Origin: Actinomycetota bacterium
GTDB taxonomy: Bacteria; Actinomycetota; Acidimicrobiia; IMCC26256; PALSA-610
NCBI GenBank assembly: GCA_005773635.1
Contig: SXHN01000118.1
Coordinates: 62,001 to 126,000, forward strand
Direction of reading: 5' to 3'
DNA: 64,000 bases
Numbering within the stretch: the first letter of the stretch is position 1; every line of letters starts with the position of its first letter. Under the pieces are notes generated by a model. That model saw only the letters and a list, made by a program, of their open reading frames with translations, was not told the origin of the DNA and did not search any database. Of the stretch, positions 1 through 64,000 are shown piece by piece. Position numbers and translations under genes: made by a program.

Positions 1-69
1 GAGGCTAGTGGCGAGTACGGTGGAGCACACCAGGACGTCGCGCCGATCGCGGCATTCACGGAGGTAACC
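1..69 (+). other. Window edge and ribosome binding site of first gene
   Basis: A GGAGG at 60-64 lies five bases before the ATG at 70 and fixes that start. One frame that is open at the window edge ends in TAA at 65-67, so these bases may hold the last 21 codons of an upstream gene. That cannot be identified here. Confidence 0.5.
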
Positions 70-1815
70 ATGCACGACATCGTGATCCGTAGTGGCACCG
101 TGGTCGACGGAACCGGCGCCCCACGTCGACGCGCCGACGTAGCGATCAACGGTGAACGCATCACCGAGGTGGGCCTCGACATAGCCAAGGGGCGGCGCGA
201 AGTCGACGCCGAGGGGCTAGCGGTGACGCCTGGTTGGGTCGATATTCACACCCACTACGACGGTCAGGTGACGTGGGATTCTGTGGTGGCACCATCCAGC
301 ACAAACGGCGTCACGAGCATCGTCATGGGCAACTGCGGAGTGGGATTCGCGCCAGCACGACCCGATAAACACGAGTGGTTGATCTCTCTGCTCGAAGGCG
401 TCGAAGACATTCCCGGCACCGCACTGGCAGAAGGTCTACCTTGGAATTGGGAGACGTTTCCGGAGTATCTCGATGCGCTAGCTGCGTTGCCGTTCACGAT
501 CGATATCGGCGCGCAGGTACCGCACGCAGCGCTACGCACATACGTGATGGGCGATCGTGGTGGCGATCACACCGCAGTAGCAAACGAAAACGAGATCGCA
601 ACTATGGCATTACTGTGCGAACAGGGCCTACGCGCTGGCGCACTCGGTTTCACGACAAGCCGCACGTATGTGCACCGAACGCGGACTGGCGAGTCCATCG
701 GCACGCTCACCGCGGCGACACAGGAGGTGCTCGGCATCGCAGCAGCGCTCGATCGCGCCGGTCATGGAGTGATCCAGCTCATCTCGGACGCGTATCAGTC
801 GAACGACGATGAACTTGTCGCCCGCGAACTGGAACTCCTCGAAGCGTTGGCGCTACACATTCGCCATCCACTGAGTTTTACCGTGCAACAAAACGATGAA
901 ACTCCGAATCGTTTCCGAGACCTCATGACTGCAGTATCGGACTGGAATGCGCGAGGCGCACAAGCAAAAACCCAAGTAGGCGTGCGACCGATTGGAGTGC
1001 TTATCGGATTGCAGGCGAGCGTGCAGCCGTTTGCGTTCTGTCCGAGCTGGGGCGAAGTCGGGCTCCTCCCCAACTCTGAGAAACTCCAACGGCTCCGCGA
1101 TCCGAACATGCGGTCGCGCCTTTTGACTGAACATGGCGCGCTGCGCCCGACCGGCTTCGTCAGCATCATCCATTCCGGTTACGACCGCATGTTCCCCCTC
1201 GCAGACCCAGCAGGCTACGAACCGACGCCCGAAGAAAGTGTCGCGGGGCGTGCCAAGACGACCGGTGTTGCCGCGAACGAGCTGCTGTACGACACGCTGT
1301 TCGCGGGCCACGGCGACGCGCTGCTCTACATCCCGTTGTTCAACTATGCGAATGGCAACCTTGACGACGTCCACGAAATGATCACCTCACCGGTTGCCTT
1401 GTTCGGTTTGTCGGATGCGGGCGCGCATTGCAACACAATCTGCGACGGTTCGCACCCCACGACGGCAATCGCCCACTGGACGCGCGACCGCGTGCGAGGC
1501 CCGCGCATCCCGCTCGAATACATCGTGCACTCGCAAACGCAACGAACCGCAAGCCACGTCGGATGGCACGACCGCGGGGTGCTTGCGCCGGGCTACCTCG
1601 CCGATATCAACGTCATCAACCTAGAGACAATCAACCTCAGCCCTCCCCGCCTTGTCGCTGATTTGCCCGCGGGCGGCACGCGGCTGCTTCAAGATGCAAC
1701 TGGGTACGAAACAACTCTCAAGCGGGGCGCAGTGACGTTCCAACAAAGTCATCACACGGGCGCTCTTCCTGCGAAACTCGTGCGTGGCCCTCAGGCCGCA
1801 CCCCAACATCCATAA
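70..1815 (+). CDS. N-acyl-D-amino-acid deacylase-like amidohydrolase
   Basis: This 581-residue protein belongs to the amidohydrolase family 3 group that includes D-aminoacylase and related metal-dependent hydrolases of N-acyl and cyclic amides. The N-terminal beta segment (DIVIRSGTVVDGTG) leads to the metal motif DIHTHYDGQ near residue 60. GNCGVGF carries the cysteine that bridges the metals in D-aminoacylases, and LSDAGAH near residue 455 carries the conserved aspartate. It is probably cytoplasmic, since no signal peptide is visible. It heads a four-gene same-strand run (aldehyde dehydrogenase, CoA-transferase, SDR), so the hydrolysis product is probably oxidised and activated with CoA. The exact substrate is unknown. 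Confidence 0.88.
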   Translation: MHDIVIRSGTVVDGTGAPRRRADVAINGERITEVGLDIAKGRREVDAEGLAVTPGWVDIHTHYDGQVTWDSVVAPSSTNGVTSIVMGNCGVGFAPARPDKHEWLISLLEGVEDIPGTALAEGLPWNWETFPEYLDALAALPFTIDIGAQVPHAALRTYVMGDRGGDHTAVANENEIATMALLCEQGLRAGALGFTTSRTYVHRTRTGESIGTLTAATQEVLGIAAALDRAGHGVIQLISDAYQSNDDELVARELELLEALALHIRHPLSFTVQQNDETPNRFRDLMTAVSDWNARGAQAKTQVGVRPIGVLIGLQASVQPFAFCPSWGEVGLLPNSEKLQRLRDPNMRSRLLTEHGALRPTGFVSIIHSGYDRMFPLADPAGYEPTPEESVAGRAKTTGVAANELLYDTLFAGHGDALLYIPLFNYANGNLDDVHEMITSPVALFGLSDAGAHCNTICDGSHPTTAIAHWTRDRVRGPRIPLEYIVHSQTQRTASHVGWHDRGVLAPGYLADINVINLETINLSPPRLVADLPAGGTRLLQDATGYETTLKRGAVTFQQSHHTGALPAKLVRGPQAAPQHP

Positions 1816-1833
1816 CCGCCGAAAGCGCACACC

Positions 1834-3258
1834 ATGACCGACCACTCACTCCCCATTGGCAACGAACGAATCACCACAGGGTCATGGATCGAGGTCCGCT
1901 CGCCTTACAACGACACACTGTTAGCCCGCGTACCATCATGCAGCAGCGAAGACGTCAATCGGGCCGTTGCCATTGCCAAGAGCGTCCTCGCGCAAGGCCC
2001 CTTGCCAGCGTGGCAGCGCGCCGAGATTCTCGATCGCGCAGCCACCGCGCTCTCGAACCGCATCGAAGAATTCGCACAAATTGTCGCAGCTGAAGCCGCG
2101 AAGCCGTTGAAGACCGCTCGGGTCGAAGCCCAACGAGCCGTCAGCACATTTCAATTCGCCGCAGTGGCAGCAAGATCACTCGCAGGCGAGATGGTGCCGA
2201 TGGATGCCAGCGCCGCGGGTGCCGGCAAGCTCGCGTTCACGCTCCGAGTCCCAATCGGCATCGTTGGCGCGATCAGCCCATTCAACTTCCCGCTCAATCT
2301 CGTCGTGCACAAGCTCGCGCCCGCGATCGCCGCAGGCTGCCCGGTCGTGTTGAAACCAGCGAGCCAAACACCCGTAAGCGCGATCAAACTCGTTGAAATG
2401 CTCATCGACGAATGCGGGCTCCCAGCAGGCCACATCAACGTTGTGACGGGTGGCGGCGCCACAGTGGGCAACGCGATCGTCGAACACCCTGATATCGCAA
2501 TGCTGACGTTTACCGGTTCACCAGAAGTCGGTTGGGATATTCGTGCCAAAGCCGCGCGTAAAAAGGTTGGCCTCGAACTCGGCAACAATGCGCCCCTCAT
2601 CATCGAACCGTCCGGCGACTGGGAAAGCGCCGCCGCAAAGGTCGCGGTCGCGGGTTTCAGTCATGCAGGACAGTCGTGCATCAGTACCCAACGGGTGTTC
2701 GTGCATGCGTCGTTGGTCGATCGATTCACCGAGGCACTTGTCGACAAGGTCAAGAACCTAGCGGTTGGCGATCCAATGGATCCCAGCACCGATGTGAGTG
2801 CGCTCATCAACAAGGGCGAACGCGACAGGGTGCACGAATGGATCCAAGAAGCCGAAGCACAAGGGGCCACGATCGCGTGTGGCGGCTCGATTGGTGTCGA
2901 CGGCGTGCTGCCACCGACCGTGCTGTCCAACGTGGCCCACGACATGAAAGTGTGCGCACTTGAAGTCTTCGGTCCAGTAGTCGGAATCGCGAGCTATACC
3001 GACTTCGACGAAGCGCTTCGGCTCGCAAACGACACGCGCTACGGGCTTCAAGCCGCGGTCTACACCGAGAAGCTCGTTGACGCGATGAAGGCTGCGCGCA
3101 CGCTCGACTTCGGTGGCGTCTTAATCAATGAGGTGCCTACGTTTCGAGCCGATCAACAACCGTATGGAGGGCTCCGAGATAGCGGCAACACGCGCGAGGG
3201 CCCGAAGTATGCCGTCGAAGAAATGACCGAAGCTCGGCTCATCATCTTGAACGCGTAA
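1834..3258 (+). CDS. NAD(P)-dependent aldehyde dehydrogenase
   Basis: A full-length 474-residue member of the aldehyde dehydrogenase superfamily, oxidising an aldehyde to the acid with NAD(P). Visible landmarks are the ISPFNFPLN segment near residue 150, LELGNNAP with the general-base glutamate at about 248 (the usual second glycine is Asn), and GQSCIS with the nucleophilic cysteine at 282. The C-terminal EVFGP and PYGGLRDSG motifs are also present. The pattern resembles the lactaldehyde, glyceraldehyde-3-phosphate and sulfolactaldehyde dehydrogenase branch rather than betaine aldehyde enzymes. It begins 18 bases after the amidohydrolase and abuts the next gene, so the three are probably co-transcribed. 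Substrate not determinable. Confidence 0.92.
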   Translation: MTDHSLPIGNERITTGSWIEVRSPYNDTLLARVPSCSSEDVNRAVAIAKSVLAQGPLPAWQRAEILDRAATALSNRIEEFAQIVAAEAAKPLKTARVEAQRAVSTFQFAAVAARSLAGEMVPMDASAAGAGKLAFTLRVPIGIVGAISPFNFPLNLVVHKLAPAIAAGCPVVLKPASQTPVSAIKLVEMLIDECGLPAGHINVVTGGGATVGNAIVEHPDIAMLTFTGSPEVGWDIRAKAARKKVGLELGNNAPLIIEPSGDWESAAAKVAVAGFSHAGQSCISTQRVFVHASLVDRFTEALVDKVKNLAVGDPMDPSTDVSALINKGERDRVHEWIQEAEAQGATIACGGSIGVDGVLPPTVLSNVAHDMKVCALEVFGPVVGIASYTDFDEALRLANDTRYGLQAAVYTEKLVDAMKAARTLDFGGVLINEVPTFRADQQPYGGLRDSGNTREGPKYAVEEMTEARLIILNA

Positions 3259-4548
3259 GTGATGACACTCAACAGCCGCGCCGCCGCAGAATTAGTGCGA
3301 TCAACTGACACCGTCGCGGTCCCGCTCGGACCGGGTCAGCCGTCCGACTTTCTGCACGCACTTGGAGATCGCGACGACTTTGTAGATCTCCAAGTATTTG
3401 GCGCGCTTCTCGTTGATCTTTACGGCGTGTTCACAAAACCAGGAGTGCGATACCTCAGCGGATTCTTTGGTCCGGCAGAACGTTTCTTAGCGGACACGGG
3501 AGCAAACGTTGAGTTTGTCCCGGCGGATTTCCGCCGTTTCGCTCCGATCGGCGAAAAGTTGGCACCCCGAGTGGTGGCGACCTTGGCAAGCTTGCCCGAC
3601 GCCGACGGTTACATGAGTCTCTCATTGCACGCCGGAGCAACCGTCCAAGAAATTCACCGCTGCGGCGCAGATCCCGATCGACTCCTCATCGTCGAGACGA
3701 ATCCGAACGCTCCTCGCACCTTTGGGTTCGGCACCGCTGCGCATCGGATACACGTCGATGAAGCCGACGCCATTATTGAAAGCAACCGACCAATATTTAC
3801 CCTCGCCGACGCGCCTCCAACCGAAGCCGAACAACGCATTGCGGAATTCGCCCGGGCGTACGTGCACGATGGCTCAACGCTGCAAACCGGTATCGGTGGC
3901 GTGCCATCACAAGTCGTCAAGATCTTGGCTGAGGGCACCGGGGGCGATTACGGCATCCACTCCGAGATGTTCACTACAGCATTGATGAAGTTGCACCAAT
4001 CCGGCAAGGTATCCAACGCTCGCAAAGGACAATTCGACGGCGTGTCGATCACCACGTTCGCAGCGGGAACTCAGGAACTCAACGAGTGGCTGCACGAGAA
4101 TCACGACGTGCGCTTCCTTCCCGTGGATATCGTGAATTCACCTGAGGTCATCAGCCATAACCACAATATGGTCACGATCAACGGAGCGATCGCAGTAGAC
4201 CTCTACGGCCAAGTCGTCGCCGACACAATCGACGGCAAGCAATTCTCCGGCATTGGCGGCCACGAAGATTTCGTAGCCGCGTCTGGCCTCGCACTCGACG
4301 ACCGCTCCCTTATTTGTTTACCGTCCACGAGCGAGATCGCTGGCAATATTGTTTCACGCATTGTCGCTCGCCATAATGCCGGGGCCATTGTCACGACTCC
4401 GAGACATCAGCTCGACGTTGTGATCACCGAATTCGGAGTGGCTGAGCTTCGCGGTCGGACCGTTCGAGAACGAGCCATTGCGCTTAGCGAAATAGCGGCA
4501 CCAACGCTGCGCGACGAGCTGCGCGCCGCCGCGCACACGTTACGGTAA
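3259..4548 (+). CDS. Acetyl-CoA hydrolase / 4-hydroxybutyrate CoA-transferase family protein
   Basis: This 429-residue protein has the two-domain organisation of the acetyl-CoA hydrolase/transferase family (class I CoA-transferases). GIGGVPSQV and then GIHSEMFT, with the glutamate expected to form the glutamyl-CoA thioester, lie near residues 215 and 236. SGIGGHEDF and the ITEFGVAELRG motif follow. It would move CoA between short-chain acids or hydrolyse an acyl-CoA. GTG at 3259 touches the stop codon of the aldehyde dehydrogenase, and an ATG at 3262 is an equally good start. The position suggests CoA activation of the acid made by the preceding enzyme. Confidence 0.88.
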   Translation: MMTLNSRAAAELVRSTDTVAVPLGPGQPSDFLHALGDRDDFVDLQVFGALLVDLYGVFTKPGVRYLSGFFGPAERFLADTGANVEFVPADFRRFAPIGEKLAPRVVATLASLPDADGYMSLSLHAGATVQEIHRCGADPDRLLIVETNPNAPRTFGFGTAAHRIHVDEADAIIESNRPIFTLADAPPTEAEQRIAEFARAYVHDGSTLQTGIGGVPSQVVKILAEGTGGDYGIHSEMFTTALMKLHQSGKVSNARKGQFDGVSITTFAAGTQELNEWLHENHDVRFLPVDIVNSPEVISHNHNMVTINGAIAVDLYGQVVADTIDGKQFSGIGGHEDFVAASGLALDDRSLICLPSTSEIAGNIVSRIVARHNAGAIVTTPRHQLDVVITEFGVAELRGRTVRERAIALSEIAAPTLRDELRAAAHTLR

Positions 4549-4552
4549 CGCC

Positions 4553-5356
4553 ATGACACGCCTCGCAGACCTCCACGGCACAGTCGCGCTCATCACGGGC
4601 GGTGGCAGCGGTATTGGGAAAGCAACGTGTGAACGATTCGCAGCCGAAGGCGCTTCGGTGTGCGTCGTCGATCAAGATTTGGAGAGTGCACAATCAGTAG
4701 CAGCGGCGATCGGTGGCCTCGCGATTCGTGCGGACTGCGGTGACTCGCCAGAGATCGACGCCGCGTTTCAAGCATGCGAATCGCACTTCGGCGGCATCGA
4801 CATCGCGTTTATCAACGCTGGCATCGCCATCGGGGTCACGGACCTCACCGAGCTCGACGACGACACATACTTCAAAATCCAGCGCGTCAACGTCGACGGT
4901 GTCACCTTCGGCGCGCGTGCCGCGATTCAGGCGATGCGACGCCGCGGGGGCGGCGCCATCGTTGCTACAAGTTCTCTTGCTGGCTTAATCCCGTTTCCAC
5001 TTGACCCCGTCTACGACGCCGGCAAGCACTTCGTTGTCGGGCTCATGCGCAGCCTGGCTCCGACCTTGGCGATGCACAACATCACAGCCAATACCGTCAA
5101 CCCGGGTCTTACCGATACCAACATTCTCGCTGACGGCACCAAAAACTTCCTCGAGCAAGCCAATTTCCCCGTCATGCCCGCGGCGCAAATCGCCGACGCG
5201 GTCTACGGAATCGTAACCGGCGGGGGCACGGGCCAATGCTGGGTATGTCAACCGGGCCGTGCCGCCACCGCATACGAATTTCGCGACGTCCCGGGGCCGC
5301 GTTCCGCCGGCGCTGAGGGCAAACGTCCGCCTAATTTCCGTCTCTCCAGTAGCTAG
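4553..5356 (+). CDS. SDR family NAD(P)-dependent oxidoreductase
   Basis: A 267-residue classical short-chain dehydrogenase. It has the TGGGSGIG nucleotide-binding motif near residue 16, NAG near residue 80, a catalytic serine in ATSS, and YDAGK as the YxxxK catalytic pair near residue 152. NPGLTDT follows the active site as usual. It starts four bases after the CoA-transferase and closes the catabolic operon, where it would oxidise or reduce a hydroxy/keto intermediate. The C-terminal tail after residue 235 is not a recognised SDR extension. Substrate unknown. Confidence 0.9.
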   Translation: MTRLADLHGTVALITGGGSGIGKATCERFAAEGASVCVVDQDLESAQSVAAAIGGLAIRADCGDSPEIDAAFQACESHFGGIDIAFINAGIAIGVTDLTELDDDTYFKIQRVNVDGVTFGARAAIQAMRRRGGGAIVATSSLAGLIPFPLDPVYDAGKHFVVGLMRSLAPTLAMHNITANTVNPGLTDTNILADGTKNFLEQANFPVMPAAQIADAVYGIVTGGGTGQCWVCQPGRAATAYEFRDVPGPRSAGAEGKRPPNFRLSSS

Positions 5357-5395
5357 GCACAGAAAACCGCTTCGCTTCTTGTGTGCACACGCCCC

Positions 5396-5401
5396 TAATC
5401 T
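5396..5401 (+). promoter_or_regulatory. Candidate -10 box of bpa (leaderless)
   Basis: TAATCT fits TANNNT and ends six bases before the GTG at 5408. No Shine-Dalgarno sequence is present, so transcription probably begins at the start codon. Confidence 0.5.
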
Positions 5402-5407
5402 TGGCGG

Positions 5408-5902
5408 GTGACCGCTACAACACCAAGTGATGGACCGCTGCACCCCGAAGTTCTCGACGCTGACGCGGCCGAAACTCCAAACGGCGAAACGATTACCTCA
5501 CCGACCAAGCTGATTCGCATCGCATCGATGGTCCGGTCGCTGCTTGACGAGGCGCGGCGCGCACCGCTCGACGATGCCGGCCGCAGGCTTCTCGCCGAAA
5601 TTCATGGCAAATCGTTGCATGAGCTCAAAGACGTGCTGTCCGAAGAACTCCGCGAGGAACTCGCTGATGTGAGCCAACCCTTCGAAAGCGAAACGCCGAC
5701 CGATTCCGAATTGCGTGTCGCTCAGGCGCAACTCGTCGGCTGGCTCGAAGGCCTGTTCCATGGCATTCAGGCCACCCTGTACACACAACAACAACTCGCA
5801 CAACGCCAATTCGAAGATATGCGCTCTGGCCGTGGCGCGCTCGGCGAGGGCGCAGCGCCGACAAGCGGACGGAGCGATGGGCTCCCTGGCGCGTATTTGT
5901 GA
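5408..5902 (+). CDS. bpa: Bacterial proteasome activator (Bpa/PafE, DUF2587)
   Basis: This 164-residue protein matches the Bpa/PafE family of Mycobacterium (Rv3780), the ATP-independent ring that opens the 20S proteasome gate for unfolded substrates. The helical core (SPTKLIRIASMVRSLLDEAR, then LHELKDVLSEELREELADV) and the WLEGLFHGIQATL helix are typical. The extreme C-terminus is GAYL. In characterised members a GQYL tail docks into the proteasome alpha ring, so the key tyrosine is kept but the glutamine is alanine. The start is a GTG. No proteasome genes are in the window. It overlaps the DAHP synthase start. Confidence 0.9.
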   Translation: MTATTPSDGPLHPEVLDADAAETPNGETITSPTKLIRIASMVRSLLDEARRAPLDDAGRRLLAEIHGKSLHELKDVLSEELREELADVSQPFESETPTDSELRVAQAQLVGWLEGLFHGIQATLYTQQQLAQRQFEDMRSGRGALGEGAAPTSGRSDGLPGAYL

Positions 5903-7272
5903 TGACCACCGAAACCGCGCAAGTTCCGAGCATGGCTGACTGGACGCCCAAGAGCTGGCAGCATCTCAGTGCGCAGCAACAACCTCAGTGGATCGATGTT
6001 GACGAATATGAGTCAGCCGTCAACGAGCTGCGTCTCAAACCGCCACTTGTGTTTGCCGCGCAGACCCGCGCGCTCACCGAGCAACTCGCACGAGTTTCGC
6101 AAGGCAAAGGGTTCTTGCTCCACGCTGGCGATTGCGCGGAAAGCTTCGCGGAATTCTCAGCCGACAAAGTCCGCGATCAAATCAAAGTCATCTTGCAGAT
6201 GTCAGTGGCGCTCACCTACTCCACTGGGCTGCCGACGCTCAAGCTCGGTCGTATCGCGGGTCAGTATGCGAAGCCGCGTTCATCCACTACCGAAACCCGC
6301 GATGGCGTTGAGCTCGAAAGTTTCCGCGGCGACATCGTCAATGGCATCGATTTCACGTTCGACTCCCGCCGCCCAGATCCACAACGTCTCATTCAGGCAT
6401 ATAACCAAGCCGCGGCCACGCATCACCTCATCGACTCTTTCACCAAAGGTGGCTTCGCAGACCTTGCGCAAGTACACCGCTGGAATTTGGAGTTCGTCGG
6501 CACGAGCGACGAAGGCCAACGCTACGACCAACTCTCCACTGAAATCGATCGTGCGATGCGGTTCATGGCTGCTTGCGGAATCGATTTGTCGAAAGAACGC
6601 CAACTCCACGAGGTCGATCTCTACACCTCTCACGAAGCACTCTTGTTGGGCTATGAGGAGGCGCTCACCCGGCTCGACACGTTGAGCGGCGGGTGGTACG
6701 GCACATCGGCTCATCTCCTGTGGATTGGGGAACGCACTCGCCAACTCAATGGCGCGCACGTGCATTTCCTCGCCGGATTGCAAAACCCATTGGCGGTCAA
6801 AATTGGTCCGAGCGCCTCACCTGACGATGTGCTCGCGTTGTGTCGCGCTCTCGACCCCGACCGTCGGGCTGGGCGACTGACCCTCGTATCGCGTATGGGC
6901 GCCAGCAAAGTCGAGCAGTGCTTACCTGCGATCGTTCGCGCCGTGAAAAAGTCTGGGCATCCAGTCGTGTGGGCGTGCGACCCCATGCACGGCAACACCT
7001 ATCAACACGAGTCTGGCTACAAGACCCGTCATTTCGACACCGTCATGGAAGAGATCGCGAAGTTTTTCGGCGTATGCCACGGGGAGGGCGTTTGGCCGGG
7101 TGGCGTGCATATTGAACTGACCGGTGACAACGTCACAGAGTGCCTGGGCGGTGGCGATGAGGTGACCGGAAGCGATCTTGACAGCCGTTACGAAACGCTC
7201 TGCGACCCTCGCCTCAACGCACGCCAGGGCCTCGACCTCGCATTCCGTCTCGCGGAACTGATGCGCCAATAA
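5902..7272 (+). CDS. aroG: Class II 3-deoxy-7-phosphoheptulonate synthase
   Basis: A 456-residue class II (plant/mycobacterial type) DAHP synthase, which condenses phosphoenolpyruvate and erythrose 4-phosphate in the first step of the shikimate pathway. Class-defining motifs are present: GDCAESF with the metal cysteine, RIAGQYAKPRS, KIGPSA, DPMHGNT with the metal histidine, ELTGDNVTEC with the metal glutamate, and YETLCDPRLN with the metal aspartate. The ATG at 5902 shares its first base with the stop codon of bpa (TGATG); a GTG at 5899 is possible. Coupling to a proteasome activator is odd functionally and may only reflect compaction. Confidence 0.96.
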   Translation: MTTETAQVPSMADWTPKSWQHLSAQQQPQWIDVDEYESAVNELRLKPPLVFAAQTRALTEQLARVSQGKGFLLHAGDCAESFAEFSADKVRDQIKVILQMSVALTYSTGLPTLKLGRIAGQYAKPRSSTTETRDGVELESFRGDIVNGIDFTFDSRRPDPQRLIQAYNQAAATHHLIDSFTKGGFADLAQVHRWNLEFVGTSDEGQRYDQLSTEIDRAMRFMAACGIDLSKERQLHEVDLYTSHEALLLGYEEALTRLDTLSGGWYGTSAHLLWIGERTRQLNGAHVHFLAGLQNPLAVKIGPSASPDDVLALCRALDPDRRAGRLTLVSRMGASKVEQCLPAIVRAVKKSGHPVVWACDPMHGNTYQHESGYKTRHFDTVMEEIAKFFGVCHGEGVWPGGVHIELTGDNVTECLGGGDEVTGSDLDSRYETLCDPRLNARQGLDLAFRLAELMRQ

Positions 7273-7341
7273 CACCCAGATCCGCCAGATTTCACCACCT
7301 GAAACTCCAAGGCGTCGCGCAGTGTGCGCGAGGATTGCCTC

Positions 7342-10300
7342 ATGACGGATCACTCGAGCGACATCGGACCCAATGCCGGGCTCGTCGAAGAAATGTACCG
7401 ACGGTTCCAAGAGGATCCAGCCGGAATCGCTCCGGCCTGGCAGGAATTCTTCGCTGACTACACCCCCCGAACCACGAGCGCCTCGCCAACTGCACAACTT
7501 GCCGCGGCTCCCGCAGCGCCGATCCCTACAACCGCCGCCAGCGCTGCTGGCAAATCTCCCACTGGCGGTCCATCCAATATCAACCTCCTCGAAGGCGAGA
7601 CCGCAACCGCAATCAAAGGGCCGGCGAAATCGGTTGTCACCAACATGGAGCTCAGCCTGACAGTCCCAACTGCAACGTCAGTGCGCACGGTCCCTGCGAA
7701 GCTGCTGGAAATCAACCGCCAGATTCTCAACAATCATCTCGCTCGCACCGGTGGCGGCAAGGTCAGCTTCACGCACCTCATCGGCTACGCGATTCTCAAA
7801 GCACTGGCCATGACCCCGGGCATGAACGTGAGCTACGGGATCGTGGATGGTCAACCGTCAATCGCGCGCCACGACCACGTCAACCTTGGGCTAGCGATTG
7901 ACCAAAAGAAAAAAGACGGCACGCGCACCTTGCTCGTACCAAATCTCAAGGCCGCAGACACGCTGAATTTCGCGGAGTTCCATGGAGCGTACGAAGAACT
8001 CTTGCGCCGAGTTCGCGCGAGCAAAATCACGCCTGATGATTTCGCGGGTACGACCGTGTCGCTCACCAATCCTGGGATGATCGGCACTGTGCATTCGGTG
8101 CCGCGGCTGATGCCAGGTCAAGGCGTCATCATCGGCGTTGGTTCGATCGACTATCCACCGGAGTATCAAGGTGCCGACCCCGCCGTCATTGCCCGCGTCG
8201 GCGTGAGCAAAGTCGTCACAATCACCAGTACCTACGACCACCGGGTAATCGGTGGCGCCGAATCCGGCGAGTTCCTGCGGGCGATCCATCGCAATTTGCT
8301 GGGTGAAGACGGGTTCTACGACGCAATTTTTCACAGTCTCGGCGTGCCGTATGAACCGGCACGCTGGATGCAAGACAGCCAGCCGATGGACGACGCCACG
8401 GCGCTCGCCGAAAAAGCGATCCACGTGCAACAACTCATCAATATGTATCGCGTGCGTGGCCATCTGATCGCCAATCTCGACCCACTCGGTCGCAAAGAAC
8501 CCAAGACCCATCCGGAGCTCGACATCAACCACTGGGGGCTATCGATTTGGGATCTCGACCGCGAATTCCCCACGGGTGGTCTTGGGCATCAACGCACTAT
8601 GCCGTTGCGCGATGTATTGCGCTTGCTACGCGACGCCTATGCACGCACGATTGGCGTCGAGTACATGCACATTCAAGAACACGACGAGAAAACTTGGATT
8701 CAAGATCGCGTCGAGGGAGTTGGCTACCAACTTGACCTTGAGGAAAAAAAGCGGATCTTGTTTTCACTCAATGCCGCAGAAGCATTCGAAAAGTTTCTGC
8801 ACACCAAGTACATCGGCCAAAAGCGATTCTCACTCGAAGGTGCCGAAACCCTGATTCCACTCGTCGAATTCCTACTGGCCGAAGCGGCAACCGCAGGCGT
8901 GCAAGAGGTGGTGCTCGGCATGGCGCACCGTGGTCGCCTCAACGTGCTCGCCAATCTCGTAGGTAAGAGTTACGGCCAAATCTTTCGCGAGTTCGAAGGT
9001 GAACTCGACCCCGACTCGTCGCAGGGTTCTGGCGATGTGAAGTATCACCTAGGTGCGAGCGGCGAATACATGACGCATACTGGTACGCCGATTCGCGTGA
9101 CCATGGCTGCCAACCCGAGCCATCTTGAAGCCGTTGACCCCGTCGTTGAAGGCATGGTGCGAGCCAAGCAAGACCGCAATCACGAAGGCGATCAATTGTC
9201 GGTGCTTTCGGTACTCGTACACGGCGACGCCGCATTCGCGGGCCAAGGTGTTGTCGCAGAGACGCTGAACCTGTCCGAGTTACCCGGCTACGACGTCGGC
9301 GGCACCGTACATATCGTCGTGAATAACCAACTTGGATTCACGACCGCGCCAACGTTCGCACGCTCGACAGTGCATTGCACCGACATCGCAAAAAGCGTGC
9401 AGGCTCCAATCTTCCACGTCAACGGCGAGGACCCCGAAGCTGCCATCCGCGTGATTCGCCTTGCGTTCGCATTTCAACAACGTTGGAAGAAAGATGTCGT
9501 CGTCGACATGGTGTGCTACCGGCGCTACGGCCACAACGAAGGTGACGAACCCGGTTTCACTCAGCCCCGGATGTACGAACTGATTCGCGCCCGCCGCTCG
9601 GTGCGCAAGCTATATACCGAAGTATTGGTGAACCGCGGCGACCTCACGGTCGAAGACTGCGAAAGGGCGCTCGAGGATTACCAGCACAAGCTTGAACATG
9701 CCTTTGCAGAAACGCGCGACGGAAGCGAGAGCCCCGACTGGTTCGAGACCGAACCAGAACGGCGGATCGCGGCCACAATTGAAACTGGAGTCGCGCGCGA
9801 GACACTCGATCGAGTCATTACGACGCTGACGACCTTTCCTGAAGGTTTCACGGTCCACCCGAAACTCAAACGCATTCTCGAAGCGAGGCGCACAAGCTTC
9901 GACACTGACCAAATCGATTGGGCGACTGCCGAAGCATTGGCGTTTGGTTCGTTATTGCTCGAAGGCATACCGGTGCGCCTAGCCGGACAAGACAGCCGCC
10001 GAGGCACGTTCAGCCAACGACATGCGACGGTCGTCGATTTCTCGAACGAAAACGAGTACACCCCGCTGACGAATCTCGACCCAAACCAAGCTCCGTTCAT
10101 GGTGTTCGACTCATTGCTGTCCGAATACGCAGCCCTAGGTTTTGAATACGGATATTCGATCGCAGACAAAGACGCGCTCGTGTGTTGGGAGGCGCAGTTC
10201 GGTGATTTCTCCAACGTTGCCCAAGCAATCATTGATCAATTCATCGTGGCCGCCGAAGATAAATGGGCACAACGCAGCGGAATGGTGATGTTGCTCCCCC

Positions 10301-10941
10301 ACGGTTTCGAAGGCCAGGGCCCCGAACACTCGAGCGCGCGCATCGAACGGTTCCTTACATTGTGCGCGGAAAACAACATCCGCGTCACCTACCCAACGAC
10401 GGCAGCCAACTATTTTCACGTGTTGCGACGCCAGGTGCTCGACGCGGACCGCAAACCACTCGTGGTCTTCACGCCCAAGAAATATTTGCGCATGCCCACC
10501 ACCTACTCGCCTGTTGCCGACTTCACTGCGGGTGCATTCCGCAAGACCCTCGCCGACCCGACTCCAGCCGATGCATCCACAGTCACCCGACTCGTTGTTT
10601 GTTCTGGCAAGTTCGGTCACGAGGTAATTGAGCGTCGAAATCAGTCGGGCCTCGGCGTTTCGGTGCTACGCGTCGAACAGCTCTATCCGATACCCGCGGC
10701 CGAGTTGTCCTCGGCGCTGTTGAAATATCCGAATCTGCAATCCGTGGTGTGGGCCCAAGAAGAACCAGAAAACATGGGGGCCCGAATCTTCGCGATGGAT
10801 GCGATGAGTCACATCCTCCCCGACCGACTCGAGCGACGCTACGTAGCGCGAGCGGCAAGCGCGAGTCCCGCGAGCGGCTCAAGCAAAGTGCACGACGCCG
10901 AACAAGAAGAGCTACTCACATCGATCTTCGCGAACCTGTAA
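7342..10941 (+). CDS. kgd: Multifunctional 2-oxoglutarate metabolism enzyme (E1/E2 fusion)
   Basis: A 1199-residue fusion characteristic of Actinobacteria (mycobacterial Kgd/SucA, corynebacterial OdhA). It is the thiamine-diphosphate E1 of 2-oxoglutarate dehydrogenase fused to an E2 succinyltransferase domain that lacks a lipoyl domain. The short N-terminal E1 segment (residues 1-40) is followed by a Pro/Ala/Thr-rich linker. The E2 catalytic domain (about 90-330) has TYDHRVIGG, and E1 and transketolase-like domains occupy about 350-1199 with AHRGRLNVL and YRRYGHNEGDEP. It feeds succinyl-CoA to the TCA cycle with an E2 and E3 encoded elsewhere. ATG at 7342 is chosen because GAGG lies eight bases upstream and it gives the family N-terminus; an upstream GTG at 7324 is less likely. 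Confidence 0.97.
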   Translation: MTDHSSDIGPNAGLVEEMYRRFQEDPAGIAPAWQEFFADYTPRTTSASPTAQLAAAPAAPIPTTAASAAGKSPTGGPSNINLLEGETATAIKGPAKSVVTNMELSLTVPTATSVRTVPAKLLEINRQILNNHLARTGGGKVSFTHLIGYAILKALAMTPGMNVSYGIVDGQPSIARHDHVNLGLAIDQKKKDGTRTLLVPNLKAADTLNFAEFHGAYEELLRRVRASKITPDDFAGTTVSLTNPGMIGTVHSVPRLMPGQGVIIGVGSIDYPPEYQGADPAVIARVGVSKVVTITSTYDHRVIGGAESGEFLRAIHRNLLGEDGFYDAIFHSLGVPYEPARWMQDSQPMDDATALAEKAIHVQQLINMYRVRGHLIANLDPLGRKEPKTHPELDINHWGLSIWDLDREFPTGGLGHQRTMPLRDVLRLLRDAYARTIGVEYMHIQEHDEKTWIQDRVEGVGYQLDLEEKKRILFSLNAAEAFEKFLHTKYIGQKRFSLEGAETLIPLVEFLLAEAATAGVQEVVLGMAHRGRLNVLANLVGKSYGQIFREFEGELDPDSSQGSGDVKYHLGASGEYMTHTGTPIRVTMAANPSHLEAVDPVVEGMVRAKQDRNHEGDQLSVLSVLVHGDAAFAGQGVVAETLNLSELPGYDVGGTVHIVVNNQLGFTTAPTFARSTVHCTDIAKSVQAPIFHVNGEDPEAAIRVIRLAFAFQQRWKKDVVVDMVCYRRYGHNEGDEPGFTQPRMYELIRARRSVRKLYTEVLVNRGDLTVEDCERALEDYQHKLEHAFAETRDGSESPDWFETEPERRIAATIETGVARETLDRVITTLTTFPEGFTVHPKLKRILEARRTSFDTDQIDWATAEALAFGSLLLEGIPVRLAGQDSRRGTFSQRHATVVDFSNENEYTPLTNLDPNQAPFMVFDSLLSEYAALGFEYGYSIADKDALVCWEAQFGDFSNVAQAIIDQFIVAAEDKWAQRSGMVMLLPHGFEGQGPEHSSARIERFLTLCAENNIRVTYPTTAANYFHVLRRQVLDADRKPLVVFTPKKYLRMPTTYSPVADFTAGAFRKTLADPTPADASTVTRLVVCSGKFGHEVIERRNQSGLGVSVLRVEQLYPIPAAELSSALLKYPNLQSVVWAQEEPENMGARIFAMDAMSHILPDRLERRYVARAASASPASGSSKVHDAEQEELLTSIFANL

Positions 10942-10960
10942 CGCCCAGTCGACCGACGCC

Positions 10961-11070
10961 AAACCGACCGACGGCGCGATAGTCGACCCCCGACGGTACA
11001 CAAACGCGCCAAACCGACCGACGGCGCGAAAGTCGACCCCCGACGGTACACAAACGCGCCAAACCGACGA
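10961..11070. repeat. 50-bp tandem repeat, two full copies plus a partial third
   Basis: Copy one (10961-11010) and copy two (11011-11060) are 50 bases each and differ only at 10980 (t) versus 11030 (a). A third copy begins at 11061 (AAACCGAC) and breaks off. The array nearly fills the gap between the convergent stops of kgd and the dapA-like gene. It is not a CRISPR, because there are no spacers and the units abut. Function is unknown; it may mark replication slippage or a terminator region. Confidence 0.9.
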
Positions 11071-11076
11071 TGTGAC

Positions 11077-11976
11077 CTACGCGCTGGCCGCGGAAATCGC
11101 GGCGAGACACCGCTGAATGCTGGCTTCGCTCGCATTACCCATGGGCGCGCGCAAGTCGGGTGAACTGATTCGGCCTTGTGCGTGGAGCGCGCCTTTCCAC
11201 ACCGCCGGATTCGGCTCGGCAAATCCAGCAGCCACAACGGCGAGCAATGCACTGGCGTGGCGCACGGCGTCGTCGAGTTTGCCATGCACGCCACATTCCA
11301 CCATCTCCACGAATCGCTGCGTACAGACATGCGACGCCGCGGCAATTGCTCCATGGCCACCCATCAAAATGATCGGCGTGATGTAGGCATCGTCGCCACA
11401 CAACACGAAGAAATCGCTTGGGGCATCTCGCAAAATTTCCAGCGTGTCGGCATCAAGGGCGCCGACTGCCTGTTTGATCCCAACGATGTTGTCGACCGCC
11501 GCGAGTTCCAGAACTGCCGCCGCCCCGAGCCCTCGGCCGGTGCGATACGGAATGTTGTAGATCAGTACCGGCACCGGGCTGGCCGCCGCGACCGCTTTGT
11601 AGTGATCCACGATGGCGGCTTCCGATGGGCGAACGTAATACGGAACTACGACGAGCGCCGAAGTGCACGCCGCAACACCCTTGAGTGCAACCGTTCCAGA
11701 AATTGTTGTGCGGGTGCTATTGGTGCCAGTACCCACCATGAGCTGAGCCCCACGCTGTGCGCACACCTCTGAGCAAGCTGCAATGACCGCCGTCTTCTCG
11801 TCTGCATCGAGGGCTGGCGCCTCACCGGTGGTACCCAGCGCCACGATCCCGACGGCGCCGGCATCGAGGTACTCATGGCACAAACGGCGTATGGCCTCAC
11901 AATCGACACTGCCATCGGCCGCGAAGGGCGTGATCAGCGGTACCCAAAGACCCCGAAGGTCAAGCGCAGAATTCAT
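11077..11976 (-). CDS. dapA: Dihydrodipicolinate synthase family protein (DapA-like)
   Basis: A 299-residue TIM-barrel aldolase of the DapA/NAL family, most likely 4-hydroxy-tetrahydrodipicolinate synthase of lysine and cell-wall diaminopimelate synthesis. Diagnostic residues are seen: GTTGEAP for pyruvate carboxylate binding, YNIPYRTG with the catalytic tyrosine and the arginine that binds the aspartate semialdehyde acid group, and GIKQA with the Schiff-base lysine near residue 160. The ATG at 11976 is chosen because it gives the family N-terminus and a TACGAT box lies six bases upstream. It is divergent from a TSUP transporter. Another keto-acid aldolase of the family cannot be fully excluded. 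Confidence 0.87.
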   Translation of the reverse strand: MNSALDLRGLWVPLITPFAADGSVDCEAIRRLCHEYLDAGAVGIVALGTTGEAPALDADEKTAVIAACSEVCAQRGAQLMVGTGTNSTRTTISGTVALKGVAACTSALVVVPYYVRPSEAAIVDHYKAVAAASPVPVLIYNIPYRTGRGLGAAAVLELAAVDNIVGIKQAVGALDADTLEILRDAPSDFFVLCGDDAYITPIILMGGHGAIAAASHVCTQRFVEMVECGVHGKLDDAVRHASALLAVVAAGFAEPNPAVWKGALHAQGRISSPDLRAPMGNASEASIQRCLAAISAASA

Positions 11977-11982
11977 GGAACA

Positions 11983-11988
11983 ATCGTA
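11983..11988 (-). promoter_or_regulatory. Candidate -10 box of dapA (leaderless)
   Basis: On the minus strand TACGAT is followed by six bases and the ATG at 11976. A possible -35 TTGGAA lies 18 bases further upstream. Confidence 0.55.
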
Positions 11989-12028
11989 CAGAGTCGATGC
12001 AGTTCGTTCCAAAGTGTTTCTGCCCTCG

Positions 12029-12034
12029 TAGAGT
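12029..12034 (+). promoter_or_regulatory. Candidate -10 box of TSUP gene
   Basis: TAGAGT fits TANNNT and ends eight bases before the GTG at 12043. No ribosome binding site is visible. Confidence 0.4.
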
Positions 12035-12042
12035 GCACAATC

Positions 12043-12825
12043 GTGCCTGTCGCACTCCAAGTAGGTCTCTGCGTAGTGATTGGCATCGGTACCGGTGTCC
12101 TCTCAGCGACGTTCGGAGTCGGCGGAGCCGTTGTCTCGACTCCAGGCATCCGATCGCTCGGAGCCACTCCTGTCGAGGGTATCGGGTCGACGCTGCCGTC
12201 AGTATTGCCGTCGGCGATCGCTGGAACGTTGCGGTATCACCATGAAGGATTCGTCCGCTGGGGTGTAGTGCGCGTGGTCGCACCATGGGGGTGCGCTGCA
12301 TCAGTGGCGGGGGCTCTGGCGACCGTCCGATTCCCTGGTGAAGGCCACGTGCAGATGATCATCACAGCGCTCTTGGTGATCTACACCGCGCTCACCACGT
12401 CCCGAAGCCCCAAAGCCTCTGACCTCGACGCCGAATCCCATACGCCACTTGCCACCTGGTGGCGCAGCGCACTGATCGGTGCGGGGGCGGGAGCACTCTC
12501 GGGATTCCTCGGAGTGGGCGGCGGAATTTTGATGACGCCAACGTTTCGGAGATGGCTGAAACTCCCGCTCAAAGACACCGTTGCGACGTCCCTCGCGTGC
12601 GTCGGGATCATCGCGATTCCGAGCTCAATCACTCATGTCACCCAAGGCACAGTGAATTGGGTCTACGCGCTGCCGCTCTGCCTCGGAGTCATTCCGGGAG
12701 CGCGGCTGGGCGCCAAATTTGCGATTCAAGCTAGCGACCGCACGTTGCGTCTCATCATCGGCTGGGGTCTGGGCATCATCGGCTTTGCTTACGGCGCAGC
12801 AGAAGTACTTGCGCTTGTGAGTTGA
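12043..12825 (+). CDS. TauE/SafE-family (TSUP) membrane permease
   Basis: A polytopic membrane protein of about 260 residues, matching the TSUP family of anion exporters and importers (sulfite, sulfoacetate, thiosulfate). The two internally repeated halves each open with a glycine-rich motif: GVLSATFGVGGAVVSTP near the N-terminus and GALSGFLGVGGGILMTP in the second half. Both are typical of the family. GTG at 12043 is chosen because the frame upstream has no membrane character and overlaps the dapA promoter. Its 3' end overlaps the convergent uracil-DNA glycosylase by 37 bases. The transported anion is unknown. Confidence 0.88.
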   Translation: MPVALQVGLCVVIGIGTGVLSATFGVGGAVVSTPGIRSLGATPVEGIGSTLPSVLPSAIAGTLRYHHEGFVRWGVVRVVAPWGCAASVAGALATVRFPGEGHVQMIITALLVIYTALTTSRSPKASDLDAESHTPLATWWRSALIGAGAGALSGFLGVGGGILMTPTFRRWLKLPLKDTVATSLACVGIIAIPSSITHVTQGTVNWVYALPLCLGVIPGARLGAKFAIQASDRTLRLIIGWGLGIIGFAYGAAEVLALVS

Positions 12826-13505
12826 CCCGCGCGAGCCCATGTGGCATCAAGCATCGAAGGCGTGAGTTTCCCCGTAAAGGTGTTCTGCTGACTGGGATGA
12901 AACGAACAAACGATGGTGTACTTCCCCGCTACCTGTTCGACGAGATGACCAAACTTCGCCCGTTTCGCTGGAAGATCCACTCCCGCGGCTCGCAAGGCTG
13001 ACCACAGCGCCTCATACGCGAATGATCCCAACACAACAATCACTTCGACGTTTCGGAGCAGCTGCAACTCCCGCACAAGAAAAGGCTGGCAAGTATCGCG
13101 TTCCCACGGAGTGGGTTTGTTGCCAGGCGGAGCACATCGAACTGCGGCGACGACGTATGCATCGTGCAAGGCCAGGCCATCATGGATCGATACACATTCT
13201 GGTTGGTTGGCAAACCCGCACCTATGCAAGGAAGCAAACAGGAAATCACCCGATCGGTCACCGGTGAACACCCGACCAGTTCGGTTCGCACCATGGGCAG
13301 CCGGAGCAAGCCCAACTACCAAGACGCGAGCGGCAACATCGCCGAATCCCGGAGCCGGTTTACCCCAATATTCCTGGTCCCGGAATGCGGCACGTTTCTC
13401 AACCGCAATCGCTTCGCGCCACTCAACCAACCGCGGACACGCGCGACACCCACAGATCTCCGATGACAGCGCAGCAATTTCACGTCGTGCGCTCGGCTTC
13501 GCCAC
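12789..13505 (-). CDS. udgB: Uracil-DNA glycosylase, family 5 (UdgB type)
   Basis: A 238-residue Fe-S uracil-DNA glycosylase that removes uracil and other deaminated bases from DNA. The signature GLAPAAHGANRTGR with FTGD is that of family 5, where alanine and histidine replace the aspartate/asparagine of other families. FHPSQQNTFTG near the C-terminus is the second active-site motif. Cluster cysteines are visible in ICGCRACPRL near residue 20 and further along in VRCAPPGN and DTCQPF. It starts at GTG 13505, seven bases after a TACGAT box, and is divergent from a lipid kinase. It probably acts alone in base-excision repair. Confidence 0.93.
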   Translation of the reverse strand: MAKPSARREIAALSSEICGCRACPRLVEWREAIAVEKRAAFRDQEYWGKPAPGFGDVAARVLVVGLAPAAHGANRTGRVFTGDRSGDFLFASLHRCGFANQPECVSIHDGLALHDAYVVAAVRCAPPGNKPTPWERDTCQPFLVRELQLLRNVEVIVVLGSFAYEALWSALRAAGVDLPAKRAKFGHLVEQVAGKYTIVCSFHPSQQNTFTGKLTPSMLDATWARAGQLTSASTSAAP

Positions 13506-13512
13506 GAATCAG

Positions 13513-13518
13513 ATCGTA
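13513..13518 (-). promoter_or_regulatory. Candidate -10 box of udgB
   Basis: The minus-strand TACGAT ends seven bases before the GTG at 13505. It shares two base pairs with the plus-strand box at 13517-13522. Confidence 0.5.
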
Positions 13519-13522
13519 GGCT
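13517..13522 (+). promoter_or_regulatory. Candidate -10 box of lipid kinase gene
   Basis: TAGGCT fits TANNNT and ends nine bases before the ATG at 13532. It overlaps the -10 box of the divergent gene. Confidence 0.35.
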
Positions 13523-13531
13523 CCAAGCTCA

Positions 13532-14482
13532 ATGAAGATGATGTTGATCGCGAACTCGGTGGCATCGTCGTACAGCGCTCGGCGACGAGTCGTCATTCGT
13601 AAGGCTCTCGCCGCGGACTGTGATCTCACCGCAGTGGAGACCGAGTACCGGGGACATGCCACCGAACTCGCAGCACAAGCTGCCGCCGACGGATTCGACG
13701 TGGTCGTCGTGCTCGCAGGCGATGGCACACTCAACGAAGCTGCCTGTGGGCTCGTCGGCACTCAAACGGCGCTCGCTCCACTTCCCGGAGGTTCTACGAA
13801 CGTCTACGCGCAGGCACTCGGAGTGCCCCTCGATCCAGTCGATGCAGCATCCGTGCTCATTCAGAGCTTGGAAACTGAATCATCGACCCGCATCGGCGTA
13901 GGCAAGGTGAACGATCGTCACTTTCTGTTTCACTGCGGAGTCGGTTTCGACGCCGCAGTCATTCGACAAGTCGAAAAATACGGTCGTCTCAAGCGCCATG
14001 CCGCGCATCCGGTTTACGTGCTTGCGGCGTTCGACACGTGGTTTCGCGGCTTCGACCGCAACGAACCAGCCTTCGACATCGAGCTTCCCGACGGCGAACG
14101 CATCGACGGTGTGTACTTCGCAATCATTCACAAGATGGCTCCGTACACCTACCTCGGCCATCGCCCAATCAACGTCGATCGCACGGCGAACTTACACACG
14201 CCACTTTCACTCACGGCATTTACCAGATGCAACGTGATCACATTGATGGGAAGCGCCGCATCAGCCATGGCTTCGGGCCGATACCTCCGGAACCGCAAGA
14301 CCATCAAGCGATACACGGAACTGGAACATTTCACGATCGCGGGCCGCAGACCCTTTCCGCGACAAGTCGATGGCGACGACCTCGGAGACACCATGCGCCT
14401 CGAAGTACAACACATCCCCGACGCAATAACCCTCATAACGCCCTATTCCCCTGCGCCAACTCCGTCCGGCGAAGCCGAGTAG
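13532..14482 (+). CDS. Diacylglycerol kinase family lipid kinase
   Basis: A 316-residue DagK/YegS-type kinase that would phosphorylate diacylglycerol or a related lipid at the inner membrane face. AGDGTLNE near residue 70 is the nucleotide-binding GGDGT motif with an alanine in first place. LPGGSTNVYA is the second catalytic-domain motif. The C-terminal beta-sandwich follows from about residue 150. Starts at 13538 and 13541 are also possible because the protein opens MKMML. It is divergent from udgB and converges on a glycerophosphodiester phosphodiesterase, so both may serve phospholipid turnover. Confidence 0.9.
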   Translation: MKMMLIANSVASSYSARRRVVIRKALAADCDLTAVETEYRGHATELAAQAAADGFDVVVVLAGDGTLNEAACGLVGTQTALAPLPGGSTNVYAQALGVPLDPVDAASVLIQSLETESSTRIGVGKVNDRHFLFHCGVGFDAAVIRQVEKYGRLKRHAAHPVYVLAAFDTWFRGFDRNEPAFDIELPDGERIDGVYFAIIHKMAPYTYLGHRPINVDRTANLHTPLSLTAFTRCNVITLMGSAASAMASGRYLRNRKTIKRYTELEHFTIAGRRPFPRQVDGDDLGDTMRLEVQHIPDAITLITPYSPAPTPSGEAE

Positions 14483-14528
14483 CACCGCCCCATTTCGCTC
14501 CTCGTCGCTCGTGGTCTCGCTGTGCTAC
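14479..14528. terminator. Inverted repeat spanning two convergent stops
   Basis: GTAGCAC at 14479-14485 and its complement GTGCTAC at 14522-14528 flank a 36-base loop. Each arm contains the stop codon of one of the two convergent genes. A shared terminator is possible, but the long loop and lack of a T-run make it weak. Confidence 0.3.
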
Positions 14529-15241
14529 CGCGTTGGCGTTAACGCTTTGCGAGCGATGTCGGGGCGGTTGGTAATTACTGCGTGCACTCCAGCGTTCGCA
14601 AAGTCTTGCATCACCGCGGGGTCATCGACCGTCCACGTATTGATCCGCACGTCGTATTCACGAGCAACGCGCATCGTTGTGTCAAGGTTGGCTTTGAGGT
14701 TGCCCCAATCGGGGTGAAGGTAATCATGTCCGTGCTCACGCGCTATACCAACCGCGGCCGCGGGATCGTGTCCATGGATCAACCAACCAGTCGTGATGCT
14801 CGCGTCGATCTCGCGCAGGTCGTTCAGCATCGCGATGTCAAATGATGACACGACAACGTTGTCAATCGCACCGCGCAACACGACGAGTTCTGCTACACCG
14901 TGGGCGACGATCCGCTGCGGATCAGCATCGCTATCCCACGAACAGCACTTCATCTCTACGTTGATCAACGGCATTGCACCGCAGACATCGAATACCTCAT
15001 TCAGCGTCGGAACATCGGGATGGATCGCCCGCAGTTCCTCGAAACGATGATCCATGACGCGACCGATGCCAGGGAGTTCGGCGTCGTGATGCACTACCAA
15101 CACACCGTCGGCCGTCCGGTGAACGTCGAGTTCAATTCCATCTGCCCCCATTTCAACGGCCAGCGAAAACGCGGCCAACGTGTTCTCCGGCGCGTCATAT
15201 GAGGCCCCACGATGACCCACCACGAGTGTTTGCATCGTCAT
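14525..15241 (-). CDS. Glycerophosphodiester phosphodiesterase family protein
   Basis: A 238-residue GDPD-type TIM barrel that hydrolyses glycerophosphodiesters to glycerol 3-phosphate and an alcohol. GHRGASYDAPENT near the N-terminus holds the catalytic HR and metal glutamate. ELDVHRTADGVLVVHHD holds the second metal aspartate and the catalytic histidine. There is no signal peptide, so it should act on intracellular diesters from phospholipid turnover. ATG at 15241 is chosen because it puts the HRGA motif near the N-terminus and a TAGGGT box lies seven bases upstream; a second ATG two codons on is possible. Confidence 0.92.
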   Translation of the reverse strand: MTMQTLVVGHRGASYDAPENTLAAFSLAVEMGADGIELDVHRTADGVLVVHHDAELPGIGRVMDHRFEELRAIHPDVPTLNEVFDVCGAMPLINVEMKCCSWDSDADPQRIVAHGVAELVVLRGAIDNVVVSSFDIAMLNDLREIDASITTGWLIHGHDPAAAVGIAREHGHDYLHPDWGNLKANLDTTMRVAREYDVRINTWTVDDPAVMQDFANAGVHAVITNRPDIARKALTPTR

Positions 15242-15248
15242 GACTCCA

Positions 15249-15254
15249 ACCCTA
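15249..15254 (-). promoter_or_regulatory. Candidate -10 box of phosphodiesterase gene
   Basis: The minus-strand TAGGGT ends seven bases before the ATG at 15241. A GGAG lies in the same interval but only two bases from the ATG, too close for a normal ribosome site. Confidence 0.45.
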
Positions 15255-15349
15255 GGCGGGCTGCAAGAACTACAGACTTGCGATTCGGACATTGAACCCA
15301 ATTCGAGAACACGTTCCAGGAGTGCACGCGAACATGCTGGTCAGAGCTC

Positions 15350-15366
15350 TTGCACGATGTGTGCAA
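15350..15366. promoter_or_regulatory. Perfect inverted repeat upstream of whiB, candidate operator
   Basis: TTGCAC, a five-base spacer (GATGT) and GTGCAA form a perfect 6-bp-arm palindrome. It lies 75 bases before the whiB ATG and 11 bases before a TTGACA hexamer (15377-15382) that could be the -35 element. I see no good -10 box at normal spacing, so promoter placement is uncertain. Confidence 0.4.
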
Positions 15367-15440
15367 ACACGATACGTTGACACCGACGTCAGCTACCGGC
15401 ACGCAGACATACGTCGCGTGACCTTCGGGGAGGAAGACAG

Positions 15441-15722
15441 ATGGCTCTGACTTGGGTTCGCACGCACGACTGGGACGAAGCCGATTGGCGCGATACCGCG
15501 CTCTGTCGTGACACGAGTCCCGAACTGTTCTTTCCCATCGGCAGCACTGGCATGGCGATCGAACAAATCAACGCCGCCAAGAACATCTGTGCGACGTGCC
15601 CGTCCGCGGCACAATGTCTCGATTTCGCGCTGCTCACAAATCAAGAAAATGGCATTTGGGGCGGATACAGCGAAGAAGAACGGCGCCAAATCCGCCGCGA
15701 ACGAGTTACTTCGTCAGTGTAA
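15441..15722 (+). CDS. whiB: WhiB-family Fe-S transcriptional regulator (WhiB1-like)
   Basis: A 93-residue Wbl protein, a family confined to Actinobacteria and their phages. Four cluster-binding cysteines are at 22, 50, 53 and 59 (C, then CATC, then C), followed by the GIWGG turn at 71-75 and a basic tail (RRQIRRER) that contacts DNA. The spacing and the PELFFPIG segment are closest to WhiB1, the nitric-oxide-sensitive essential regulator that partners the housekeeping sigma factor. A GGGGAGGA at 15427-15434 supports the ATG at 15441. A perfect palindrome lies upstream. It converges on the PdtaS-like kinase gene. Confidence 0.95.
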   Translation: MALTWVRTHDWDEADWRDTALCRDTSPELFFPIGSTGMAIEQINAAKNICATCPSAAQCLDFALLTNQENGIWGGYSEEERRQIRRERVTSSV

Positions 15723-15741
15723 GCACACCAATCGCGGCGGC

Positions 15742-17202
15742 TCATACTTCAACGCGCACAACCGACACTGGCACGCGCAAGTGCACCCGCGTGCCGTTTC
15801 CGGTGTCGCGCATCTCAATCGATCCGCCAAGCTCGCCGGTGACGAGCGCTTTTACAATCGATAGCCCTAGGCCGGTAGATCCGTCGAGGGTCCAAGCCGG
15901 ATCGAGACCAACTCCATCGTCTTCGACATCAATCTCGAGGTGCTCGCTGCGTCGGGTGAGCTGCACGTGCACCGTACCCTCTGAACGATCCGCGAACGCA
16001 TGATCGACTGCGTTTTGCATGAGCTCGTTCAAGACCACCGCGAGCGACGTCGCCACTTCACCGAGAACCTCGCCGGCGTCACCGTCGACGGTGAACTTCA
16101 AAGCAAGATCTTGCGACGACACGCTTTCCTCGACGACACGCACCAGCGGCCGGACGATGTCGGTGAAGTCAACCACATCGCCAGCATCTCGCGAAAGTGT
16201 CTCATGCACGATCGCTATCGATCGGATGCGGCGCTCGGACTCCGCTAGCGCAGCCTTGGCTTCTTCACTGTCAAGGCGGCGAATCTGGAGGCGCAGCAGC
16301 GAAGCAATCGTTTGCAGGTTGTTTTTTACTCGATGATGAATCTCGCGAATTGTGGCATCTTTCGACATCAGCATTCGGTCTCGTCGTCGAACATCGCTCA
16401 CATCGCGCAGCAACACAATCGCGCCCGTGATCTGTCCAGAATCGAGCAGGGGAATTGCGCGCAAAACAACAATTACTTCATTGCGCTCAATCTCTTGGAC
16501 AACTGGCAGGCGAGTTTGGAAAGCCTCCGCGATGCCTTCCTCATCAAATCCGATTTCGCGCAAACGCATCCCTTGCATCGCAGCATGAATTCCCATCCGG
16601 TGCATGGAACTCACTGCGTTTGGACTCGCGAATCGCACCCGGATATCGGCGTCGACAACGACAGCGCCATCGCCGACTCGCGGCGAGGTCTCGAGTTCGT
16701 CTTCGTCTTGCACGAAAGGAAACGATCCATCAGCGATCATTCGAGCGAACCGTTGGAATGCATCCAGGTATATGCGTTCCAGTTCGCCAGACCTGCGGCC
16801 CAAGTTCGGAAGAAATTCTCGCGTGAGGAGTGCGATCAGCCGACCGTCGCATCGCACGGGTATCACTTGAACCCGTACTCGTTCTTTGCTGCCGACCGCA
16901 GGGGTGTCAGCCTCTACGACCTCACCGAGGCGCCACACACGCGTCAGCATGGGTCGTTCAACCTCATCGACCACCGAGCTCACCATGTCGGCCGGATAGA
17001 TAGTTTGCCCCGTCGTGGGCCGGGTCTGAGCCAAAACAACGAACCGATGACCTTCTTCGTTCGATAACGGCGCGAGCAACAAAAGATCTGAAAACGAAAG
17101 GTCAGCGAGCGGCCGCCACGTAGCAACCAACCTACGCATGTGTTCAAGGTCGTCGCCTTCAAGCGACGTGCGAGCACGAGCCAATTCGCCAAATGTCGTC
17201 AC
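15742..17202 (-). CDS. pdtaS: PdtaS-like sensor histidine kinase
   Basis: A 486-residue soluble histidine kinase resembling PdtaS of Mycobacterium, which phosphorylates an ANTAR-type RNA-binding response regulator. The N-terminal GAF-like domain (about 1-150), a PAS domain (about 170-285) and a HisKA_2 segment with EIHHRVKNNLQT carrying the phospho-accepting histidine are visible. The ATPase domain has NELMQNAVDHA, DDGVGLD and STGLGLSIV. The GTG at 17202 overlaps the stop of the upstream ATPase gene (GTGA) and gives the family N-terminus TTFGEL. No response regulator is in the window. Confidence 0.9.
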   Translation of the reverse strand: MTTFGELARARTSLEGDDLEHMRRLVATWRPLADLSFSDLLLLAPLSNEEGHRFVVLAQTRPTTGQTIYPADMVSSVVDEVERPMLTRVWRLGEVVEADTPAVGSKERVRVQVIPVRCDGRLIALLTREFLPNLGRRSGELERIYLDAFQRFARMIADGSFPFVQDEDELETSPRVGDGAVVVDADIRVRFASPNAVSSMHRMGIHAAMQGMRLREIGFDEEGIAEAFQTRLPVVQEIERNEVIVVLRAIPLLDSGQITGAIVLLRDVSDVRRRDRMLMSKDATIREIHHRVKNNLQTIASLLRLQIRRLDSEEAKAALAESERRIRSIAIVHETLSRDAGDVVDFTDIVRPLVRVVEESVSSQDLALKFTVDGDAGEVLGEVATSLAVVLNELMQNAVDHAFADRSEGTVHVQLTRRSEHLEIDVEDDGVGLDPAWTLDGSTGLGLSIVKALVTGELGGSIEMRDTGNGTRVHLRVPVSVVRVEV

Positions 17203-18398
17203 TGCACGGCCTCGCTTGTCGTGGGCTCGGCAAACAAGTGCGTTGCAATCCACGCCAAGCCACTGGCATCGGCGATGTCTGCAGAGCGATTCGGCACAGT
17301 CACCACAGTAGTTGGAGAGTCAACAATTTGTTTTTTCAATGCGGCCTCGTGCTGGGCGACGGCACCAAAACGCTCGAACGACGTCGTGACGGTACTCAAC
17401 ACGCGTTCGACCGACGCGACATCTTGTCCCCATTCGCCAGCATGGACGTGAGCAACTTTCGAGGCATCCCGCTGAAGCCGTGATGCGACGGCGCGCGCCT
17501 GCGGGTCAAGAAAGTACCCAGGAAGGGTTCGGTTGAGAACCAAGGCGCCCAATGAAAACGACCGTTTTCTCAATTCCGAACAGAAGGCTTCGGCCTCTCG
17601 CAAAGGAGCGCTCTCCAATGTCGAGATCACCACAAATGAAGTGCGTCGGTCACACAACAACAACTCGACTGCCCGAGCTCGCTGCACGAAGCCGTCGTAC
17701 ATCGATTGAAAGTTGAGGAAAAACTCCGCGATCTCTTCGAGAAACTTGCTCCCCAACAGTCGATCTGCAACCTGATAAAAGGGTTTGCTCGCAGCATTTA
17801 CCATCCGAGCGCCGCGCCCGCCGCCGACGCGGTACGGGAGCGTGAGCCACCGCAACAATCTCCCACCGAAGAACTCAGCCATTCGCTGTGGCGCATCCAA
17901 GAAGTCAACGGCATTTCTTGTCGGCGGCGTATCGACGACGATGAGGTCATACCGTCCGGAAGCGTGCAGTTCGAAGAGCCGTTCCATCGCAATGTAGTCG
18001 TGGCTCTGCACAAAACGAGCGGTCAAGTTGTGATAGAGGCGATTCGTCAGTATGCGCATGGCCGTTGCTTCATCAGGAGCGTGACGCATCACCAGCTCGT
18101 CCCAGCTTTGCTTGGTATCAAGCATCGCAGCAAACAGGCGTCCTCCGAGTTCCACACCTGCGGCTGCGAGCACGTCCGGAGCAACTTCGACTTCTCGGTT
18201 GCCAAGACTCTCGAGCCCGAGCGCAGTTGCAAGGCGTTTCGCAGGGTCGACTGTCAGCACCAATGCCGTCACATCGCGTCGGCGAGCAGCACCAAGCGCG
18301 ATGGAAGCAGCTATTGAGGTCTTTCCAACGCCACCCGATCCGCAGCACACCACAATCTCTTTTGCCGCGAGCAACTCGTCAAGATGCGCCGCGCTCAC
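17199..18398 (-). CDS. bagB: ArsA/Get3-like ATPase, second subunit (Rv3680-like)
   Basis: A 399-residue deviant-Walker P-loop ATPase of the ArsA/Get3 superfamily. The P-loop GSGGVGKTS is near residue 20, TVDPAKRLATAL is the switch I region, and VDTPPTRNAVDFLDAP is switch II. With the preceding gene it corresponds to the mycobacterial pair Rv3679-Rv3680 (BagA/BagB), a heteromeric ATPase complex. Its start overlaps the stop of the first subunit by four bases (ATGA), and its own stop overlaps the PdtaS gene start. The cargo is unknown; tail-anchored protein targeting or stress roles are inference from Get3. Confidence 0.88.
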   Translation of the reverse strand: MSAAHLDELLAAKEIVVCCGSGGVGKTSIAASIALGAARRRDVTALVLTVDPAKRLATALGLESLGNREVEVAPDVLAAAGVELGGRLFAAMLDTKQSWDELVMRHAPDEATAMRILTNRLYHNLTARFVQSHDYIAMERLFELHASGRYDLIVVDTPPTRNAVDFLDAPQRMAEFFGGRLLRWLTLPYRVGGGRGARMVNAASKPFYQVADRLLGSKFLEEIAEFFLNFQSMYDGFVQRARAVELLLCDRRTSFVVISTLESAPLREAEAFCSELRKRSFSLGALVLNRTLPGYFLDPQARAVASRLQRDASKVAHVHAGEWGQDVASVERVLSTVTTSFERFGAVAQHEAALKKQIVDSPTTVVTVPNRSADIADASGLAWIATHLFAEPTTSEAVQ

Positions 18399-19363
18399 AA
18401 CAACTCCTCACTCAGGGCTTGTGCAAGCGTCGTCGTCATGCGAAGCCCATGCAACGACCCGAACTGGTAGGGCAAATACAGCATCCCGACCGAGGGGGGA
18501 ACCTCGCCCCTGAGCCGCTCAAGGTGCACCGACCTCGACCGCCTGAGCTCTACCGCAAGCCGCGCTCCTTCGAACACACTGGCTGCAAGAGGTCCATAGT
18601 CCGCCATTAGGAATTCCGACACCGTGTCGGTTTGCAGCGCGTTGAATACGCGCTCATCGTCAAGTGTGAACAGCTCGGGTAGCACCCGGTTCACTACGAT
18701 CGAACCAATCGGAACCTTGGTTTCAACCTTGAGTCGGGCAACTAATTCAATGGTTTCGGCGACCGGCATCTCCTCAGGAGTTGTCACGATGTTCACTGAA
18801 GTGACGTTCGGATCCTCCAGAAGTTCGATCATCCAATCGGTTTGGTGCCGCAAGGGCCCAACGTCCGCGAGATCCCGAATCGTGCGCGCCGCGTTGAGAT
18901 GCGCAATCACGTGTCCGCTTGCCACCGCATCAACGATCACCATGTCGTACGCCGAACGGCGAGCGATCGATTCACGGACCTCCCAGGCAATTTTTCCAAT
19001 AGTCAGTATTTCGCGTACTCCGGGCGCGGCGGTGGCGACAAAGTCGAACATGTGCGCAATCGGACCAACGCGCCCGATGACTGGAATCCGGAGATTCAGT
19101 TTGAGATATTCGCGCAGCGACTGCTCGGTATCCATTGCCATCGCGTCGACGCCCAGATGCATGCGTTCAGCAATAAAGCCAACTGGCTTGTGCTCGAATT
19201 GATCGGCGACGGTTTGTTTCGCATCAACGTCAACGACGAGCACACGCTTGCCGTGTTGTGCTGCGAATAGTGCTGCAGCAGCGGCGACAGTGCTCTTTCC
19301 TGTGCCACCCTTGCCGGTGAAAAACAACAGTCGTTGATCGAGCCACGCCGGGCTAGGGCCCAT
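18395..19363 (-). CDS. bagA: ArsA/Get3-like ATPase, first subunit (Rv3679-like)
   Basis: A 322-residue partner ATPase with the deviant Walker A GKGGTGKST near residue 17, VDVDAKQTVADQF as switch I, and VIVDAVASGHV in the switch II position. There the usual DTPPT-type motif is missing, so this subunit looks divergent. It is the promoter-proximal gene of a three-gene overlapping operon (bagA-bagB-pdtaS). A TAAGGT box six bases before the ATG indicates a leaderless transcript. The mycobacterial orthologues are also adjacent and lie next to a whiB gene, similar to the whiB about 1.5 kb away here. Confidence 0.86.
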   Translation of the reverse strand: MGPSPAWLDQRLLFFTGKGGTGKSTVAAAAALFAAQHGKRVLVVDVDAKQTVADQFEHKPVGFIAERMHLGVDAMAMDTEQSLREYLKLNLRIPVIGRVGPIAHMFDFVATAAPGVREILTIGKIAWEVRESIARRSAYDMVIVDAVASGHVIAHLNAARTIRDLADVGPLRHQTDWMIELLEDPNVTSVNIVTTPEEMPVAETIELVARLKVETKVPIGSIVVNRVLPELFTLDDERVFNALQTDTVSEFLMADYGPLAASVFEGARLAVELRRSRSVHLERLRGEVPPSVGMLYLPYQFGSLHGLRMTTTLAQALSEELL

Positions 19364-19369
19364 GCGCCG

Positions 19370-19375
19370 ACCTTA
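19370..19375 (-). promoter_or_regulatory. Candidate -10 box of bagA (leaderless)
   Basis: The minus-strand TAAGGT ends six bases before the ATG at 19363. The same hexamer and spacing recur before the GT2 gene at 49027. Confidence 0.5.
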
Positions 19376-19389
19376 GTTGTACCCAAGCT

Positions 19390-22300
19390 TTATCGCCCAA
19401 ACACTCCCGAGTTTCGAGAATTGCCACCCGTGCGTTTCCACCCAGAACCGCGCGCGCCACCTTTGGAGTGCCAGACAATCAACACACCGTCACGGCGCAC
19501 AACCGCGACCTCACTCTGGCCGTCACCATCCCAGTCGCCGATACCGGGCGTCCCGACCAACCAGCCCCCAGTCAGTTTCGGCCACCCGCGTGGCGCTCCC
19601 CCATCAGCATTGAACGCGCTCAACGTGTAGAGCCCGTTTCCGGCAATCGTTTCACTGCGACTGTCGCCATCCAAGTCGAATATCGCTGGCGTCACGAAGA
19701 ACGCCATATCTGGGGTCGTTCTCGGTAACCCCGTGAAAGTGTTGCCGGAATTGCCGTTCCACGCCGAGAGGTGATCGTCTGCAGGCAGTTGCAAATCGCT
19801 CGCTTGGATATCGATAACTCGGGTCAAACCTGCCGTCGGGGCTGCGGGGTCGGCGTAGGCATCGGTATTCAAGCGCCCAAGCGCGGGCCCGCCAAACAAC
19901 GACACTGAAGCGATGAGATCACGCGTGTTGGTCCGAGCGCCAAATCGTGTCAGCCCGCTGCCATCGAGACCGCCAGCCCAAGCCAACGGGAGATCCAGAC
20001 CGTTCACTTGCCCGTACACACTGCGACCTTGACCGTTCAAAACATACATGGGCCCAGCCGCGCTCGATGCGACTACCTCCCTTCCAGCATTGGCCGCGAA
20101 CACATTTCCAATCGCGACCTGGGCTGAGACTCCATCGCCGATGGTAGGCAACACCGCGAGCGAGAGCATGCCCAACTTTGCAGGCCAGCCCGGCAGATAC
20201 GCTTGCTCATGAGGATGCGAAGGATTGGTGTCTGCGTGCGTTGCGCGCGTTCCTAGCGACGAAATCGCATAGAGCCGACTGTTTCCTGGCGTTCCGACCG
20301 CCCCAAGCAATGCCAGCACATCGAACCCGTCGCCGACGTTGATGGGCTCGGCGTATTCCTCCTGTGCTCCAATCACGATCTCGGGGCGTCCATCACCCGT
20401 GATGTCCGCGATCGATGGCGTCGCGATCAATTCTCCGCCTTCGCGCACTCCCGAACCGCCAACAAAATCAACGGCATGACTCACTGGATCGATCGAGCTC
20501 ACCTTCGACGGATCCACCACCAGAATTGGAAACCCATCGACTGACGTCGCATCGTGGTGCCACGCGTATACGTGACGGTCCGCGGCCGCCGAAACGATTT
20601 CTAACGTTCCATCACTGTCAAGATCCGCGACAGCCGGCGAGCCAAAGAACATTGGTTTCGTCCGATTGAACTCATCGTGTTCACCGGGAAGATCACGCGA
20701 GTATGCCTCCGTCACCGACTGTGGGAACCCTGCTCGAATTTGACCTTTGGCATTCCACACGTAGACCTTGCCGTCGAGCGAATTCGCAATGATCTCAACG
20801 TTGCCGTCACGATCAATGTCTGTGATCGCAGGCCCGCCCACTGGAATCGCGGCACCCGGAGCTTCAATACCTGCTCGCCGTCCCGCAGGTGAATGCATGG
20901 GCCAAAACGCAGCCGTATTGGTGCGCACCGGAAAACCTTGTAGTTGGGTTCCGTCACTCCGCCATGCGTGGATGCGCCCGTCGTCGGTGCCCAACACAAG
21001 TTCTTTGCCGCCCGTGCCATCAAGCTGGGCGAAGACGGGGCTCGAGGTGCCAACACCTTTGACCCGCTTCGGAAAGCCCTCCACAAGATCGGGGTCGTCA
21101 TGCACAAAGATCTGACGCTGATCAACCGCCTCAGCACCATCTGCCACACCACCAACGGCCATCACTACTACCCGCACGCGTACAGCAAACTTCTCCTCAT
21201 CGGGTCGATCGCCTGACGTAGTCGGGGCCCCCTTCCCGCCGCCTGGCAAAGCCGCAGCGATCGCGCCAAGATCAATCGTCGCGAGCGTGCCGCGTTTCGG
21301 ACCAGTCACACCCTGTTCGTGCGCCACAATGTGCCAGTCATCGGTGCCCGGATATTCCGGTGCTTGCAGGCCAACCGCCCATTCGACGCGATAGTCATAG
21401 CTTGCAGCGCGAGGCGCGCTCACAGCAGCTTCCACGCGCATCGCTCCGCGTATCCCCTTGACATCAAACCAATTCGGAGTGAGTAAATCTGCCGACGGGG
21501 GAATCGCTTTGGCGCGGACCATTCGCAATGCTTCGTAGGCGTTGAGGCGCCCGTATCCGAATGTCGCGTCCCAGCCTTTGGTCGTTGGATACCGAACGGT
21601 GTCGAGCAGTCCGCCAGTACTCGCTCCAAAGTTGTTAGCCGGATCAACAGAATTCGGAGTCGCAAAATCGATGTCGTCGGCTGCGAGCCGCACGATCTGC
21701 ATGACTTCGTTCGCAGTCAATTCAATTCCGAGATCCCGCGCTTCGCTCTCGATGAGCCCAACAATTCCAGCCGAAATTCCTGTTGCCTCCGACGAACACG
21801 ACCCCGACTCAACACTCACAAACGTGCGACCGCCGTAATTCGTACACCCATTCAGTGCCAAATAGCCGTCGACTGATCCACCCAACAGATTCTCGAGCTT
21901 GGTCACCGAATTCACCGCCATCGTGTGACGCAATGCCGCAGGAAGGTTCGGGTGTTTGCTCGCTTCATCAGCCATCGATGCAACGACGACAACGTTGCGA
22001 TCGTAGGCAAGGTCGATAGCCTTTTGAGCAGAACTCGGATTATTGATGACGCCGAGCGCCTCTTGAATTACTGCTGCGTTGGAGTCCAACGCGAACAACA
22101 CGCCAGCCGCAAAGCGTTGTCCGTCAGCAATAAAGCTGTCGCTCACGCGCACCGGAAGAAACATGCAGTTGGGGCAGCTACCGACGTCTCCAGAGCCATT
22201 CTCGGCCGCGGTGGAATCTTCCGCTTCGCCGGTGCCGTGCCCATATGCCACTGTGTCGAGCGGATTGTTGTCACCGTAGAGAAAATCCCACCCACTGATA

Positions 22301-22881
22301 TCGTCGACGTATCCATTGTGGTCGTTGTCGATGCCATCGTTGAATGCAGGATCAAGAATGAGATCTTCGGGATCGGCCAAGCCATTGCCGTTGCGGTCGG
22401 CAATCGCATCAAAGTCCTCGATGTTGACCCGACCGTCAGCATTGCAATCCGAAGCCAGCGATACACATGGCGGCGCAGCTTCACCGACATTGATGTAAGC
22501 CTTCGTTGCTAATTCCCGCATCGCATTTGCATCGCGCCACTTAATGCCTGAATCGAGCACCGCGATCGTCACATCCGATCGACCCTTTTGCAGCCCCCAG
22601 GCCAAATCAACGGCCATGCCCATTTGACCGCAATGGTTCTGCGGCGAATTCATCAGCGCCGGGTTCGGGTCACGCAACGACGTGCGTTTGTAATTCGAAC
22701 GATCGAACTCTGCAGGGATCACGCCAGCCGCTGGTTCGTCGGTTGGTCCGTACCGCCAATTCGCGCAGTCAAGCGCCGCGCCGGCGGAGGTAGGCGTCGC
22801 CGCGGGCGACTCGTCTGGCACCGAAATGGTTCCCATCGCCGCGATCGCGACGACACTGAGTGAACTGAATAGCCTCTTCAT
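19390..22881 (-). CDS. Secreted subtilisin-like serine peptidase with FG-GAP repeats
   Basis: A 1163-residue protein with a signal peptide (residues 1 to about 28), an S8 peptidase domain (about 90-455) and a long C-terminal region of FG-GAP/VCBS-type repeats (about 590-1163, for example DIDRDGNVE and DWDGDGQSE). Catalytic residues are D110 (VLDSGI), H215 (YGHGT) and S370 in GISAG, where most subtilases have GTSMA. The oxyanion-hole position normally GNE reads ADE (D305). An EF-hand-like insert with DCNADGRVN and DNDHNGYVD lies between D110 and H215. It is probably exported and may act at the cell surface. Upstream lies mrp. Confidence 0.88.
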   Translation of the reverse strand: MKRLFSSLSVVAIAAMGTISVPDESPAATPTSAGAALDCANWRYGPTDEPAAGVIPAEFDRSNYKRTSLRDPNPALMNSPQNHCGQMGMAVDLAWGLQKGRSDVTIAVLDSGIKWRDANAMRELATKAYINVGEAAPPCVSLASDCNADGRVNIEDFDAIADRNGNGLADPEDLILDPAFNDGIDNDHNGYVDDISGWDFLYGDNNPLDTVAYGHGTGEAEDSTAAENGSGDVGSCPNCMFLPVRVSDSFIADGQRFAAGVLFALDSNAAVIQEALGVINNPSSAQKAIDLAYDRNVVVVASMADEASKHPNLPAALRHTMAVNSVTKLENLLGGSVDGYLALNGCTNYGGRTFVSVESGSCSSEATGISAGIVGLIESEARDLGIELTANEVMQIVRLAADDIDFATPNSVDPANNFGASTGGLLDTVRYPTTKGWDATFGYGRLNAYEALRMVRAKAIPPSADLLTPNWFDVKGIRGAMRVEAAVSAPRAASYDYRVEWAVGLQAPEYPGTDDWHIVAHEQGVTGPKRGTLATIDLGAIAAALPGGGKGAPTTSGDRPDEEKFAVRVRVVVMAVGGVADGAEAVDQRQIFVHDDPDLVEGFPKRVKGVGTSSPVFAQLDGTGGKELVLGTDDGRIHAWRSDGTQLQGFPVRTNTAAFWPMHSPAGRRAGIEAPGAAIPVGGPAITDIDRDGNVEIIANSLDGKVYVWNAKGQIRAGFPQSVTEAYSRDLPGEHDEFNRTKPMFFGSPAVADLDSDGTLEIVSAAADRHVYAWHHDATSVDGFPILVVDPSKVSSIDPVSHAVDFVGGSGVREGGELIATPSIADITGDGRPEIVIGAQEEYAEPINVGDGFDVLALLGAVGTPGNSRLYAISSLGTRATHADTNPSHPHEQAYLPGWPAKLGMLSLAVLPTIGDGVSAQVAIGNVFAANAGREVVASSAAGPMYVLNGQGRSVYGQVNGLDLPLAWAGGLDGSGLTRFGARTNTRDLIASVSLFGGPALGRLNTDAYADPAAPTAGLTRVIDIQASDLQLPADDHLSAWNGNSGNTFTGLPRTTPDMAFFVTPAIFDLDGDSRSETIAGNGLYTLSAFNADGGAPRGWPKLTGGWLVGTPGIGDWDGDGQSEVAVVRRDGVLIVWHSKGGARGSGWKRTGGNSRNSGVFGR

Positions 22882-22972
22882 TCACCAATCGTGGCAGAAA
22901 TATGCGTCCGCTGTCACTCCCACACGAGATACTCGGATTGAAGGGTCTCGGTGCGGTGCTTCCACTCGGGCG

Positions 22973-24076
22973 CTAGATAATCTTCAGTTCGGGCCGGTAA
23001 ATGCGCGTGGGCGCAAGGTCAACGACGATCGTCTTGGCGATTTGCTGAATGACTTGACTCGCTTCGGAGTCGGGATTGGCAACCATGATGGGCGCGCCAT
23101 CGTCGGAGCCTGCGCGTAATTCTGGGATCAGTGGCACTCGTCCCAACAACGGAACATCGAGCGTGTCAGCCAGCGCTTGGCCACCACCTGCACCGAAAAT
23201 TTCGTAGCGCTCTCCGTGATCGCATGTGAACCAACTCATGTTCTCGATCACCCCCGACACTGTCAAGTTCACCTTTTGCGCCATGTACGCGGCCCGTTGC
23301 GCGACCTTTTGTGCCGCGGCTTGGGGGGTTGTGACCACAATGACTTCGGCGCGCGGCAAGAACTGCGCCATCGAAATGGATATGTCTCCAGTGCCCGGTG
23401 GCATATCGATAACTAAAAAGTCAGGGTCGTCCCAGAATACGTCGGTCAGAAATTGATTCAACGCTTTGTGCAGCATCGGACCTCGCCACACAACAGGTTG
23501 GTCCTCACGAGCGAAAAACCCCATTGAAATCAGCTTGACGCCATGAGCTTCCGGTGGCACCAACACGTCGTCGATCACTGTTGGTGGACGATCGATGCCG
23601 AGCATGCGCGGCATCGAGAAGCCCCAGACGTCGGCGTCGATGGCTGCAACGGAGTGACCCATCTGCGCCAAAGCAATCGACAAATTCGCGGTGATGCTGC
23701 TCTTGCCGACACCACCCTTACCGCTAGAAATTGCAAGAATGCGCGTGCGGTTACTTGTAAAGGGATTCGGTCGCTCGGTGCCCACGGTTTGGCCGCCGCG
23801 CATCAGTTCCGACACTTTGGCGCGTTGATCATCGCTCATCACCGTGAAATCGAGTTGAACCTCGGACACGCCGGGTAACGCTCGAACCGCGGAGGTCACA
23901 CGATTCGTGATCTCTGCTTTGAGCGGGCACCCTTGCACCGTTAGCGCAATCGTGACAGCCACATTCGGGCCGGCAATCACGATGCGATCGACCATACCGA
24001 GGTCCACGATCGAACGGTGCAATTCGGGGTCCTCCACAGGCCGCAATGCTTCGAGGATCTCGGTTTCGGTGGCCAT
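22973..24076 (-). CDS. mrp: Mrp/ApbC-type Fe-S cluster carrier ATPase
   Basis: A 367-residue protein with an N-terminal MIP18 (DUF59) domain (about 1-90) and a P-loop ATPase domain with SSGKGGVGKSS near residue 120 and DMPPGTGD. Mrp proteins carry and deliver Fe-S clusters. The usual CxxC region reads WFTCDHGERYEIFG, so only one of the two cysteines seen in ApbC is present. The ATG at 24076 is chosen because GGAG lies exactly six bases upstream; an ATG at 24088 has it one base away. It is divergent from a SufR-like regulator and a cysteine desulfurase, consistent with an Fe-S theme. Confidence 0.93.
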   Translation of the reverse strand: MATETEILEALRPVEDPELHRSIVDLGMVDRIVIAGPNVAVTIALTVQGCPLKAEITNRVTSAVRALPGVSEVQLDFTVMSDDQRAKVSELMRGGQTVGTERPNPFTSNRTRILAISSGKGGVGKSSITANLSIALAQMGHSVAAIDADVWGFSMPRMLGIDRPPTVIDDVLVPPEAHGVKLISMGFFAREDQPVVWRGPMLHKALNQFLTDVFWDDPDFLVIDMPPGTGDISISMAQFLPRAEVIVVTTPQAAAQKVAQRAAYMAQKVNLTVSGVIENMSWFTCDHGERYEIFGAGGGQALADTLDVPLLGRVPLIPELRAGSDDGAPIMVANPDSEASQVIQQIAKTIVVDLAPTRIYRPELKII

Positions 24077-24151
24077 TACTAACTCCATGCTCCAGGCGGG
24101 AACCCAGTATCCGGGCTCGATGTGGTGGGTTTCCAGCGCAACTGAATTTCC

Positions 24152-24165
24152 CCTATCTCCATAGG
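24152..24165. promoter_or_regulatory. Inverted repeat between mrp and SufR-like gene, candidate operator
   Basis: CCTAT and ATAGG flank a four-base spacer and abut the TACAAT -10 box of the regulator gene. The position fits autoregulation by an HTH dimer. Confidence 0.4.
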
Positions 24166-24171
24166 TACAAT
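24166..24171 (+). promoter_or_regulatory. Candidate -10 box of SufR-like gene (leaderless)
   Basis: TACAAT, five of six matches to TATAAT, is followed by six bases and the GTG at 24178. CTGAAT at 24142-24147 is a possible -35 with an 18-base spacer. Confidence 0.55.
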
Positions 24172-24177
24172 ACCGAC

Positions 24178-24921
24178 GTGGCCGGGCCAGATAGCACTTC
24201 AGCGAACTTCACCGCATCGGAATTCAGTGCTGCGGTCGCGGCGGTTACGAATGCGTTCGGCGACCCCACGCGGCGCGATATCTACTTGTTTGTGCGAGCG
24301 TCGCCAATGGGGGTACGAGCCGCAGAAGTCGCCGATCAATTCGAATTGCACAGCAACGTTGCTCGGCACCACCTTGAGAAACTCACCGCAGGCGGCTACT
24401 TGACCGTCGATATTCTGCGACACGAATCAGCCGGTCGACCCTCAAAAAACTATCGAGCATCCGATTCTGATACCGATTTGGCGTTCCCGCCGCGTCGCGA
24501 CGATCTCCTTGCAATGCTGCTTGCTCGTGCACTCGGTCGCTTGCCGCGCGAGGAGGCAAGCCAACTCGCCGAGGAAGTGGGTTACGAATACGGGCGCGTG
24601 TTGGCGCAGCGCATCGACCCAGCAGAGAGTCACCGGTCGCTCAAGGCCGCGGTGGGTTCGGTAGCTGACGCACTTACTGCGCACGGCTTCGCGGCCCATA
24701 GCGAGTCGAGCAATAGCGGCTTGACACTTGTGCAAGAACACTGCCCGTTTGGTGCAGCCGCCCAGGAGTATCCCCATGTGCTGTGTGCAGTCGACATGGG
24801 CATGATCCGGGGCATGCTCGAAGGTCTCTATGGCGAAACTCAGCCACACGTCACCATGTCGCGTCCTGACGGTGATTCCCATTGCGTGACGGCCGTTCCG
24901 ATCACTCCAATGGCGCGCTAG
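24178..24921 (+). CDS. SufR-like HTH regulator with three C-terminal cysteines
   Basis: A 247-residue regulator with an N-terminal winged helix (FGDPTRRDIYLFVRAS, HSNVARHHLEKL near residues 25-70) of the ArsR/DeoR-like type. Its C-terminal domain has conserved cysteines at 189, 203 and 236 (HCPFG, LCAVD, HCVTAV). This is the layout of SufR, the Fe-S repressor of suf genes, although the spacing (C-x13-C-x32-C) differs from the cyanobacterial protein. GTG at 24178 follows a TACAAT box directly. It lies 15 bases before a cysteine desulfurase gene and opposite mrp, so it probably senses Fe-S status. Target genes are inference. Confidence 0.82.
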   Translation: MAGPDSTSANFTASEFSAAVAAVTNAFGDPTRRDIYLFVRASPMGVRAAEVADQFELHSNVARHHLEKLTAGGYLTVDILRHESAGRPSKNYRASDSDTDLAFPPRRDDLLAMLLARALGRLPREEASQLAEEVGYEYGRVLAQRIDPAESHRSLKAAVGSVADALTAHGFAAHSESSNSGLTLVQEHCPFGAAAQEYPHVLCAVDMGMIRGMLEGLYGETQPHVTMSRPDGDSHCVTAVPITPMAR

Positions 24922-24936
24922 CGGCGACGTCCGCAC

Positions 24937-26049
24937 ATGACTGCACGGGTATACCTCGATCACGCGTCAGCATCTCCGCTGCTGCCCGTGGCGTTCGAGG
25001 CGATGATGCCGTGGCTGCGAGATCACTACGCGGACCCTGGCCGCTTACACCGAGAGGCACTCGAGGTTCGCGCCGCCATCGAAGACGCGCGCAGTGCAGT
25101 CGCAGACTTCGTTGGCGCACGGCCCCGAGAAGTCGTGTTCACCTCGTCAGGAACCGAAGCAATCAATACCGCGTTGTGGTGGGCAGACCGGCACGTAGTG
25201 ACAACCGCAGTAGAACACGCCGCCGCTCGTGAAGTATTTGAGCGTGGCAACGTCGAAACTACGGTCGTCGGGGTCGACCGCTGCGGAAAGTTCGACGCCA
25301 GTGCCGTCGTCGACGCCGTGCGACCCGACACCCAGCTCGTCAATATCCAGCTCGCGAACCATGAGGTCGGCACACTGCAACCCGTCGGCGAGGTATGCCA
25401 TGCACTTCGCGACCACCCTGCACGCATACACGTCGACGCTTGCGCAGCCTTCGGCAACGTCCCGATCAACTTCTCTGAAGTCGGTGCGGATCTCATGTCG
25501 ATTACCGCGCACAAAGCTGGCGGACCGGCCGGGGCAGCCGCACTTCTTGTGAAACGAGGAGTCCGAATTCCAACGTTGGTAGTTGGTGGAGCCCAAGAAC
25601 GAGCGCGTCGAAGTGGAATCGAAAACACTGCAGCCATTGTCGGCTTCGCCGCTGCCTGCACCGCAATCAACATCGGCGAACGCGCAGCTACGGCGCGAAA
25701 GCTCATTGCCCAAGCCTGGCGCGAGATCAGTGCAGTCGAGCGAGTGCACAGACTCGGGCCGCCAGCAACGCCCGATGAGGCATTACCTCATCTGCTGTGT
25801 CTCTCGGTTGAAGGTGTGGAAGCCGAGCCCATCCTCATTGCCTTAGATCAGCGTGGAATCGCCATACATTCAGGGTCGGCATGTTCGTCAGAAAGTTGGG
25901 AACCTTCGCCCATACTCGCGGCTATGGGTGTCGAAGCACAGCATTCACTGCGAATTTCTGTTGGCTGGTCCAGCACCGAATCTGACATATCACGATGCGC
26001 AATTGCCTTCGCGGAAGCCGTCGAACAGCTGCGCGCTCTCAACAGCTGA
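24937..26049 (+). CDS. Cysteine desulfurase, NifS/IscS-like
   Basis: A 370-residue class V aminotransferase fold enzyme that takes sulfur from cysteine as a persulfide. The internal aldimine lysine is K193 in SITAHKAGGPAG. The persulfide cysteine is C316 in HSGSACSS, the motif of group I (NifS/IscS) desulfurases. The N-terminal YLDHASASP and HVDACAAFG motifs are also typical. It follows the SufR-like regulator by 15 bases and is probably co-transcribed. No scaffold (IscU/SufU) or suf genes follow, so it may serve tRNA thiolation or general cluster assembly. Confidence 0.93.
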   Translation: MTARVYLDHASASPLLPVAFEAMMPWLRDHYADPGRLHREALEVRAAIEDARSAVADFVGARPREVVFTSSGTEAINTALWWADRHVVTTAVEHAAAREVFERGNVETTVVGVDRCGKFDASAVVDAVRPDTQLVNIQLANHEVGTLQPVGEVCHALRDHPARIHVDACAAFGNVPINFSEVGADLMSITAHKAGGPAGAAALLVKRGVRIPTLVVGGAQERARRSGIENTAAIVGFAAACTAINIGERAATARKLIAQAWREISAVERVHRLGPPATPDEALPHLLCLSVEGVEAEPILIALDQRGIAIHSGSACSSESWEPSPILAAMGVEAQHSLRISVGWSSTESDISRCAIAFAEAVEQLRALNS

Positions 26050-26070
26050 CCCCTACCCCTAATTGCGTCA

Positions 26071-28386
26071 CTACGAAGCCTGTGCAACGTCCGATGGCCG
26101 GCCCAATGAGGGTCCTTCGAGGAGCGTTCCAATCGACGAAGCAACAACTGGGGCTGAAAACAAAAACCCCTGCAAGAAATCACAGTGCAACATCACCAGC
26201 GTCGCGAGTTGTTCGTGGCTCTCGACTCCCTCGGCGACCACTCGAACATTGAGGTTGTGCGCCAACGAGATGACGCCAGCAACGATTGCCGTGTCGTCAT
26301 GATCGCTGCCGATGGTGCGGACGAACGAGCGATCAACCTTGATGATGTTGATCGGAAACGATCGAAGGTATGTCAGCGAAGAGTATCCGGTCCCGAAATC
26401 ATCAAGCGCGAGATTCACACCCATTTCTCGAAGTGACCCCAACAACATCGAGGCACCTACAGCATCATCAATCAACGTGCTTTCAGTGATCTCCAGCGTG
26501 AGCAACGCGGGGTCAAGCCTCGAATCAGCAAGCGCACTCGCAACAACATCAACGATCGCGTTGCCGAGGATCTGTCGACTCGATACGTTGACCGCGATAC
26601 CGACACGACGTTCGGGCCAACGGCGGGCCCAACCCGCGGCTTCGCGACACGCTTCACGCAACACCCAAGTGCCGATGTCGCGCATCAACCCAGTTTCTTC
26701 AGCGATCAGTACAAATTCACCAGGATCCACAAGGCCGTATCCAGGACGGTCCCACCGGATCAGGGCTTCGAAACTCGACACCATGCCAGTCGCAGTGTCA
26801 ACGACCGGCTGATAGTTCAACAAGAATTCGTTTCGCGATATCGCACGTCGCAGTGCAGCTTCAGTTTCGATGCGATGCGAGACCCAATGTTGCATCGCAT
26901 CGTCGAACAATTCGAAGCGGCCGCGTCCTCCGTCTTTGGCTCGGTACATCGCAGTGTCGGCGTTGCGAAGCATGCCGGCGCCTGTGTGGGCACCATCGAA
27001 TGACAACGCGATACCAATGCTCGCACTCACAAATGCTTCGTGATCTCCGAGTTTGAACGGCGCTTCAAGTAGCTCAACGATGCGTTGCGCGACGTCGGTC
27101 GCATCGCGCACCGAGTCGCCCCCTTCGAACAGCACCACAAATTCGTCGCCGCCGAGTCGGGCGACAGTGTCGGTCTCGCGGACCACTTCGCCAATGCGCG
27201 CCGCAGCTTCTACCAACAGTTGGTCACCCGCATCGTGACCGAGTTGATCATTCACATTCTTGAATCGATCGAGGTCAATGAAGAACACTCCAAGGATCTG
27301 ATTCGAACGGCGAACCCGAGCAAGCGCCAGTTCCAATCGATCGGCGAACATCATGCGGTTGGGCAACCCGGTCAGCGAATCGTGGGTCGCTTGGTGCGAC
27401 AGTTGAGCCTGAAATCGCTTCTGATCCGACAGATCGCGGATGAGACCAGAGATCATCGATTGAGACCCCTCAACATTAATCGCACTCGTGGCAATCACAA
27501 TCGGAAATCGTTGACCATCGCGGCGCAACGCCTCGATTTCGACGCCCTGACGCAACACTGTGGTGTCGCCACCGTCTCGGTATGCATTGCAGAACTGCAC
27601 GAGCGGCTCGTGCAATTCTGAAGGCAACACTCGATTGAGGTGCTCACCAATCATCTCGTCGGCGGTCCAACCGAACATTCCCTCAGCCGCAGTATTGAAC
27701 GAAACCACGCGACCATCGAGATCGAATGTCACGATACCTTCAGCAGCATTTTCGACAACCGCGCGATGGCGTGCTTCGCTCAACATCAACTCATCTTTGG
27801 CCAGTTTGTCTTGCACGGCCTGACGGTAGAAGATGGCTTGCGCGCGCTCTTTGTAATCACACGCTTCACCAGCGCGGTAAATGGCAATACCGAACATGAC
27901 AGCACCAAGCAGACCGAGCGCCTGGGCGTGGCCGACCTCGAGCAAGCTCGGAGCGACGTCGAAATAGATGAGGGCTTGCCCAGCCGTGCAACCGGCTAAC
28001 GACCATCCCACCACTGGCCGCCAGACCACCGCGCCGAGTCGGTCAAAATCGATCTGGGCCGAAAACATAAACGCGATTCCCAGGACCGGACCCCATCCAC
28101 TGAGATAGATCGTCGCGGCCACTGCACAGGTATGGCTGAACATCAACGAGTGGAGTTTCCACGATCCCTTGACGAGATCCGTCCAGCGCCCGCCGTAATA
28201 ATTGAAGCCAGCAGATCCGAAGATGACGATGCCGTACGCCCACATGGGTGCATTGGCTGCGTAGCCGAAATATCGCGCAACAAACATCGACACGAACACC
28301 GCGGGTCCAACCGCATGAACCCAATTACTGACCCGTCTGGCCTCAGCACCTCGCTGTGAGGTTTCTGTAGTGATCTCGGATGTCAT
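26071..28386 (-). CDS. Membrane GGDEF-EAL protein with PAS domain (cyclic-di-GMP turnover)
   Basis: A 771-residue bifunctional cyclic-di-GMP protein. The first 180 residues are hydrophobic, with about six membrane segments. A PAS domain (about 210-320, AEGMFGWTADEMIG), a GGDEF domain and an EAL domain follow. The GGDEF active site is intact, and a RETD inhibitory site lies five residues before it. The EAL domain keeps FEALIRW, EITES and DDFGTGYSS, so both synthesis and hydrolysis look possible. It stands alone between acn and the convergent cysteine desulfurase gene. The signal sensed by the membrane part is unknown. Confidence 0.95.
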   Translation of the reverse strand: MTSEITTETSQRGAEARRVSNWVHAVGPAVFVSMFVARYFGYAANAPMWAYGIVIFGSAGFNYYGGRWTDLVKGSWKLHSLMFSHTCAVAATIYLSGWGPVLGIAFMFSAQIDFDRLGAVVWRPVVGWSLAGCTAGQALIYFDVAPSLLEVGHAQALGLLGAVMFGIAIYRAGEACDYKERAQAIFYRQAVQDKLAKDELMLSEARHRAVVENAAEGIVTFDLDGRVVSFNTAAEGMFGWTADEMIGEHLNRVLPSELHEPLVQFCNAYRDGGDTTVLRQGVEIEALRRDGQRFPIVIATSAINVEGSQSMISGLIRDLSDQKRFQAQLSHQATHDSLTGLPNRMMFADRLELALARVRRSNQILGVFFIDLDRFKNVNDQLGHDAGDQLLVEAAARIGEVVRETDTVARLGGDEFVVLFEGGDSVRDATDVAQRIVELLEAPFKLGDHEAFVSASIGIALSFDGAHTGAGMLRNADTAMYRAKDGGRGRFELFDDAMQHWVSHRIETEAALRRAISRNEFLLNYQPVVDTATGMVSSFEALIRWDRPGYGLVDPGEFVLIAEETGLMRDIGTWVLREACREAAGWARRWPERRVGIAVNVSSRQILGNAIVDVVASALADSRLDPALLTLEITESTLIDDAVGASMLLGSLREMGVNLALDDFGTGYSSLTYLRSFPINIIKVDRSFVRTIGSDHDDTAIVAGVISLAHNLNVRVVAEGVESHEQLATLVMLHCDFLQGFLFSAPVVASSIGTLLEGPSLGRPSDVAQAS

Positions 28387-28448
28387 ACCCGATGGTTATC
28401 GACCCACAGTGGTTGACCTGAACATCCAAACTCACCGAGAGTGACTAT

Positions 28449-30728
28449 TTAGTTGCGGTCGGCCAGCAGGTTGAGTGCGGATCCAGCTTTGAACCACGCG
28501 ATGTGTTCGTCACTCATGGTGTGTGCGCAGGCGACTGAGTCTGATGACCCATCCGAATGAGTGAGTATGACCGTGACCGCCGAACCCGGTGCAAGCGTCG
28601 AAAGGCCGGTAACGGCAACGGTGTCGTCAACCCTGACCTTGTCGTAATCCGCTGGGTTCGCAAAGGTCAAAGGAAGTACACCCTGCTTTTTGAGGTTCGC
28701 CTCATGGATCCGAGCGAACGATCGGACCAAGATTGCCTTCCCGCCCATGTATCGCGGTTCCATGGCGGCGTGCTCGCGCGATGAACCTTCGCCCCAGTTC
28801 TCGTCGCCGACCGCAATCCAATCGATCCCCGCAGCCTTGTATTCGCGGGCGAGTTCGGGAATCGGTTTCTGCGATCCGTCGCGTGCATCAACCGCGAGAC
28901 CAGGTTCGGCATCTGCAAACGCGTTGTTTGCTCCGAGGAACATGTTGCCCGAGATATTCGTGAGGTGGCCTCGGTACTTCAGCCATGGGCCTGCAGGTGA
29001 GATGTGATCAGTGGTGCACTTGCCCTTTGCTTTCAGGAGCACCCGCAAGCCGGTGTAGTCACTACCGTCCCACGGAGCGAACGGTGCCAACACCTCAAGC
29101 CGGTCGCTACCGGAGGCAACTGCCACTTCCACAGTCGACCCGTCGGACGCGGGAGCAATAAAGCCAATGTCGCCCTTATCGAAACCACGCGAGGGAAGAT
29201 CGTCGGCGACGGGTGCGCCAAGAAATACTTCTGATCCGTCGGGGGCAACGAGTGGCTGTTTTGTGAAGTCGAAGTCGAGACGACCGCCGAGCGCGAGGGC
29301 AACGACGGTGTCGGGCGAACCGATGAACGACAGCGTGTCCTTATTACCGTCATTGCGGGCCGGAAAATTACGGTTGAACGACGACACGATCGTGTTACGT
29401 GTTCCTTTGGCGACGTCGTCGCGTTGCCATTGACCGATGCACGGACCACAGGCATTCGCCAACACGGTTGCACCGATGGCTTCAAGGTCTGCAAGCAATC
29501 CGTCGCGTTCGATCGTGGCGCGAATTTGCTCTGACCCGGGCGTAATCAGCAGAGACGATTTGACTCTGATGCCTCGTGCCGAAGCCTGCCGCGCGATGTG
29601 CGCGGCGCGGCCGATATCTTCGTACGAAGAGTTTGTACACGACCCGACGAGCGCAGAACTGATCTCCATCGGATATCCCTCGCTCACCGCATCTGCTGCG
29701 AGTTGCGAAATTGGGCGATCGAGATCGGGGGTATGGGGCCCTACCAGATGCGGTTCGAGTTCAGAAAGATTGATTTCGATAACTCGGTCGTAGAATTTCT
29801 CGGGGTTCGCATCCACTTCTGGATCGTTGCAGAGATGCTGTGCATATTGATCGGCAAGATCAGCAAGGGCCTCGCGCTCAGTCGCTTTCAGGTATTTTGC
29901 GGTCTGGGCGTCGTAGGCAAACAGCGAACATGTAGCACCGATTTCGGCACCCATGTTGCACACAGTCGCCTTGCCCGTGGCGCTAATTGATTGTGCACCA
30001 GGCCCAAAATATTCAACGATTGCACCGGTTCCACCCTTCACAGTGAGGATACCGGCCACCTTCAAAATGATGTCCTTCGGCGCGGCCCATCCCGAAAGTT
30101 CGCCCACAAGTTTCACGCCGATGTGCTGCGGCACTTTCATATTGAATGGCCACCCGGCCATCACATCGACGGCATCGGCGCCACCCACGCCAATGGCGAT
30201 CATGCCAAGCCCGCCCGCGTTTGGTGTGTGCGAATCGGTGCCTACCATCATGCCGCCAGGAAATGCATAGTTCTCCAACACGACTTGATGAATGATGCCA
30301 CTACCCGGTTTCCAAAAACCAATGCCGTACTTCGAACTCACTGAACGCAAAAAGTCATACACCTCACGGTTCACGTCGTTCGCGACCGCTAGATCAGTGT
30401 CGGCGCCGATGCGAGCCTGGATCAAGTGGTCGCAGTGCACCGTCGTCGGCACTGCGGTCGTGGGCAACTTCGCCAACATGAATTGCAGCAGGGCCATCTG
30501 TGCAGTTGCATCCTGCATAGCGACGCGATCGGGCCGGTAGTCGCCATAGTCGGTTCCACGACCGATGCCGAGGCTGCCAACGTCGTCAGCATGCGCAAAC
30601 AGGATCTTTTCGCCGAACGTCAGGGGTCGACCAAGACGCGTTCGAGCCGTCGCCGTTGCGCTGGCAAATCGTTCGTACACGGCTTGCACGAGTGACGCAG
30701 GGGTGGTGGGGACAACAGGATCAGCCAT
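28449..30728 (-). CDS. acn: Aconitate hydratase, mitochondrial-type
   Basis: A 759-residue aconitase that interconverts citrate and isocitrate with a [4Fe-4S] cluster. Cluster ligands are in [10 protein letters not shown] and [23 protein letters not shown] and the swivel-domain motif [13 protein letters not shown] are clear. Length and sequence style match the mitochondrial-type aconitases rather than the roughly 930-residue AcnA of most Actinobacteria. The ATG at 30728 is chosen because GGAG is six bases upstream, in the same context as mrp. The start lies inside the end of the GntR regulator gene, so the two are translationally coupled. Confidence 0.96.
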
Positions 30729-31458
30729 GACGAACTCCATGTGTAGGCGGCGCCGCGAAGGCTACCGAGGGCAACTCGATTTCAAAGGATGTGCGCGCTG
30801 CGGGATACCGATGGTCAGCTAGAAGCACTGGACGATCATCGCTGTCATAGGTGAGCCGCCGACAAGTCACCACGGCAGAACCTCTGGCAACCGCGAGCCG
30901 GCGGGCGTCGTCGGGAGACGCGAGATCCGCGCCTATCGATTGGGTAACGCGCCCAAAGCGCACACCGGAAAACGGCAGCAAGTCATAAAACGTCGCGGCT
31001 TCCACATCCGCCCGCGAGAGATCGCGCCCGATATCGCCAAGCACCCAGACCGTCACAACCGCAAATGGGTCGTCATCGGCCAAATTCACCCGGCGGACTC
31101 GCAAGACTTCGCCTTTCGTGCCGAGCAATCGCGCAACGTGTCCGGTTGCGGCAACGAAGCCAAATTCAAACACCCGCCGCTGGGGGACCGCTCCTGCGGC
31201 TTCCAGCGCGGCCTCAACGGTGGTGACACGGCCCAACGACTGGCGAACTGTGCCCGGGGCGACGAACCACCCTGCTCCCTTGCGACTCATGACGAGCCCC
31301 TCGGTGCGTAGCAACTCCAGTGCCCGGCGAACTGTCACGCGGCTCGTTGCAAACTCGTCGACCATTTCAGCTTCCGATGGGAGCGAACCTCCGGCACGGC
31401 CAATTCGGCCGCTCGCAATACGACTGCGCAACGCTTCGGCCAGGTCGAGATACCTCAT
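30721..31458 (-). CDS. GntR-family regulator, HutC type (UTRA domain)
   Basis: A 245-residue regulator with an N-terminal winged helix ([26 protein letters not shown], about residues 28-55) and a UTRA effector domain (about 85-240). HutC-type members usually bind small carboxylates, sugars or amino acids. It overlaps the start of acn by eight bases and should control that operon. The ATG at 31458 is chosen because it begins the family N-terminus (RYLDLAEAL) and a TACAAT box lies eight bases upstream. Two TACAAGT copies spaced ten bases apart lie at the promoter and may be its own operator. Confidence 0.88.
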
Positions 31459-31483
31459 TGACTTGTATTGTACTTGTATATCC
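31459..31483 (-). promoter_or_regulatory. Promoter of gntR-acn with two TACAAGT direct repeats
   Basis: On the minus strand the box TACAAT (31472-31467) ends eight bases before the ATG. Two copies of ATACAAGT begin ten bases apart and overlap it, one helical turn, as expected for side-by-side binding of a regulator such as the GntR protein encoded here. Confidence 0.45.
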
Positions 31484-31527
31484 ACGACCATGCAAGTTCA
31501 TCGGCCGAGCTACCTCAGGCTTGAGAT

Positions 31528-33681
31528 CTACCGCCTCTGCTTGGTTTCTCGGTAGTTTTTGTCGAAGTCGAGCAACAGTTCCGAGCCTTCGGCGCGGAAC
31601 CGGAAGCGCTGCGCGCCAACTTCGGCCCGCACGAAAGGATTGTCGTACCGCAACCTTCGGTGGATGTCGATTGGTGTGCCATTCACCGTTAACGGGTTGT
31701 TCCAGCCGAAGGTGATGGCACCTTGGCTCGGTGATTGATAGCTCATGTCGAAACCACCGGGGTGGCCATCAACGGCAGGCAGTTGGCTAACAGCAAGTGG
31801 TGCATTGGCGGTGACAGCAACAAAGGCATCGAACGATCCATTGTGTCTGAGATCACCAACCTCGGTAATCCATACATTGTCAGCGCCGTCAGCAACGAGA
31901 TCAAACGGCTGCGTCAACCCGTTGTTGAAATACACCGCAGGGTCCCAGGCTTGCCAATATGGCGTGCGCCAGGACCACAGCGCGACGTACCCGTTGCCTT
32001 TGCGGCCAAAGGTCCAGTTGCCCTCTTGGCGCATTTCGTCAAAGTGTTCCGTCGGAAAGTACGCGTGAGTCTTGTCGATATAGCCAAGTTCGGGCGGCAA
32101 CAGCGGATTTGGCACAAACTGCGGTGCGTACAGCGACACCGAAACCGTGCCGCGTTGTGCAGCACGGGGAAGCGCTCCGTTGCCAGTGAAGTAACCGTTG
32201 CTGTCGGGCCAACCAGTCCCCGGCATGTTGTCGTTCTTCGGGCTTTGCGTGAACACAATTGCAGTGTCATCAAGTGTGGCTTGAGAAATGTGGTGTTGGT
32301 CGCCGTGCATTCCTTTTCGATAATCCTGCGCAGTGGAGAGCATCACGTCGGGCGAACGGTAGGTATAAGTGTCAACTTCGCTCAGCAACGCGAACGATAA
32401 CTGCGGCGACAAACTCTGCGTGAGAAGTCGGGCGAGGTCCATGTCGCTACCCACGACGTCGCGCAGCGCCTTGAACGGCGAATAGAACTGGCTTGTCCAA
32501 AGGTTGTACTGGTCCAACGTGGCTATCGTTAATTCGATTTCTTGCCATGAAGTCTGCGCCGCACGTTCAAACCAAAACGGAACACTTTCGGGCTTATTGA
32601 ACTCATATCCAACCGGCGCGGGCGGATTCGCCGTCACCGGGGATTCTGGATCTATCGCCACACCCATGTGCTCCTGGTCGACGAAGGTGCGGCGGCTGTG
32701 CGCAATGTTCCAAATCACCTGGGGCACTCGATAGCGCCGCGCGCGCGCCAATAAGACAGCTCCGGCGTCGGAGGCCGACGTGTAATGGTTTGGCGTCAAA
32801 TCGAAGAGCAACTTCGTGGCGTTGTAGGTATCTTGATCCGCGGCTTTGTTCTTGTCCTTCATGTAGGACCGACCATGGGTTGTGCCAAAGTTGTTCTGCC
32901 GCAAATGCATCGCTATGTCGGCTAGCAACAAGTCGAGCAGCATCGCGGCGCGCCTACGAATCAACGGGTCGTCTGCGAACTCGACCAGCGTCAGCAGCGG
33001 CGTCAGATCCTTCTGGTAATACACATCGGAATGCCACTCGGTGAATCCGAACTTCACTTTCTCGTCGATCCAGTCCAAGATCCGCTGCCGCGCAATGTCT
33101 CGGTGATGTGCACCCGTATTGTTGTCATTTGTGAACGTCGTTGTCGGGAGGGCTTGGCCTGCGAGGTACTCAATGGTGTGGAAGATGATGCGGTGGTTCT
33201 CGGACCAGTAGTAGCGGTCATCGATCACTCCTGCTGGTTGAGGATCGGTGAACCAGTACTTGAACGCAACGAACCGTTGCTCGATCGCCGCGACAGTGTC
33301 TGGCCGCAGCATGTCGCGATACCCCTGCCACAAGTTTGTGAGATAGAGCATCGTGAAGTCGCTTGTATCTTTGAAGCCGTCGATTTGGGCGAACGATCCT
33401 TGCAACGCGGCAGGCGTCACCAAAGCGGAATCAAAATGAAACGCTGGATCACGTCGAGCCCGTTCCGCGTGTGCAATCACGTTAGTGATGGAACTCGGAC
33501 TCAGGCTCTGAGTCGCGTAGTGCAGGTAGCCAGTAGCCCGACTCCACTGATAATCCTTCGACACATAACCAGCACGGCTCAGTCGCTCTGACGCAGCGGC
33601 GGCCGGTTCATTCGAATCAATCGAGGCCATCGCCGAAACCGCCAAACCCGCACTCACCACAACTGCCAGACTTCGCCGCAT
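31528..33681 (-). CDS. Secreted protein with lyase-like architecture, function unknown
   Basis: A 717-residue exported protein with a signal peptide of about 30 residues ending in alanine-rich sequence. The first half (about 40-420) is helical with aromatic-rich motifs (YYWSENHRIIFHT, FGFTEWHSDVYY, GTTHGRSYMKDK). The second half is mainly beta. That order resembles the alpha/alpha toroid plus beta-sandwich of polysaccharide lyases and heparinases, but I cannot assign a family, so no activity is claimed. The ATG at 33681 begins the signal peptide. It is the last of three same-strand genes for a FN3 surface protein, a molybdopterin enzyme and this protein. Confidence 0.75.
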   Translation of the reverse strand: MRRSLAVVVSAGLAVSAMASIDSNEPAAAASERLSRAGYVSKDYQWSRATGYLHYATQSLSPSSITNVIAHAERARRDPAFHFDSALVTPAALQGSFAQIDGFKDTSDFTMLYLTNLWQGYRDMLRPDTVAAIEQRFVAFKYWFTDPQPAGVIDDRYYWSENHRIIFHTIEYLAGQALPTTTFTNDNNTGAHHRDIARQRILDWIDEKVKFGFTEWHSDVYYQKDLTPLLTLVEFADDPLIRRRAAMLLDLLLADIAMHLRQNNFGTTHGRSYMKDKNKAADQDTYNATKLLFDLTPNHYTSASDAGAVLLARARRYRVPQVIWNIAHSRRTFVDQEHMGVAIDPESPVTANPPAPVGYEFNKPESVPFWFERAAQTSWQEIELTIATLDQYNLWTSQFYSPFKALRDVVGSDMDLARLLTQSLSPQLSFALLSEVDTYTYRSPDVMLSTAQDYRKGMHGDQHHISQATLDDTAIVFTQSPKNDNMPGTGWPDSNGYFTGNGALPRAAQRGTVSVSLYAPQFVPNPLLPPELGYIDKTHAYFPTEHFDEMRQEGNWTFGRKGNGYVALWSWRTPYWQAWDPAVYFNNGLTQPFDLVADGADNVWITEVGDLRHNGSFDAFVAVTANAPLAVSQLPAVDGHPGGFDMSYQSPSQGAITFGWNNPLTVNGTPIDIHRRLRYDNPFVRAEVGAQRFRFRAEGSELLLDFDKNYRETKQRR

Positions 33682-33762
33682 ACTTGAAGTCTCGCGGTTG
33701 ACGAGACCCCCATGCAACAACGCTCACGGCGGATTCCAGCGCTCGACCACGCGCCCGAACCA

Positions 33763-34374
33763 TCAGTCGTTTGTATATCTTTGGGCTTTCCATGGGTCGC
33801 CGTAATTGTGGTAGCCGTTGCGTTCCCAAAAACCTGGTTTGTCGGACGACGAAAACTCCAACCCTTCGATCCACTTCGCCGATTTCCAAAAGTAGAGATG
33901 GGGCACCAGCACCCGCAAAGGGCCGCCATGAATCGCTTCGAGCGGTTCGCCATCGAACTGCCATGTGAGCAAAACGTTGTCGTGAAGATAGTCAGCCAGC
34001 GGCAGGTTCGTGGTGTAGCCATAGACCGCGTGCTGGATGACGTGTTGCACCGCCGTGTGCGGCTGCGCAAGCTCAACCACGTCGCGAAACCGAACCCCGC
34101 GCCAAACGGTGTCGAATTTTGACCACTTCGTCACGCAATGAATATCGGTTTTCACATCAACATTCGGAAGCGCCTGTATGTCGGCAAGTGTCAACGTGGC
34201 GTGATTGTCGATTTCGCCGAACAGTTTGAGCGAACAAGTTGCGGGTGCAATGCTCGGGACATCACCAACATGCAACACTGGGAAACGATCGGTGTGATAC
34301 TGACCATCAGGGAGTCGCGCCGGATCAATTCCGAGGGCTTCCAGTTCTTCACGGTTGCGATCGAAAAATCCCAT
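33763..34374 (-). CDS. Small sulfite oxidase-family molybdopterin oxidoreductase
   Basis: A 203-residue single-domain molybdopterin protein. The sulfite oxidase fold is recognised by DIHCVTKWSKFD, with C80 expected to ligate molybdenum, and by GGPLRVLVPHLYFWKSAKW near the C-terminus. No signal peptide, heme domain or dimerisation domain is present, so this is the short cytoplasmic-looking form. The ATG at 34374 lies eight bases after the stop of the FN3 protein gene. It is the first of two members of this superfamily in the window (the other at 50369). Substrate unknown. Confidence 0.87.
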   Translation of the reverse strand: MGFFDRNREELEALGIDPARLPDGQYHTDRFPVLHVGDVPSIAPATCSLKLFGEIDNHATLTLADIQALPNVDVKTDIHCVTKWSKFDTVWRGVRFRDVVELAQPHTAVQHVIQHAVYGYTTNLPLADYLHDNVLLTWQFDGEPLEAIHGGPLRVLVPHLYFWKSAKWIEGLEFSSSDKPGFWERNGYHNYGDPWKAQRYTND

Positions 34375-34382
34375 GTCGCAAA

Positions 34383-35215
34383 CTAGAGGAAGAGCCAGAG
34401 CCGATCGGTGCCTGTAGGGGAAAACCACTCGATATCTGATTTGCCATTGCCATCGAAGTCGCCCGACGCCGGAAGGTAGGAACTGCTCACGCTGGCCGCT
34501 GAAGTTGTGGTGAACGTGCCTGCAGAACCACCCAACCACATTGACTCCGTTGCACTTCCCGGAGCATAAAAGAAGACATCGGTGATCGCGTCGCCGTCGA
34601 AATCGCCGGGGATGAGCGTATAGCTACCGTTGATGTTGGGCTTTGGACCGTTGTGAAATCCGCCAAGGGAATCACCGTTGGCGAGCCACAACGACTCTGG
34701 GTTGGAGCCCGGCGCGTACCAAAGAATGTCGGAATGCCCGTTGCCGTCGAAGTCGCCGATTGCAGGCACATAGCTACTGTTGACATTGGGTTTTTTGCCG
34801 CCGTGGAACGAGCCGTCGCCATCGGAGAGCCACAGCGACTCTGGAGCAGAGCCCGGTGCGTACCAGAGAATGTCGGAGGCGTCATCGTTGTCGAACTTGC
34901 CCACCAGTGGTTTATAGATACCGTTAATGTTTGGTTTGGGGCCGGACCGGAACGTACCGTTCAGGTTTGAAAGCCACAACGAATCAGATTTCGTTCCTGG
35001 CGCGTACCAAAGTACGTCATCACCACCGTCGCCGTTGAAATCGCCGACGATTGGCGTATAAGTGCCGCTGATGTTGACCGCGGGCCCGCCCACGAAATTT
35101 CCGTTACCGATTGATACAAACAACGTGTCGGTGCCACTGCCAGGCACGTACCAAAGGATGTCGGATTTTCCATCGCCGGTGAAATCACCAGCAAGCGGCA
35201 GCTGCACACCCTGCA
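34383..35215 (-). repeat. Six FG-GAP/VCBS-like repeats within the FN3 protein
   Basis: The coded repeats are about 47 residues each. Most contain a calcium-type loop (DFTGDGKSD, DFNGDGGDD, DFDGNGHSD) followed by WYAPG or a close variant and an LWL segment. Codons differ between copies, so the repeats are conserved at protein level rather than being a recent DNA array. Confidence 0.8.
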
Positions 35216-37433
35216 CATTGATTGCAGTGCTCGACGAATAGACAATCTGGCTCTGTATCGAACCGGTCGCCCCCGATGAGCTACTCGCCGCGCCGATTCC
35301 AGCCACGTTGATCGCACGCACTTGGTAATTGCAGAGATTGCCAACACCGCATGTGATGTCGTTGTAGGTCAGCGTTGCCGCAGTAGTTGAGTCGATGCCG
35401 ACGTAAGAAGACGTGCCCGCATTGAATCGTTCAACTACATAGCCGAGAATCGCACGACCGCCGTCGGAGCTGGGTGGCGTCCAATTGAGTCGCACTGCAC
35501 CCTTGGTGGTGCTCGCGGCTGCCGGCTGAAGCGTGGGAGCGCTCGGAACGTTGGTACCAGTCGCAACCGCGGTGGCGCTTTGCACTCCGGTGCCAATCGA
35601 GTTGATCGCCGCGACTCGATACTGACATGACGTTGCTGCGCCGCACGTCGGGTCTTGGATTGTCAAAGCCGCGGTGTTTGCCACCACTGCCGCGTTCGGA
35701 GAAATTCGCGACACGGTGTAGCCCGTCACAACGTGTCCACCATCATTGGCTGGTGGTGTCCACGACAGCGACACTCCGCCCAGCACGGTGCCAGGGACGG
35801 CGACCACGTTTTGCGGAGCGAGTGGCGCGCCAGCCCCAATCGCGACGGCAGCGGCTGGCGCACCTGTACCCGTTGCGTTCTCGCCGTACACGAAGTAGAG
35901 GCAAATGACAGTGGCACCGCAGGTGGTGTCCGCATAGGAAAACACTGATCCGCCGACAGTCGCTACGAAGGTCGCCGCACCCGAACCGATCACCCTCGTA
36001 ATGGTGTAACCAGTAACTGGCAGGCCTGGCGGCGCGTCTGCTGCGGTCCACGCGAGATCTACTCGGCCTGCGACCGAGGCCGCGGTCGCTGCAGTCAGGT
36101 TCTTTGGTGGGCCGGCAAACAATGAACCAGTGGCGGTCTTCGTAGTAGTCAACAAGCTCTGGTTACCCCAGCTGTCTTTGACCGCAATCCTGTAAGTGCA
36201 AGTACTGCCGAAGCCGCAGCCAGGATCGGTCGCGCTCAATGCGTTGCCTGGTACGACGATTCCGAAACCACCGAGGGTGAGATCTTGCCAACTCGCGTGC
36301 GCGCTACACGAGCTTTTGCATCGAAATACTTGATACTGCAGGTTGCCGGTGCCGCCGTCGATCGGAGCGCCCCATTGCAAGTCGACAGCACCAGGAAGTG
36401 ATCCTGTGAAGACATCAAAATTCGTAGGTTGGTAGGGCTGCAAGAATTGATGACGCCAATCTCCCCAACCAAGTGAGTTATGCGCGCGTATGCGATACGC
36501 GCACGTCGTTGCGTCAACCGGACACGTCATCGATGTCGTCAGCACGTTTCCGAGTGCTGTGGTTGAGGCAGTGTTCCAAAACGGATCCACGTCTTCACAA
36601 GCACCCCAACCCGCGCAATACTGAGCTTCGTACTTATCAATTTGCACACCATTGGTGTCGGGAGCACCCCAAGTGATCGTCACCAGCGACGATCCTGTGG
36701 CCAGGCTGATCGGCGCCGCGCTGCTCGTGATGGTCTGCACCACGGCTGGCACATCGAAGTTCGCGAGCCACGACGCACTGGGAAGGCTAACGCCGATTGA
36801 GTTCACGGCGCGCAATCGAAAATAACAGAACGGCTGGCCGGTCCCGCACCAGTTTGCGTTTACGGAACCACCCGCGCCAGGGTCCGAACCGCCGACCGTC
36901 CATGCCACATTGTCGAGGCTGTACTCGTAGCGGTACGAACTCACGCTCGCGCCACCGTTGTTGGCGGGTGCTGCGAAACTGATCGTGGCCTTGCCTGCAA
37001 GCGGCCCTGCATTTGCTCGGACATTTTGCGGTTTGCTCGGTGCCGCCCACTTTCCAAATACCAGATTGCTCGGCGCACTCACACCCGATGCGTTCACGGA
37101 ATACACACGAAACCAGCATCCAGAGTTCGGAGTTCGGGTTGCACCACAGGCAAGGGACGCGGAAGTCGCGTTCGAAGTACCGATCGTGGTCGGGGTCGAC
37201 CACGTTGTGCCATTCACCGACACCGAGCCGCGGAAACTCGTAACTGCGGCCGAAACCGGAGGTGAGCCCCACTTAATGGTGATCTGTCCTGCCGTTGGGC
37301 CGCCGGTCCCGGATTTCAAGTTGGGCGCTGGGGGAATCGCCGCGGAGGCTGGGGCGGCAAGTGGGACGACGAGTGCAGCACACACGGTGCTCAGCACGGC
37401 GAAGCGGCCACATCGTTTCCAATTCCACATCAT
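34383..37433 (-). CDS. Secreted surface protein with seven FN3 domains and FG-GAP repeats
   Basis: A 1016-residue exported protein. A signal peptide (residues 1 to about 31, ending PASA) is followed by seven fibronectin type III domains (about 35-735) and six FG-GAP-like repeats (about 740-1016). Every FN3 domain carries a cysteine pair just before or in its YRVxAxNS-type strand (for example TCGAATSCQYRV and TCGVGNLCNYQV), suggesting a disulfide in each. No catalytic domain, sortase motif or membrane anchor is visible at the C-terminus. It probably acts in adhesion or matrix binding. ATG at 37433 or 37430 opens the signal peptide. Confidence 0.85.
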   Translation of the reverse strand: MMWNWKRCGRFAVLSTVCAALVVPLAAPASAAIPPAPNLKSGTGGPTAGQITIKWGSPPVSAAVTSFRGSVSVNGTTWSTPTTIGTSNATSASLACGATRTPNSGCWFRVYSVNASGVSAPSNLVFGKWAAPSKPQNVRANAGPLAGKATISFAAPANNGGASVSSYRYEYSLDNVAWTVGGSDPGAGGSVNANWCGTGQPFCYFRLRAVNSIGVSLPSASWLANFDVPAVVQTITSSAAPISLATGSSLVTITWGAPDTNGVQIDKYEAQYCAGWGACEDVDPFWNTASTTALGNVLTTSMTCPVDATTCAYRIRAHNSLGWGDWRHQFLQPYQPTNFDVFTGSLPGAVDLQWGAPIDGGTGNLQYQVFRCKSSCSAHASWQDLTLGGFGIVVPGNALSATDPGCGFGSTCTYRIAVKDSWGNQSLLTTTKTATGSLFAGPPKNLTAATAASVAGRVDLAWTAADAPPGLPVTGYTITRVIGSGAATFVATVGGSVFSYADTTCGATVICLYFVYGENATGTGAPAAAVAIGAGAPLAPQNVVAVPGTVLGGVSLSWTPPANDGGHVVTGYTVSRISPNAAVVANTAALTIQDPTCGAATSCQYRVAAINSIGTGVQSATAVATGTNVPSAPTLQPAAASTTKGAVRLNWTPPSSDGGRAILGYVVERFNAGTSSYVGIDSTTAATLTYNDITCGVGNLCNYQVRAINVAGIGAASSSSGATGSIQSQIVYSSSTAINVQGVQLPLAGDFTGDGKSDILWYVPGSGTDTLFVSIGNGNFVGGPAVNISGTYTPIVGDFNGDGGDDVLWYAPGTKSDSLWLSNLNGTFRSGPKPNINGIYKPLVGKFDNDDASDILWYAPGSAPESLWLSDGDGSFHGGKKPNVNSSYVPAIGDFDGNGHSDILWYAPGSNPESLWLANGDSLGGFHNGPKPNINGSYTLIPGDFDGDAITDVFFYAPGSATESMWLGGSAGTFTTTSAASVSSSYLPASGDFDGNGKSDIEWFSPTGTDRLWLFL

Positions 37434-37544
37434 GGGAGGGCTCCACCCTGTTCCCGAAGGCTCCGCCAGCCTTACAACTCGTGTCCCAAGTATGGCACCT
37501 TGAACCCCGCAAACAACAGCGGGGATCGCCAAGTGTGGCTCACG

Positions 37545-38021
37545 TCAACTGCGGTCGGTTTCTTCGACCGCCACGGTCGTCATGACATCGCCCACCTTGA
37601 CCGCCAACGCAAATTCCATCCCCGAGACCACATACCCAAAGAGGCTGTATGCCTTGTCGAGCTTGCGGGTGCAGTCATCGATGCAGATAAAGAACTGCGA
37701 ACCGTTGGTGTTGCGGCCCGAATTGGCCATCGCAACCGCACCAAGGGTGTATTCGCCCTTGACTGGCTCATCTGAGAATTTGTAGCCCGGGCCGCCCGTA
37801 CCAGTCCCCTGGGGGCAACCGCCTTGGATCACGAAATCTGGCACGACGCGGTGAAACGTCAAGCCGTCGTAGTACCCCTGGCGAGCCAATCCAACAAAAT
37901 TGTTGACGGTGTTGGCAGCCAACTGCGGGTCGAGATCCATCACAATGTCGCCAGCGTCCAGCGCGATTGTGACTCGATAGATCTTCGATCCGTCGATTTG
38001 GTATTCGGGCATGTCGGCCAT
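37545..38021 (-). CDS. ppi: Cyclophilin-type peptidyl-prolyl isomerase
   Basis: A 158-residue cyclophilin catalysing proline cis-trans isomerisation. FHRVVPDFVIQGG carries the catalytic arginine and phenylalanine, and NTNGSQFFI and GYVVSGM are standard motifs. No signal peptide is seen, so it is cytoplasmic. AAGGA six bases before the ATG at 38021 is a good ribosome site. It lies nine bases after the ccmI-like gene and probably rides on the ccm transcript, but the role in folding is likely general. Confidence 0.94.
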   Translation of the reverse strand: MADMPEYQIDGSKIYRVTIALDAGDIVMDLDPQLAANTVNNFVGLARQGYYDGLTFHRVVPDFVIQGGCPQGTGTGGPGYKFSDEPVKGEYTLGAVAMANSGRNTNGSQFFICIDDCTRKLDKAYSLFGYVVSGMEFALAVKVGDVMTTVAVEETDRS

Positions 38022-38030
38022 GAGGGTTCC

Positions 38031-38804
38031 TTATGGAGTAGTGGACGAAGTGACGGTGGTCGGCGACGAGGTCGGCGACGGATCCACCGATGATCCGAGC
38101 ACACTACGAGCCATCGGTGCGTAGGGTCCGTTCGGGGCAAGGCGCAGATACTCATCCAGGAACGGTTTCGCGTCCGCAGGTCGATCTTGCAGACGGGCCA
38201 AGAGCACACCCTGGAATGCGAACGCATCTGCATACGTAGAATCGATCTCGATCGCTCGGTCGAGCGACACGCGAGCGGCCTCGATCAATTTGGGCGTCGA
38301 CTCGCCAGCCTGAGCTTGCGCTATCAATAACTTGGCGAGTTCCACGTGAACTTCAGGTCGATTGGCATCCAGTTTCAAGGCCTTTTGAAACTCCTCGAAG
38401 GCAGATCTCGAATCGCTGACGCTCACAAACCTCGCGGCTCGGCGCATATGCGCATCGTAGGTATCCGTGGTGTCGTTACCGCTCAACGTTTCGCCGGGCG
38501 CCCGGGTACCGGACGACTTTGCCAACATGAATACCGAAGCGCCCATGAACACCAGAATCGCGACGATCGCAAACCATCGTTTACCCGCCGGAATCGGCGG
38601 CGCTTTCAGCTGTCGGTCGTCGCCACCGCCAAGGGCGCGAATCACATTGGCCGCACGCGCCGTGTAGTCGGAATGCAGTGAGGCGTACGTATCCCCATCG
38701 ATTCCGCCCTCCGCGAGTTCGGCTTCGAGATCTTCGAGTGACCGCAGCAAAAACTCACGTTCCGATTCAAGCTCGGTGCGCCGTTGCGCAGTGATTTTTG
38801 CCAC
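38031..38804 (-). CDS. ccmI: CcmI-like tetratricopeptide membrane protein
   Basis: A 257-residue protein with an N-terminal coiled helical segment (RRTELESEREFLLRSLEDL), one membrane span near residues 78-95 and TPR-like repeats in the C-terminal half (about 125-230). Its place after ccmH, and the overall CcmI/CycH-like layout, suggest it holds apocytochrome c for heme ligation. The N-terminal part has the DLEAELAEG-type sequence seen in CcmI. It ends in a Ser/Thr/Pro tail. Assignment rests partly on position. Confidence 0.8.
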   Translation of the reverse strand: MAKITAQRRTELESEREFLLRSLEDLEAELAEGGIDGDTYASLHSDYTARAANVIRALGGGDDRQLKAPPIPAGKRWFAIVAILVFMGASVFMLAKSSGTRAPGETLSGNDTTDTYDAHMRRAARFVSVSDSRSAFEEFQKALKLDANRPEVHVELAKLLIAQAQAGESTPKLIEAARVSLDRAIEIDSTYADAFAFQGVLLARLQDRPADAKPFLDEYLRLAPNGPYAPMARSVLGSSVDPSPTSSPTTVTSSTTP

Positions 38805-38806
38805 GG

Positions 38807-39250
38807 CTAAGCCTTCCGTGCCGATGCCACGACTGCAGCATCGTCGTCATTGGCCTGCAACCGCGGATCGGACCGCCATCGGTGGATTGCAAACATCAAT
38901 GCGGCGCCAGCGCCAAACAAGCCAATCACCGGCAAACCCCAAGCAACCAATCCGATTCCGGAATCGCCCGGCACCAAGATGTAACGCTCCCTGGTCGATC
39001 GGTAGTAGTCCATGATGGCGGCGTCAGATTCGCCGTTGCCAATGCGACGCGCAATGTCCGCGCGAATTTCACGTGCCGGAACCGCGTTGCTTTCGGCAAC
39101 GGTTTCGCCGTCGCACACTGGGCAGGCGATTCGTTTACTCAACCGCAACTCCCTCGCAGCCGGGTCATCACTGTCGCTTCGCAACGTCGCAACCAGCACG
39201 CCCACGACTATGAGCAACAACGCGGGAACCATCGCGATCTTCTTGCTCAT
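38807..39250 (-). CDS. ccmH: Cytochrome c-type biogenesis protein CcmH
   Basis: A 147-residue CcmH/CycL-type protein. The redox motif ACPVCDGETVAES near residue 43 is the LRCPxCQ-like CxxC of the apocytochrome thioreductase. It has an N-terminal membrane anchor (MVPALLLIVVGVLVAT) and a C-terminal one (GLVAWGLPVIGLFGAGAAL). It reduces the apocytochrome disulfide so heme can attach. Its start overlaps the stop of ccmG by four bases. Confidence 0.93.
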   Translation of the reverse strand: MSKKIAMVPALLLIVVGVLVATLRSDSDDPAARELRLSKRIACPVCDGETVAESNAVPAREIRADIARRIGNGESDAAIMDYYRSTRERYILVPGDSGIGLVAWGLPVIGLFGAGAALMFAIHRWRSDPRLQANDDDAAVVASARKA

Positions 39251-39777
39251 GCTCGCTGCAACTCTGTAATCAACGCGCTGATCTTCAGCACATCAATCGG
39301 ACCCGCCACGAACGCTCTCACGATCCCGCTGCGGTCGATGATGAACGACTCGGGCTGGCCCTCCACCCGGTAATCCAAAGCGATTCGCGCATCGGGGTCG
39401 AACACAAGCGTGTAGTTCATTCCCTCCGATTCAGCGTATTTGCGCGCAGCCTTTTCCGAACGAGCGTCATGCACGACGCCGATCATCGCGAAACTCTCAT
39501 CCGCCTCTCGCGCAGTGGCCAATGCCACGAGATCACGTGTCTCTTCGATACAAGGAGCGCACCATTCGTTCCAAAAGTTGACCAGAACCACACGGCCGCG
39601 ATACGAGCTCAACGCAATGGACTGGTTGTCGAAGTCGGGAGTTCGAAATTCGGGAGCAGGTTCATTGATCAGCGAGGAAGTGGGTTGTGTTTTGTTTCCC
39701 AGTGCGACCACCAGCACGGTGCCAAACCCAACAATCACAATCGCAACGATCGCGACCGCCCACCGAATCCGAGTCAT
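39247..39777 (-). CDS. ccmG: Thiol-disulfide oxidoreductase CcmG/DsbE
   Basis: A 176-residue membrane-anchored thioredoxin-fold protein. The anchor is at residues 5-28 and the active site EWCAPC near residue 75, followed by a cis-proline segment GQPESFIID. It re-reduces CcmH and apocytochrome. The ATG at 39777 is chosen because its ATGA overlaps the ccmF stop; an upstream extension would be a highly basic, non-family N-terminus. Confidence 0.92.
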   Translation of the reverse strand: MTRIRWAVAIVAIVIVGFGTVLVVALGNKTQPTSSLINEPAPEFRTPDFDNQSIALSSYRGRVVLVNFWNEWCAPCIEETRDLVALATAREADESFAMIGVVHDARSEKAARKYAESEGMNYTLVFDPDARIALDYRVEGQPESFIIDRSGIVRAFVAGPIDVLKISALITELQRA

Positions 39778-41768
39778 ACCGGCACTCCCCCGCCGTCGGC
39801 GGCCACCTGCGCGTCGCCGCGGCGCTTCGGGATCAGACACAGCATTGTGCCGAAGGCCATCATCGCGCCCCCTATCCAGAGCCACACGATCATCGGGTTC
39901 ACCGCGACTGACACGGTGACCGCGCCGTCGTCGTCGACATCAGGAGCCGCCACCAACGTGAGGTACACATCCCGGGCAATTCCGGTTCGAACCGACGGGG
40001 TACCAATACCTTCATTGGCGTTGCGATAGGTCGAGATCGAAGGCGCAAAGACACCGAGATTCTCTCCGCCATAGTGGATTGAAAACTCCGATCGCAGCGT
40101 TGCTTTTTGGGGCGACGCGGTGGTAGTCGTACGCAGGTACGTAATGGTGTGCCCTGCCACAACTCCTGATTCACCGGCTCGAAGTCGTAACTCTCGTTTA
40201 CTTGCGCTGCCCTGCGAAGCGGCAATCGCGACGGCGATAAAGATCACACCGACATGCACGACGAGACCACCCCAACGGCGCGGATTACCCCGGATCGTGC
40301 GGCCGAACGCGACCAAAAGGTTTTCGTTCAGTGCCTTCTTGCGCCCCGTTACAGCAACCGCGAAATTGCGCACAATGCCCGCGAGCGCAAATGCACCGAG
40401 ACCATATGCCGCCGCTCCCGAGAATCCCGCGGTGCCGAACAATGCTGATAGCACGATGGCGATCGCGCCGCACCACATCGGCAGAAGCAAACGGTCGCGC
40501 AAGATCTCATTGCTCGTGGCCCGCCACGGAAGCACAGGTGCGACCGCCATCAAAAACAGCAGTGACAAACCAATCGGGGTGGTCATCGTCTCAAAATATG
40601 GAGAACCGATCGAAAGCTGCTTCGACTGCAGGGCTTCCACCAGCAACGGATACACAGTGCCGGTGAGCACGACCAGTGCGAAACCTGCGAACAAGAGATT
40701 ATTCAACAGAAATGCCGATTCGCGAGAGACGACAGAATCAATTCGGCCCGGGGTCCGCAACCGGTCGCCGCGCCATGCAATCAGGCCCAATCCAGTTACA
40801 ACTACGAGACCAAAAAATGTCAATAACGCAGGGCCTATCGAACTTTCACTAAACGCGTGAACTGAAGTGATAACGCCAGAACGGGTCAAAAACGTACCCA
40901 AAATCGTGAGTGAAAACGTGGCGATAATCAGCGAAAGATTCCACACCCTCAGCATGGCGCGCCGCTCTTGCACCATCACTGAATGAATGAACGCGGTAGC
41001 GGTCAGCCAAGGCAGCAGCGAAGCATTTTCGACCGGATCCCAGCCCCAATAGCCGCCCCACCCAAGCACTTCGTAGCTCCACCAAGCGCCAAGGATGATC
41101 CCGATCGTCAAGAATCCCCATGCCACCATCGACGCACGGCGGGTGTCGGCCAGCCACCCTTCGCCGAATCGCCCAGTAATCAATGCAGCAATCGCAAAAC
41201 TAAACGGGATGGTCATACCCACGTACCCCGCGTACAAAAACGGTGGATGAAACGCCACGAGTGGGTGGTTTTGCAGCAGAGGGTTGGGCCCACTGCCGTC
41301 GAGAATGAACTTGTCGCTGAGGGCGAAAGGATTGGCAACCGTGACCGTTAGACCGAGGAAAAAAAGCGCGACGACATACTGCACGATGGTGGCCCAGGCA
41401 ACGAGTGGATCTCCCGCGCGCTTGCGAAACGCCCATGATGTCCCGACCAAAAAGAAGCCGAGCATGAGAATCCACAACAAGATGGAACCCTCGAGTGCCG
41501 ACCACGCCGCCGTTGTGGTGAAGAGGCGAGGGGTTCCATTGGCCACGTTGTTCGCCACATACTTGATCGAATAGTCACGGTCGTGCAGGGCGAATTGAAT
41601 CGCGGCCATCGCGGTCACGCCAGATAACAAAATTCCCACGGTGAATTGGCGCGACAGCCGCATGTAACGCACTTCGCCACTGGAGATACCCCGGGCCATG
41701 ACAACGATGCCCAAGAGGGCGCACGTCACGCCGAACATAAGTGAAAACGTGCCGATATGAGCTGTCAT
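39774..41768 (-). CDS. ccmF: Cytochrome c heme lyase CcmF
   Basis: A 664-residue polytopic membrane protein with about 14-15 spans. The heme-handling WWD domain reads WGGYWGWDPVENASLLPWL near residue 230. LLQNHPLVAFHPPFLYAGY and SGVITSVHAF carry conserved histidines. It joins heme from holo-CcmE to the cysteines of apocytochrome c on the outer face of the membrane. It starts 12 bases after ccmE. Confidence 0.96.
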   Translation of the reverse strand: MTAHIGTFSLMFGVTCALLGIVVMARGISSGEVRYMRLSRQFTVGILLSGVTAMAAIQFALHDRDYSIKYVANNVANGTPRLFTTTAAWSALEGSILLWILMLGFFLVGTSWAFRKRAGDPLVAWATIVQYVVALFFLGLTVTVANPFALSDKFILDGSGPNPLLQNHPLVAFHPPFLYAGYVGMTIPFSFAIAALITGRFGEGWLADTRRASMVAWGFLTIGIILGAWWSYEVLGWGGYWGWDPVENASLLPWLTATAFIHSVMVQERRAMLRVWNLSLIIATFSLTILGTFLTRSGVITSVHAFSESSIGPALLTFFGLVVVTGLGLIAWRGDRLRTPGRIDSVVSRESAFLLNNLLFAGFALVVLTGTVYPLLVEALQSKQLSIGSPYFETMTTPIGLSLLFLMAVAPVLPWRATSNEILRDRLLLPMWCGAIAIVLSALFGTAGFSGAAAYGLGAFALAGIVRNFAVAVTGRKKALNENLLVAFGRTIRGNPRRWGGLVVHVGVIFIAVAIAASQGSASKRELRLRAGESGVVAGHTITYLRTTTTASPQKATLRSEFSIHYGGENLGVFAPSISTYRNANEGIGTPSVRTGIARDVYLTLVAAPDVDDDGAVTVSVAVNPMIVWLWIGGAMMAFGTMLCLIPKRRGDAQVAADGGGVPV

Positions 41769-41780
41769 ATTGGTTCTGGG

Positions 41781-42266
41781 TTATCTATTCCGCGACTGCG
41801 CGGACTCGGCGGCTTCAGACGACTCTGGGGTTTTCGGACATCCGGTCGCGTCGAGTGCTTCGTCGACTGCACCTTTCATTTTGGCGTCGGACTTGTACGT
41901 CGCGCCATGGCGAACCTCAACTCTGCTACCTACGAGCACGTCGCCTTCCCAACGGGCATCGGCGAGCACCACCGCGATGCAGTCGGCGAACATCGCGGGT
42001 GGAGTATCGAGCACCCGAGCCGTGACCGTTGCTTTGCCATCAGTGATCGCAAACGTCGCACCGTTTTTGGCAGACCGATCAATGGTCTTCGGCTTCACCA
42101 CACCACCGACCTTGTTGGGTGCTGACCCGTCCTTCTCGCGGAGTTGCACTGCGGTCGAAACGCTCTCCATGTAGTTGAGATTCGACCCAAGATTCGTGAT
42201 CATCCAAACGACCGCACCAACACATACAACGATCGCCGCGATATACCGGCCCTTGAAGGCGCTCAT
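41781..42266 (-). CDS. ccmE: Heme chaperone CcmE
   Basis: A 161-residue protein with one N-terminal membrane span and an OB-fold domain. The heme-attachment site is recognisable as EVRHGATYKSD: the histidine that binds heme covalently in Gram-negative CcmE is kept, and the tyrosine follows four residues later. Some bacteria have cysteine at that position, so this is the histidine form. It receives heme from CcmC and passes it to CcmF. Start overlaps the ccmD stop (ATGA). Confidence 0.93.
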   Translation of the reverse strand: MSAFKGRYIAAIVVCVGAVVWMITNLGSNLNYMESVSTAVQLREKDGSAPNKVGGVVKPKTIDRSAKNGATFAITDGKATVTARVLDTPPAMFADCIAVVLADARWEGDVLVGSRVEVRHGATYKSDAKMKGAVDEALDATGCPKTPESSEAAESAQSRNR

Positions 42267-42403
42267 TCATTCGCCTCACGCACAGATCGGCGCGCTCGTC
42301 GCAGCTTCTTGGTAAGCCAAAATGCGTAGGAACCAAGTGCTCCGGCGGTCAGCCCGTACCCGCCGAGCACATAGCCCCACACGTGTTCGTAGTCGAGGCT
42401 CAT
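42263..42403 (-). CDS. ccmD: CcmD-like small membrane protein, 46 residues
   Basis: A short gene, easily missed, between ccmC and ccmE with four-base ATGA overlaps at both ends. It encodes a 46-residue protein beginning MSLDYEHVWGYVLGGYGLTA, with one membrane span (about residues 10-30) followed by a basic tail (KKLRRARRS). This is the size, topology and position of CcmD, which releases holo-CcmE from the CcmABC complex. CcmD sequences are weakly conserved, so order and topology are the main evidence. Confidence 0.85.
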   Translation of the reverse strand: MSLDYEHVWGYVLGGYGLTAGALGSYAFWLTKKLRRARRSVREANE

Positions 42404-43167
42404 ACCGTCACCGGGTTGGTAGTCGCTGGGCGATTCGATCTCTCGTCGATCGCCAGTTGCAGTTCCCGCTCGGCCAGACCTTCATCAAGCGCCAATAACT
42501 CCATTCGTCGCATACACATCCAGACGTACAGCAGGGTAAACGATGCGACCGCGAGCAGCAGCGTGAACTGCATCACCCCATCGCGAATGTGCAGCTGCAT
42601 CTTGTCGTTGAATACCGACCCTTCTTGGTGCAGCGTTGCCCACCACGAGACAGAAAAATGCACGATCGGAACGTCGATGAACGCAATGAGTCCTGCAATC
42701 GCGCTACGAGTTGCCCGTTGCTGCGGCGACCCACCGATCCGTCGCAACGCGAGATACCCAAGGTAGAGAAACAGCAGTATTGCCGTCGTGGTAAGGCGAG
42801 CTTCCCACGCCCACCACTGACCCCACACCGGCTTACCCCACAAGGATCCTCCGGCGAGCATGAGCGCGGTAAACATCACGCCCAATTCGCCTGAAGCGCC
42901 AGCCAAATAATCCCAGCGCAAGTGACGAGTGCGAGGAACCAAATAGAGCGCCGACGCAATGGCGGTGACTGTGAAGGCAAGATACGCAAGCCAAGCCGCT
43001 GGCACGTGCATGTACAACAACCGATAGGCGTCGCGCTGCTGTTCGTCTTTGGGTGCCACGACGAGCCCCATGACGAACGTCGCGCTCACCCCCGCGAATG
43101 CAGTAAGACCGAGCCATGGACGGCCAGCATTCACAGTCTGAGCGCGGCCTGATGCTTGTTTACTCAC
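42400..43167 (-). CDS. ccmC: Heme transporter/handling protein CcmC
   Basis: A 255-residue protein with six membrane spans. It has YMHVPAAWLAY with the first axial-type histidine and the WWD signature WGQWWAWEARLT near residue 128, where the normal aspartate is glutamate. VHFSVSWWATLHQ carries the second histidine region. It loads heme onto CcmE. GTG at 43167 overlaps the ccmB stop (GTGA) with GGAGG just upstream; an in-frame extension of 52 codons upstream is not family-like. Confidence 0.94.
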   Translation of the reverse strand: MSKQASGRAQTVNAGRPWLGLTAFAGVSATFVMGLVVAPKDEQQRDAYRLLYMHVPAAWLAYLAFTVTAIASALYLVPRTRHLRWDYLAGASGELGVMFTALMLAGGSLWGKPVWGQWWAWEARLTTTAILLFLYLGYLALRRIGGSPQQRATRSAIAGLIAFIDVPIVHFSVSWWATLHQEGSVFNDKMQLHIRDGVMQFTLLLAVASFTLLYVWMCMRRMELLALDEGLAERELQLAIDERSNRPATTNPVTV

Positions 43168-43841
43168 GCTTCCTCCATCAATGTGCCATACGCGATAAAT
43201 CCAACCGTGAGGTACAGCGCCCCAAACGCGCCGAGCAATTGCACCCAGGGCCAAGCTTCGCCGCTGCGACCCGCCAATGCCGACTCGAAGGCTTTGGTCG
43301 CTCCCAGCAGCACCGGGGCGCAAATCGGGAGCACGAGTAGTGGCACAAGGGTCTCGCGAACTTTCGCACCGGAGGCCAACACGCCATAGACGGTACCCGT
43401 GCTCGCGATACCAATGGTCGCGGAGATCGCCGCGATGACTAGCACCTCAAGTCCGCGCACGTCGATGCTGTACAGCATGAAGGTGGCGACGATCAGCACC
43501 AATTCGAGTGCCAGGAGTTGCACAACCACGGCGGCAACTTTTCCTAGGAAAATAGCGCCGCCATCCATACCGCTCAAGCGCAACGCATCACGAGCCCCGT
43601 GCTCAGCTTCGACCGCGATACTGCGCCCGACGGCAAGAATCGAAGAAAGCAGCACCGTGATCCAAAAGAGCCCCGGCGCGATCCGTGGCAGAATCGCGCT
43701 GTTGGGATCGAGCGTGAAAGCGAACAAGATCAGCACAAGCACACCGAACGGAAGCACCTGTGCCATGACCACCCGTGCGCGCAATTCAATGCGCAAATCT
43801 TTCGCACACACGAGGCGTGCCTCACTCCAGATACGACTCAC
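43164..43841 (-). CDS. ccmB: Heme exporter membrane subunit CcmB
   Basis: A 225-residue protein with six membrane spans, the permease subunit of the CcmAB ABC complex that drives release of heme-loaded CcmE. The N-terminal KDLRIELRAR and the GLFWITVLLSSILAVGRS segment are typical. Start and stop both overlap neighbours by four bases. Confidence 0.93.
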   Translation of the reverse strand: MSRIWSEARLVCAKDLRIELRARVVMAQVLPFGVLVLILFAFTLDPNSAILPRIAPGLFWITVLLSSILAVGRSIAVEAEHGARDALRLSGMDGGAIFLGKVAAVVVQLLALELVLIVATFMLYSIDVRGLEVLVIAAISATIGIASTGTVYGVLASGAKVRETLVPLLVLPICAPVLLGATKAFESALAGRSGEAWPWVQLLGAFGALYLTVGFIAYGTLMEEA

Positions 43842-44506
43842 AGCGCTGCCCGCCCGGCCGGCGCCACGAATTGCCCAGCACGAACTACACCTTGTTCCAC
43901 AATCACTTCCCGAGTCGCAAGCGATCGCGCGCGGTCGAGCTCATGCGAAGCAACAAGCACGGTGACGCCATCGGCCGATGCCGCAACGAGAATCGAGTCG
44001 AGTAGATCCCTGCCCTGCGCATCTAAGCCTGCATGAGGTTCATCGAGCAGTAACAGCTCAGGTTCGCGTGCGAGTGCCGCTGCGAGAGCCAACCGCCGAC
44101 GCTGCCCCGCCGACAATCGAGCGTGGCGCACATCTGCAATCGCGCCTAGGCCAAAGCGGGTCGCAGCAAAGTTTGCGGCCTCGTCGCGCGCGCCAGCAGC
44201 GCGCGCCGCAAACCGGAGATTTTCGATCACAGTGAGGTCGTCGTAGCAAAACGTCTCGTGACCAATGAGCGACAACCGCCTCCGGTGGGCGCGACAGTCG
44301 ACCGTGAGATCGACCCCAAGCACGCTCGCTGATCCTGACCGCAACGGCACTAGGCCCGCGAGCAGTCGCAACAAAGTTGTCTTGCCCGCGCCGTTCGGGC
44401 CCGCGAGTAGCAAAATTTCGCCAGCATCGACCGTGAGATCAGCACCCGCTAGCGCGGGGAATTGGCCCAAGACGCACACAGCAGACCGAACGGTCACGAT
44501 AGCCAA
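43838..44506 (-). CDS. ccmA: Heme exporter ATP-binding subunit CcmA
   Basis: A 222-residue ABC ATPase with Walker A GPNGAGKTTLLR near residue 35, signature LSAGQRRRLALA, Walker B LLLLDEPHAGLD and the switch histidine in VASHEL. It powers the CcmABCD complex. The start is a TTG at 44506 with AGGAGG four bases upstream; a GTG three codons later is possible. The ribosome-site region is duplicated just upstream. It is the first gene of the nine-gene ccm operon. Confidence 0.94.
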   Translation of the reverse strand: MAIVTVRSAVCVLGQFPALAGADLTVDAGEILLLAGPNGAGKTTLLRLLAGLVPLRSGSASVLGVDLTVDCRAHRRRLSLIGHETFCYDDLTVIENLRFAARAAGARDEAANFAATRFGLGAIADVRHARLSAGQRRRLALAAALAREPELLLLDEPHAGLDAQGRDLLDSILVAASADGVTVLVASHELDRARSLATREVIVEQGVVRAGQFVAPAGRAAL

Positions 44507-44579
44507 CGCGCCTCCTGGCGACTGCGCGAACTCTGGATAGACAACGCGCCTCCTGGCGACTGCGCGACCTTTGAATAAT
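44504..44579 (-). repeat. 38-bp tandem duplication of the ccmA translation start region
   Basis: A 26-base block at 44504-44529, carrying AGGAGG and the TTG start of ccmA, is repeated exactly at 44542-44567. The following 12 bases match in part (7 of 12), so the period is 38. The upstream copy would start a 16-codon frame that overlaps the ccmA start and ends at TGA. Confidence 0.85.
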
Positions 44580-44659
44580 CAACCGATCGAATCCTACGGA
44601 GTGACCACCGAGGACCCCGCAATCTCGCCACTCCAATCTCGGGCTAGCGTGCCACGGGT

Positions 44660-45628
44660 ATGCGCGAACGAATACGTCGCACCCTCGGCGGCGTCGGCAG
44701 AAGTCTCATCACTATTGGGACCCTGATCTTGCTCTTTGTGGCTTACCAGCTTTGGGGCACCGGCTATTTCACCGCGCGAGCCCAAGACAATCTCAAACAA
44801 GAGTTCGCGCAGCTCCAGCGGAGCCTCTCGACAACCACGACAACCGCTCCCGTAACCACGACCTCGCGGGGGCCGACGCCAACAACGCGGCCGCCAAAAA
44901 GTGATCCGACTGTCAAAGCCGAAAAAATCCCCCAATTCAACAACGGCGACGCAATCGGTGTGATCGAGATGCCGTGGGGCCCGTACTACCTCGTCGAAGG
45001 GACCGGGCGTGAGGAACTCAAGAAAGGACCCGCGCACTATCCAGCGACGGTGTTTCCGGGACAACTCGGCAACGCCGCGATTGCAGGCCACCGCACGACC
45101 TATCTCCACCCATTTTTGGAACTCGACACCATGCGGGTTGGCACCGAATTCAAAGTGCAGATGGCCTGGGGCACCTATACGTATCGAGTGACACAAGATC
45201 CATACATCGTCAAGCCGTCCGAGGTCGGAGTAGTCGCAACTCTTGACGCAAAGAAGGCGACGCTCACACTCACCGCGTGTCATCCGAAGTACTCGGCTGC
45301 GCAGCGGATCATCGTCCAGTCAGAGATGGTCGTCGACAAGAGCCCGAAGCCGGTGCGCTACGAGAAACCAAAGCCAATGCGGGAGTCGCCGACCCCGCTC
45401 GGAGAAGAGGAAGACATCAGCCTGCGCGAGGGCCTCGAAGGGGGCGCCGGAGCTATTGGCCCACCGGTCATTTGGGGCTCACTGGTATTCCTTGTCGGCA
45501 TGCTGTGGTGGTGGGTGTTTCGTCATTGGCGCCACCCACTTACCTGGGTGGCAGGTTTGGTGCCCTTCGTACCCGTCTTGATTGCCTTCTACGTATTTCT
45601 CGAAAAAGCCTTGCCGTCAGGCATCTAA
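44660..45628 (+). CDS. Class E-like sortase with C-terminal membrane spans
   Basis: A 322-residue sortase with an N-terminal membrane anchor (about 17-33), a Thr/Pro-rich stalk (about 57-82) and a sortase domain. The catalytic triad is H144 (IAGHRTTY), C207 (LTACHPKY) and R216 (AQRIIV). Two further hydrophobic spans lie near residues 265-285 and 290-315, unlike the simplest class E enzymes. It would link surface proteins to peptidoglycan or to each other. No LPxTG- or LAxTG-type substrate is evident nearby. TAGCGT nine bases before the ATG may be its promoter. Confidence 0.9.
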   Translation: MRERIRRTLGGVGRSLITIGTLILLFVAYQLWGTGYFTARAQDNLKQEFAQLQRSLSTTTTTAPVTTTSRGPTPTTRPPKSDPTVKAEKIPQFNNGDAIGVIEMPWGPYYLVEGTGREELKKGPAHYPATVFPGQLGNAAIAGHRTTYLHPFLELDTMRVGTEFKVQMAWGTYTYRVTQDPYIVKPSEVGVVATLDAKKATLTLTACHPKYSAAQRIIVQSEMVVDKSPKPVRYEKPKPMRESPTPLGEEEDISLREGLEGGAGAIGPPVIWGSLVFLVGMLWWWVFRHWRHPLTWVAGLVPFVPVLIAFYVFLEKALPSGI

Positions 45629-46587
45629 TGCAACCCACGGTGGTTGCAGAAGCCGCGACCCGTCTTGCAGGCGTTGTACAACACACACCGGTCTTCACAT
45701 CCCGTCTCCTCAACGAATGGCTCGGCGCATCGGTGTACTGCAAAGCCGAGCACCTCCAACACGTCGGAGCATTCAAATTTCGCGGCGCTTCGAACGCAGT
45801 CCTCAAACTTGGCGCCCAGCAAGCTGCCCGGGGAGTAGCAGCACATTCGTCTGGCAACCACGCTGCAGCACTCGCCCGAGCTGCCCAACTGAACGGAATA
45901 GCAGCACACATCGTCATGCCATCCAACGCTCCCGGCGTGAAGCGCGCCGCTGTCGATGCCTACGGGGCGTCCATCACCATCTGTGAACCGAACGAAGCGG
46001 CGCGCATGGCAGCGCTGCGTAGCGTTTGTGAGGAAACTGGAGCAATTGAGATACATCCGTTCGACAACGACGATGTCATCGCTGGCGCCGGCACTGCCGC
46101 GCTCGAGCTCATCCAAGAAGTCGGTGAACTTGATGCAATCATTGCGCCAGTCGGCGGCGGAGGTCTGCTCAGTGGCACCTGCTTCGCGGCAGAACTCGCT
46201 CGCCGCTCGATGCTTGTGTACGGCGCGGAGCCGAGCGGTGCCGACGACGCAGCTCGATCATTCGCGCTGGGCAAACTAGTCCCACAAACATTTCCCAATA
46301 CGATCTGCGACGGGCTGCTGACTTCACTTGCTCCGCGAACCTTCGAAATCATTCAACGTCGAGTGCATGACATCATCACAATCGACGACGACGCAACTCG
46401 TCGCGCGCTCTCGTTTCTTTGGACTAGAACCAAGCAATTGGTCGAACCGAGCAGCGCGGTCGCGATCGCCGCGATTCGGAAGCATCCAGAGCTGCGCGGC
46501 AAGCGAGTGGGCGTGATCCTGAGCGGCGGCAACGTCGATACGTCACAATTCGCAACGCTATTTGAATCAACTCCCGCGGCAAACTGA
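45628..46587 (+). CDS. Threonine dehydratase / serine racemase family enzyme
   Basis: A 319-residue fold-type II PLP enzyme. The PLP lysine is K50 in AFKFRGASN, SSGNHAAALA binds the substrate carboxylate, and VGGGGLLSG is the phosphate-binding glycine loop. There is no C-terminal regulatory ACT-like domain, so it is the catabolic or serine-racemase-like form. The ATG at 45628 overlaps the sortase stop (TAATG). Its stop abuts the stop of the convergent epimerase gene with no intervening base. Deamination of threonine or serine, or racemisation, cannot be told apart. Confidence 0.9.
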   Translation: MQPTVVAEAATRLAGVVQHTPVFTSRLLNEWLGASVYCKAEHLQHVGAFKFRGASNAVLKLGAQQAARGVAAHSSGNHAAALARAAQLNGIAAHIVMPSNAPGVKRAAVDAYGASITICEPNEAARMAALRSVCEETGAIEIHPFDNDDVIAGAGTAALELIQEVGELDAIIAPVGGGGLLSGTCFAAELARRSMLVYGAEPSGADDAARSFALGKLVPQTFPNTICDGLLTSLAPRTFEIIQRRVHDIITIDDDATRRALSFLWTRTKQLVEPSSAVAIAAIRKHPELRGKRVGVILSGGNVDTSQFATLFESTPAAN

Positions 46588-47649
46588 CTACCGCAGCTCC
46601 GCAGTCGCGAACTCGCGCATTCCTGCTTCGAACGATATCTGAGCCTGAAATCCCAACTTCGCACTCGCCGTCGCGGTGGACGCGAAAACATGCCGCACAT
46701 CGCCGAGACGGTATCCACCCACGATGCGAGGCTCTATTGGCTGGCCCGAACCGGACTCGCTGAACGCGATACTCAATTCACGGGCCATATCACCGACTGA
46801 ACGCGGCACCCCGGTGGCGACGTTCGCAACGCCATCGTAAGGATCGTCGTTTGTGAGTGCCAACACGTTGGCGTGCGCAACGTCACGTACGTGCACGAAG
46901 TCGCGCAGCTGTCCGCCATCTTCGAAGACCCGCGGCGGCTCATCGTTTTGCAGGGACGAACGAAAGATGCTTGCCACACCTGCATACGGCGTGTCGCGCG
47001 GCATGCGGGGACCATAGACATTGTGATATCGCAGGGCGGTCAGCACACACCCATCGTGTTCTCGCACGAATGCTCGACAGAGGAACTCTTGATGGAGCTT
47101 GGTAGCCGCATAGACGTTGCGCGGGTCGAGTGGCGCGTCCTCGGGGACGGTTTCGGGCGCGAGTGCGAGCCCGCATGTGGGGCACGGTGGCTCGTAGCGA
47201 CCGACTTCGAGATCCGCAACATTTCGCGGACCTGGCTGCACCACTCCATGCACTTCGCAGCGGTATCGACCTTCGCCATAGACCACCATGCTCGACGCCA
47301 GCGCAATGCGACCACGAAACCCAATGCGGTGGAGAGTGCCCAATAGCGAAGCGGTCCCGTAGTCGTTGTGGTGCACATATTGCTCGACGTCGGCGAAATC
47401 CACACCCAATCCAACCATCGACGACTGGTGACAGATTGCATCAGCACCGCGCGCGATTGTGTCGAGTGCGCCCCCGTTCGTGACATCAATCCACTCATAA
47501 TGTGCCGAATCATTGAGATACTCGGGTCGCTGCGTGTGCGCGGCGGGCAAAAGGCAGTCCACGCCAACGACTTCATGCCCGCGGCTCACGAGTTCGTCAA
47601 CAACGTGTGAACCGATGAACCCGGCAGCTCCAGTTACAACTATTCGCAT
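46588..47649 (-). CDS. NAD-dependent sugar epimerase with zinc-ribbon-like insert
   Basis: A 353-residue extended SDR. GAAGFIGSHV at the N-terminus binds NAD, SSMVVYG carries the catalytic serine, and YAATK is the catalytic YxxxK pair. Between them lies an insert with YRCEVHG and CPTCG, suggesting a small metal-binding knuckle. This insert is known to me from proteins annotated as dTDP-L-rhamnose 4-epimerase, so a deoxysugar nucleotide is the likely substrate. ATG at 47649 gives the family N-terminus. It lies 25 bases after the membrane protein gene at 47675. Confidence 0.88.
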   Translation of the reverse strand: MRIVVTGAAGFIGSHVVDELVSRGHEVVGVDCLLPAAHTQRPEYLNDSAHYEWIDVTNGGALDTIARGADAICHQSSMVGLGVDFADVEQYVHHNDYGTASLLGTLHRIGFRGRIALASSMVVYGEGRYRCEVHGVVQPGPRNVADLEVGRYEPPCPTCGLALAPETVPEDAPLDPRNVYAATKLHQEFLCRAFVREHDGCVLTALRYHNVYGPRMPRDTPYAGVASIFRSSLQNDEPPRVFEDGGQLRDFVHVRDVAHANVLALTNDDPYDGVANVATGVPRSVGDMARELSIAFSESGSGQPIEPRIVGGYRLGDVRHVFASTATASAKLGFQAQISFEAGMREFATAELR

Positions 47650-47674
47650 CTCGAACCCCTTCGTTTCTTGCGGT

Positions 47675-48997
47675 TCACCAGAACAGCTGCACGTTCGTTT
47701 GGAGCCAAACTGTGAACACAAGCTGAATCGCCATCGCAATCCGCGCGGTGCGCAATGGTCGCGAGCCCACCCAAAATGCGGCACCTCCTGCGAGCAAAAA
47801 CATCGTAAACGGCAGCCAAATCCGTTCGACTTCAGCCTTCGACATGCCGCTCAAATTCGCAAGCGAAACCATGGCCAAAAAGCTCCCCAACAGCACCCAC
47901 ATACGCCGATCGCGTAACCACGCGAACGCCACCGGGAGCATCGGGCCAACCGACACCCCCAGTGCCGCGATATTCGCAACCAAGAAATAAGAATACGGAC
48001 GATTGCCCGCAACGCCGTCGTAGTAAATCGTCTTCGTTGCCGAAAGCCCCTCGAACCACCAAAATCCCTGTGATGCCACAAGAGCAAGGCCCAGACTGGC
48101 CGTCACCATCGCTATCGCAAACGAGGCGATACCGCGTTTCCAGACTGCAATCACGACAAGCGGTAGCCCAAACAACGCAAATCCGTATGACAACATCAAC
48201 GCCGAGAAAAAGAGCAGGCCAGTAACAACCGACCAAGCGACCGACGCACGACCCACACTCGTGACTGCAAATGCAAAACTGGCGATTAACCATGCGGTCA
48301 CTCCCGCAAACAGCGCATCACTCGACGTGGCAATCCAAAGACACGCCGGCGAGAGCGCAACAAAGGGCAACGCCTGACGCGCCGTGGCTTCGTCGACGAG
48401 GCACCGGACTGCTGACAATACGCCGACCACTGCTGCGGCACCACCGAGAACAACTAAGAATGCCAGCCCGCGTTCACTGCGAAAACCCAGTTGATCCAAC
48501 GCCCAAGTAACCAAGACCATCCCCGGTGGATGACCTTGCACATGAATCCCGACCTTGACCTGCGTAATCAGATCTATGTAGTCACGCAAGAATTGGCCAG
48601 GCGACTCAACCTTGTCAATTGCATTGAGATACCCGGCGCGCTCGACGATCGGATTCAGAAAGCTGTCCCACCCATCGTTGATTGCGAACACGCACGAAAA
48701 CACGAAGGTGCTCCAAAACGCCACAACTTGCGCCCAGGCCCATTGCAATCGTTGCGCGATCAACGGCAGGAACCAAGTTCCGATTGCCGCTGAAAGCCCC
48801 ATCAGTACAAACGACGCATTGAGGCGGCGGTCCCAAAAGGCCGCCAACGGAGGTGCGGGCAATTTCATTTCGCGAGTCACGAGCAGCTGTTCGCCCCAGA
48901 TTTTCGTGCCCCACCACAGCCCTGCCCATCCAACAACTATCCCAGCTGCGAACACAAGCATGCGTCGGGTAATCGGAAGTATCCTGTCGGCCTGCAC
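47675..48997 (-). CDS. Polytopic GT-C-like membrane protein
   Basis: A 440-residue protein with roughly 11-12 membrane spans. NDGWDSFLNP in an early loop and GIHVQGHPPGMVLVTWALD are conserved-looking loop motifs, the latter typical of membrane mannosyl/arabinosyl transferases of Actinobacteria. AEVERIWLPF near the C-terminus is also seen in such proteins. A polyprenyl-phosphate sugar donor is therefore likely. GTG at 48997 is preferred because TAGCTT lies seven bases upstream; GTG at 49000 is also open. It is divergent from the GT2 gene with only 29 bases between starts. Confidence 0.72.
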   Translation of the reverse strand: MQADRILPITRRMLVFAAGIVVGWAGLWWGTKIWGEQLLVTREMKLPAPPLAAFWDRRLNASFVLMGLSAAIGTWFLPLIAQRLQWAWAQVVAFWSTFVFSCVFAINDGWDSFLNPIVERAGYLNAIDKVESPGQFLRDYIDLITQVKVGIHVQGHPPGMVLVTWALDQLGFRSERGLAFLVVLGGAAAVVGVLSAVRCLVDEATARQALPFVALSPACLWIATSSDALFAGVTAWLIASFAFAVTSVGRASVAWSVVTGLLFFSALMLSYGFALFGLPLVVIAVWKRGIASFAIAMVTASLGLALVASQGFWWFEGLSATKTIYYDGVAGNRPYSYFLVANIAALGVSVGPMLPVAFAWLRDRRMWVLLGSFLAMVSLANLSGMSKAEVERIWLPFTMFLLAGGAAFWVGSRPLRTARIAMAIQLVFTVWLQTNVQLFW

Positions 48998-49004
48998 CAC
49001 GGCG

Positions 49005-49010
49005 AAGCTA
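49005..49010 (-). promoter_or_regulatory. Candidate -10 box of GT-C-like gene
   Basis: The minus-strand TAGCTT ends seven bases before GTG 48997. It is only four bases from the plus-strand -10 box of the GT2 gene. Confidence 0.45.
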
Positions 49011-49014
49011 CCCG

Positions 49015-49020
49015 TAAGGT
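49015..49020 (+). promoter_or_regulatory. Candidate -10 box of GT2 gene (leaderless)
   Basis: TAAGGT ends six bases before the ATG at 49027, the same hexamer and spacing as before bagA. No ribosome binding site is present. Confidence 0.5.
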
Positions 49021-49026
49021 GGCACT

Positions 49027-49680
49027 ATGCCTGACGTGATCCTGCCGGTTCTCAACGAAGGCGCCGCGCTTCCCGGAGTGCTTGAGCGAATGCCAGCGGG
49101 GTACCGAGCCATCGTTGTCGATAACGGGTCAACCGACGGTTCAGCAGATGTCGCTCGGCAATGCGGCGCCGAGGTCGTCGTTGAGCCTCAACGCGGATTT
49201 GGCGCTGCGTGCTACACGGGGTTACGGGCTGCCACAGCAGACGTGGTGTGCTTCATGGACTGCGACGGATCGTTCGACGCGAGTGAATTACCCAGAGTCG
49301 CTGATCCCGTCATTTCCGGTGCGATCGACCTCATGCTTGGCGCTCGAGTGCCGACGACTCGCGGCGCATGGCCGCTTCACGCTCGGATTGCCAATCATGT
49401 GCTTGCCGTGTACATGCGTCGGCGTGCGAACGTACCAGTCACCGACTTAGGCCCGATGCGCGCCGCGGGTCGCACCGCACTCATCGACCTCGGCATCACG
49501 GATCGCCGGTTCGGATGGCCGCTCGAAATGGTCCTTCGAGCTTCGAAACAACAGTGGCGCATCGATGAAGTGGGAGTTTCGTACGCGCCTCGCATTGGCG
49601 TGTCCAAAGTAACCGGCACTGTCAAAGGCACATTGCGTGCCGTGGGAGACATGAGCCGCGTCGCCAAGGAACTCCGATGA
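49027..49680 (+). CDS. GT2 glycosyltransferase, polyprenyl-phosphate type
   Basis: A 217-residue family 2 glycosyltransferase. VILPVLNEGAALPGVL opens the GT-A fold, VDNGSTDGS binds nucleotide, and FMDCDGSFD is the DxD-type metal site (DCD). It lacks the C-terminal membrane anchors of long dolichol-phosphate mannosyl synthases, so it is the compact soluble form. The stop overlaps the next gene by four bases. With the divergent GT-C-like gene it could make and use a polyprenyl-phosphate sugar; this is inference. Confidence 0.88.
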   Translation: MPDVILPVLNEGAALPGVLERMPAGYRAIVVDNGSTDGSADVARQCGAEVVVEPQRGFGAACYTGLRAATADVVCFMDCDGSFDASELPRVADPVISGAIDLMLGARVPTTRGAWPLHARIANHVLAVYMRRRANVPVTDLGPMRAAGRTALIDLGITDRRFGWPLEMVLRASKQQWRIDEVGVSYAPRIGVSKVTGTVKGTLRAVGDMSRVAKELR

Positions 49681-50372
49681 CTTTGACAACGATCCTCGTC
49701 ATCGCAAAAGCGCCAGTGCCCGGTCGGGTCAAGACGCGCCTCTGCCCTCCCTGCACTCCCGAGGAGGCGGCGTCGCTGGCCGAAGGCGCCTTAATCGACA
49801 CGCTCAACACCGCGATCAACACACCGGCGGATCACCATGTGATCGCGCTCGATGGATACCCGGGCGAGTGGCTACCAAGCGGATTTCAAATATTCGCCCA
49901 GCGCGGCGACGGCCTCGACGAACGCCTCGCCGCGGCGTTCGCAGATGTCTTTGCGACCGAAGCCGAAGCGCAACGAGTTGTACTCATCGGAATGGACACA
50001 CCTCAAATCACCACGCAAGACCTCATTGCCGCCCGTGACATGCTCGCAACCCATGACGCCGTCATCGGTTTGGCCGAAGATGGCGGCTGGTGGTGCATCG
50101 GTCTCCAAGCCCGAAACGACGACGTGTTCATCGGCGTTCCGATGAGCCTCGAAACCACTGGTGTCCAGCAGCTTCGCAGGTTGTCACACCACAAGCTGAG
50201 CGTTGCACACCTTCGGAAGCTCCGCGATGTCGATACCTTCACAGACGCCGTTGCGGTCGCTTGCGAGAACGATGCCGTCGGATGTGCACAAACCCGCGTG
50301 TTCGCCCAACGCGTCGAAGAGGTCAACCATCGTGTAACAACGGAACTGGCCAAGGAGACCCAATCCCGATGA
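49677..50372 (+). CDS. DUF2064 (TIGR04282-family) glycosyl/nucleotidyl transferase
   Basis: A 231-residue protein of the DUF2064 family. The N-terminal ILVIAKAPVPGRVKTRL is the family signature and resembles the nucleotide-sugar-binding start of GT-A folds. IGMDTPQIT carries an acidic MDTP motif, followed by GLAEDGGWWCIGL. Members are annotated as glycosyltransferases associated with radical-SAM/selenodomain systems, but no reaction is known to me. Both ends overlap neighbouring genes (ATGA), so it is tightly co-translated with the GT2 and the molybdopterin protein. Confidence 0.85.
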   Translation: MTLTTILVIAKAPVPGRVKTRLCPPCTPEEAASLAEGALIDTLNTAINTPADHHVIALDGYPGEWLPSGFQIFAQRGDGLDERLAAAFADVFATEAEAQRVVLIGMDTPQITTQDLIAARDMLATHDAVIGLAEDGGWWCIGLQARNDDVFIGVPMSLETTGVQQLRRLSHHKLSVAHLRKLRDVDTFTDAVAVACENDAVGCAQTRVFAQRVEEVNHRVTTELAKETQSR

Positions 50373-51604
50373 ATCTCGACAACTTCTGGGAAAAAGCGCC
50401 CCATCCGCCGCAAGTTGGTCCTTTTCGAGACGGCGCGTTCACGAGCCGGCTCCACGATGAACGCTCGGCTGCGGTATTGGGCGTAGCACTCGGAGTCTCG
50501 TTCCTGGTGTGTTTCTTGACCGGCCTGTACTCCCATCAACTCCAGCAGCCCGCGTCCTGGTTCACTGCGTTCCCGCGACCAGCAGGCTTGTATCGCCTCA
50601 CCCAGGGTCTGCATGTCGCAACCGGAATCGCTTCGATTCCACTGCTTTTTGCCAAGTTGTGGACGGTATTCCCCAAACTCTTTACGTGGCCACCATTTCG
50701 GTCCGGGGGCCAGGCAATCGAACGACTTTTTCTGCTCCCGCTCATCGGCGGCTCGCTGTTTTTGTTGTTTTCTGGCATCAATAACATCAACGGTCGGTAT
50801 CCATACGGAGCTTTCACCTTTCCCGACGGGCACTGGTATGCCTCATGGATCACCATGGGCTCGCTGATCGTCCACATCGGTGCCAAGGTCGGTACAACAC
50901 GAGCCGCGCTCAAAAGAGCGCGTCGCGACCAGACCTACATTGCGATTGCGGAATCCGACACGGATCCATTCGAACGACACGGAATGTCTAGGAAAGCGTT
51001 CTTCGCAACCGCTTTCGGCGCTTCGGGGCTCGTGACGCTGTTCACCATTGGCCAAACGATACGACCACTTTCGAAGTTGGCCCTGCTTGCCCCGCGGCGC
51101 AGCGACACCGGCCCACAAGGATTCCCCGTAAACCGGACTGCGGCCAACGCGGGCGTCGCGAACGTAGACATGACGCAGTACCGGATGATCGTTCACGGCC
51201 GCGGTCTGACGCCGCGCGAATTCACCTACGCCGAACTACTTGCCCTGCCGCAGCGCACCGCTGAACTCCCCATCGCGTGCGTCGAGGGATGGAGCAGCTC
51301 CCAAGTCTGGACTGGCGTCTCGATGCGCACGCTGTTGAGTGCCGCAGGAGCGGGAGCCGAGTCCGATGTTCTGGTCTCTTCGATCCCACCGAAGGCAACC
51401 CCCAGCAATCCAAAGCCCCGTAGGCCAAACTACGGCACATCCGAGCTCACCGCGAAAATGGTTCGCGATCCCGACACCCTCCTCGCGTTGAAAGTCAATG
51501 GTGAGGCGTTGCATCCCGACCACGGTTTTCCGGTCCGCCTTATCGCGCCGAACCGACCCGGCGTGTTACAAACCAAGTGGTTGAATGAAATTGAGGTGAT
51601 GTAA
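50369..51604 (+). CDS. Membrane cytochrome b561-like/molybdopterin oxidoreductase fusion
   Basis: A 411-residue fusion. The first 230 residues contain about five membrane spans with histidines suited to heme b (TGLYSHQL, QGLHVATG, LIVHIGAK). The C-terminal part (about 255-411) is a sulfite-oxidase-like molybdopterin domain with IACVEGWSSSQVW, where C304 is the expected molybdenum ligand, and GVSMRTLL. It would pass electrons between a periplasmic substrate and the membrane. ATG at 50369 overlaps the DUF2064 stop. The long in-frame extension upstream is not family-like. Substrate unknown. Confidence 0.85.
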   Translation: MNLDNFWEKAPHPPQVGPFRDGAFTSRLHDERSAAVLGVALGVSFLVCFLTGLYSHQLQQPASWFTAFPRPAGLYRLTQGLHVATGIASIPLLFAKLWTVFPKLFTWPPFRSGGQAIERLFLLPLIGGSLFLLFSGINNINGRYPYGAFTFPDGHWYASWITMGSLIVHIGAKVGTTRAALKRARRDQTYIAIAESDTDPFERHGMSRKAFFATAFGASGLVTLFTIGQTIRPLSKLALLAPRRSDTGPQGFPVNRTAANAGVANVDMTQYRMIVHGRGLTPREFTYAELLALPQRTAELPIACVEGWSSSQVWTGVSMRTLLSAAGAGAESDVLVSSIPPKATPSNPKPRRPNYGTSELTAKMVRDPDTLLALKVNGEALHPDHGFPVRLIAPNRPGVLQTKWLNEIEVM

Positions 51605-52110
51605 TGCCAGCCAAGACTCCCGCGTCGCTTATCGATCACACACAAAATGCACCCACGGGTTCTGGCGCCAGCGCGCACGACGAGCTTGGACGTTCGTTTT
51701 GGATAGGGCTTATTGTCGGTGGAGCAGTCATGGCGTTTGGGTTGCGCGGCGCGCTGGCGAAGTTCGACAGCTTTTCGGAGCGATTCGTTTACACCAAATA
51801 TCTCATCGGTTTTGATCTGCTCCACGACCTCGTGATCGCACCCATCACATTCGTGCTTTGCTATCTCCTACATCGAGTGATTTCACCGAGGTTCAAAGCT
51901 CCGTTGACATTCGGCTTATTTACGTCAGCGATGATCATCGCGCTGGCTTGGTACCCGTTGCATCACACAACTCAGAGTAAGGGCAACCCGACGTTCCAGC
52001 CTTTGAATTACACAACCGCAGTGAGCACGGCCCTCGCAGTTGTGTGGGCCCTCGCAGCGATCTGGGCACTGGTCGCATCAAGACCTCAAACAAAACCGCG
52101 ACGGCTCTAA
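51604..52110 (+). CDS. Small four-span membrane protein of unknown function
   Basis: A 168-residue protein with a soluble 28-residue N-terminus and four hydrophobic segments (near 31-50, 68-90, 98-115 and 138-160). YLIGFDLLHDLVIAP contains a polar His-Asp pair at the membrane. The start codon overlaps the stop of the molybdopterin fusion (TAATG), so it is probably a partner subunit. I do not recognise the family. Its stop is followed by a 15-bp palindrome. Confidence 0.75.
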   Translation: MPAKTPASLIDHTQNAPTGSGASAHDELGRSFWIGLIVGGAVMAFGLRGALAKFDSFSERFVYTKYLIGFDLLHDLVIAPITFVLCYLLHRVISPRFKAPLTFGLFTSAMIIALAWYPLHHTTQSKGNPTFQPLNYTTAVSTALAVVWALAAIWALVASRPQTKPRRL

Positions 52111-52125
52111 CCCTTGCTGCAAGGG
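52111..52125. terminator. 15-bp palindrome exactly filling a convergent gap
   Basis: CCCTTGC, one T and GCAAGGG form a near-perfect palindrome. It starts immediately after one stop codon and ends immediately before the convergent stop codon. As RNA it gives a short hairpin on either strand, so a bidirectional terminator is plausible, although no T-run follows. Confidence 0.6.
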
Positions 52126-53826
52126 CTACAACATTGGCACGCCCTCATCGAGCTCACGAGCTACTTCCTGCGCCGCCGCTGCAAGATCGTCAGGCAATTC
52201 ACCAACGCGAGACAACTCTTCGCTGAATCGAGTCCGGTCGACTGAGGGTGCGGTCACCGCGCGCGGGGTCCAAGCGGAGTGCAGCACAAATGGAACCGCG
52301 TGATGAGGCGAACTCAACACGCATACAGGACCCGCTCCAACATTGACTGCATCGAAAATTTCAACTCGGAATCCGCGGTCACTCAGCACCGGCACAACCA
52401 CCCAACCATTGAGACCACCCGGTTGATCGCCGCTGTGTCGCGATCCGGTCGTTGTGTGCGCGTTCCGAGGAACAAAGATCGGAGAGGTCGGTAGATCCGA
52501 AAGGTCAGAGTAGACGTAGTCCGAGATCGTGTGAAGTCCGTCCCAGGAATGTGTAGCGATTGACGAATGCATTTCCTCAGTCGGCAGCAGACCTCGATCC
52601 ACTCGGTCTTTATACAGGTCGAGCATGCGCTGATTCACCGCTTCCGGACGAAATCCGTGGTACACGGAGTGAAACGCAGCGGGCTGCGCCCATCCTTCGT
52701 AGGACCAATCGAACGCGCTGAGTTGTCGCGAGTAGAACCGCTGCGGTTCGTACATCATGGCCATTTCTTTGCGTACGCCGGTATCGGGATCAAAGCGATG
52801 CATCGAAGTACGGGTTGGGGTCATCGCGAATCCGTACAACCCGGCGAGGTCCTTATGGACTGGCCGACCCCATGCGTCGATATCGCCTTCGCGCGCTGCC
52901 ATTGCGATGTCGGCATTTTGTGTGTGTTCAAAGAGCACGACTACACCATCGGAATCGTCCCATTGCGCGTAGTAGTGGTTCATTTCCGGCGCTAGTTCAT
53001 ACGTACGACAGCCCACCGGCGACCCCGCGGCCGCCGCGTCAAGATCGGTCTTGCGAATCAGGTAAATCGGCGCCGACGAGTTCGCTGGCTCGGTGCGATC
53101 GCCACCGAACATCACCTGCGGTTCAACTTTGAATGCACAGTCACCCACAACAAGCCAATCACGGGTCTGCGTAATCGTGTGTACCGATTGCGGGATCACT
53201 GCCCCATCGATCGGCCATCTGCGGACACCGCCCTCGCCGTCGTAACGCACAATTTGCAGCTGACCGAAATAGGTATTCACCGTCCACAGACAATCCCGAT
53301 CATGGTCCACCACAGGATGCGCCGTGCTCGTCACCATCGGCAACACTGGCCCTGGCATCAAGTCGAACGCTTGCCACTGGTCGATGTGGCCGACGTCGCC
53401 GAGATACTTCAATGAACATGGATCAATTTCGACGGGTCGCCCAACGTCCCAAGTCATAAACATACGGTCGCCCCAGGGCAATGGCGCCGTATTCGCGGCA
53501 TTTACTAGCCCGAAGGGTGATTGCACACCGAGCATCGTGCGTTGGAACACTTCTGGACGCTTATGTTGCAGCCGAGCACTCGGTGAATCAATCCACGCCT
53601 GTCGCCAAGCAAATGTGCCGCGATCCGCGCCGAATGTGCCGGCTTCCAACGAGAGCCGATACGACATCCCGGCCCCAAAGAATGCATGTGGAGGCCCGAG
53701 GGTCGTCGCGTGCGGCGCGCTAATGAATATCTCGCCCCCTATACCCGGTGGCATTGCCCCATGCACCACCGAAAGGTCACGATCTTCAGGATCGATTGGA
53801 GCGAGAACGCTGTGCGGCAATGGCAT
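52126..53826 (-). CDS. Carotenoid oxygenase family protein (RPE65/CCD-like)
   Basis: A 566-residue non-heme iron oxygenase of the carotenoid cleavage family, with a seven-bladed propeller. Iron-binding histidines are recognisable in TSTAHPVVDHD (H170), QSVHTITQTRD (H216), a mid-protein FEHTQN or NHYYAQW region, and VLHSAWTP near residue 520. Such enzymes cleave carotenoids, stilbenes or lignin-type double bonds. It follows a TetR gene by 42 bases containing two palindromes. A carotenoid pathway is not present in the window, so the substrate is unknown. Confidence 0.85.
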   Translation of the reverse strand: MPLPHSVLAPIDPEDRDLSVVHGAMPPGIGGEIFISAPHATTLGPPHAFFGAGMSYRLSLEAGTFGADRGTFAWRQAWIDSPSARLQHKRPEVFQRTMLGVQSPFGLVNAANTAPLPWGDRMFMTWDVGRPVEIDPCSLKYLGDVGHIDQWQAFDLMPGPVLPMVTSTAHPVVDHDRDCLWTVNTYFGQLQIVRYDGEGGVRRWPIDGAVIPQSVHTITQTRDWLVVGDCAFKVEPQVMFGGDRTEPANSSAPIYLIRKTDLDAAAAGSPVGCRTYELAPEMNHYYAQWDDSDGVVVLFEHTQNADIAMAAREGDIDAWGRPVHKDLAGLYGFAMTPTRTSMHRFDPDTGVRKEMAMMYEPQRFYSRQLSAFDWSYEGWAQPAAFHSVYHGFRPEAVNQRMLDLYKDRVDRGLLPTEEMHSSIATHSWDGLHTISDYVYSDLSDLPTSPIFVPRNAHTTTGSRHSGDQPGGLNGWVVVPVLSDRGFRVEIFDAVNVGAGPVCVLSSPHHAVPFVLHSAWTPRAVTAPSVDRTRFSEELSRVGELPDDLAAAAQEVARELDEGVPML

Positions 53827-53839
53827 GGTGGCCTACTTT

Positions 53840-53861
53840 CAACTAGTTGCGTTCACGAACG
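53840..53861. promoter_or_regulatory. Two adjacent palindromes between tetR and oxygenase gene
   Basis: CAACTAGTTG (53840-53849) is a perfect 10-bp palindrome, and CGTTCACGAACG (53850-53861) has 5-bp arms around AC. They lie side by side in the 42-bp gap upstream of the oxygenase ATG, suitable as operator sites. Confidence 0.45.
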
Positions 53862-53868
53862 CCTCGTG

Positions 53869-54462
53869 TCACGAGTCGAGCGGAACCGAGAGTCCTCGAA
53901 CAAGATTGTCAATCACAGTCGCAAGGATTTGCGACTCGTATTCAGGCCCGAGGTTCAGCTGCGCGAGCAACATGCTGGCCGCACCGTGCGTGGCCGCCCA
54001 CAACGCAAGCGATACCAACATCGGATCTCCAGGCCGGAGGCTTCCATCGGCCATCGCGGCCTCGACTGCCTGCGCGCCGGTTAAGTATGCGCGAGTCGCC
54101 GCCGGCAAATCGTCGCCCTCGGAGTGGACCTCGAAATTGGGACGGAACAAAAAAATCATCTGAAAAAGTGCCGGATCGGCCAACGCGTACTGCACGTAGG
54201 CATGTGCTTGCAGCCGAACTCGTTCGAGCGGCGAGTCGGCTTGAATCGTTTCGAACGAAGCCAACAGCCGTTCAAATTCGCTTTCGGCGACGCCTCGCAA
54301 CATGTCGAGTTTGTCGTCAACGTAGGCGTACAGCGCAGGTGCCGTCACGCCCAGCGCGGCCGCTACCCCTCGCAATGAGACGGCGTCAAGACCCTGTTCG
54401 ACGATCATCGTGTGGGCCCTAGCAATTATGATCTCACGACTGAGTTGGACCCGTTCCACCAT
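53869..54462 (-). CDS. TetR/AcrR-family transcriptional regulator
   Basis: A 197-residue TetR-type repressor. The helix-turn-helix (LRGVAAALGVTAPALYAYVDDKLDML, residues 29-54) is standard, and the remaining helices form the ligand domain (VQYALADPALFQMIF). It probably controls the downstream carotenoid oxygenase and itself. A TACAGT box eight bases before the ATG indicates its own leaderless promoter even though it also lies downstream of the enoyl-CoA hydratase gene. Confidence 0.9.
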   Translation of the reverse strand: MVERVQLSREIIIARAHTMIVEQGLDAVSLRGVAAALGVTAPALYAYVDDKLDMLRGVAESEFERLLASFETIQADSPLERVRLQAHAYVQYALADPALFQMIFLFRPNFEVHSEGDDLPAATRAYLTGAQAVEAAMADGSLRPGDPMLVSLALWAATHGAASMLLAQLNLGPEYESQILATVIDNLVRGLSVPLDS

Positions 54463-54569
54463 TCGTTAACACTGTAAAGCACAACCGCGGCAAGGAGCAA
54501 CGCCGCGAGCAGTCGCCAACGGAACTTCTTTGGCGTGACGCCGTCAGCGGCCGTAAAACACTGGGTCAC
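54426..54569 (-). CDS. Possible 47-codon single-span membrane peptide
   Basis: A small frame from GTG at 54569 ends in TAA at 54426 and overlaps both the end of the enoyl-CoA hydratase gene and the start of tetR. Its centre (RLLAALLLAAVVLYSV) is a strong membrane span after a basic KKFRWR patch. The hydrophobic pattern may be chance, as no ribosome site is clear. Confidence 0.25.
   Translation of the reverse strand: MTQCFTAADGVTPKKFRWRLLAALLLAAVVLYSVNEWWNGSNSVVRS
54471..54476 (-). promoter_or_regulatory. Candidate -10 box of tetR
   Basis: The minus-strand TACAGT is followed by eight bases, including GTTAAC, and the ATG at 54462. Confidence 0.45.
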
Positions 54570-55311
54570 GTTTCTCGCTGAAGGCTGCCATACCTTCCGC
54601 AAGATCGTCGCTGGCAAATGCCTCACGTTCCATTTCCGCAATCTCTTGGCTTTCATCAGCGCAGAGCCCGCTTGCCGTCGTCACCAAATTCAGCGCACGC
54701 TTGTGGCCCTGAACCGTAAGCGGAGCCAATGTCGCAATGTGCTCTGCAAGTAATTGGGCAGCGCCAAGAGCATCTTCATCAATTCGCTGCACCAAACCCA
54801 ACTGCAACGCCTCTCTCCCCGTCACCTGCCGTCCGGTGAGCAGAAAATCGCGAGCAAGACCATGGCCGACCAACTGGGCTAGGCGTTGAATATTGGCAGG
54901 GCTCAACAAGATGCCTAAACGTCCACCCGGTATAGCCAACTTGGCATCGGGAGCCGCAATTCTGAGATCACACGCGACCGCGAGTTGCATGCCCGCGCCA
55001 ATAGCGGGACCATTGATCGCCGCAATTACGGGCGCTGGAAACTCGGCAATCGCATCGAGCAGTATTTCAAATGACGGGCGAAAGGTGTCGGTCGCTCCAC
55101 CTTCGCCGTCGCCCGCCCCGAAGCGCGTCACGAGGTCTGCGCCCGCGCAAAAGGCGGTTCCTGCGCCAGTAATGATGACTGCGAGTGGCGAATCAAGATT
55201 GGTGAGGCAATCCGTCAGGGATGCACACAGTTCACCATTCAACGCGTTGCGCCGCTCCTGACGGTCGATGGTGATAGTTGCGATAGCACCGTCGCGATGC
55301 AAGCCGATCAC
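54544..55311 (-). CDS. Enoyl-CoA hydratase/isomerase family protein
   Basis: A 255-residue crotonase-fold protein. AFCAGADL and INGPAIGAGMQLAVACDLRIAA form the CoA and oxyanion-hole region. In classical hydratases two glutamates act as acid and base. Here the first usual glutamate region reads AGMQLAV and the second GGRLGILLSP, so neither glutamate is obvious and another crotonase reaction is possible. Its start overlaps the biotinyl protein stop (ATGA). Confidence 0.87.
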   Translation of the reverse strand: MIGLHRDGAIATITIDRQERRNALNGELCASLTDCLTNLDSPLAVIITGAGTAFCAGADLVTRFGAGDGEGGATDTFRPSFEILLDAIAEFPAPVIAAINGPAIGAGMQLAVACDLRIAAPDAKLAIPGGRLGILLSPANIQRLAQLVGHGLARDFLLTGRQVTGREALQLGLVQRIDEDALGAAQLLAEHIATLAPLTVQGHKRALNLVTTASGLCADESQEIAEMEREAFASDDLAEGMAAFSEKRDPVFYGR

Positions 55312-55526
55312 GACTCGTCCACCAACGCAAGCAACTGGCCCTCGTTCACCGTCGACCCTACAGATACCAACAACTCGCGCAACACGCCGGGCACTTCAGT
55401 CGCTACAGGAATCTCCATTTTCATCGACTCAAGAACGACAAGGTCGTCGCCCTCGGCAACCAGTTGTCCGACCTCGGCGCACACCTTCCAGACCGTTGCG
55501 GCGAGTTCCGCGCGAATTTCATGCAT
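55308..55526 (-). CDS. Single-domain biotinyl (biotin carboxyl carrier-like) protein
   Basis: A 72-residue protein consisting only of a biotinyl/lipoyl beta-barrel. The biotinylation site is in VLESMKMEIPV, with the lysine between two methionines as in biotin carriers. It resembles the free-standing biotinyl-domain proteins of mycobacteria. No carboxylase gene is nearby, so its partner must be encoded elsewhere or is unknown. It leads an operon with the crotonase and has a TAGCGT box six bases before the ATG. Confidence 0.9.
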   Translation of the reverse strand: MHEIRAELAATVWKVCAEVGQLVAEGDDLVVLESMKMEIPVATEVPGVLRELLVSVGSTVNEGQLLALVDES

Positions 55527-55532
55527 CCCAGC

Positions 55533-55538
55533 ACGCTA
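55533..55538 (-). promoter_or_regulatory. Candidate -10 box of biotinyl protein gene (leaderless)
   Basis: The minus-strand TAGCGT is followed by six bases and the ATG at 55526. Confidence 0.5.
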
Positions 55539-55597
55539 CTTGGGAGCCGATTGAGCACCACTACGAACCCGTCCACGACTGGCCGTGCAAACCAAAG

Positions 55598-55603
55598 TAC
55601 CGT
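55598..55603 (+). promoter_or_regulatory. Candidate -10 box of DUF5317-like gene
   Basis: TACCGT ends seven bases before the GTG at 55611 and helped choose that start. Confidence 0.45.
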
Positions 55604-55610
55604 GGCGGAT

Positions 55611-56297
55611 GTGACTGGATTTCTCACGATATCGGTGGTGGTAGCTCTGCTCGTGCCCGCGGTCTCGCGAGGAAGTTTCACGGTGTTGCTCCAACAGCGT
55701 TGGTACTGGAAATGGTCTTTGGCTGCGGCTCTAGTCCTGCAATCACTCACCCATCGGCTGCCTCATCCAGGAGACAACGATCTTGGATTCGGCGCACTCG
55801 TCGCGTCATACGTGCTCCTGCTCGCGTTTTGCAGTCGCAACCTCATTAAAACCGGCATGGCCGTCGTGATGATTGGGATCGCGATGAACACTGTGACGAT
55901 TATCGCGAACCATGGCATGCCGGTGGCCGTGCCTGAGGTTTGGGGTCCATCGACAGAGTTCGCCCCGACCACTAAGCACCATGCACAATCAAGCGACACT
56001 TCGTTGTATTGGCTCAGCGACGTGATCTACTTGCGGCCAACTGATCAGATGATCAGTTTCGGAGACCTTGTTCTCGCGGTCGGCCTTATCGATGTGGCGT
56101 TCCACGGATCCCGGAAGCGGCGCTCTCGCCGCCCGGTGGCCACAAAGCCGCCCGAGCCCGCCGTGGCTGACAAGCTGGATATCGCGACACTTGAGACGTT
56201 CGACGACGAAGAGCTCAACGCGCTGTTGCAATCCTCAACGGGACTGCACGACAGTCATCCCGCTCAACGTCACGAACTCCAAAGCGTCGATAACTAG
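55611..56297 (+). CDS. DUF5317-like membrane protein
   Basis: A 228-residue protein with an N-terminal half of about four to five membrane spans and a soluble C-terminal tail (about 150-228). The TVTIIANHGMPV segment and the downstream YLRPTDQMISFGDLVLAVGL motif fit the DUF5317 family of unknown function, found in Actinobacteria and Firmicutes. GTG at 55611 is chosen from its TACCGT box; GTG at 55602 is open too. The last 63 bases overlap the 3' end of the convergent HD-like gene. Confidence 0.72.
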   Translation: MTGFLTISVVVALLVPAVSRGSFTVLLQQRWYWKWSLAAALVLQSLTHRLPHPGDNDLGFGALVASYVLLLAFCSRNLIKTGMAVVMIGIAMNTVTIIANHGMPVAVPEVWGPSTEFAPTTKHHAQSSDTSLYWLSDVIYLRPTDQMISFGDLVLAVGLIDVAFHGSRKRRSRRPVATKPPEPAVADKLDIATLETFDDEELNALLQSSTGLHDSHPAQRHELQSVDN

Positions 56298-57425
56298 CGA
56301 CTCGCGTTCATCGCATTCGCCCGCCGACTGCCGAAGTAGTTGCAATGCAACTCCCGGAGCGACACTCTGCTCACAAACTGCTTCGTCGTATGCATTCGCG
56401 TACTGCAGCGCCAGCGCTGCAGTATTGCCTCGAGCATCTAGGAACGTAAAGCTTCGTTGCGAGCCAGCGCGCGCAACAATGTCGCCGGCCGCGGCAAGTG
56501 ACTCGATCCCGCGCATCATGTCGGCAGTGACATGCGCGATCGTTGCGGCCGGCATCGGTGCACCACCGTACCCAGGATCATCGAGCGTGACAGCTCCAAG
56601 ATGATGGAGTCGTGCGGCAGTTTCGAGTCGATCAACATCGGCGCGTTCAAAACCGAGGTGGCGGCCCATTGCAACGCTCAGACGCGCAACTCGATCCGAA
56701 TGCCCAGGGTTCACAAGCCCGGCGTGTTCTGGCGCCATGGCCAGTGCTTCAATCGTTTGGCGGTGCGCGATCGCTGCGGTGTCGAGTCGATCGAAACTAA
56801 ACCACGCCGCAATCAGCGGTATGGAAAACAGCATCGCACCCCAAACTCCGAGATGCCCGATGCCGTCGACGCCGCGTTCACCGACCGCCATCAGCACGCC
56901 TGATGACGCGATTGCCGCCCACGAGCGCTGACCACGATCATCAAACCCCGTCCGATATCCAAACGCGACTCGCACCAGCTGATCAACGCCGATCATCGCA
57001 GCGACCGTGACCAACAGCGCAGCCACGACCACACCAAGTCGTTCATGCCCGCCGACAAGTGCAAATACCCCGCGAAATGTGAGCAGCGCACCGGTCGCAA
57101 CGAGGCCGTGGTGCACCGCTAGCTGGGCTCGTGATCGATGTTCGATGTCCACCTGCAGTGGAGCAACCACGACGAGTGCGACGATGATCGCTCCCGTCGA
57201 TGCTCGCCAATCAAACGAACTTGCCAACACGACAAACAGCGCGTACGACAACGGTAAGCCAAGCCGATCGTCGCTGCGGATCACCAGCAACTCACCAAGC
57301 GCGACACCAGCGCTCAGCACGCACAGGGTTGCTGCCGACGAACTCGGAAATAACAACCATGCCGTCATTGCAGTCACGACGCCAATCATCGCGACCGCAA
57401 CGCAGCGTCGCCACACAAACGTCAT
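56235..57425 (-). CDS. Membrane protein with degenerate HD-GYP-like domain
   Basis: A 396-residue protein with an N-terminal region of about seven spans (residues 1-215) and a soluble HD-like domain. NPGHSDRVARLSVAMGRHLG and AARLHHLGAVTLDDP align with the HD region of HD-GYP phosphodiesterases, but the metal-binding HD doublet reads HH and no GYP motif is visible. It is probably a non-catalytic partner of the next upstream HD protein, whose stop it overlaps by four bases. A regulatory role is inference. Confidence 0.7.
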   Translation of the reverse strand: MTFVWRRCVAVAMIGVVTAMTAWLLFPSSSAATLCVLSAGVALGELLVIRSDDRLGLPLSYALFVVLASSFDWRASTGAIIVALVVVAPLQVDIEHRSRAQLAVHHGLVATGALLTFRGVFALVGGHERLGVVVAALLVTVAAMIGVDQLVRVAFGYRTGFDDRGQRSWAAIASSGVLMAVGERGVDGIGHLGVWGAMLFSIPLIAAWFSFDRLDTAAIAHRQTIEALAMAPEHAGLVNPGHSDRVARLSVAMGRHLGFERADVDRLETAARLHHLGAVTLDDPGYGGAPMPAATIAHVTADMMRGIESLAAAGDIVARAGSQRSFTFLDARGNTAALALQYANAYDEAVCEQSVAPGVALQLLRQSAGECDERESLVIDALEFVTLSGMTVVQSR

Positions 57426-58798
57426 ACGCGCTCAAGCCCATCCGAAAGGTCACCAAGCCCCGCGGAGCCGAGACCGGCAGCCGGGGGTGTTACTTGCCAA
57501 GCCTCGGCGCTGGCCTCGTATCCAGCACCATGGCGTTCGCCGCGCCGTGCGATGGCATCCCGCAACGCCGTCACGCACTCCGGGTGAAATTGGGTTCCTG
57601 CTTTATCGAGGAGCTCAGCCATCGCGACCTCTTGAGACAATGCCCGTCGGTAGCTACGCGTCGAAGTCATGGCGTCGTAGGCATCGGCCACCGCAATCGC
57701 AAAGGCCTCGATCGAACCGTCTGAGCTCGCGTTGCCAAAGTGGCTGTGATCTCCGGAAACCGATACCGCAATGGGTCTCAAGAAATCAATGTGTTCGAGC
57801 ATTTCAACCGTCACCTGTTCGTGACGTCGCACGACCGCGAACTCTTCTGCGGAAAGTTTCCCCGGTTTGTTCAGCAATTGATTCGGGACAACAAGTTTTC
57901 CGATGTCATGCATCAACGCCGCTGACCGCAAGCGATCGAGCCGCCAAGATGGCAACCCAAGTTCTTCGCCGATGTATCTCGCGTACGTTGCGACTCGCTC
58001 TGCGTGCCCAGCGGTATAGGAGTCCTTGAGTTCAAGGGCACGAACCAAAACCTGCATGGTTGCCTCATTCGTCGCCCGCATTTCGAGGTACGAAGTAAAC
58101 ACGCCACGCATCAAAATGATCGGCACTAACAGCAACATCACAATCGGCCACCCGAGATCCAAGTACAGATGGCCGAGGAAAAACCCAACAAACGCGAAGG
58201 GAATCGCCTGCACGAGTGCGGGCACAAGGGATCCAAGGCACTCCCTGAGCGGAGATCGGTCTTCGAACCAATAGGACGCCGCAACAACGACTGATTCGAC
58301 CGCAACCACCGCGAGTGCACAAGGAATGACCGCCAAGATGCCTAAGGGCAGTGAATCAACGAAATGCACTGGAATGAGGTGATACAGCGCGGCCGCCGAC
58401 CCGGTAGCGAGGGCAAAGTTGGCTGCGTTGAACGCGATCCACCCTCGACCGTGTGGCCCAAAGTGCCGGGTTGGTACGCCCATCGATGCCCCAACAATCA
58501 TGGGGCCGGCCAACCAGGCGGTATCGCGAAAAACCACGATTGCGGTCATGCCCACCATGAAACCGGGACTCAGCAACATGCCGTTCGGTAGTCGAACTCG
58601 TTGGTGTTCACTCGCAATGGCCAAGGCGCCGAGCACGATGAGTGGCGTCGCCGCGACCCCAGGAGATCGCATGAGGCCAACAAGCGAAACCGCACTACCC
58701 CCAAGAACCAGCGCGACGGTGAACGATCGCAAGCGCGGTGGGAAAGAATCCATCATTGACAACATGAGCCACAGGAGTCTCTCCGAAGCCACCGACAT
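57422..58798 (-). CDS. Membrane HD-domain phosphodiesterase, HD-GYP-like
   Basis: A 458-residue protein with roughly seven to eight N-terminal spans and an HD domain from about residue 255. AGHAERVATYARYIGEELG, SAALMHDIGKLVVP and the later FAIAVADAYDAMTS are intact. The segment that normally reads HHExxDGxGYP is VSGDHSHFGN, so the GYP part is lost although the HD metal site looks whole. Cyclic-di-GMP or another nucleotide could be the substrate. ATG at 58798 has GAGG seven bases upstream. Confidence 0.8.
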   Translation of the reverse strand: MSVASERLLWLMLSMMDSFPPRLRSFTVALVLGGSAVSLVGLMRSPGVAATPLIVLGALAIASEHQRVRLPNGMLLSPGFMVGMTAIVVFRDTAWLAGPMIVGASMGVPTRHFGPHGRGWIAFNAANFALATGSAAALYHLIPVHFVDSLPLGILAVIPCALAVVAVESVVVAASYWFEDRSPLRECLGSLVPALVQAIPFAFVGFFLGHLYLDLGWPIVMLLLVPIILMRGVFTSYLEMRATNEATMQVLVRALELKDSYTAGHAERVATYARYIGEELGLPSWRLDRLRSAALMHDIGKLVVPNQLLNKPGKLSAEEFAVVRRHEQVTVEMLEHIDFLRPIAVSVSGDHSHFGNASSDGSIEAFAIAVADAYDAMTSTRSYRRALSQEVAMAELLDKAGTQFHPECVTALRDAIARRGERHGAGYEASAEAWQVTPPAAGLGSAGLGDLSDGLERV

Positions 58799-58962
58799 CT
58801 GCAAGCCTCAATTGTCCCTTCTCTGTTGATAAACCTCCCCGAGAACACTGTGAGTGCGCATTTTTCACTCGATTTACCACGTTAAGTGATGAGCAGTACC
58901 AATTCGTCTCCGTAGCCTTGTCTTCGCATCGCAGTGTGGCCACTCACTAGCTTCGCAGGACC
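58799..58962. other. Divergent intergenic region
   Basis: This 164-base stretch separates the HD-domain gene and a glycosyltransferase gene. It is visibly richer in A and T than the coding DNA in its middle and should hold both promoters. A TAGCTT box lies nine bases before the ATG at 58963. No palindrome stands out. Confidence 0.4.
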
Positions 58963-59991
58963 ATGGTCCGCGCTTCAGTCGTTGCCGCACGGCATCACAC
59001 CACCCAACCTGACCTCCCCAATATCGGTGTAGGCTCGCGGAGCCTCGCGAGCCAGGCACGCGCGATGGTCGAATCTTTACAGCGGCTCGGGTTCGACGTC
59101 ACTGAGCGATGCCAGCCGATTGTCAGTGGTGCGACAGCACCCGCAACTGACGTCGACCTTGCCATCATCGAATTCGACCAAACAGCCCCTACCGATGCTC
59201 GCTTTATGGCCGAAGTCAGCGCCTTACAGTCGGCCGGCGTTCCGCTCATCGTGCGCCACCACGATGTTGAGAAATCCTCCGATGTGTTTTCGAAGTTACC
59301 GTCGACATCGCTCGTACACGCGGCGATCAACCTACGCAGTCGACGAGAGTTGATCGCGTTGGGCTTCTGCGACGTCGCACTTCTGCCGCACACGTTCGAC
59401 GTCAAAACTGAGCTTGCTGCAACGAGCACGCGCCAAAGTGTACGCGACGATCTCGGTATCGAAGCCGACGCAATTTTGCTCTTGCAACCGACACGTATAT
59501 CCGAGCGCAAAAACCTCGCGGGTTCGGTTCGCTATCTGCAACTCCTTGCCCGGATCCTCCCGCCCGAGCGTTTACATTTCTGGGCGACCGGTCCAGTCGA
59601 CCCTGATTTTCAGGACCTCTTCGACAAACTGGTGCCGCACATTCCGACACAATCCACGATCCGTGGTGCCACCAACATTGGGCACGCCTACGAAGCTTGC
59701 GATGCCGTGCTGTATCCCACGACCGGCGAGCGTTTCGGCGCTGTGATTTTCGAATCGATCCGGGCGCGCCGACCCTGCATCGCCGGGAGCTACCCCGCGT
59801 TAGGAGAATTTCAAGCGCAGGGCATCCAGCTATTCACACTCGACGACCCTGCAGAGTTGGTCAAGTTTCTGGCGAAACCGACTCCCCGACTCCACGATGT
59901 GAATCAGCGCCGGGCGGCCCTCGCATTCGGGCCTGATGTTTTCGACGCCGCGCTCCGGGCCACAATCGGACAGCTCAAGGCCATCGCATGA
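58963..59991 (+). CDS. GT4-like glycosyltransferase
   Basis: A 342-residue GT-B type glycosyltransferase. The N-terminal half is divergent. The C-terminal half has LLQPTRISERKNLAGSVRYL, ATGPVDPDF, GHAYEACDAVLYPTTGERFGAVIFESIRARRP and IAGSYPALGE, which match the nucleotide-sugar binding end of family 4 enzymes, with the EX7E-type glutamates in ERFGAVIFE. No membrane span is seen. The stop overlaps the dihydropteroate synthase start by four bases. Donor and acceptor are unknown. Confidence 0.82.
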   Translation: MVRASVVAARHHTTQPDLPNIGVGSRSLASQARAMVESLQRLGFDVTERCQPIVSGATAPATDVDLAIIEFDQTAPTDARFMAEVSALQSAGVPLIVRHHDVEKSSDVFSKLPSTSLVHAAINLRSRRELIALGFCDVALLPHTFDVKTELAATSTRQSVRDDLGIEADAILLLQPTRISERKNLAGSVRYLQLLARILPPERLHFWATGPVDPDFQDLFDKLVPHIPTQSTIRGATNIGHAYEACDAVLYPTTGERFGAVIFESIRARRPCIAGSYPALGEFQAQGIQLFTLDDPAELVKFLAKPTPRLHDVNQRRAALAFGPDVFDAALRATIGQLKAIA

Positions 59992-60893
59992 AACTTCAAT
60001 GCGGCGACCGGACAATAGAAGTGACCCGGCCGCTGATCATGGGAGTTGTCAACGCGACTCCGGATTCGTTCTCCGATGGCGGGAACTATCACACCGACGA
60101 TCAGCGGGTACAACGTGCTCTTGAAATCGCAGAGCAAGGCGCGGATCTACTCGATATCGGAGGGCAATCCGCGATCACCGGAGTACCCGAGATCAGTGAT
60201 CAACAAGAAATCGATCGCGTCATTCCAGTGCTCAATGGCATCCGTGGCTACACCGAGTGTTGTATTTCCATAGACACGTATAAACCAGCGGTCGCCGAAG
60301 CCGCGCTGGCCGCTGGCGCACATATCGTGAACGACATTTCTGGAGTATTGGCACCCGAACTTGCCGCAGTCGCTGCTCGCCACCGCGCGGGTTTCGTCGC
60401 TATGCACACCCGTTGGCGACCGAAAACCAAGTTCGACGCCCGAAAGCTCTATGACGACGTTGAGGGAGGCGTCGCCGGCGACGTCTTGAACTTCTTGACT
60501 GGGCGCGTCAACGTCTTGCTAGAAGCAGGATTAACGAACGAACAACTCATCTTGGATCCCGGACCCGACTTCGCCAAAACGGCCGCCCAGACCGTCGACG
60601 TACTCCGCGGCCTTCCATCGCTTGTCGCGCTCGGACGCCCGGTGCTACTCGCGCTTTCCCGCAAAGACTTCATCGGAGTGATCACAAATCGCCCGCCCCG
60701 GGAACGCCTTGCCGGAACCCTGGCGGCGGTCGCAGCAACTACCGCGCTTGCGCCCGCTTCCATTCTACGGGTCCATGACGTTCGCGAGGTTCGTGAGTTT
60801 CTTGCGGTGCTGGATGTGCTCGACGGCCGCGCAGCCCTCGACCCCGACGCGAAGCTTGCCGACAACCTTCGTTGGCAGAATCGTCCAACGTGA
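59988..60893 (+). CDS. folP: Dihydropteroate synthase-like protein with altered pterin/pABA loops
   Basis: A 301-residue TIM barrel that matches dihydropteroate synthase in MGVVNATPDSFSDGG, ISIDTYKP, AHIVNDISG, ALSRKDFIG and RVHDVREVR. The loop that normally reads DIGGESTRPG is DIGGQSAITG here, and the MHMRGxP region is AMHTRWRPK. These loops carry key pterin and pABA contacts, so it may be a FolP2-like paralogue with another activity rather than the main folate enzyme. It is coupled to the genes on both sides by four-base overlaps (glycosyltransferase before, small membrane protein after). Confidence 0.8.
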   Translation: MKLQCGDRTIEVTRPLIMGVVNATPDSFSDGGNYHTDDQRVQRALEIAEQGADLLDIGGQSAITGVPEISDQQEIDRVIPVLNGIRGYTECCISIDTYKPAVAEAALAAGAHIVNDISGVLAPELAAVAARHRAGFVAMHTRWRPKTKFDARKLYDDVEGGVAGDVLNFLTGRVNVLLEAGLTNEQLILDPGPDFAKTAAQTVDVLRGLPSLVALGRPVLLALSRKDFIGVITNRPPRERLAGTLAAVAATTALAPASILRVHDVREVREFLAVLDVLDGRAALDPDAKLADNLRWQNRPT

Positions 60894-61165
60894 ACACACT
60901 CAAACCCCCCACCCCCGAGGTGCTCGAACGCCGAGCCCGCATCGCCAAGCTGGTCGCGTTCGGAAAGCGAACTGGTTACGGCGCGCTCCTAACGTCGATC
61001 GTGGCATTCGTCATTTCAGCGGTACACGGGTTCACGGGTTGGACCGTAACGATCGCGACGATCGGCTTGATCATTGCGTGCCTCGTTCTACCGGGCGCCA
61101 TCGTCTTTGGCTATGGCATCAAGGCTGCAGAACGCGAAGAACGCGGTGGCGGCTCATTTCATTGA
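60890..61165 (+). CDS. Small two-span membrane protein, unknown
   Basis: A 91-residue protein with a basic N-terminus (LERRARIAKLVAFGKRTGYG) and two hydrophobic segments (about residues 35-53 and 56-76), ending in a charged glycine-rich tail. GTG at 60890 overlaps the preceding stop (GTGA). I do not recognise a named family; the coupling suggests it is made with the DHPS-like protein. Confidence 0.7.
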   Translation: MNTLKPPTPEVLERRARIAKLVAFGKRTGYGALLTSIVAFVISAVHGFTGWTVTIATIGLIIACLVLPGAIVFGYGIKAAEREERGGGSFH

Positions 61166-61182
61166 ATTCGTGCAACCGGTCG

Positions 61183-61188
61183 TAGCAT
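61183..61188 (+). promoter_or_regulatory. Candidate -10 box of aldo/keto reductase gene (leaderless)
   Basis: TAGCAT is followed by six bases (GAAATT) and the ATG at 61195. TTGAAT at 61162-61167 could be a -35 with a short 15-base spacer. Confidence 0.5.
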
Positions 61189-61194
61189 GAAATT

Positions 61195-62202
61195 ATGAAA
61201 TTTCGTCGTTTTGGCACGAGTGACCTCATGGTTTCTGAAATTGGGATCGGCACCTGGACGCTTGCGAGCGACTGGTGGGGCGAAGTCAAGAATCCGATGG
61301 AACTGTTGCGAGCCGCGCTTGATGTCGGAATCAACTTCATTGATACGGCGCCCGTCTATGGGGAGTCCGCGGCGGGCGAAACGATGCTCGCCGACCTGTT
61401 GCGCACTAACCGTTCAGACATCATCGTCACCACAAAATGCGGATACGACATCGATGCGCCACGAATCAAGGGGCAAGGCGAACGTCCACAGGATTTCAGC
61501 CCTGCCGGAGTTCGCGGCCAACTCGAAGATTCACTGCGGCGCCTCCAGACCGACTACATCGATCTCTACCAACTCCACAATGTGCGCATTGATCCCGTGC
61601 GCGCAGACGATCTCTGGGACGAACTGCTGAGCTTGCGCGCCCAAGGGAAAATTCGCGAACTCGGCGTGGCGTTGGGGCCCGCCATTGGTTGGGTGACTGA
61701 AGGCGTTGAGTCCGTCGATAGTCGACCGATCGTGGCGCTGCAGACAGTTTTCAACATCCTGGAACAAGAACCAGGTCTCACCTTTGCAGCTTGCGACCGT
61801 GTCAAAGCTGGCGAGTGTGGCCTCATCGCACGCGTGCCACATGCATCCGACACATTGTCTGGGCGAGTAACTCCTGACACGGTCTTTCCTCCTGGCGATC
61901 ATCGTTCGCATCGCAACAAAGACAACATGCTCGACAACTTCGAAAAGGCAGCCACGTTGGGCTTTCTTTGGGCACCCGAAACCGGACGAACTATCGGACA
62001 AGCGGCCGTCGCGGGTATTCTCGCTAACCCCGCGTTCACCACTGTGCTGCCAACCGTTGTCACTGTTTCCGAAATTCGCGAATACGCCGCCGCTTCGGAA
62101 ATGCCACTGTCATCAAGCGAGGCACGAGACCTCGACAACATGTTCGCTCGCAATTTCGACCACGCGGATCGCTACGTCATGCCGCTGAAGACCAGCGTGT
62201 AG
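61195..62202 (+). CDS. Aldo/keto reductase
   Basis: A 335-residue AKR-family TIM barrel that reduces aldehydes or ketones with NADPH. DVGINFIDTAPVYGES carries the catalytic aspartate and tyrosine near residues 48-53, TTKCG holds the catalytic lysine, and LYQLHNVRID is the histidine motif. GQAAVAGILANPAFTTVLPTV is the NADP-binding C-terminal part. It has a short intergenic link (14 bases) to a TetR gene. Physiological substrate unknown. Confidence 0.92.
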   Translation: MKFRRFGTSDLMVSEIGIGTWTLASDWWGEVKNPMELLRAALDVGINFIDTAPVYGESAAGETMLADLLRTNRSDIIVTTKCGYDIDAPRIKGQGERPQDFSPAGVRGQLEDSLRRLQTDYIDLYQLHNVRIDPVRADDLWDELLSLRAQGKIRELGVALGPAIGWVTEGVESVDSRPIVALQTVFNILEQEPGLTFAACDRVKAGECGLIARVPHASDTLSGRVTPDTVFPPGDHRSHRNKDNMLDNFEKAATLGFLWAPETGRTIGQAAVAGILANPAFTTVLPTVVTVSEIREYAAASEMPLSSSEARDLDNMFARNFDHADRYVMPLKTSV

Positions 62203-62212
62203 AAATCTCTAC
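62199..62212. promoter_or_regulatory. Inverted repeat at AKR stop, upstream of tetR
   Basis: GTAGA, AATC and TCTAC form a perfect 5-bp-arm inverted repeat across the aldo/keto reductase stop codon and just before the regulator start at 62217. It is a candidate autoregulatory site or weak hairpin. Confidence 0.35.
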
Positions 62213-62216
62213 TTCA

Positions 62217-62798
62217 GTGCGCTTACCTGCCGAACAACGGCGACGCCAACTCCTCGACGTCGCCCGCGACGTATTCGCCGAACGCGGGTTCCATGCGACG
62301 GCAATGGACGACATAGCAGTCGTCGCAGGCGTCACCAAACCGGTCTTGTACCAACATTTCGACAACAAACGTGCGTTGTTTTTGGAACTCCTCGACGACG
62401 TCGGCAATCAGCTCCTTTCCGAACTTTCGGTCGTAACCGCGCCAGAACTCAACGGCCGCGAACGTGTGGAGTCTGGGTTTCAGGCATACTTCCGCTTTGT
62501 AACTTCGAATCCGGCCGCGTTTCGATTGCTGTTTGGTGCGTCGGTTCGCAATGATCCAGATTTCGCGCAACGGGCCGATACCGCGCTCGACAATGCAGCG
62601 CTCGCCATTTCCAAGTTGATCGATTTGCCGGTCGACGAGCAACATCGTCTCGTACTCGCGCACGCGATCGTTGGCATCGCAGAGGCGACGAGCAGGCGAT
62701 CACTCGCCAGCGACAACGAAGCAAATACGGTCGACACCGACAAACTCGCAAGTTGGCTTGCGGAACTCGCGTGGTTCGGCTTGCGCGGCGTCCGCTGA
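62217..62798 (+). CDS. TetR-family transcriptional regulator
   Basis: A 193-residue TetR-type regulator. The N-terminal helix-turn-helix (DDIAVVAGVTKPVLYQHFDNKRALF, residues 31-55) is typical, followed by an all-helical ligand domain. It starts at a GTG 14 bases after the aldo/keto reductase gene and probably regulates it. It converges with coaA, with four bases between stops. Confidence 0.9.
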   Translation: MRLPAEQRRRQLLDVARDVFAERGFHATAMDDIAVVAGVTKPVLYQHFDNKRALFLELLDDVGNQLLSELSVVTAPELNGRERVESGFQAYFRFVTSNPAAFRLLFGASVRNDPDFAQRADTALDNAALAISKLIDLPVDEQHRLVLAHAIVGIAEATSRRSLASDNEANTVDTDKLASWLAELAWFGLRGVR

Positions 62799-62802
62799 AC
62801 TT

Positions 62803-63750
62803 TTATCGCTTGCGAAGTCTGACCCGCTCGACTTGATGATCCCGACCTTTTTCAAGAATGAGGTCGGCACGAGATCGAGTCGGCAGGATATTTTCACGGA
62901 GATTCACGCCATTGACATTGGCCCAAATCATCTCCGCGAAGTCCAACACTGCGCCATCGGCCATCGGTACAAGAAATCCGAAGAACGAACGTGGATCCGT
63001 TTTCGCAACATCACGCAGATGAAACGTTCGGTCGATATACCACTGGCGAACATCTTCTTCCCGCGCATCAACATAGATAGAAAAATCGAAATAGTCGGAG
63101 ACAAAACGATCATCTGATGTGTCTCGGGTCGGAGGTACTTGCAATACATTGATGCCCTCGACAATTACGATGTCGGGCACCCTCATGTGCATAGATGTCT
63201 CCGCAACGTCGTAAGTGACATGCGAATACAGCGGCACTTCTACGCTTTCAACGCCAGACTTCAGGTTGTGCAACAGGGCAACCAAGCGACGGACGTCGTA
63301 ACTCTCCGGAAACCCCTTTCGGTGCATCATGTTGCGTTCGTGCAGTACCGCATTCGAATAGAGAAATCCGTCGGTCGTTACAACCTCGACGCCAGGATGC
63401 GATGGCCAGCGAGCCAACAGGGCCTGCAGCACCCGTGACGTCGTGCTCTTCCCCACGGCAACGCTGCCCGCAACACCGATCACAAACGGGATGCGCGGCG
63501 TCAACGTACCGAGAAACGTCGCTGTCGTTTCGTGCAAATGTTGGACCGCAGCGACGCGGAGATTCAATAGTCGACTCAACGGCAGATAGACCTCAGCTAC
63601 TTCGCCCAAAGCAACGTTTTCATCCAGACCACGCAAGGCCAAAAGATCGGATTCATCCAACGTGAGTGGAGTGTTCGCCCGCAACGCCTTCCACGTAGCA
63701 CGATCGAATTCGTCGTAAATTTTGTTAGCTGCGGCCTGGTGATCAGTCAT
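62803..63750 (-). CDS. coaA: Type I pantothenate kinase
   Basis: A 315-residue prokaryotic type I pantothenate kinase, the first step of coenzyme A synthesis. The P-loop GVAGSVAVGKSTTSR is near residue 95, TTDGFLYSNAVL has the catalytic aspartate, MHRKGFPESYD and SHVTYD bind pantothenate, and VEGINVLQ follows. ATG at 63750 or GTG at 63753 are both possible. It is a housekeeping gene. Confidence 0.95.
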   Translation of the reverse strand: MTDHQAAANKIYDEFDRATWKALRANTPLTLDESDLLALRGLDENVALGEVAEVYLPLSRLLNLRVAAVQHLHETTATFLGTLTPRIPFVIGVAGSVAVGKSTTSRVLQALLARWPSHPGVEVVTTDGFLYSNAVLHERNMMHRKGFPESYDVRRLVALLHNLKSGVESVEVPLYSHVTYDVAETSMHMRVPDIVIVEGINVLQVPPTRDTSDDRFVSDYFDFSIYVDAREEDVRQWYIDRTFHLRDVAKTDPRSFFGFLVPMADGAVLDFAEMIWANVNGVNLRENILPTRSRADLILEKGRDHQVERVRLRKR

Positions 63751-63779
63751 CACGGGCGATTCTTACCGAGCGAGCCGGG

Positions 63780-64000
63780 TCACGACGGACGCTGCCATGG
63801 CTGTGTGCGTTCGGATCGCAGCGCATACGCAATTTCGGCAACGATGGGTTCGATCTCTGCTGCGGTTCCCAAGATCCCAGCGACCGTGATCCGAATGTGT
63901 TCTGGCTGCGACGCGTCGACGGTAAATGGCGACCCTGGTGACGCTCCAATGCCGCGCGCCGCAAGTGCCAATAGCGCATCGCTTTCACGTTCGACTGCGA
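63780..64000 (-). CDS. C-terminal part of a fold-type I aminotransferase (MocR-like)
   Basis: Only the last 72 codons are inside the window and the frame is open to the edge. The tail ALAARGIGASPGSPFTVDASQPEHIRIT-like pattern (here split: LAARGIGASPGSPFT, then HIRITVAG, then EIEPIVAEIAYAL) is the C-terminus of PLP aminotransferases, in particular MocR/PdxR-type regulators. Whether an N-terminal GntR domain is present cannot be seen. Confidence 0.65.
   Translation of the reverse strand, partial: AVERESDALLALAARGIGASPGSPFTVDASQPEHIRITVAGILGTAAEIEPIVAEIAYALRSERTQPWQRPS

Follow-up and report, generated by a model that had tools for sequence, protein, structure and literature searches.

A pair of genes encoding ATPases of the ArsA/Get3 type, here named bagA-P and bagB-P, lies directly upstream of the gene for the histidine kinase PdtaS in the 64,000-nucleotide stretch of DNA analysed (the window), and the arrangement is conserved across the class to which the organism belongs. 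The pair is tentatively proposed, at somewhat less than even confidence, to serve as an ATP-dependent switch on PdtaS within a class-conserved cluster, with both BagAB pairs of these bacteria now being partners of two-component proteins. The class is called Acidimicrobiia as a judgement from named relatives because NCBI labels are mixed; among 61 P-type records, 33 are labelled Acidimicrobiia and 10 'Actinomycetes', while 18 carry no class label.

All three genes are on the minus strand, and the open reading frames and the DNA itself bear out the two four-base overlaps, both GTGA, that the preliminary description had reported. The features of the locus are as follows:

13532 to 14482, plus strand: DAGK-family lipid kinase, a neighbour conserved across loci
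14525 to 15301, minus strand: glycerophosphodiester phosphodiesterase (GDPD), a neighbour conserved across loci
15441 to 15722, plus strand: whiB-like gene (PF02467, 82.2 bits against a cut-off of 23.6), convergent with pdtaS across a 19 bp gap
15742 to 17202, minus strand: pdtaS histidine kinase, GTG start (GAF_PdtaS, PAS, HisKA_2, HATPase_c)
17199 to 17202, minus strand: four-base GTGA overlap of bagB and pdtaS (ORFs and DNA)
17199 to 18398, minus strand: bagB-like ATPase, the PdtaS-linked paralogue BagB-P (399 aa, GTG start)
18395 to 18398, minus strand: four-base GTGA overlap of bagA and bagB (ORFs and DNA)
18395 to 19363, minus strand: bagA-like ATPase, the PdtaS-linked paralogue BagA-P (322 aa, ATG start, TGA stop at 18397-18395)
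19390 to 22881, minus strand: subtilase/FG-GAP repeat protein, encoded in the mrp-bagA interval
22973 to 24088, minus strand: Mrp-type ATPase (NUBPL/ParA family, FeS_assembly_P domain), the upstream neighbour

A longer pdtaS reading frame starting at 17253 is also possible; the GTG at 17202 is taken as the start because it fits the N-termini of relatives and the GAF_PdtaS match begins at residue 5. The idea of a leader RNA ahead of bagA, bound by PdtaR, was set aside, the mrp-bagA stretch containing a DUF3107 gene in 30 of 34 loci; unlike these, the window had no DUF3107 gene detected between mrp and bagA.

Both ATPases matched PF02374 (ArsA_ATPase) well above its gathering score of 24.3, BagA-P with 92.9 bits and BagB-P with 81.4 bits, and their best solved relatives were the two chains of one mycobacterial structure, PDB 6bs3_A (Rv3679; E 7e-39) and 6bs3_B (Rv3680; E 2e-60), respectively. 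The P-loop of BagA-P reads GKGGTGKST and that of BagB-P GSGGVGKTS, the latter without the signature lysine of the deviant Walker A motif (GKGGxGK[ST]); across the loci compared, this lysine was present in 96/96 BagA and 0/96 BagB sequences, and in 6bs3 likewise it is carried by the BagA-type chain and is missing from chain B. Neither protein reached the cut-off of its equivalog model (BagA-P, 184 bits against 400 for NF053622; BagB-P, 281 against 521 for NF053621), a test that alone does not discriminate, since the second pair of the same genome also fell below (145 and 362 bits). The switch II of BagA-P does read VDAVASGHV and departs from the Get3 consensus, as noted earlier; within the protein's own clade the motif is nearly typical, a clade, in which 38 of 43 members fit VDA..[ST]GH[IV] and two share the exact string.

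That second pair lies on C8. In a joint, unrooted tree of BagA and BagB, in whose rows Rv3679/Rv3680 themselves are absent, a single branch (100/100) parted the window pair from the C8 pair and 19 of 20 rows from other classes; on the window side were the P rows, six rows from PdtaS-less families and the other-class genome G066. Rows were required to carry the motif G.GG.GK[ST], six loci with one usable gene were dropped, and six of the nine lone-pair loci fetched from PdtaS-less families were placed. The two groups separated at 100/99 in a tree of BagA only; with BagB only, the C8-type and other-class group was recovered at 100/100 and the window side was weak (77/94), three long-branched rows remaining unplaced. 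The P type corresponds to one side of a 99/98 branch in the joint tree and includes no row fetched for other reasons; pdtaS was the reason for fetching nearly all of its rows, whose linkage is therefore no test. By these trees, the window pair is a paralogue, and not an orthologue, of mycobacterial BagAB, which corrects the preliminary description. The C8 pair is, by the joint tree, the counterpart of pairs from most other classes examined, and both pairs are inferred, from trees that are unrooted, to trace to a duplication predating the class. The notion that bagAB moved next to pdtaS was ruled out, there being two paralogue groups and the C8 pair grouping with most other classes.

PdtaS was found in 84 of 149 genomes of the class sample and a P-type BagB in at least 63. 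Among the matches listed, 60 of these 63 genomes have the P-type pair upstream of pdtaS on the same strand, and the refuting outcome named in the preliminary description, an arrangement confined to this one genome, does not hold. The distance to the GAF match in the 60 was at most 0.7 kb in 36, 0.7-3 kb in 18 and 3-12 kb in six, with a maximum of about 10.2 kb. Two of the remaining three have both genes at contig ends (G026, G248); in the third (G049) they are on separate contigs, and the 6.8 kb upstream of its pdtaS lacks bagAB, which counts against coupling. The 63 genomes were hand-picked and comprise those having matches above the best second-locus match and four admitted by the joint tree (G039, G123, G022, G134); G272, G256, G232, G309 and many others were called P type without tree placement. 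Named records gave a similar picture: pdtaS is downstream in 53 of 61 P-type loci (51 on the P side of the tree, 10 by score only), including those of Acidiferrimicrobium sp. IK, Desertimonas flava and a Ca. Microthrix parvicella MAG; three of the 80 named loci (L267, L272, L280) matched the window BagB best yet were placed outside the P side and were left uncounted. Outside the class, neither BagA nor BagB was detected beside pdtaS in 51 loci (up to ~9 kb on each side, some contigs being much shorter). The set of loci fetched for comparison comprised 99 sites taken for pdtaS and one, L130 in G042, taken for bagAB; it left out G148 and G183 and took 39 of 56 other genomes with a match, plus G059. 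No BagB-PdtaS fusion was found among the ORFs of the loci compared. At one locus (L103), a single ORF matches both BagA and BagB.

The junction between the pair and the kinase is looser than that within the pair. Of the in-frame starts, scoring took the one closest to the stop of the preceding gene, a choice that favours overlaps; an overlap of one or four bases was possible at 38 of 44 bagA-bagB junctions, and a four-base bagB-pdtaS overlap at only six of 43 loci, which rules the latter out as a general feature. The bagB-pdtaS gap exceeds 150 bp in 12 of the 43, and some gaps hold unrelated genes, even on the opposite strand. Such tolerated insertions favour the view that the order was simply inherited without functional coupling: the pair would have come to lie between mrp and pdtaS by ancestral chance, to be kept there by slow rearrangement, with the short overlap of this lineage reflecting compaction. 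Consistent with this, a long block (aminotransferase-HTH-Mrp-(DUF3107)-BagA-BagB-PdtaS-WhiB-GDPD-DAGK-UDG-TauE-DapA) is largely kept across the taxonomic order, Mrp being upstream in 24 of 26 loci there and in five of eight other class loci with enough flank. DAGK, GDPD, UDG and DapA have no obvious link and yet are conserved in that order, and adjacency alone is only moderate evidence of coupling because such neighbours are conserved too. Furthermore, pair and kinase have each been retained alone: among the matches listed, 21 of the 84 genomes of the class that carry PdtaS show no recognised P-type pair, and one MAG has kept the pair with PdtaS not found, both of which count against coupling.

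Set against mere inheritance is the behaviour of the block in class loci outside the taxonomic order, where, in small numbers, DapA was kept in 0 of 5 and UDG in 2 of 7 whereas BagB was kept in 7 of 10. Speaking against coupling, retention of BagB there was no better than that of WhiB (8/9), GDPD (6/8) or DAGK (6/8). These neighbour counts were obtained by direct searches, with loci having too little flank set aside for each gene; greedy neighbour clustering was dropped due to noise from antisense ORFs. PdtaS was present in 63 of 63 genomes with a P-type BagB versus 21 of 86 without one, among the matches listed and with relatedness uncorrected, and no P-type BagB was listed elsewhere on a PdtaS contig. 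The association of the other BagAB pair with a receiver protein also argues against inheritance alone, which is nonetheless regarded as a real possibility, if short of probable.

This other association, present at the C8 pair too, was seen in 26 of 28 class loci, where the second-type bagAB pair is followed by a gene for a lone, degenerate receiver protein; the loci were chosen independently of the receiver. No receiver followed bagAB in 29 comparison loci (0/20 from other classes, 0/9 from PdtaS-less families), two of the other-class loci (L169, L179) having less than 1 kb after bagB, such that absence there says little. Since both BagAB pairs therefore adjoin two-component proteins, a signalling role is supported, and the sequences give hints that BagAB ATPases take part in cell signalling. 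The receiver and the P-type pair are at different loci, and one genome in which no PdtaS was found (G035) nevertheless has the receiver-linked pair, observations that count against coupling. A possible model for the second pair and its receiver, by analogy, is CpaE/TadZ, in which an atypical receiver and a MinD/ParA-type ATPase form a single protein; here the genes are separate, and the ATPases are a pair of the Get3/ArsA type instead. Among the matches listed, in open literature with few subscription papers, no printed BagAB-PdtaS or BagAB-receiver link was found.

The window PdtaS, the only PdtaS match in its genome, has the GAF_PdtaS, PAS_4, HisKA_2 and HATPase_c domains of mycobacterial PdtaS (Rv3220c), and the genome likewise has one ANTAR match, a PdtaR-like receiver and ANTAR protein (PF00072 and PF03861) resembling Rv1626. 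The window PdtaS differs from Rv3220c in having a BagAB paralogue directly upstream and in lacking the GAF dicysteine (53-CVAQC-57) associated with inhibition by copper and NO, with V and T at the two places. Sensing of NO or copper through this motif was thus ruled out for the window protein, and this best-known link is not transferable to the class because neither cysteine was found in any of 50 class PdtaS proteins (both occur in 4 of 51 from outside). As noted at the outset, BagAB and PdtaS are separate in mycobacteria (published as Rv3679-Rv3680 versus Rv3220c); mycobacterial BagA/BagB (PDB 6bs3-6bs5) shares with the window pair its paired genes and a lysine in the BagA-type protein only, and differs in its paralogue group and, going by the 51 non-class loci, in not being linked to pdtaS. 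The convergent whiB is found in many other pdtaS loci: a whiB gene was present in 32 of 51 non-class loci, convergent where orientation was listed, and a DAGK-family lipid kinase in 22 of 51. Conservation of the convergent wblA-sco3578 pair (cutoRNA) has been published for Streptomyces, Frankia, Thermobifida and M. tuberculosis (PMC3765725); there a whiB-family gene converges on a bagAB-type unit, whereas in the window the gene that whiB faces is pdtaS, and the paralogous pair lies upstream of that kinase gene.

It is unlikely that pair and kinase are co-expressed for one stress, be it NO, carbonyl, iron or redox, and never touch; on this reading PdtaS/PdtaR would sense and regulate, and BagAB-P would repair or chaperone. 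Mycobacterial phenotypes do overlap, PdtaS responding to NO and copper and also to heme, iron and redox (oxidative) stress and BagAB being reported to protect against glycerol and NO toxicity, and the neighbours Mrp and WhiB are from Fe-S-linked families. Against this reading, that phenotype of BagAB comes from the other group of paralogues, and the NO/copper-sensing dicysteine is absent from the class.

A link between these ATPases and the kinase, as first suggested, is plausible: the class-conserved order speaks for it and the receiver beside the other pair strengthens it, and the loose junction, the separate retention and the paralogous nature of the pair weaken it. For the proposed switch, BagAB-P would most likely be a putative heterodimeric, ATP-dependent device with two unequal ATPase sites, since only BagA has the signature lysine. 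It may bind a hydrophobic client or ligand and so set PdtaS activity, either by contact with the GAF/PAS region or by control over what reaches the kinase, and PdtaS would then signal to the single PdtaR-like ANTAR regulator of the genome; the theme could be envelope, iron or redox stress. A more far-reaching version, in which the P pair is a dedicated ATP-dependent PdtaS regulator and a separate degenerate receiver controls the second pair, is considered rather doubtful; if true, Get3-type ATPases would act as phospho-signalling switches, beyond targeting factors alone. Caution is warranted in that neither the mycobacterial BagAB phenotype nor the cysteine sensing of PdtaS should be carried over to these bacteria. 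BagAB paralogues tied to pdtaS and to a receiver nevertheless provide a testable link between actinobacterial Get3-like ATPases and two-component proteins.

The preliminary description placed bagA, bagB and pdtaS in a single cotranslated unit with overlaps of four bases each, and the two GTGA junctions are indeed present in the window DNA, where the cluster and its surroundings comprise:

19363-18395, minus strand, bagA, ArsA_ATPase (Pfam)
18398-17199, minus strand, bagB, ArsA_ATPase (Pfam)
17202-15742, minus strand, pdtaS, a GAF_PdtaS-PAS-HisKA_2-HATPase kinase (Pfam)
15441-15722, plus strand, whiB-like gene (Whib, Pfam), convergent with pdtaS
19390-22881, subtilase/FG-GAP protein, between mrp and bagA
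22973-26049, mrp, HTH regulator and class-V aminotransferase block, upstream of the bagAB-pdtaS cluster

The closest solved structures to the bagA and bagB products are chains A (Rv3679) and B (Rv3680), respectively, of 6bs3. The source genome (3.56 Mb, 125 contigs) encodes one match to PdtaS, one PdtaR-like protein with receiver and ANTAR domains, and an additional bagAB pair on another contig, C8. Unrooted trees, none of them including Rv3679/Rv3680, were built for BagB (84 rows), for BagA (80 rows) and for the two combined (96 rows), and each splits bagAB into two groups. A single branch of the joint tree (support 100/100) separates 43 rows of the window's group (P-type; together 99/98), six pairs from families lacking PdtaS and that of one other-class genome (G066) from 19 of the 20 other-class pairs and a 27-row group (100/99) uniting the C8 pair with its counterparts elsewhere in the class. 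The window genes are thus paralogous to the type of pair that most of the other classes carry. The window's side was weakly resolved in the BagB-only tree (77/94), and some rows (G123, G134 and G022) had long branches.

Genes were labelled over up to approximately 9 kb on either side of each pdtaS place (99) and of a single bagAB place. The set of relatives plus the source genome contained PdtaS in 57 of 61 cases; for the phylum the figure was 64 of 149 genomes. At 51 pdtaS loci of other classes, WhiB was present in 32 and DAGK in 22, and bagA-bagB in none of the stretches fetched, some on contigs of only 4-6 kb; among the regions compared, bagA-bagB adjoined pdtaS only within the window's class, judged to be Acidimicrobiia (NCBI class labels, where given for 61 P-type records, read Acidimicrobiia for 33 and "Actinomycetes" for 10). 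Of 149 genomes sampled from the class, 84 encoded PdtaS and at least 63, among the matches listed, P-type BagB; in 60 of these 63 bagB lay upstream of pdtaS on the same strand (within 0.7 kb in 36), and the arrangement is therefore not confined to the source genome. In two of the three exceptions (G026 and G248) bagB and pdtaS each sit at the end of a contig; in the third (G049) they are on separate contigs, and the 6.8 kb preceding pdtaS contain no bagAB. Among named records, 61 of 80 loci were P-type (51 placed by tree, 10 by score), and pdtaS followed in 53; for seven of the other eight, the sequence ends within 2.2 kb. The eighth, from an Ilumatobacteraceae MAG (L257), reads mrp-bagA-bagB and then directly whiB, and PdtaS was not found in that genome. 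BagAB-like pairs also occur outside the actinobacteria (L272, L278, L279 and L280, with BagB only at L275), in records labelled Polyangiaceae, Deltaproteobacteria, proteobacterium and Gemmatimonadetes.

Using the nearest in-frame start, a 1- or 4-base overlap was possible at 38 of 44 bagA-bagB junctions. Among 43 bagB-pdtaS junctions, a 4-base overlap was possible at six, the gap was 0-30 bp at 17 and it exceeded 150 bp at 12; judged by eye, the genes within the gaps vary between loci, some being on the opposite strand. Neighbours within the window's order were BagB (33/34), Mrp (24/26), WhiB (30/32), GDPD (25/29), DAGK (28/29), UDG (19/24) and DapA (20/21), and at class loci outside it BagB (7/10), Mrp (5/8), WhiB (8/9), GDPD (6/8), DAGK (6/8), UDG (2/7) and DapA (0/5). 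The bagB-pdtaS link hence outlasts some neighbours, not all, and is moderate evidence of shared function. Upstream, the block of mrp, HTH regulator and class-V aminotransferase (presumably cysteine desulfurase-like) recurs in many loci of the order; a DUF3107 gene between mrp and bagA is present in 30 of 34 loci and absent from the window and three same-family relatives.

GKGGxGK is kept in BagA in 96 of 96 rows and the signature lysine was found in none of 96 BagB rows, such that a putative BagA-BagB heterodimer would have two unequal sites. The switch II of the window BagA, VDAVASGHV, had been described as unusual; it does depart from the Get3 consensus, but is close to the norm of its own clade, where VDA..[ST]GH[IV] fits 38 of 43 P-type rows (the exact string in two). 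Among 20 other-class BagA rows, 10 have PPTGR and five PAAGHM; the Rv3679 motif is VDAPPTGRI.

Receiver domains typically possess an acidic pair, a phospho-acceptor Asp, a Thr/Ser and a Lys. Directly downstream of the second pair on C8 lies a gene for one:

L140 (source genome, C8) 9671-10060, equivalent to L002 2673-3062, lone atypical receiver-domain protein (PF00072, 38.1 bits against a cut-off of 30.2)

Of the 28 second-pair loci from the class, 26 are followed by a same-strand receiver gene, which starts within 135 bp of bagB or overlaps it by four bases at 20; at the other six, four ORF calls extended into bagB and two began at 459 and 638 bp. None was found after bagAB at 20 loci of other classes (two with little sequence after bagB) or at nine of PdtaS-less families. 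By eye, the 26 aligned receivers retain the phospho-acceptor Asp (26/26) and the Lys (25/26); relative to the usual consensus, one acid of the pair and the Thr/Ser are replaced, and an LDR motif is present.

In published work, a dicysteine of PdtaS mediates inhibition by Cu and NO (PMC8131098), a heme response is linked to its PAS domain (PMC11537054), and in wblA-sco3578 a whiB-family gene converges on a bagB-type gene, as noted also for M. tuberculosis (PMC3765725). The dicysteine was missing from 50 of 50 PdtaS proteins of the class and complete in only four of 51 outside it. No published account of a BagAB-PdtaS or BagAB-receiver linkage was found among the best-ranked matches in the open-access literature. 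The juxtaposition of pdtaS and a paralogous bagAB pair is real and class-wide. With pdtaS beside the P-type pair and a receiver beside the second, both BagAB pairs of the class adjoin two-component proteins, and it is chiefly for this reason that cooperation between the ATPases and the kinase is worth taking seriously; functional coupling of the BagAB pair and PdtaS is plausible.
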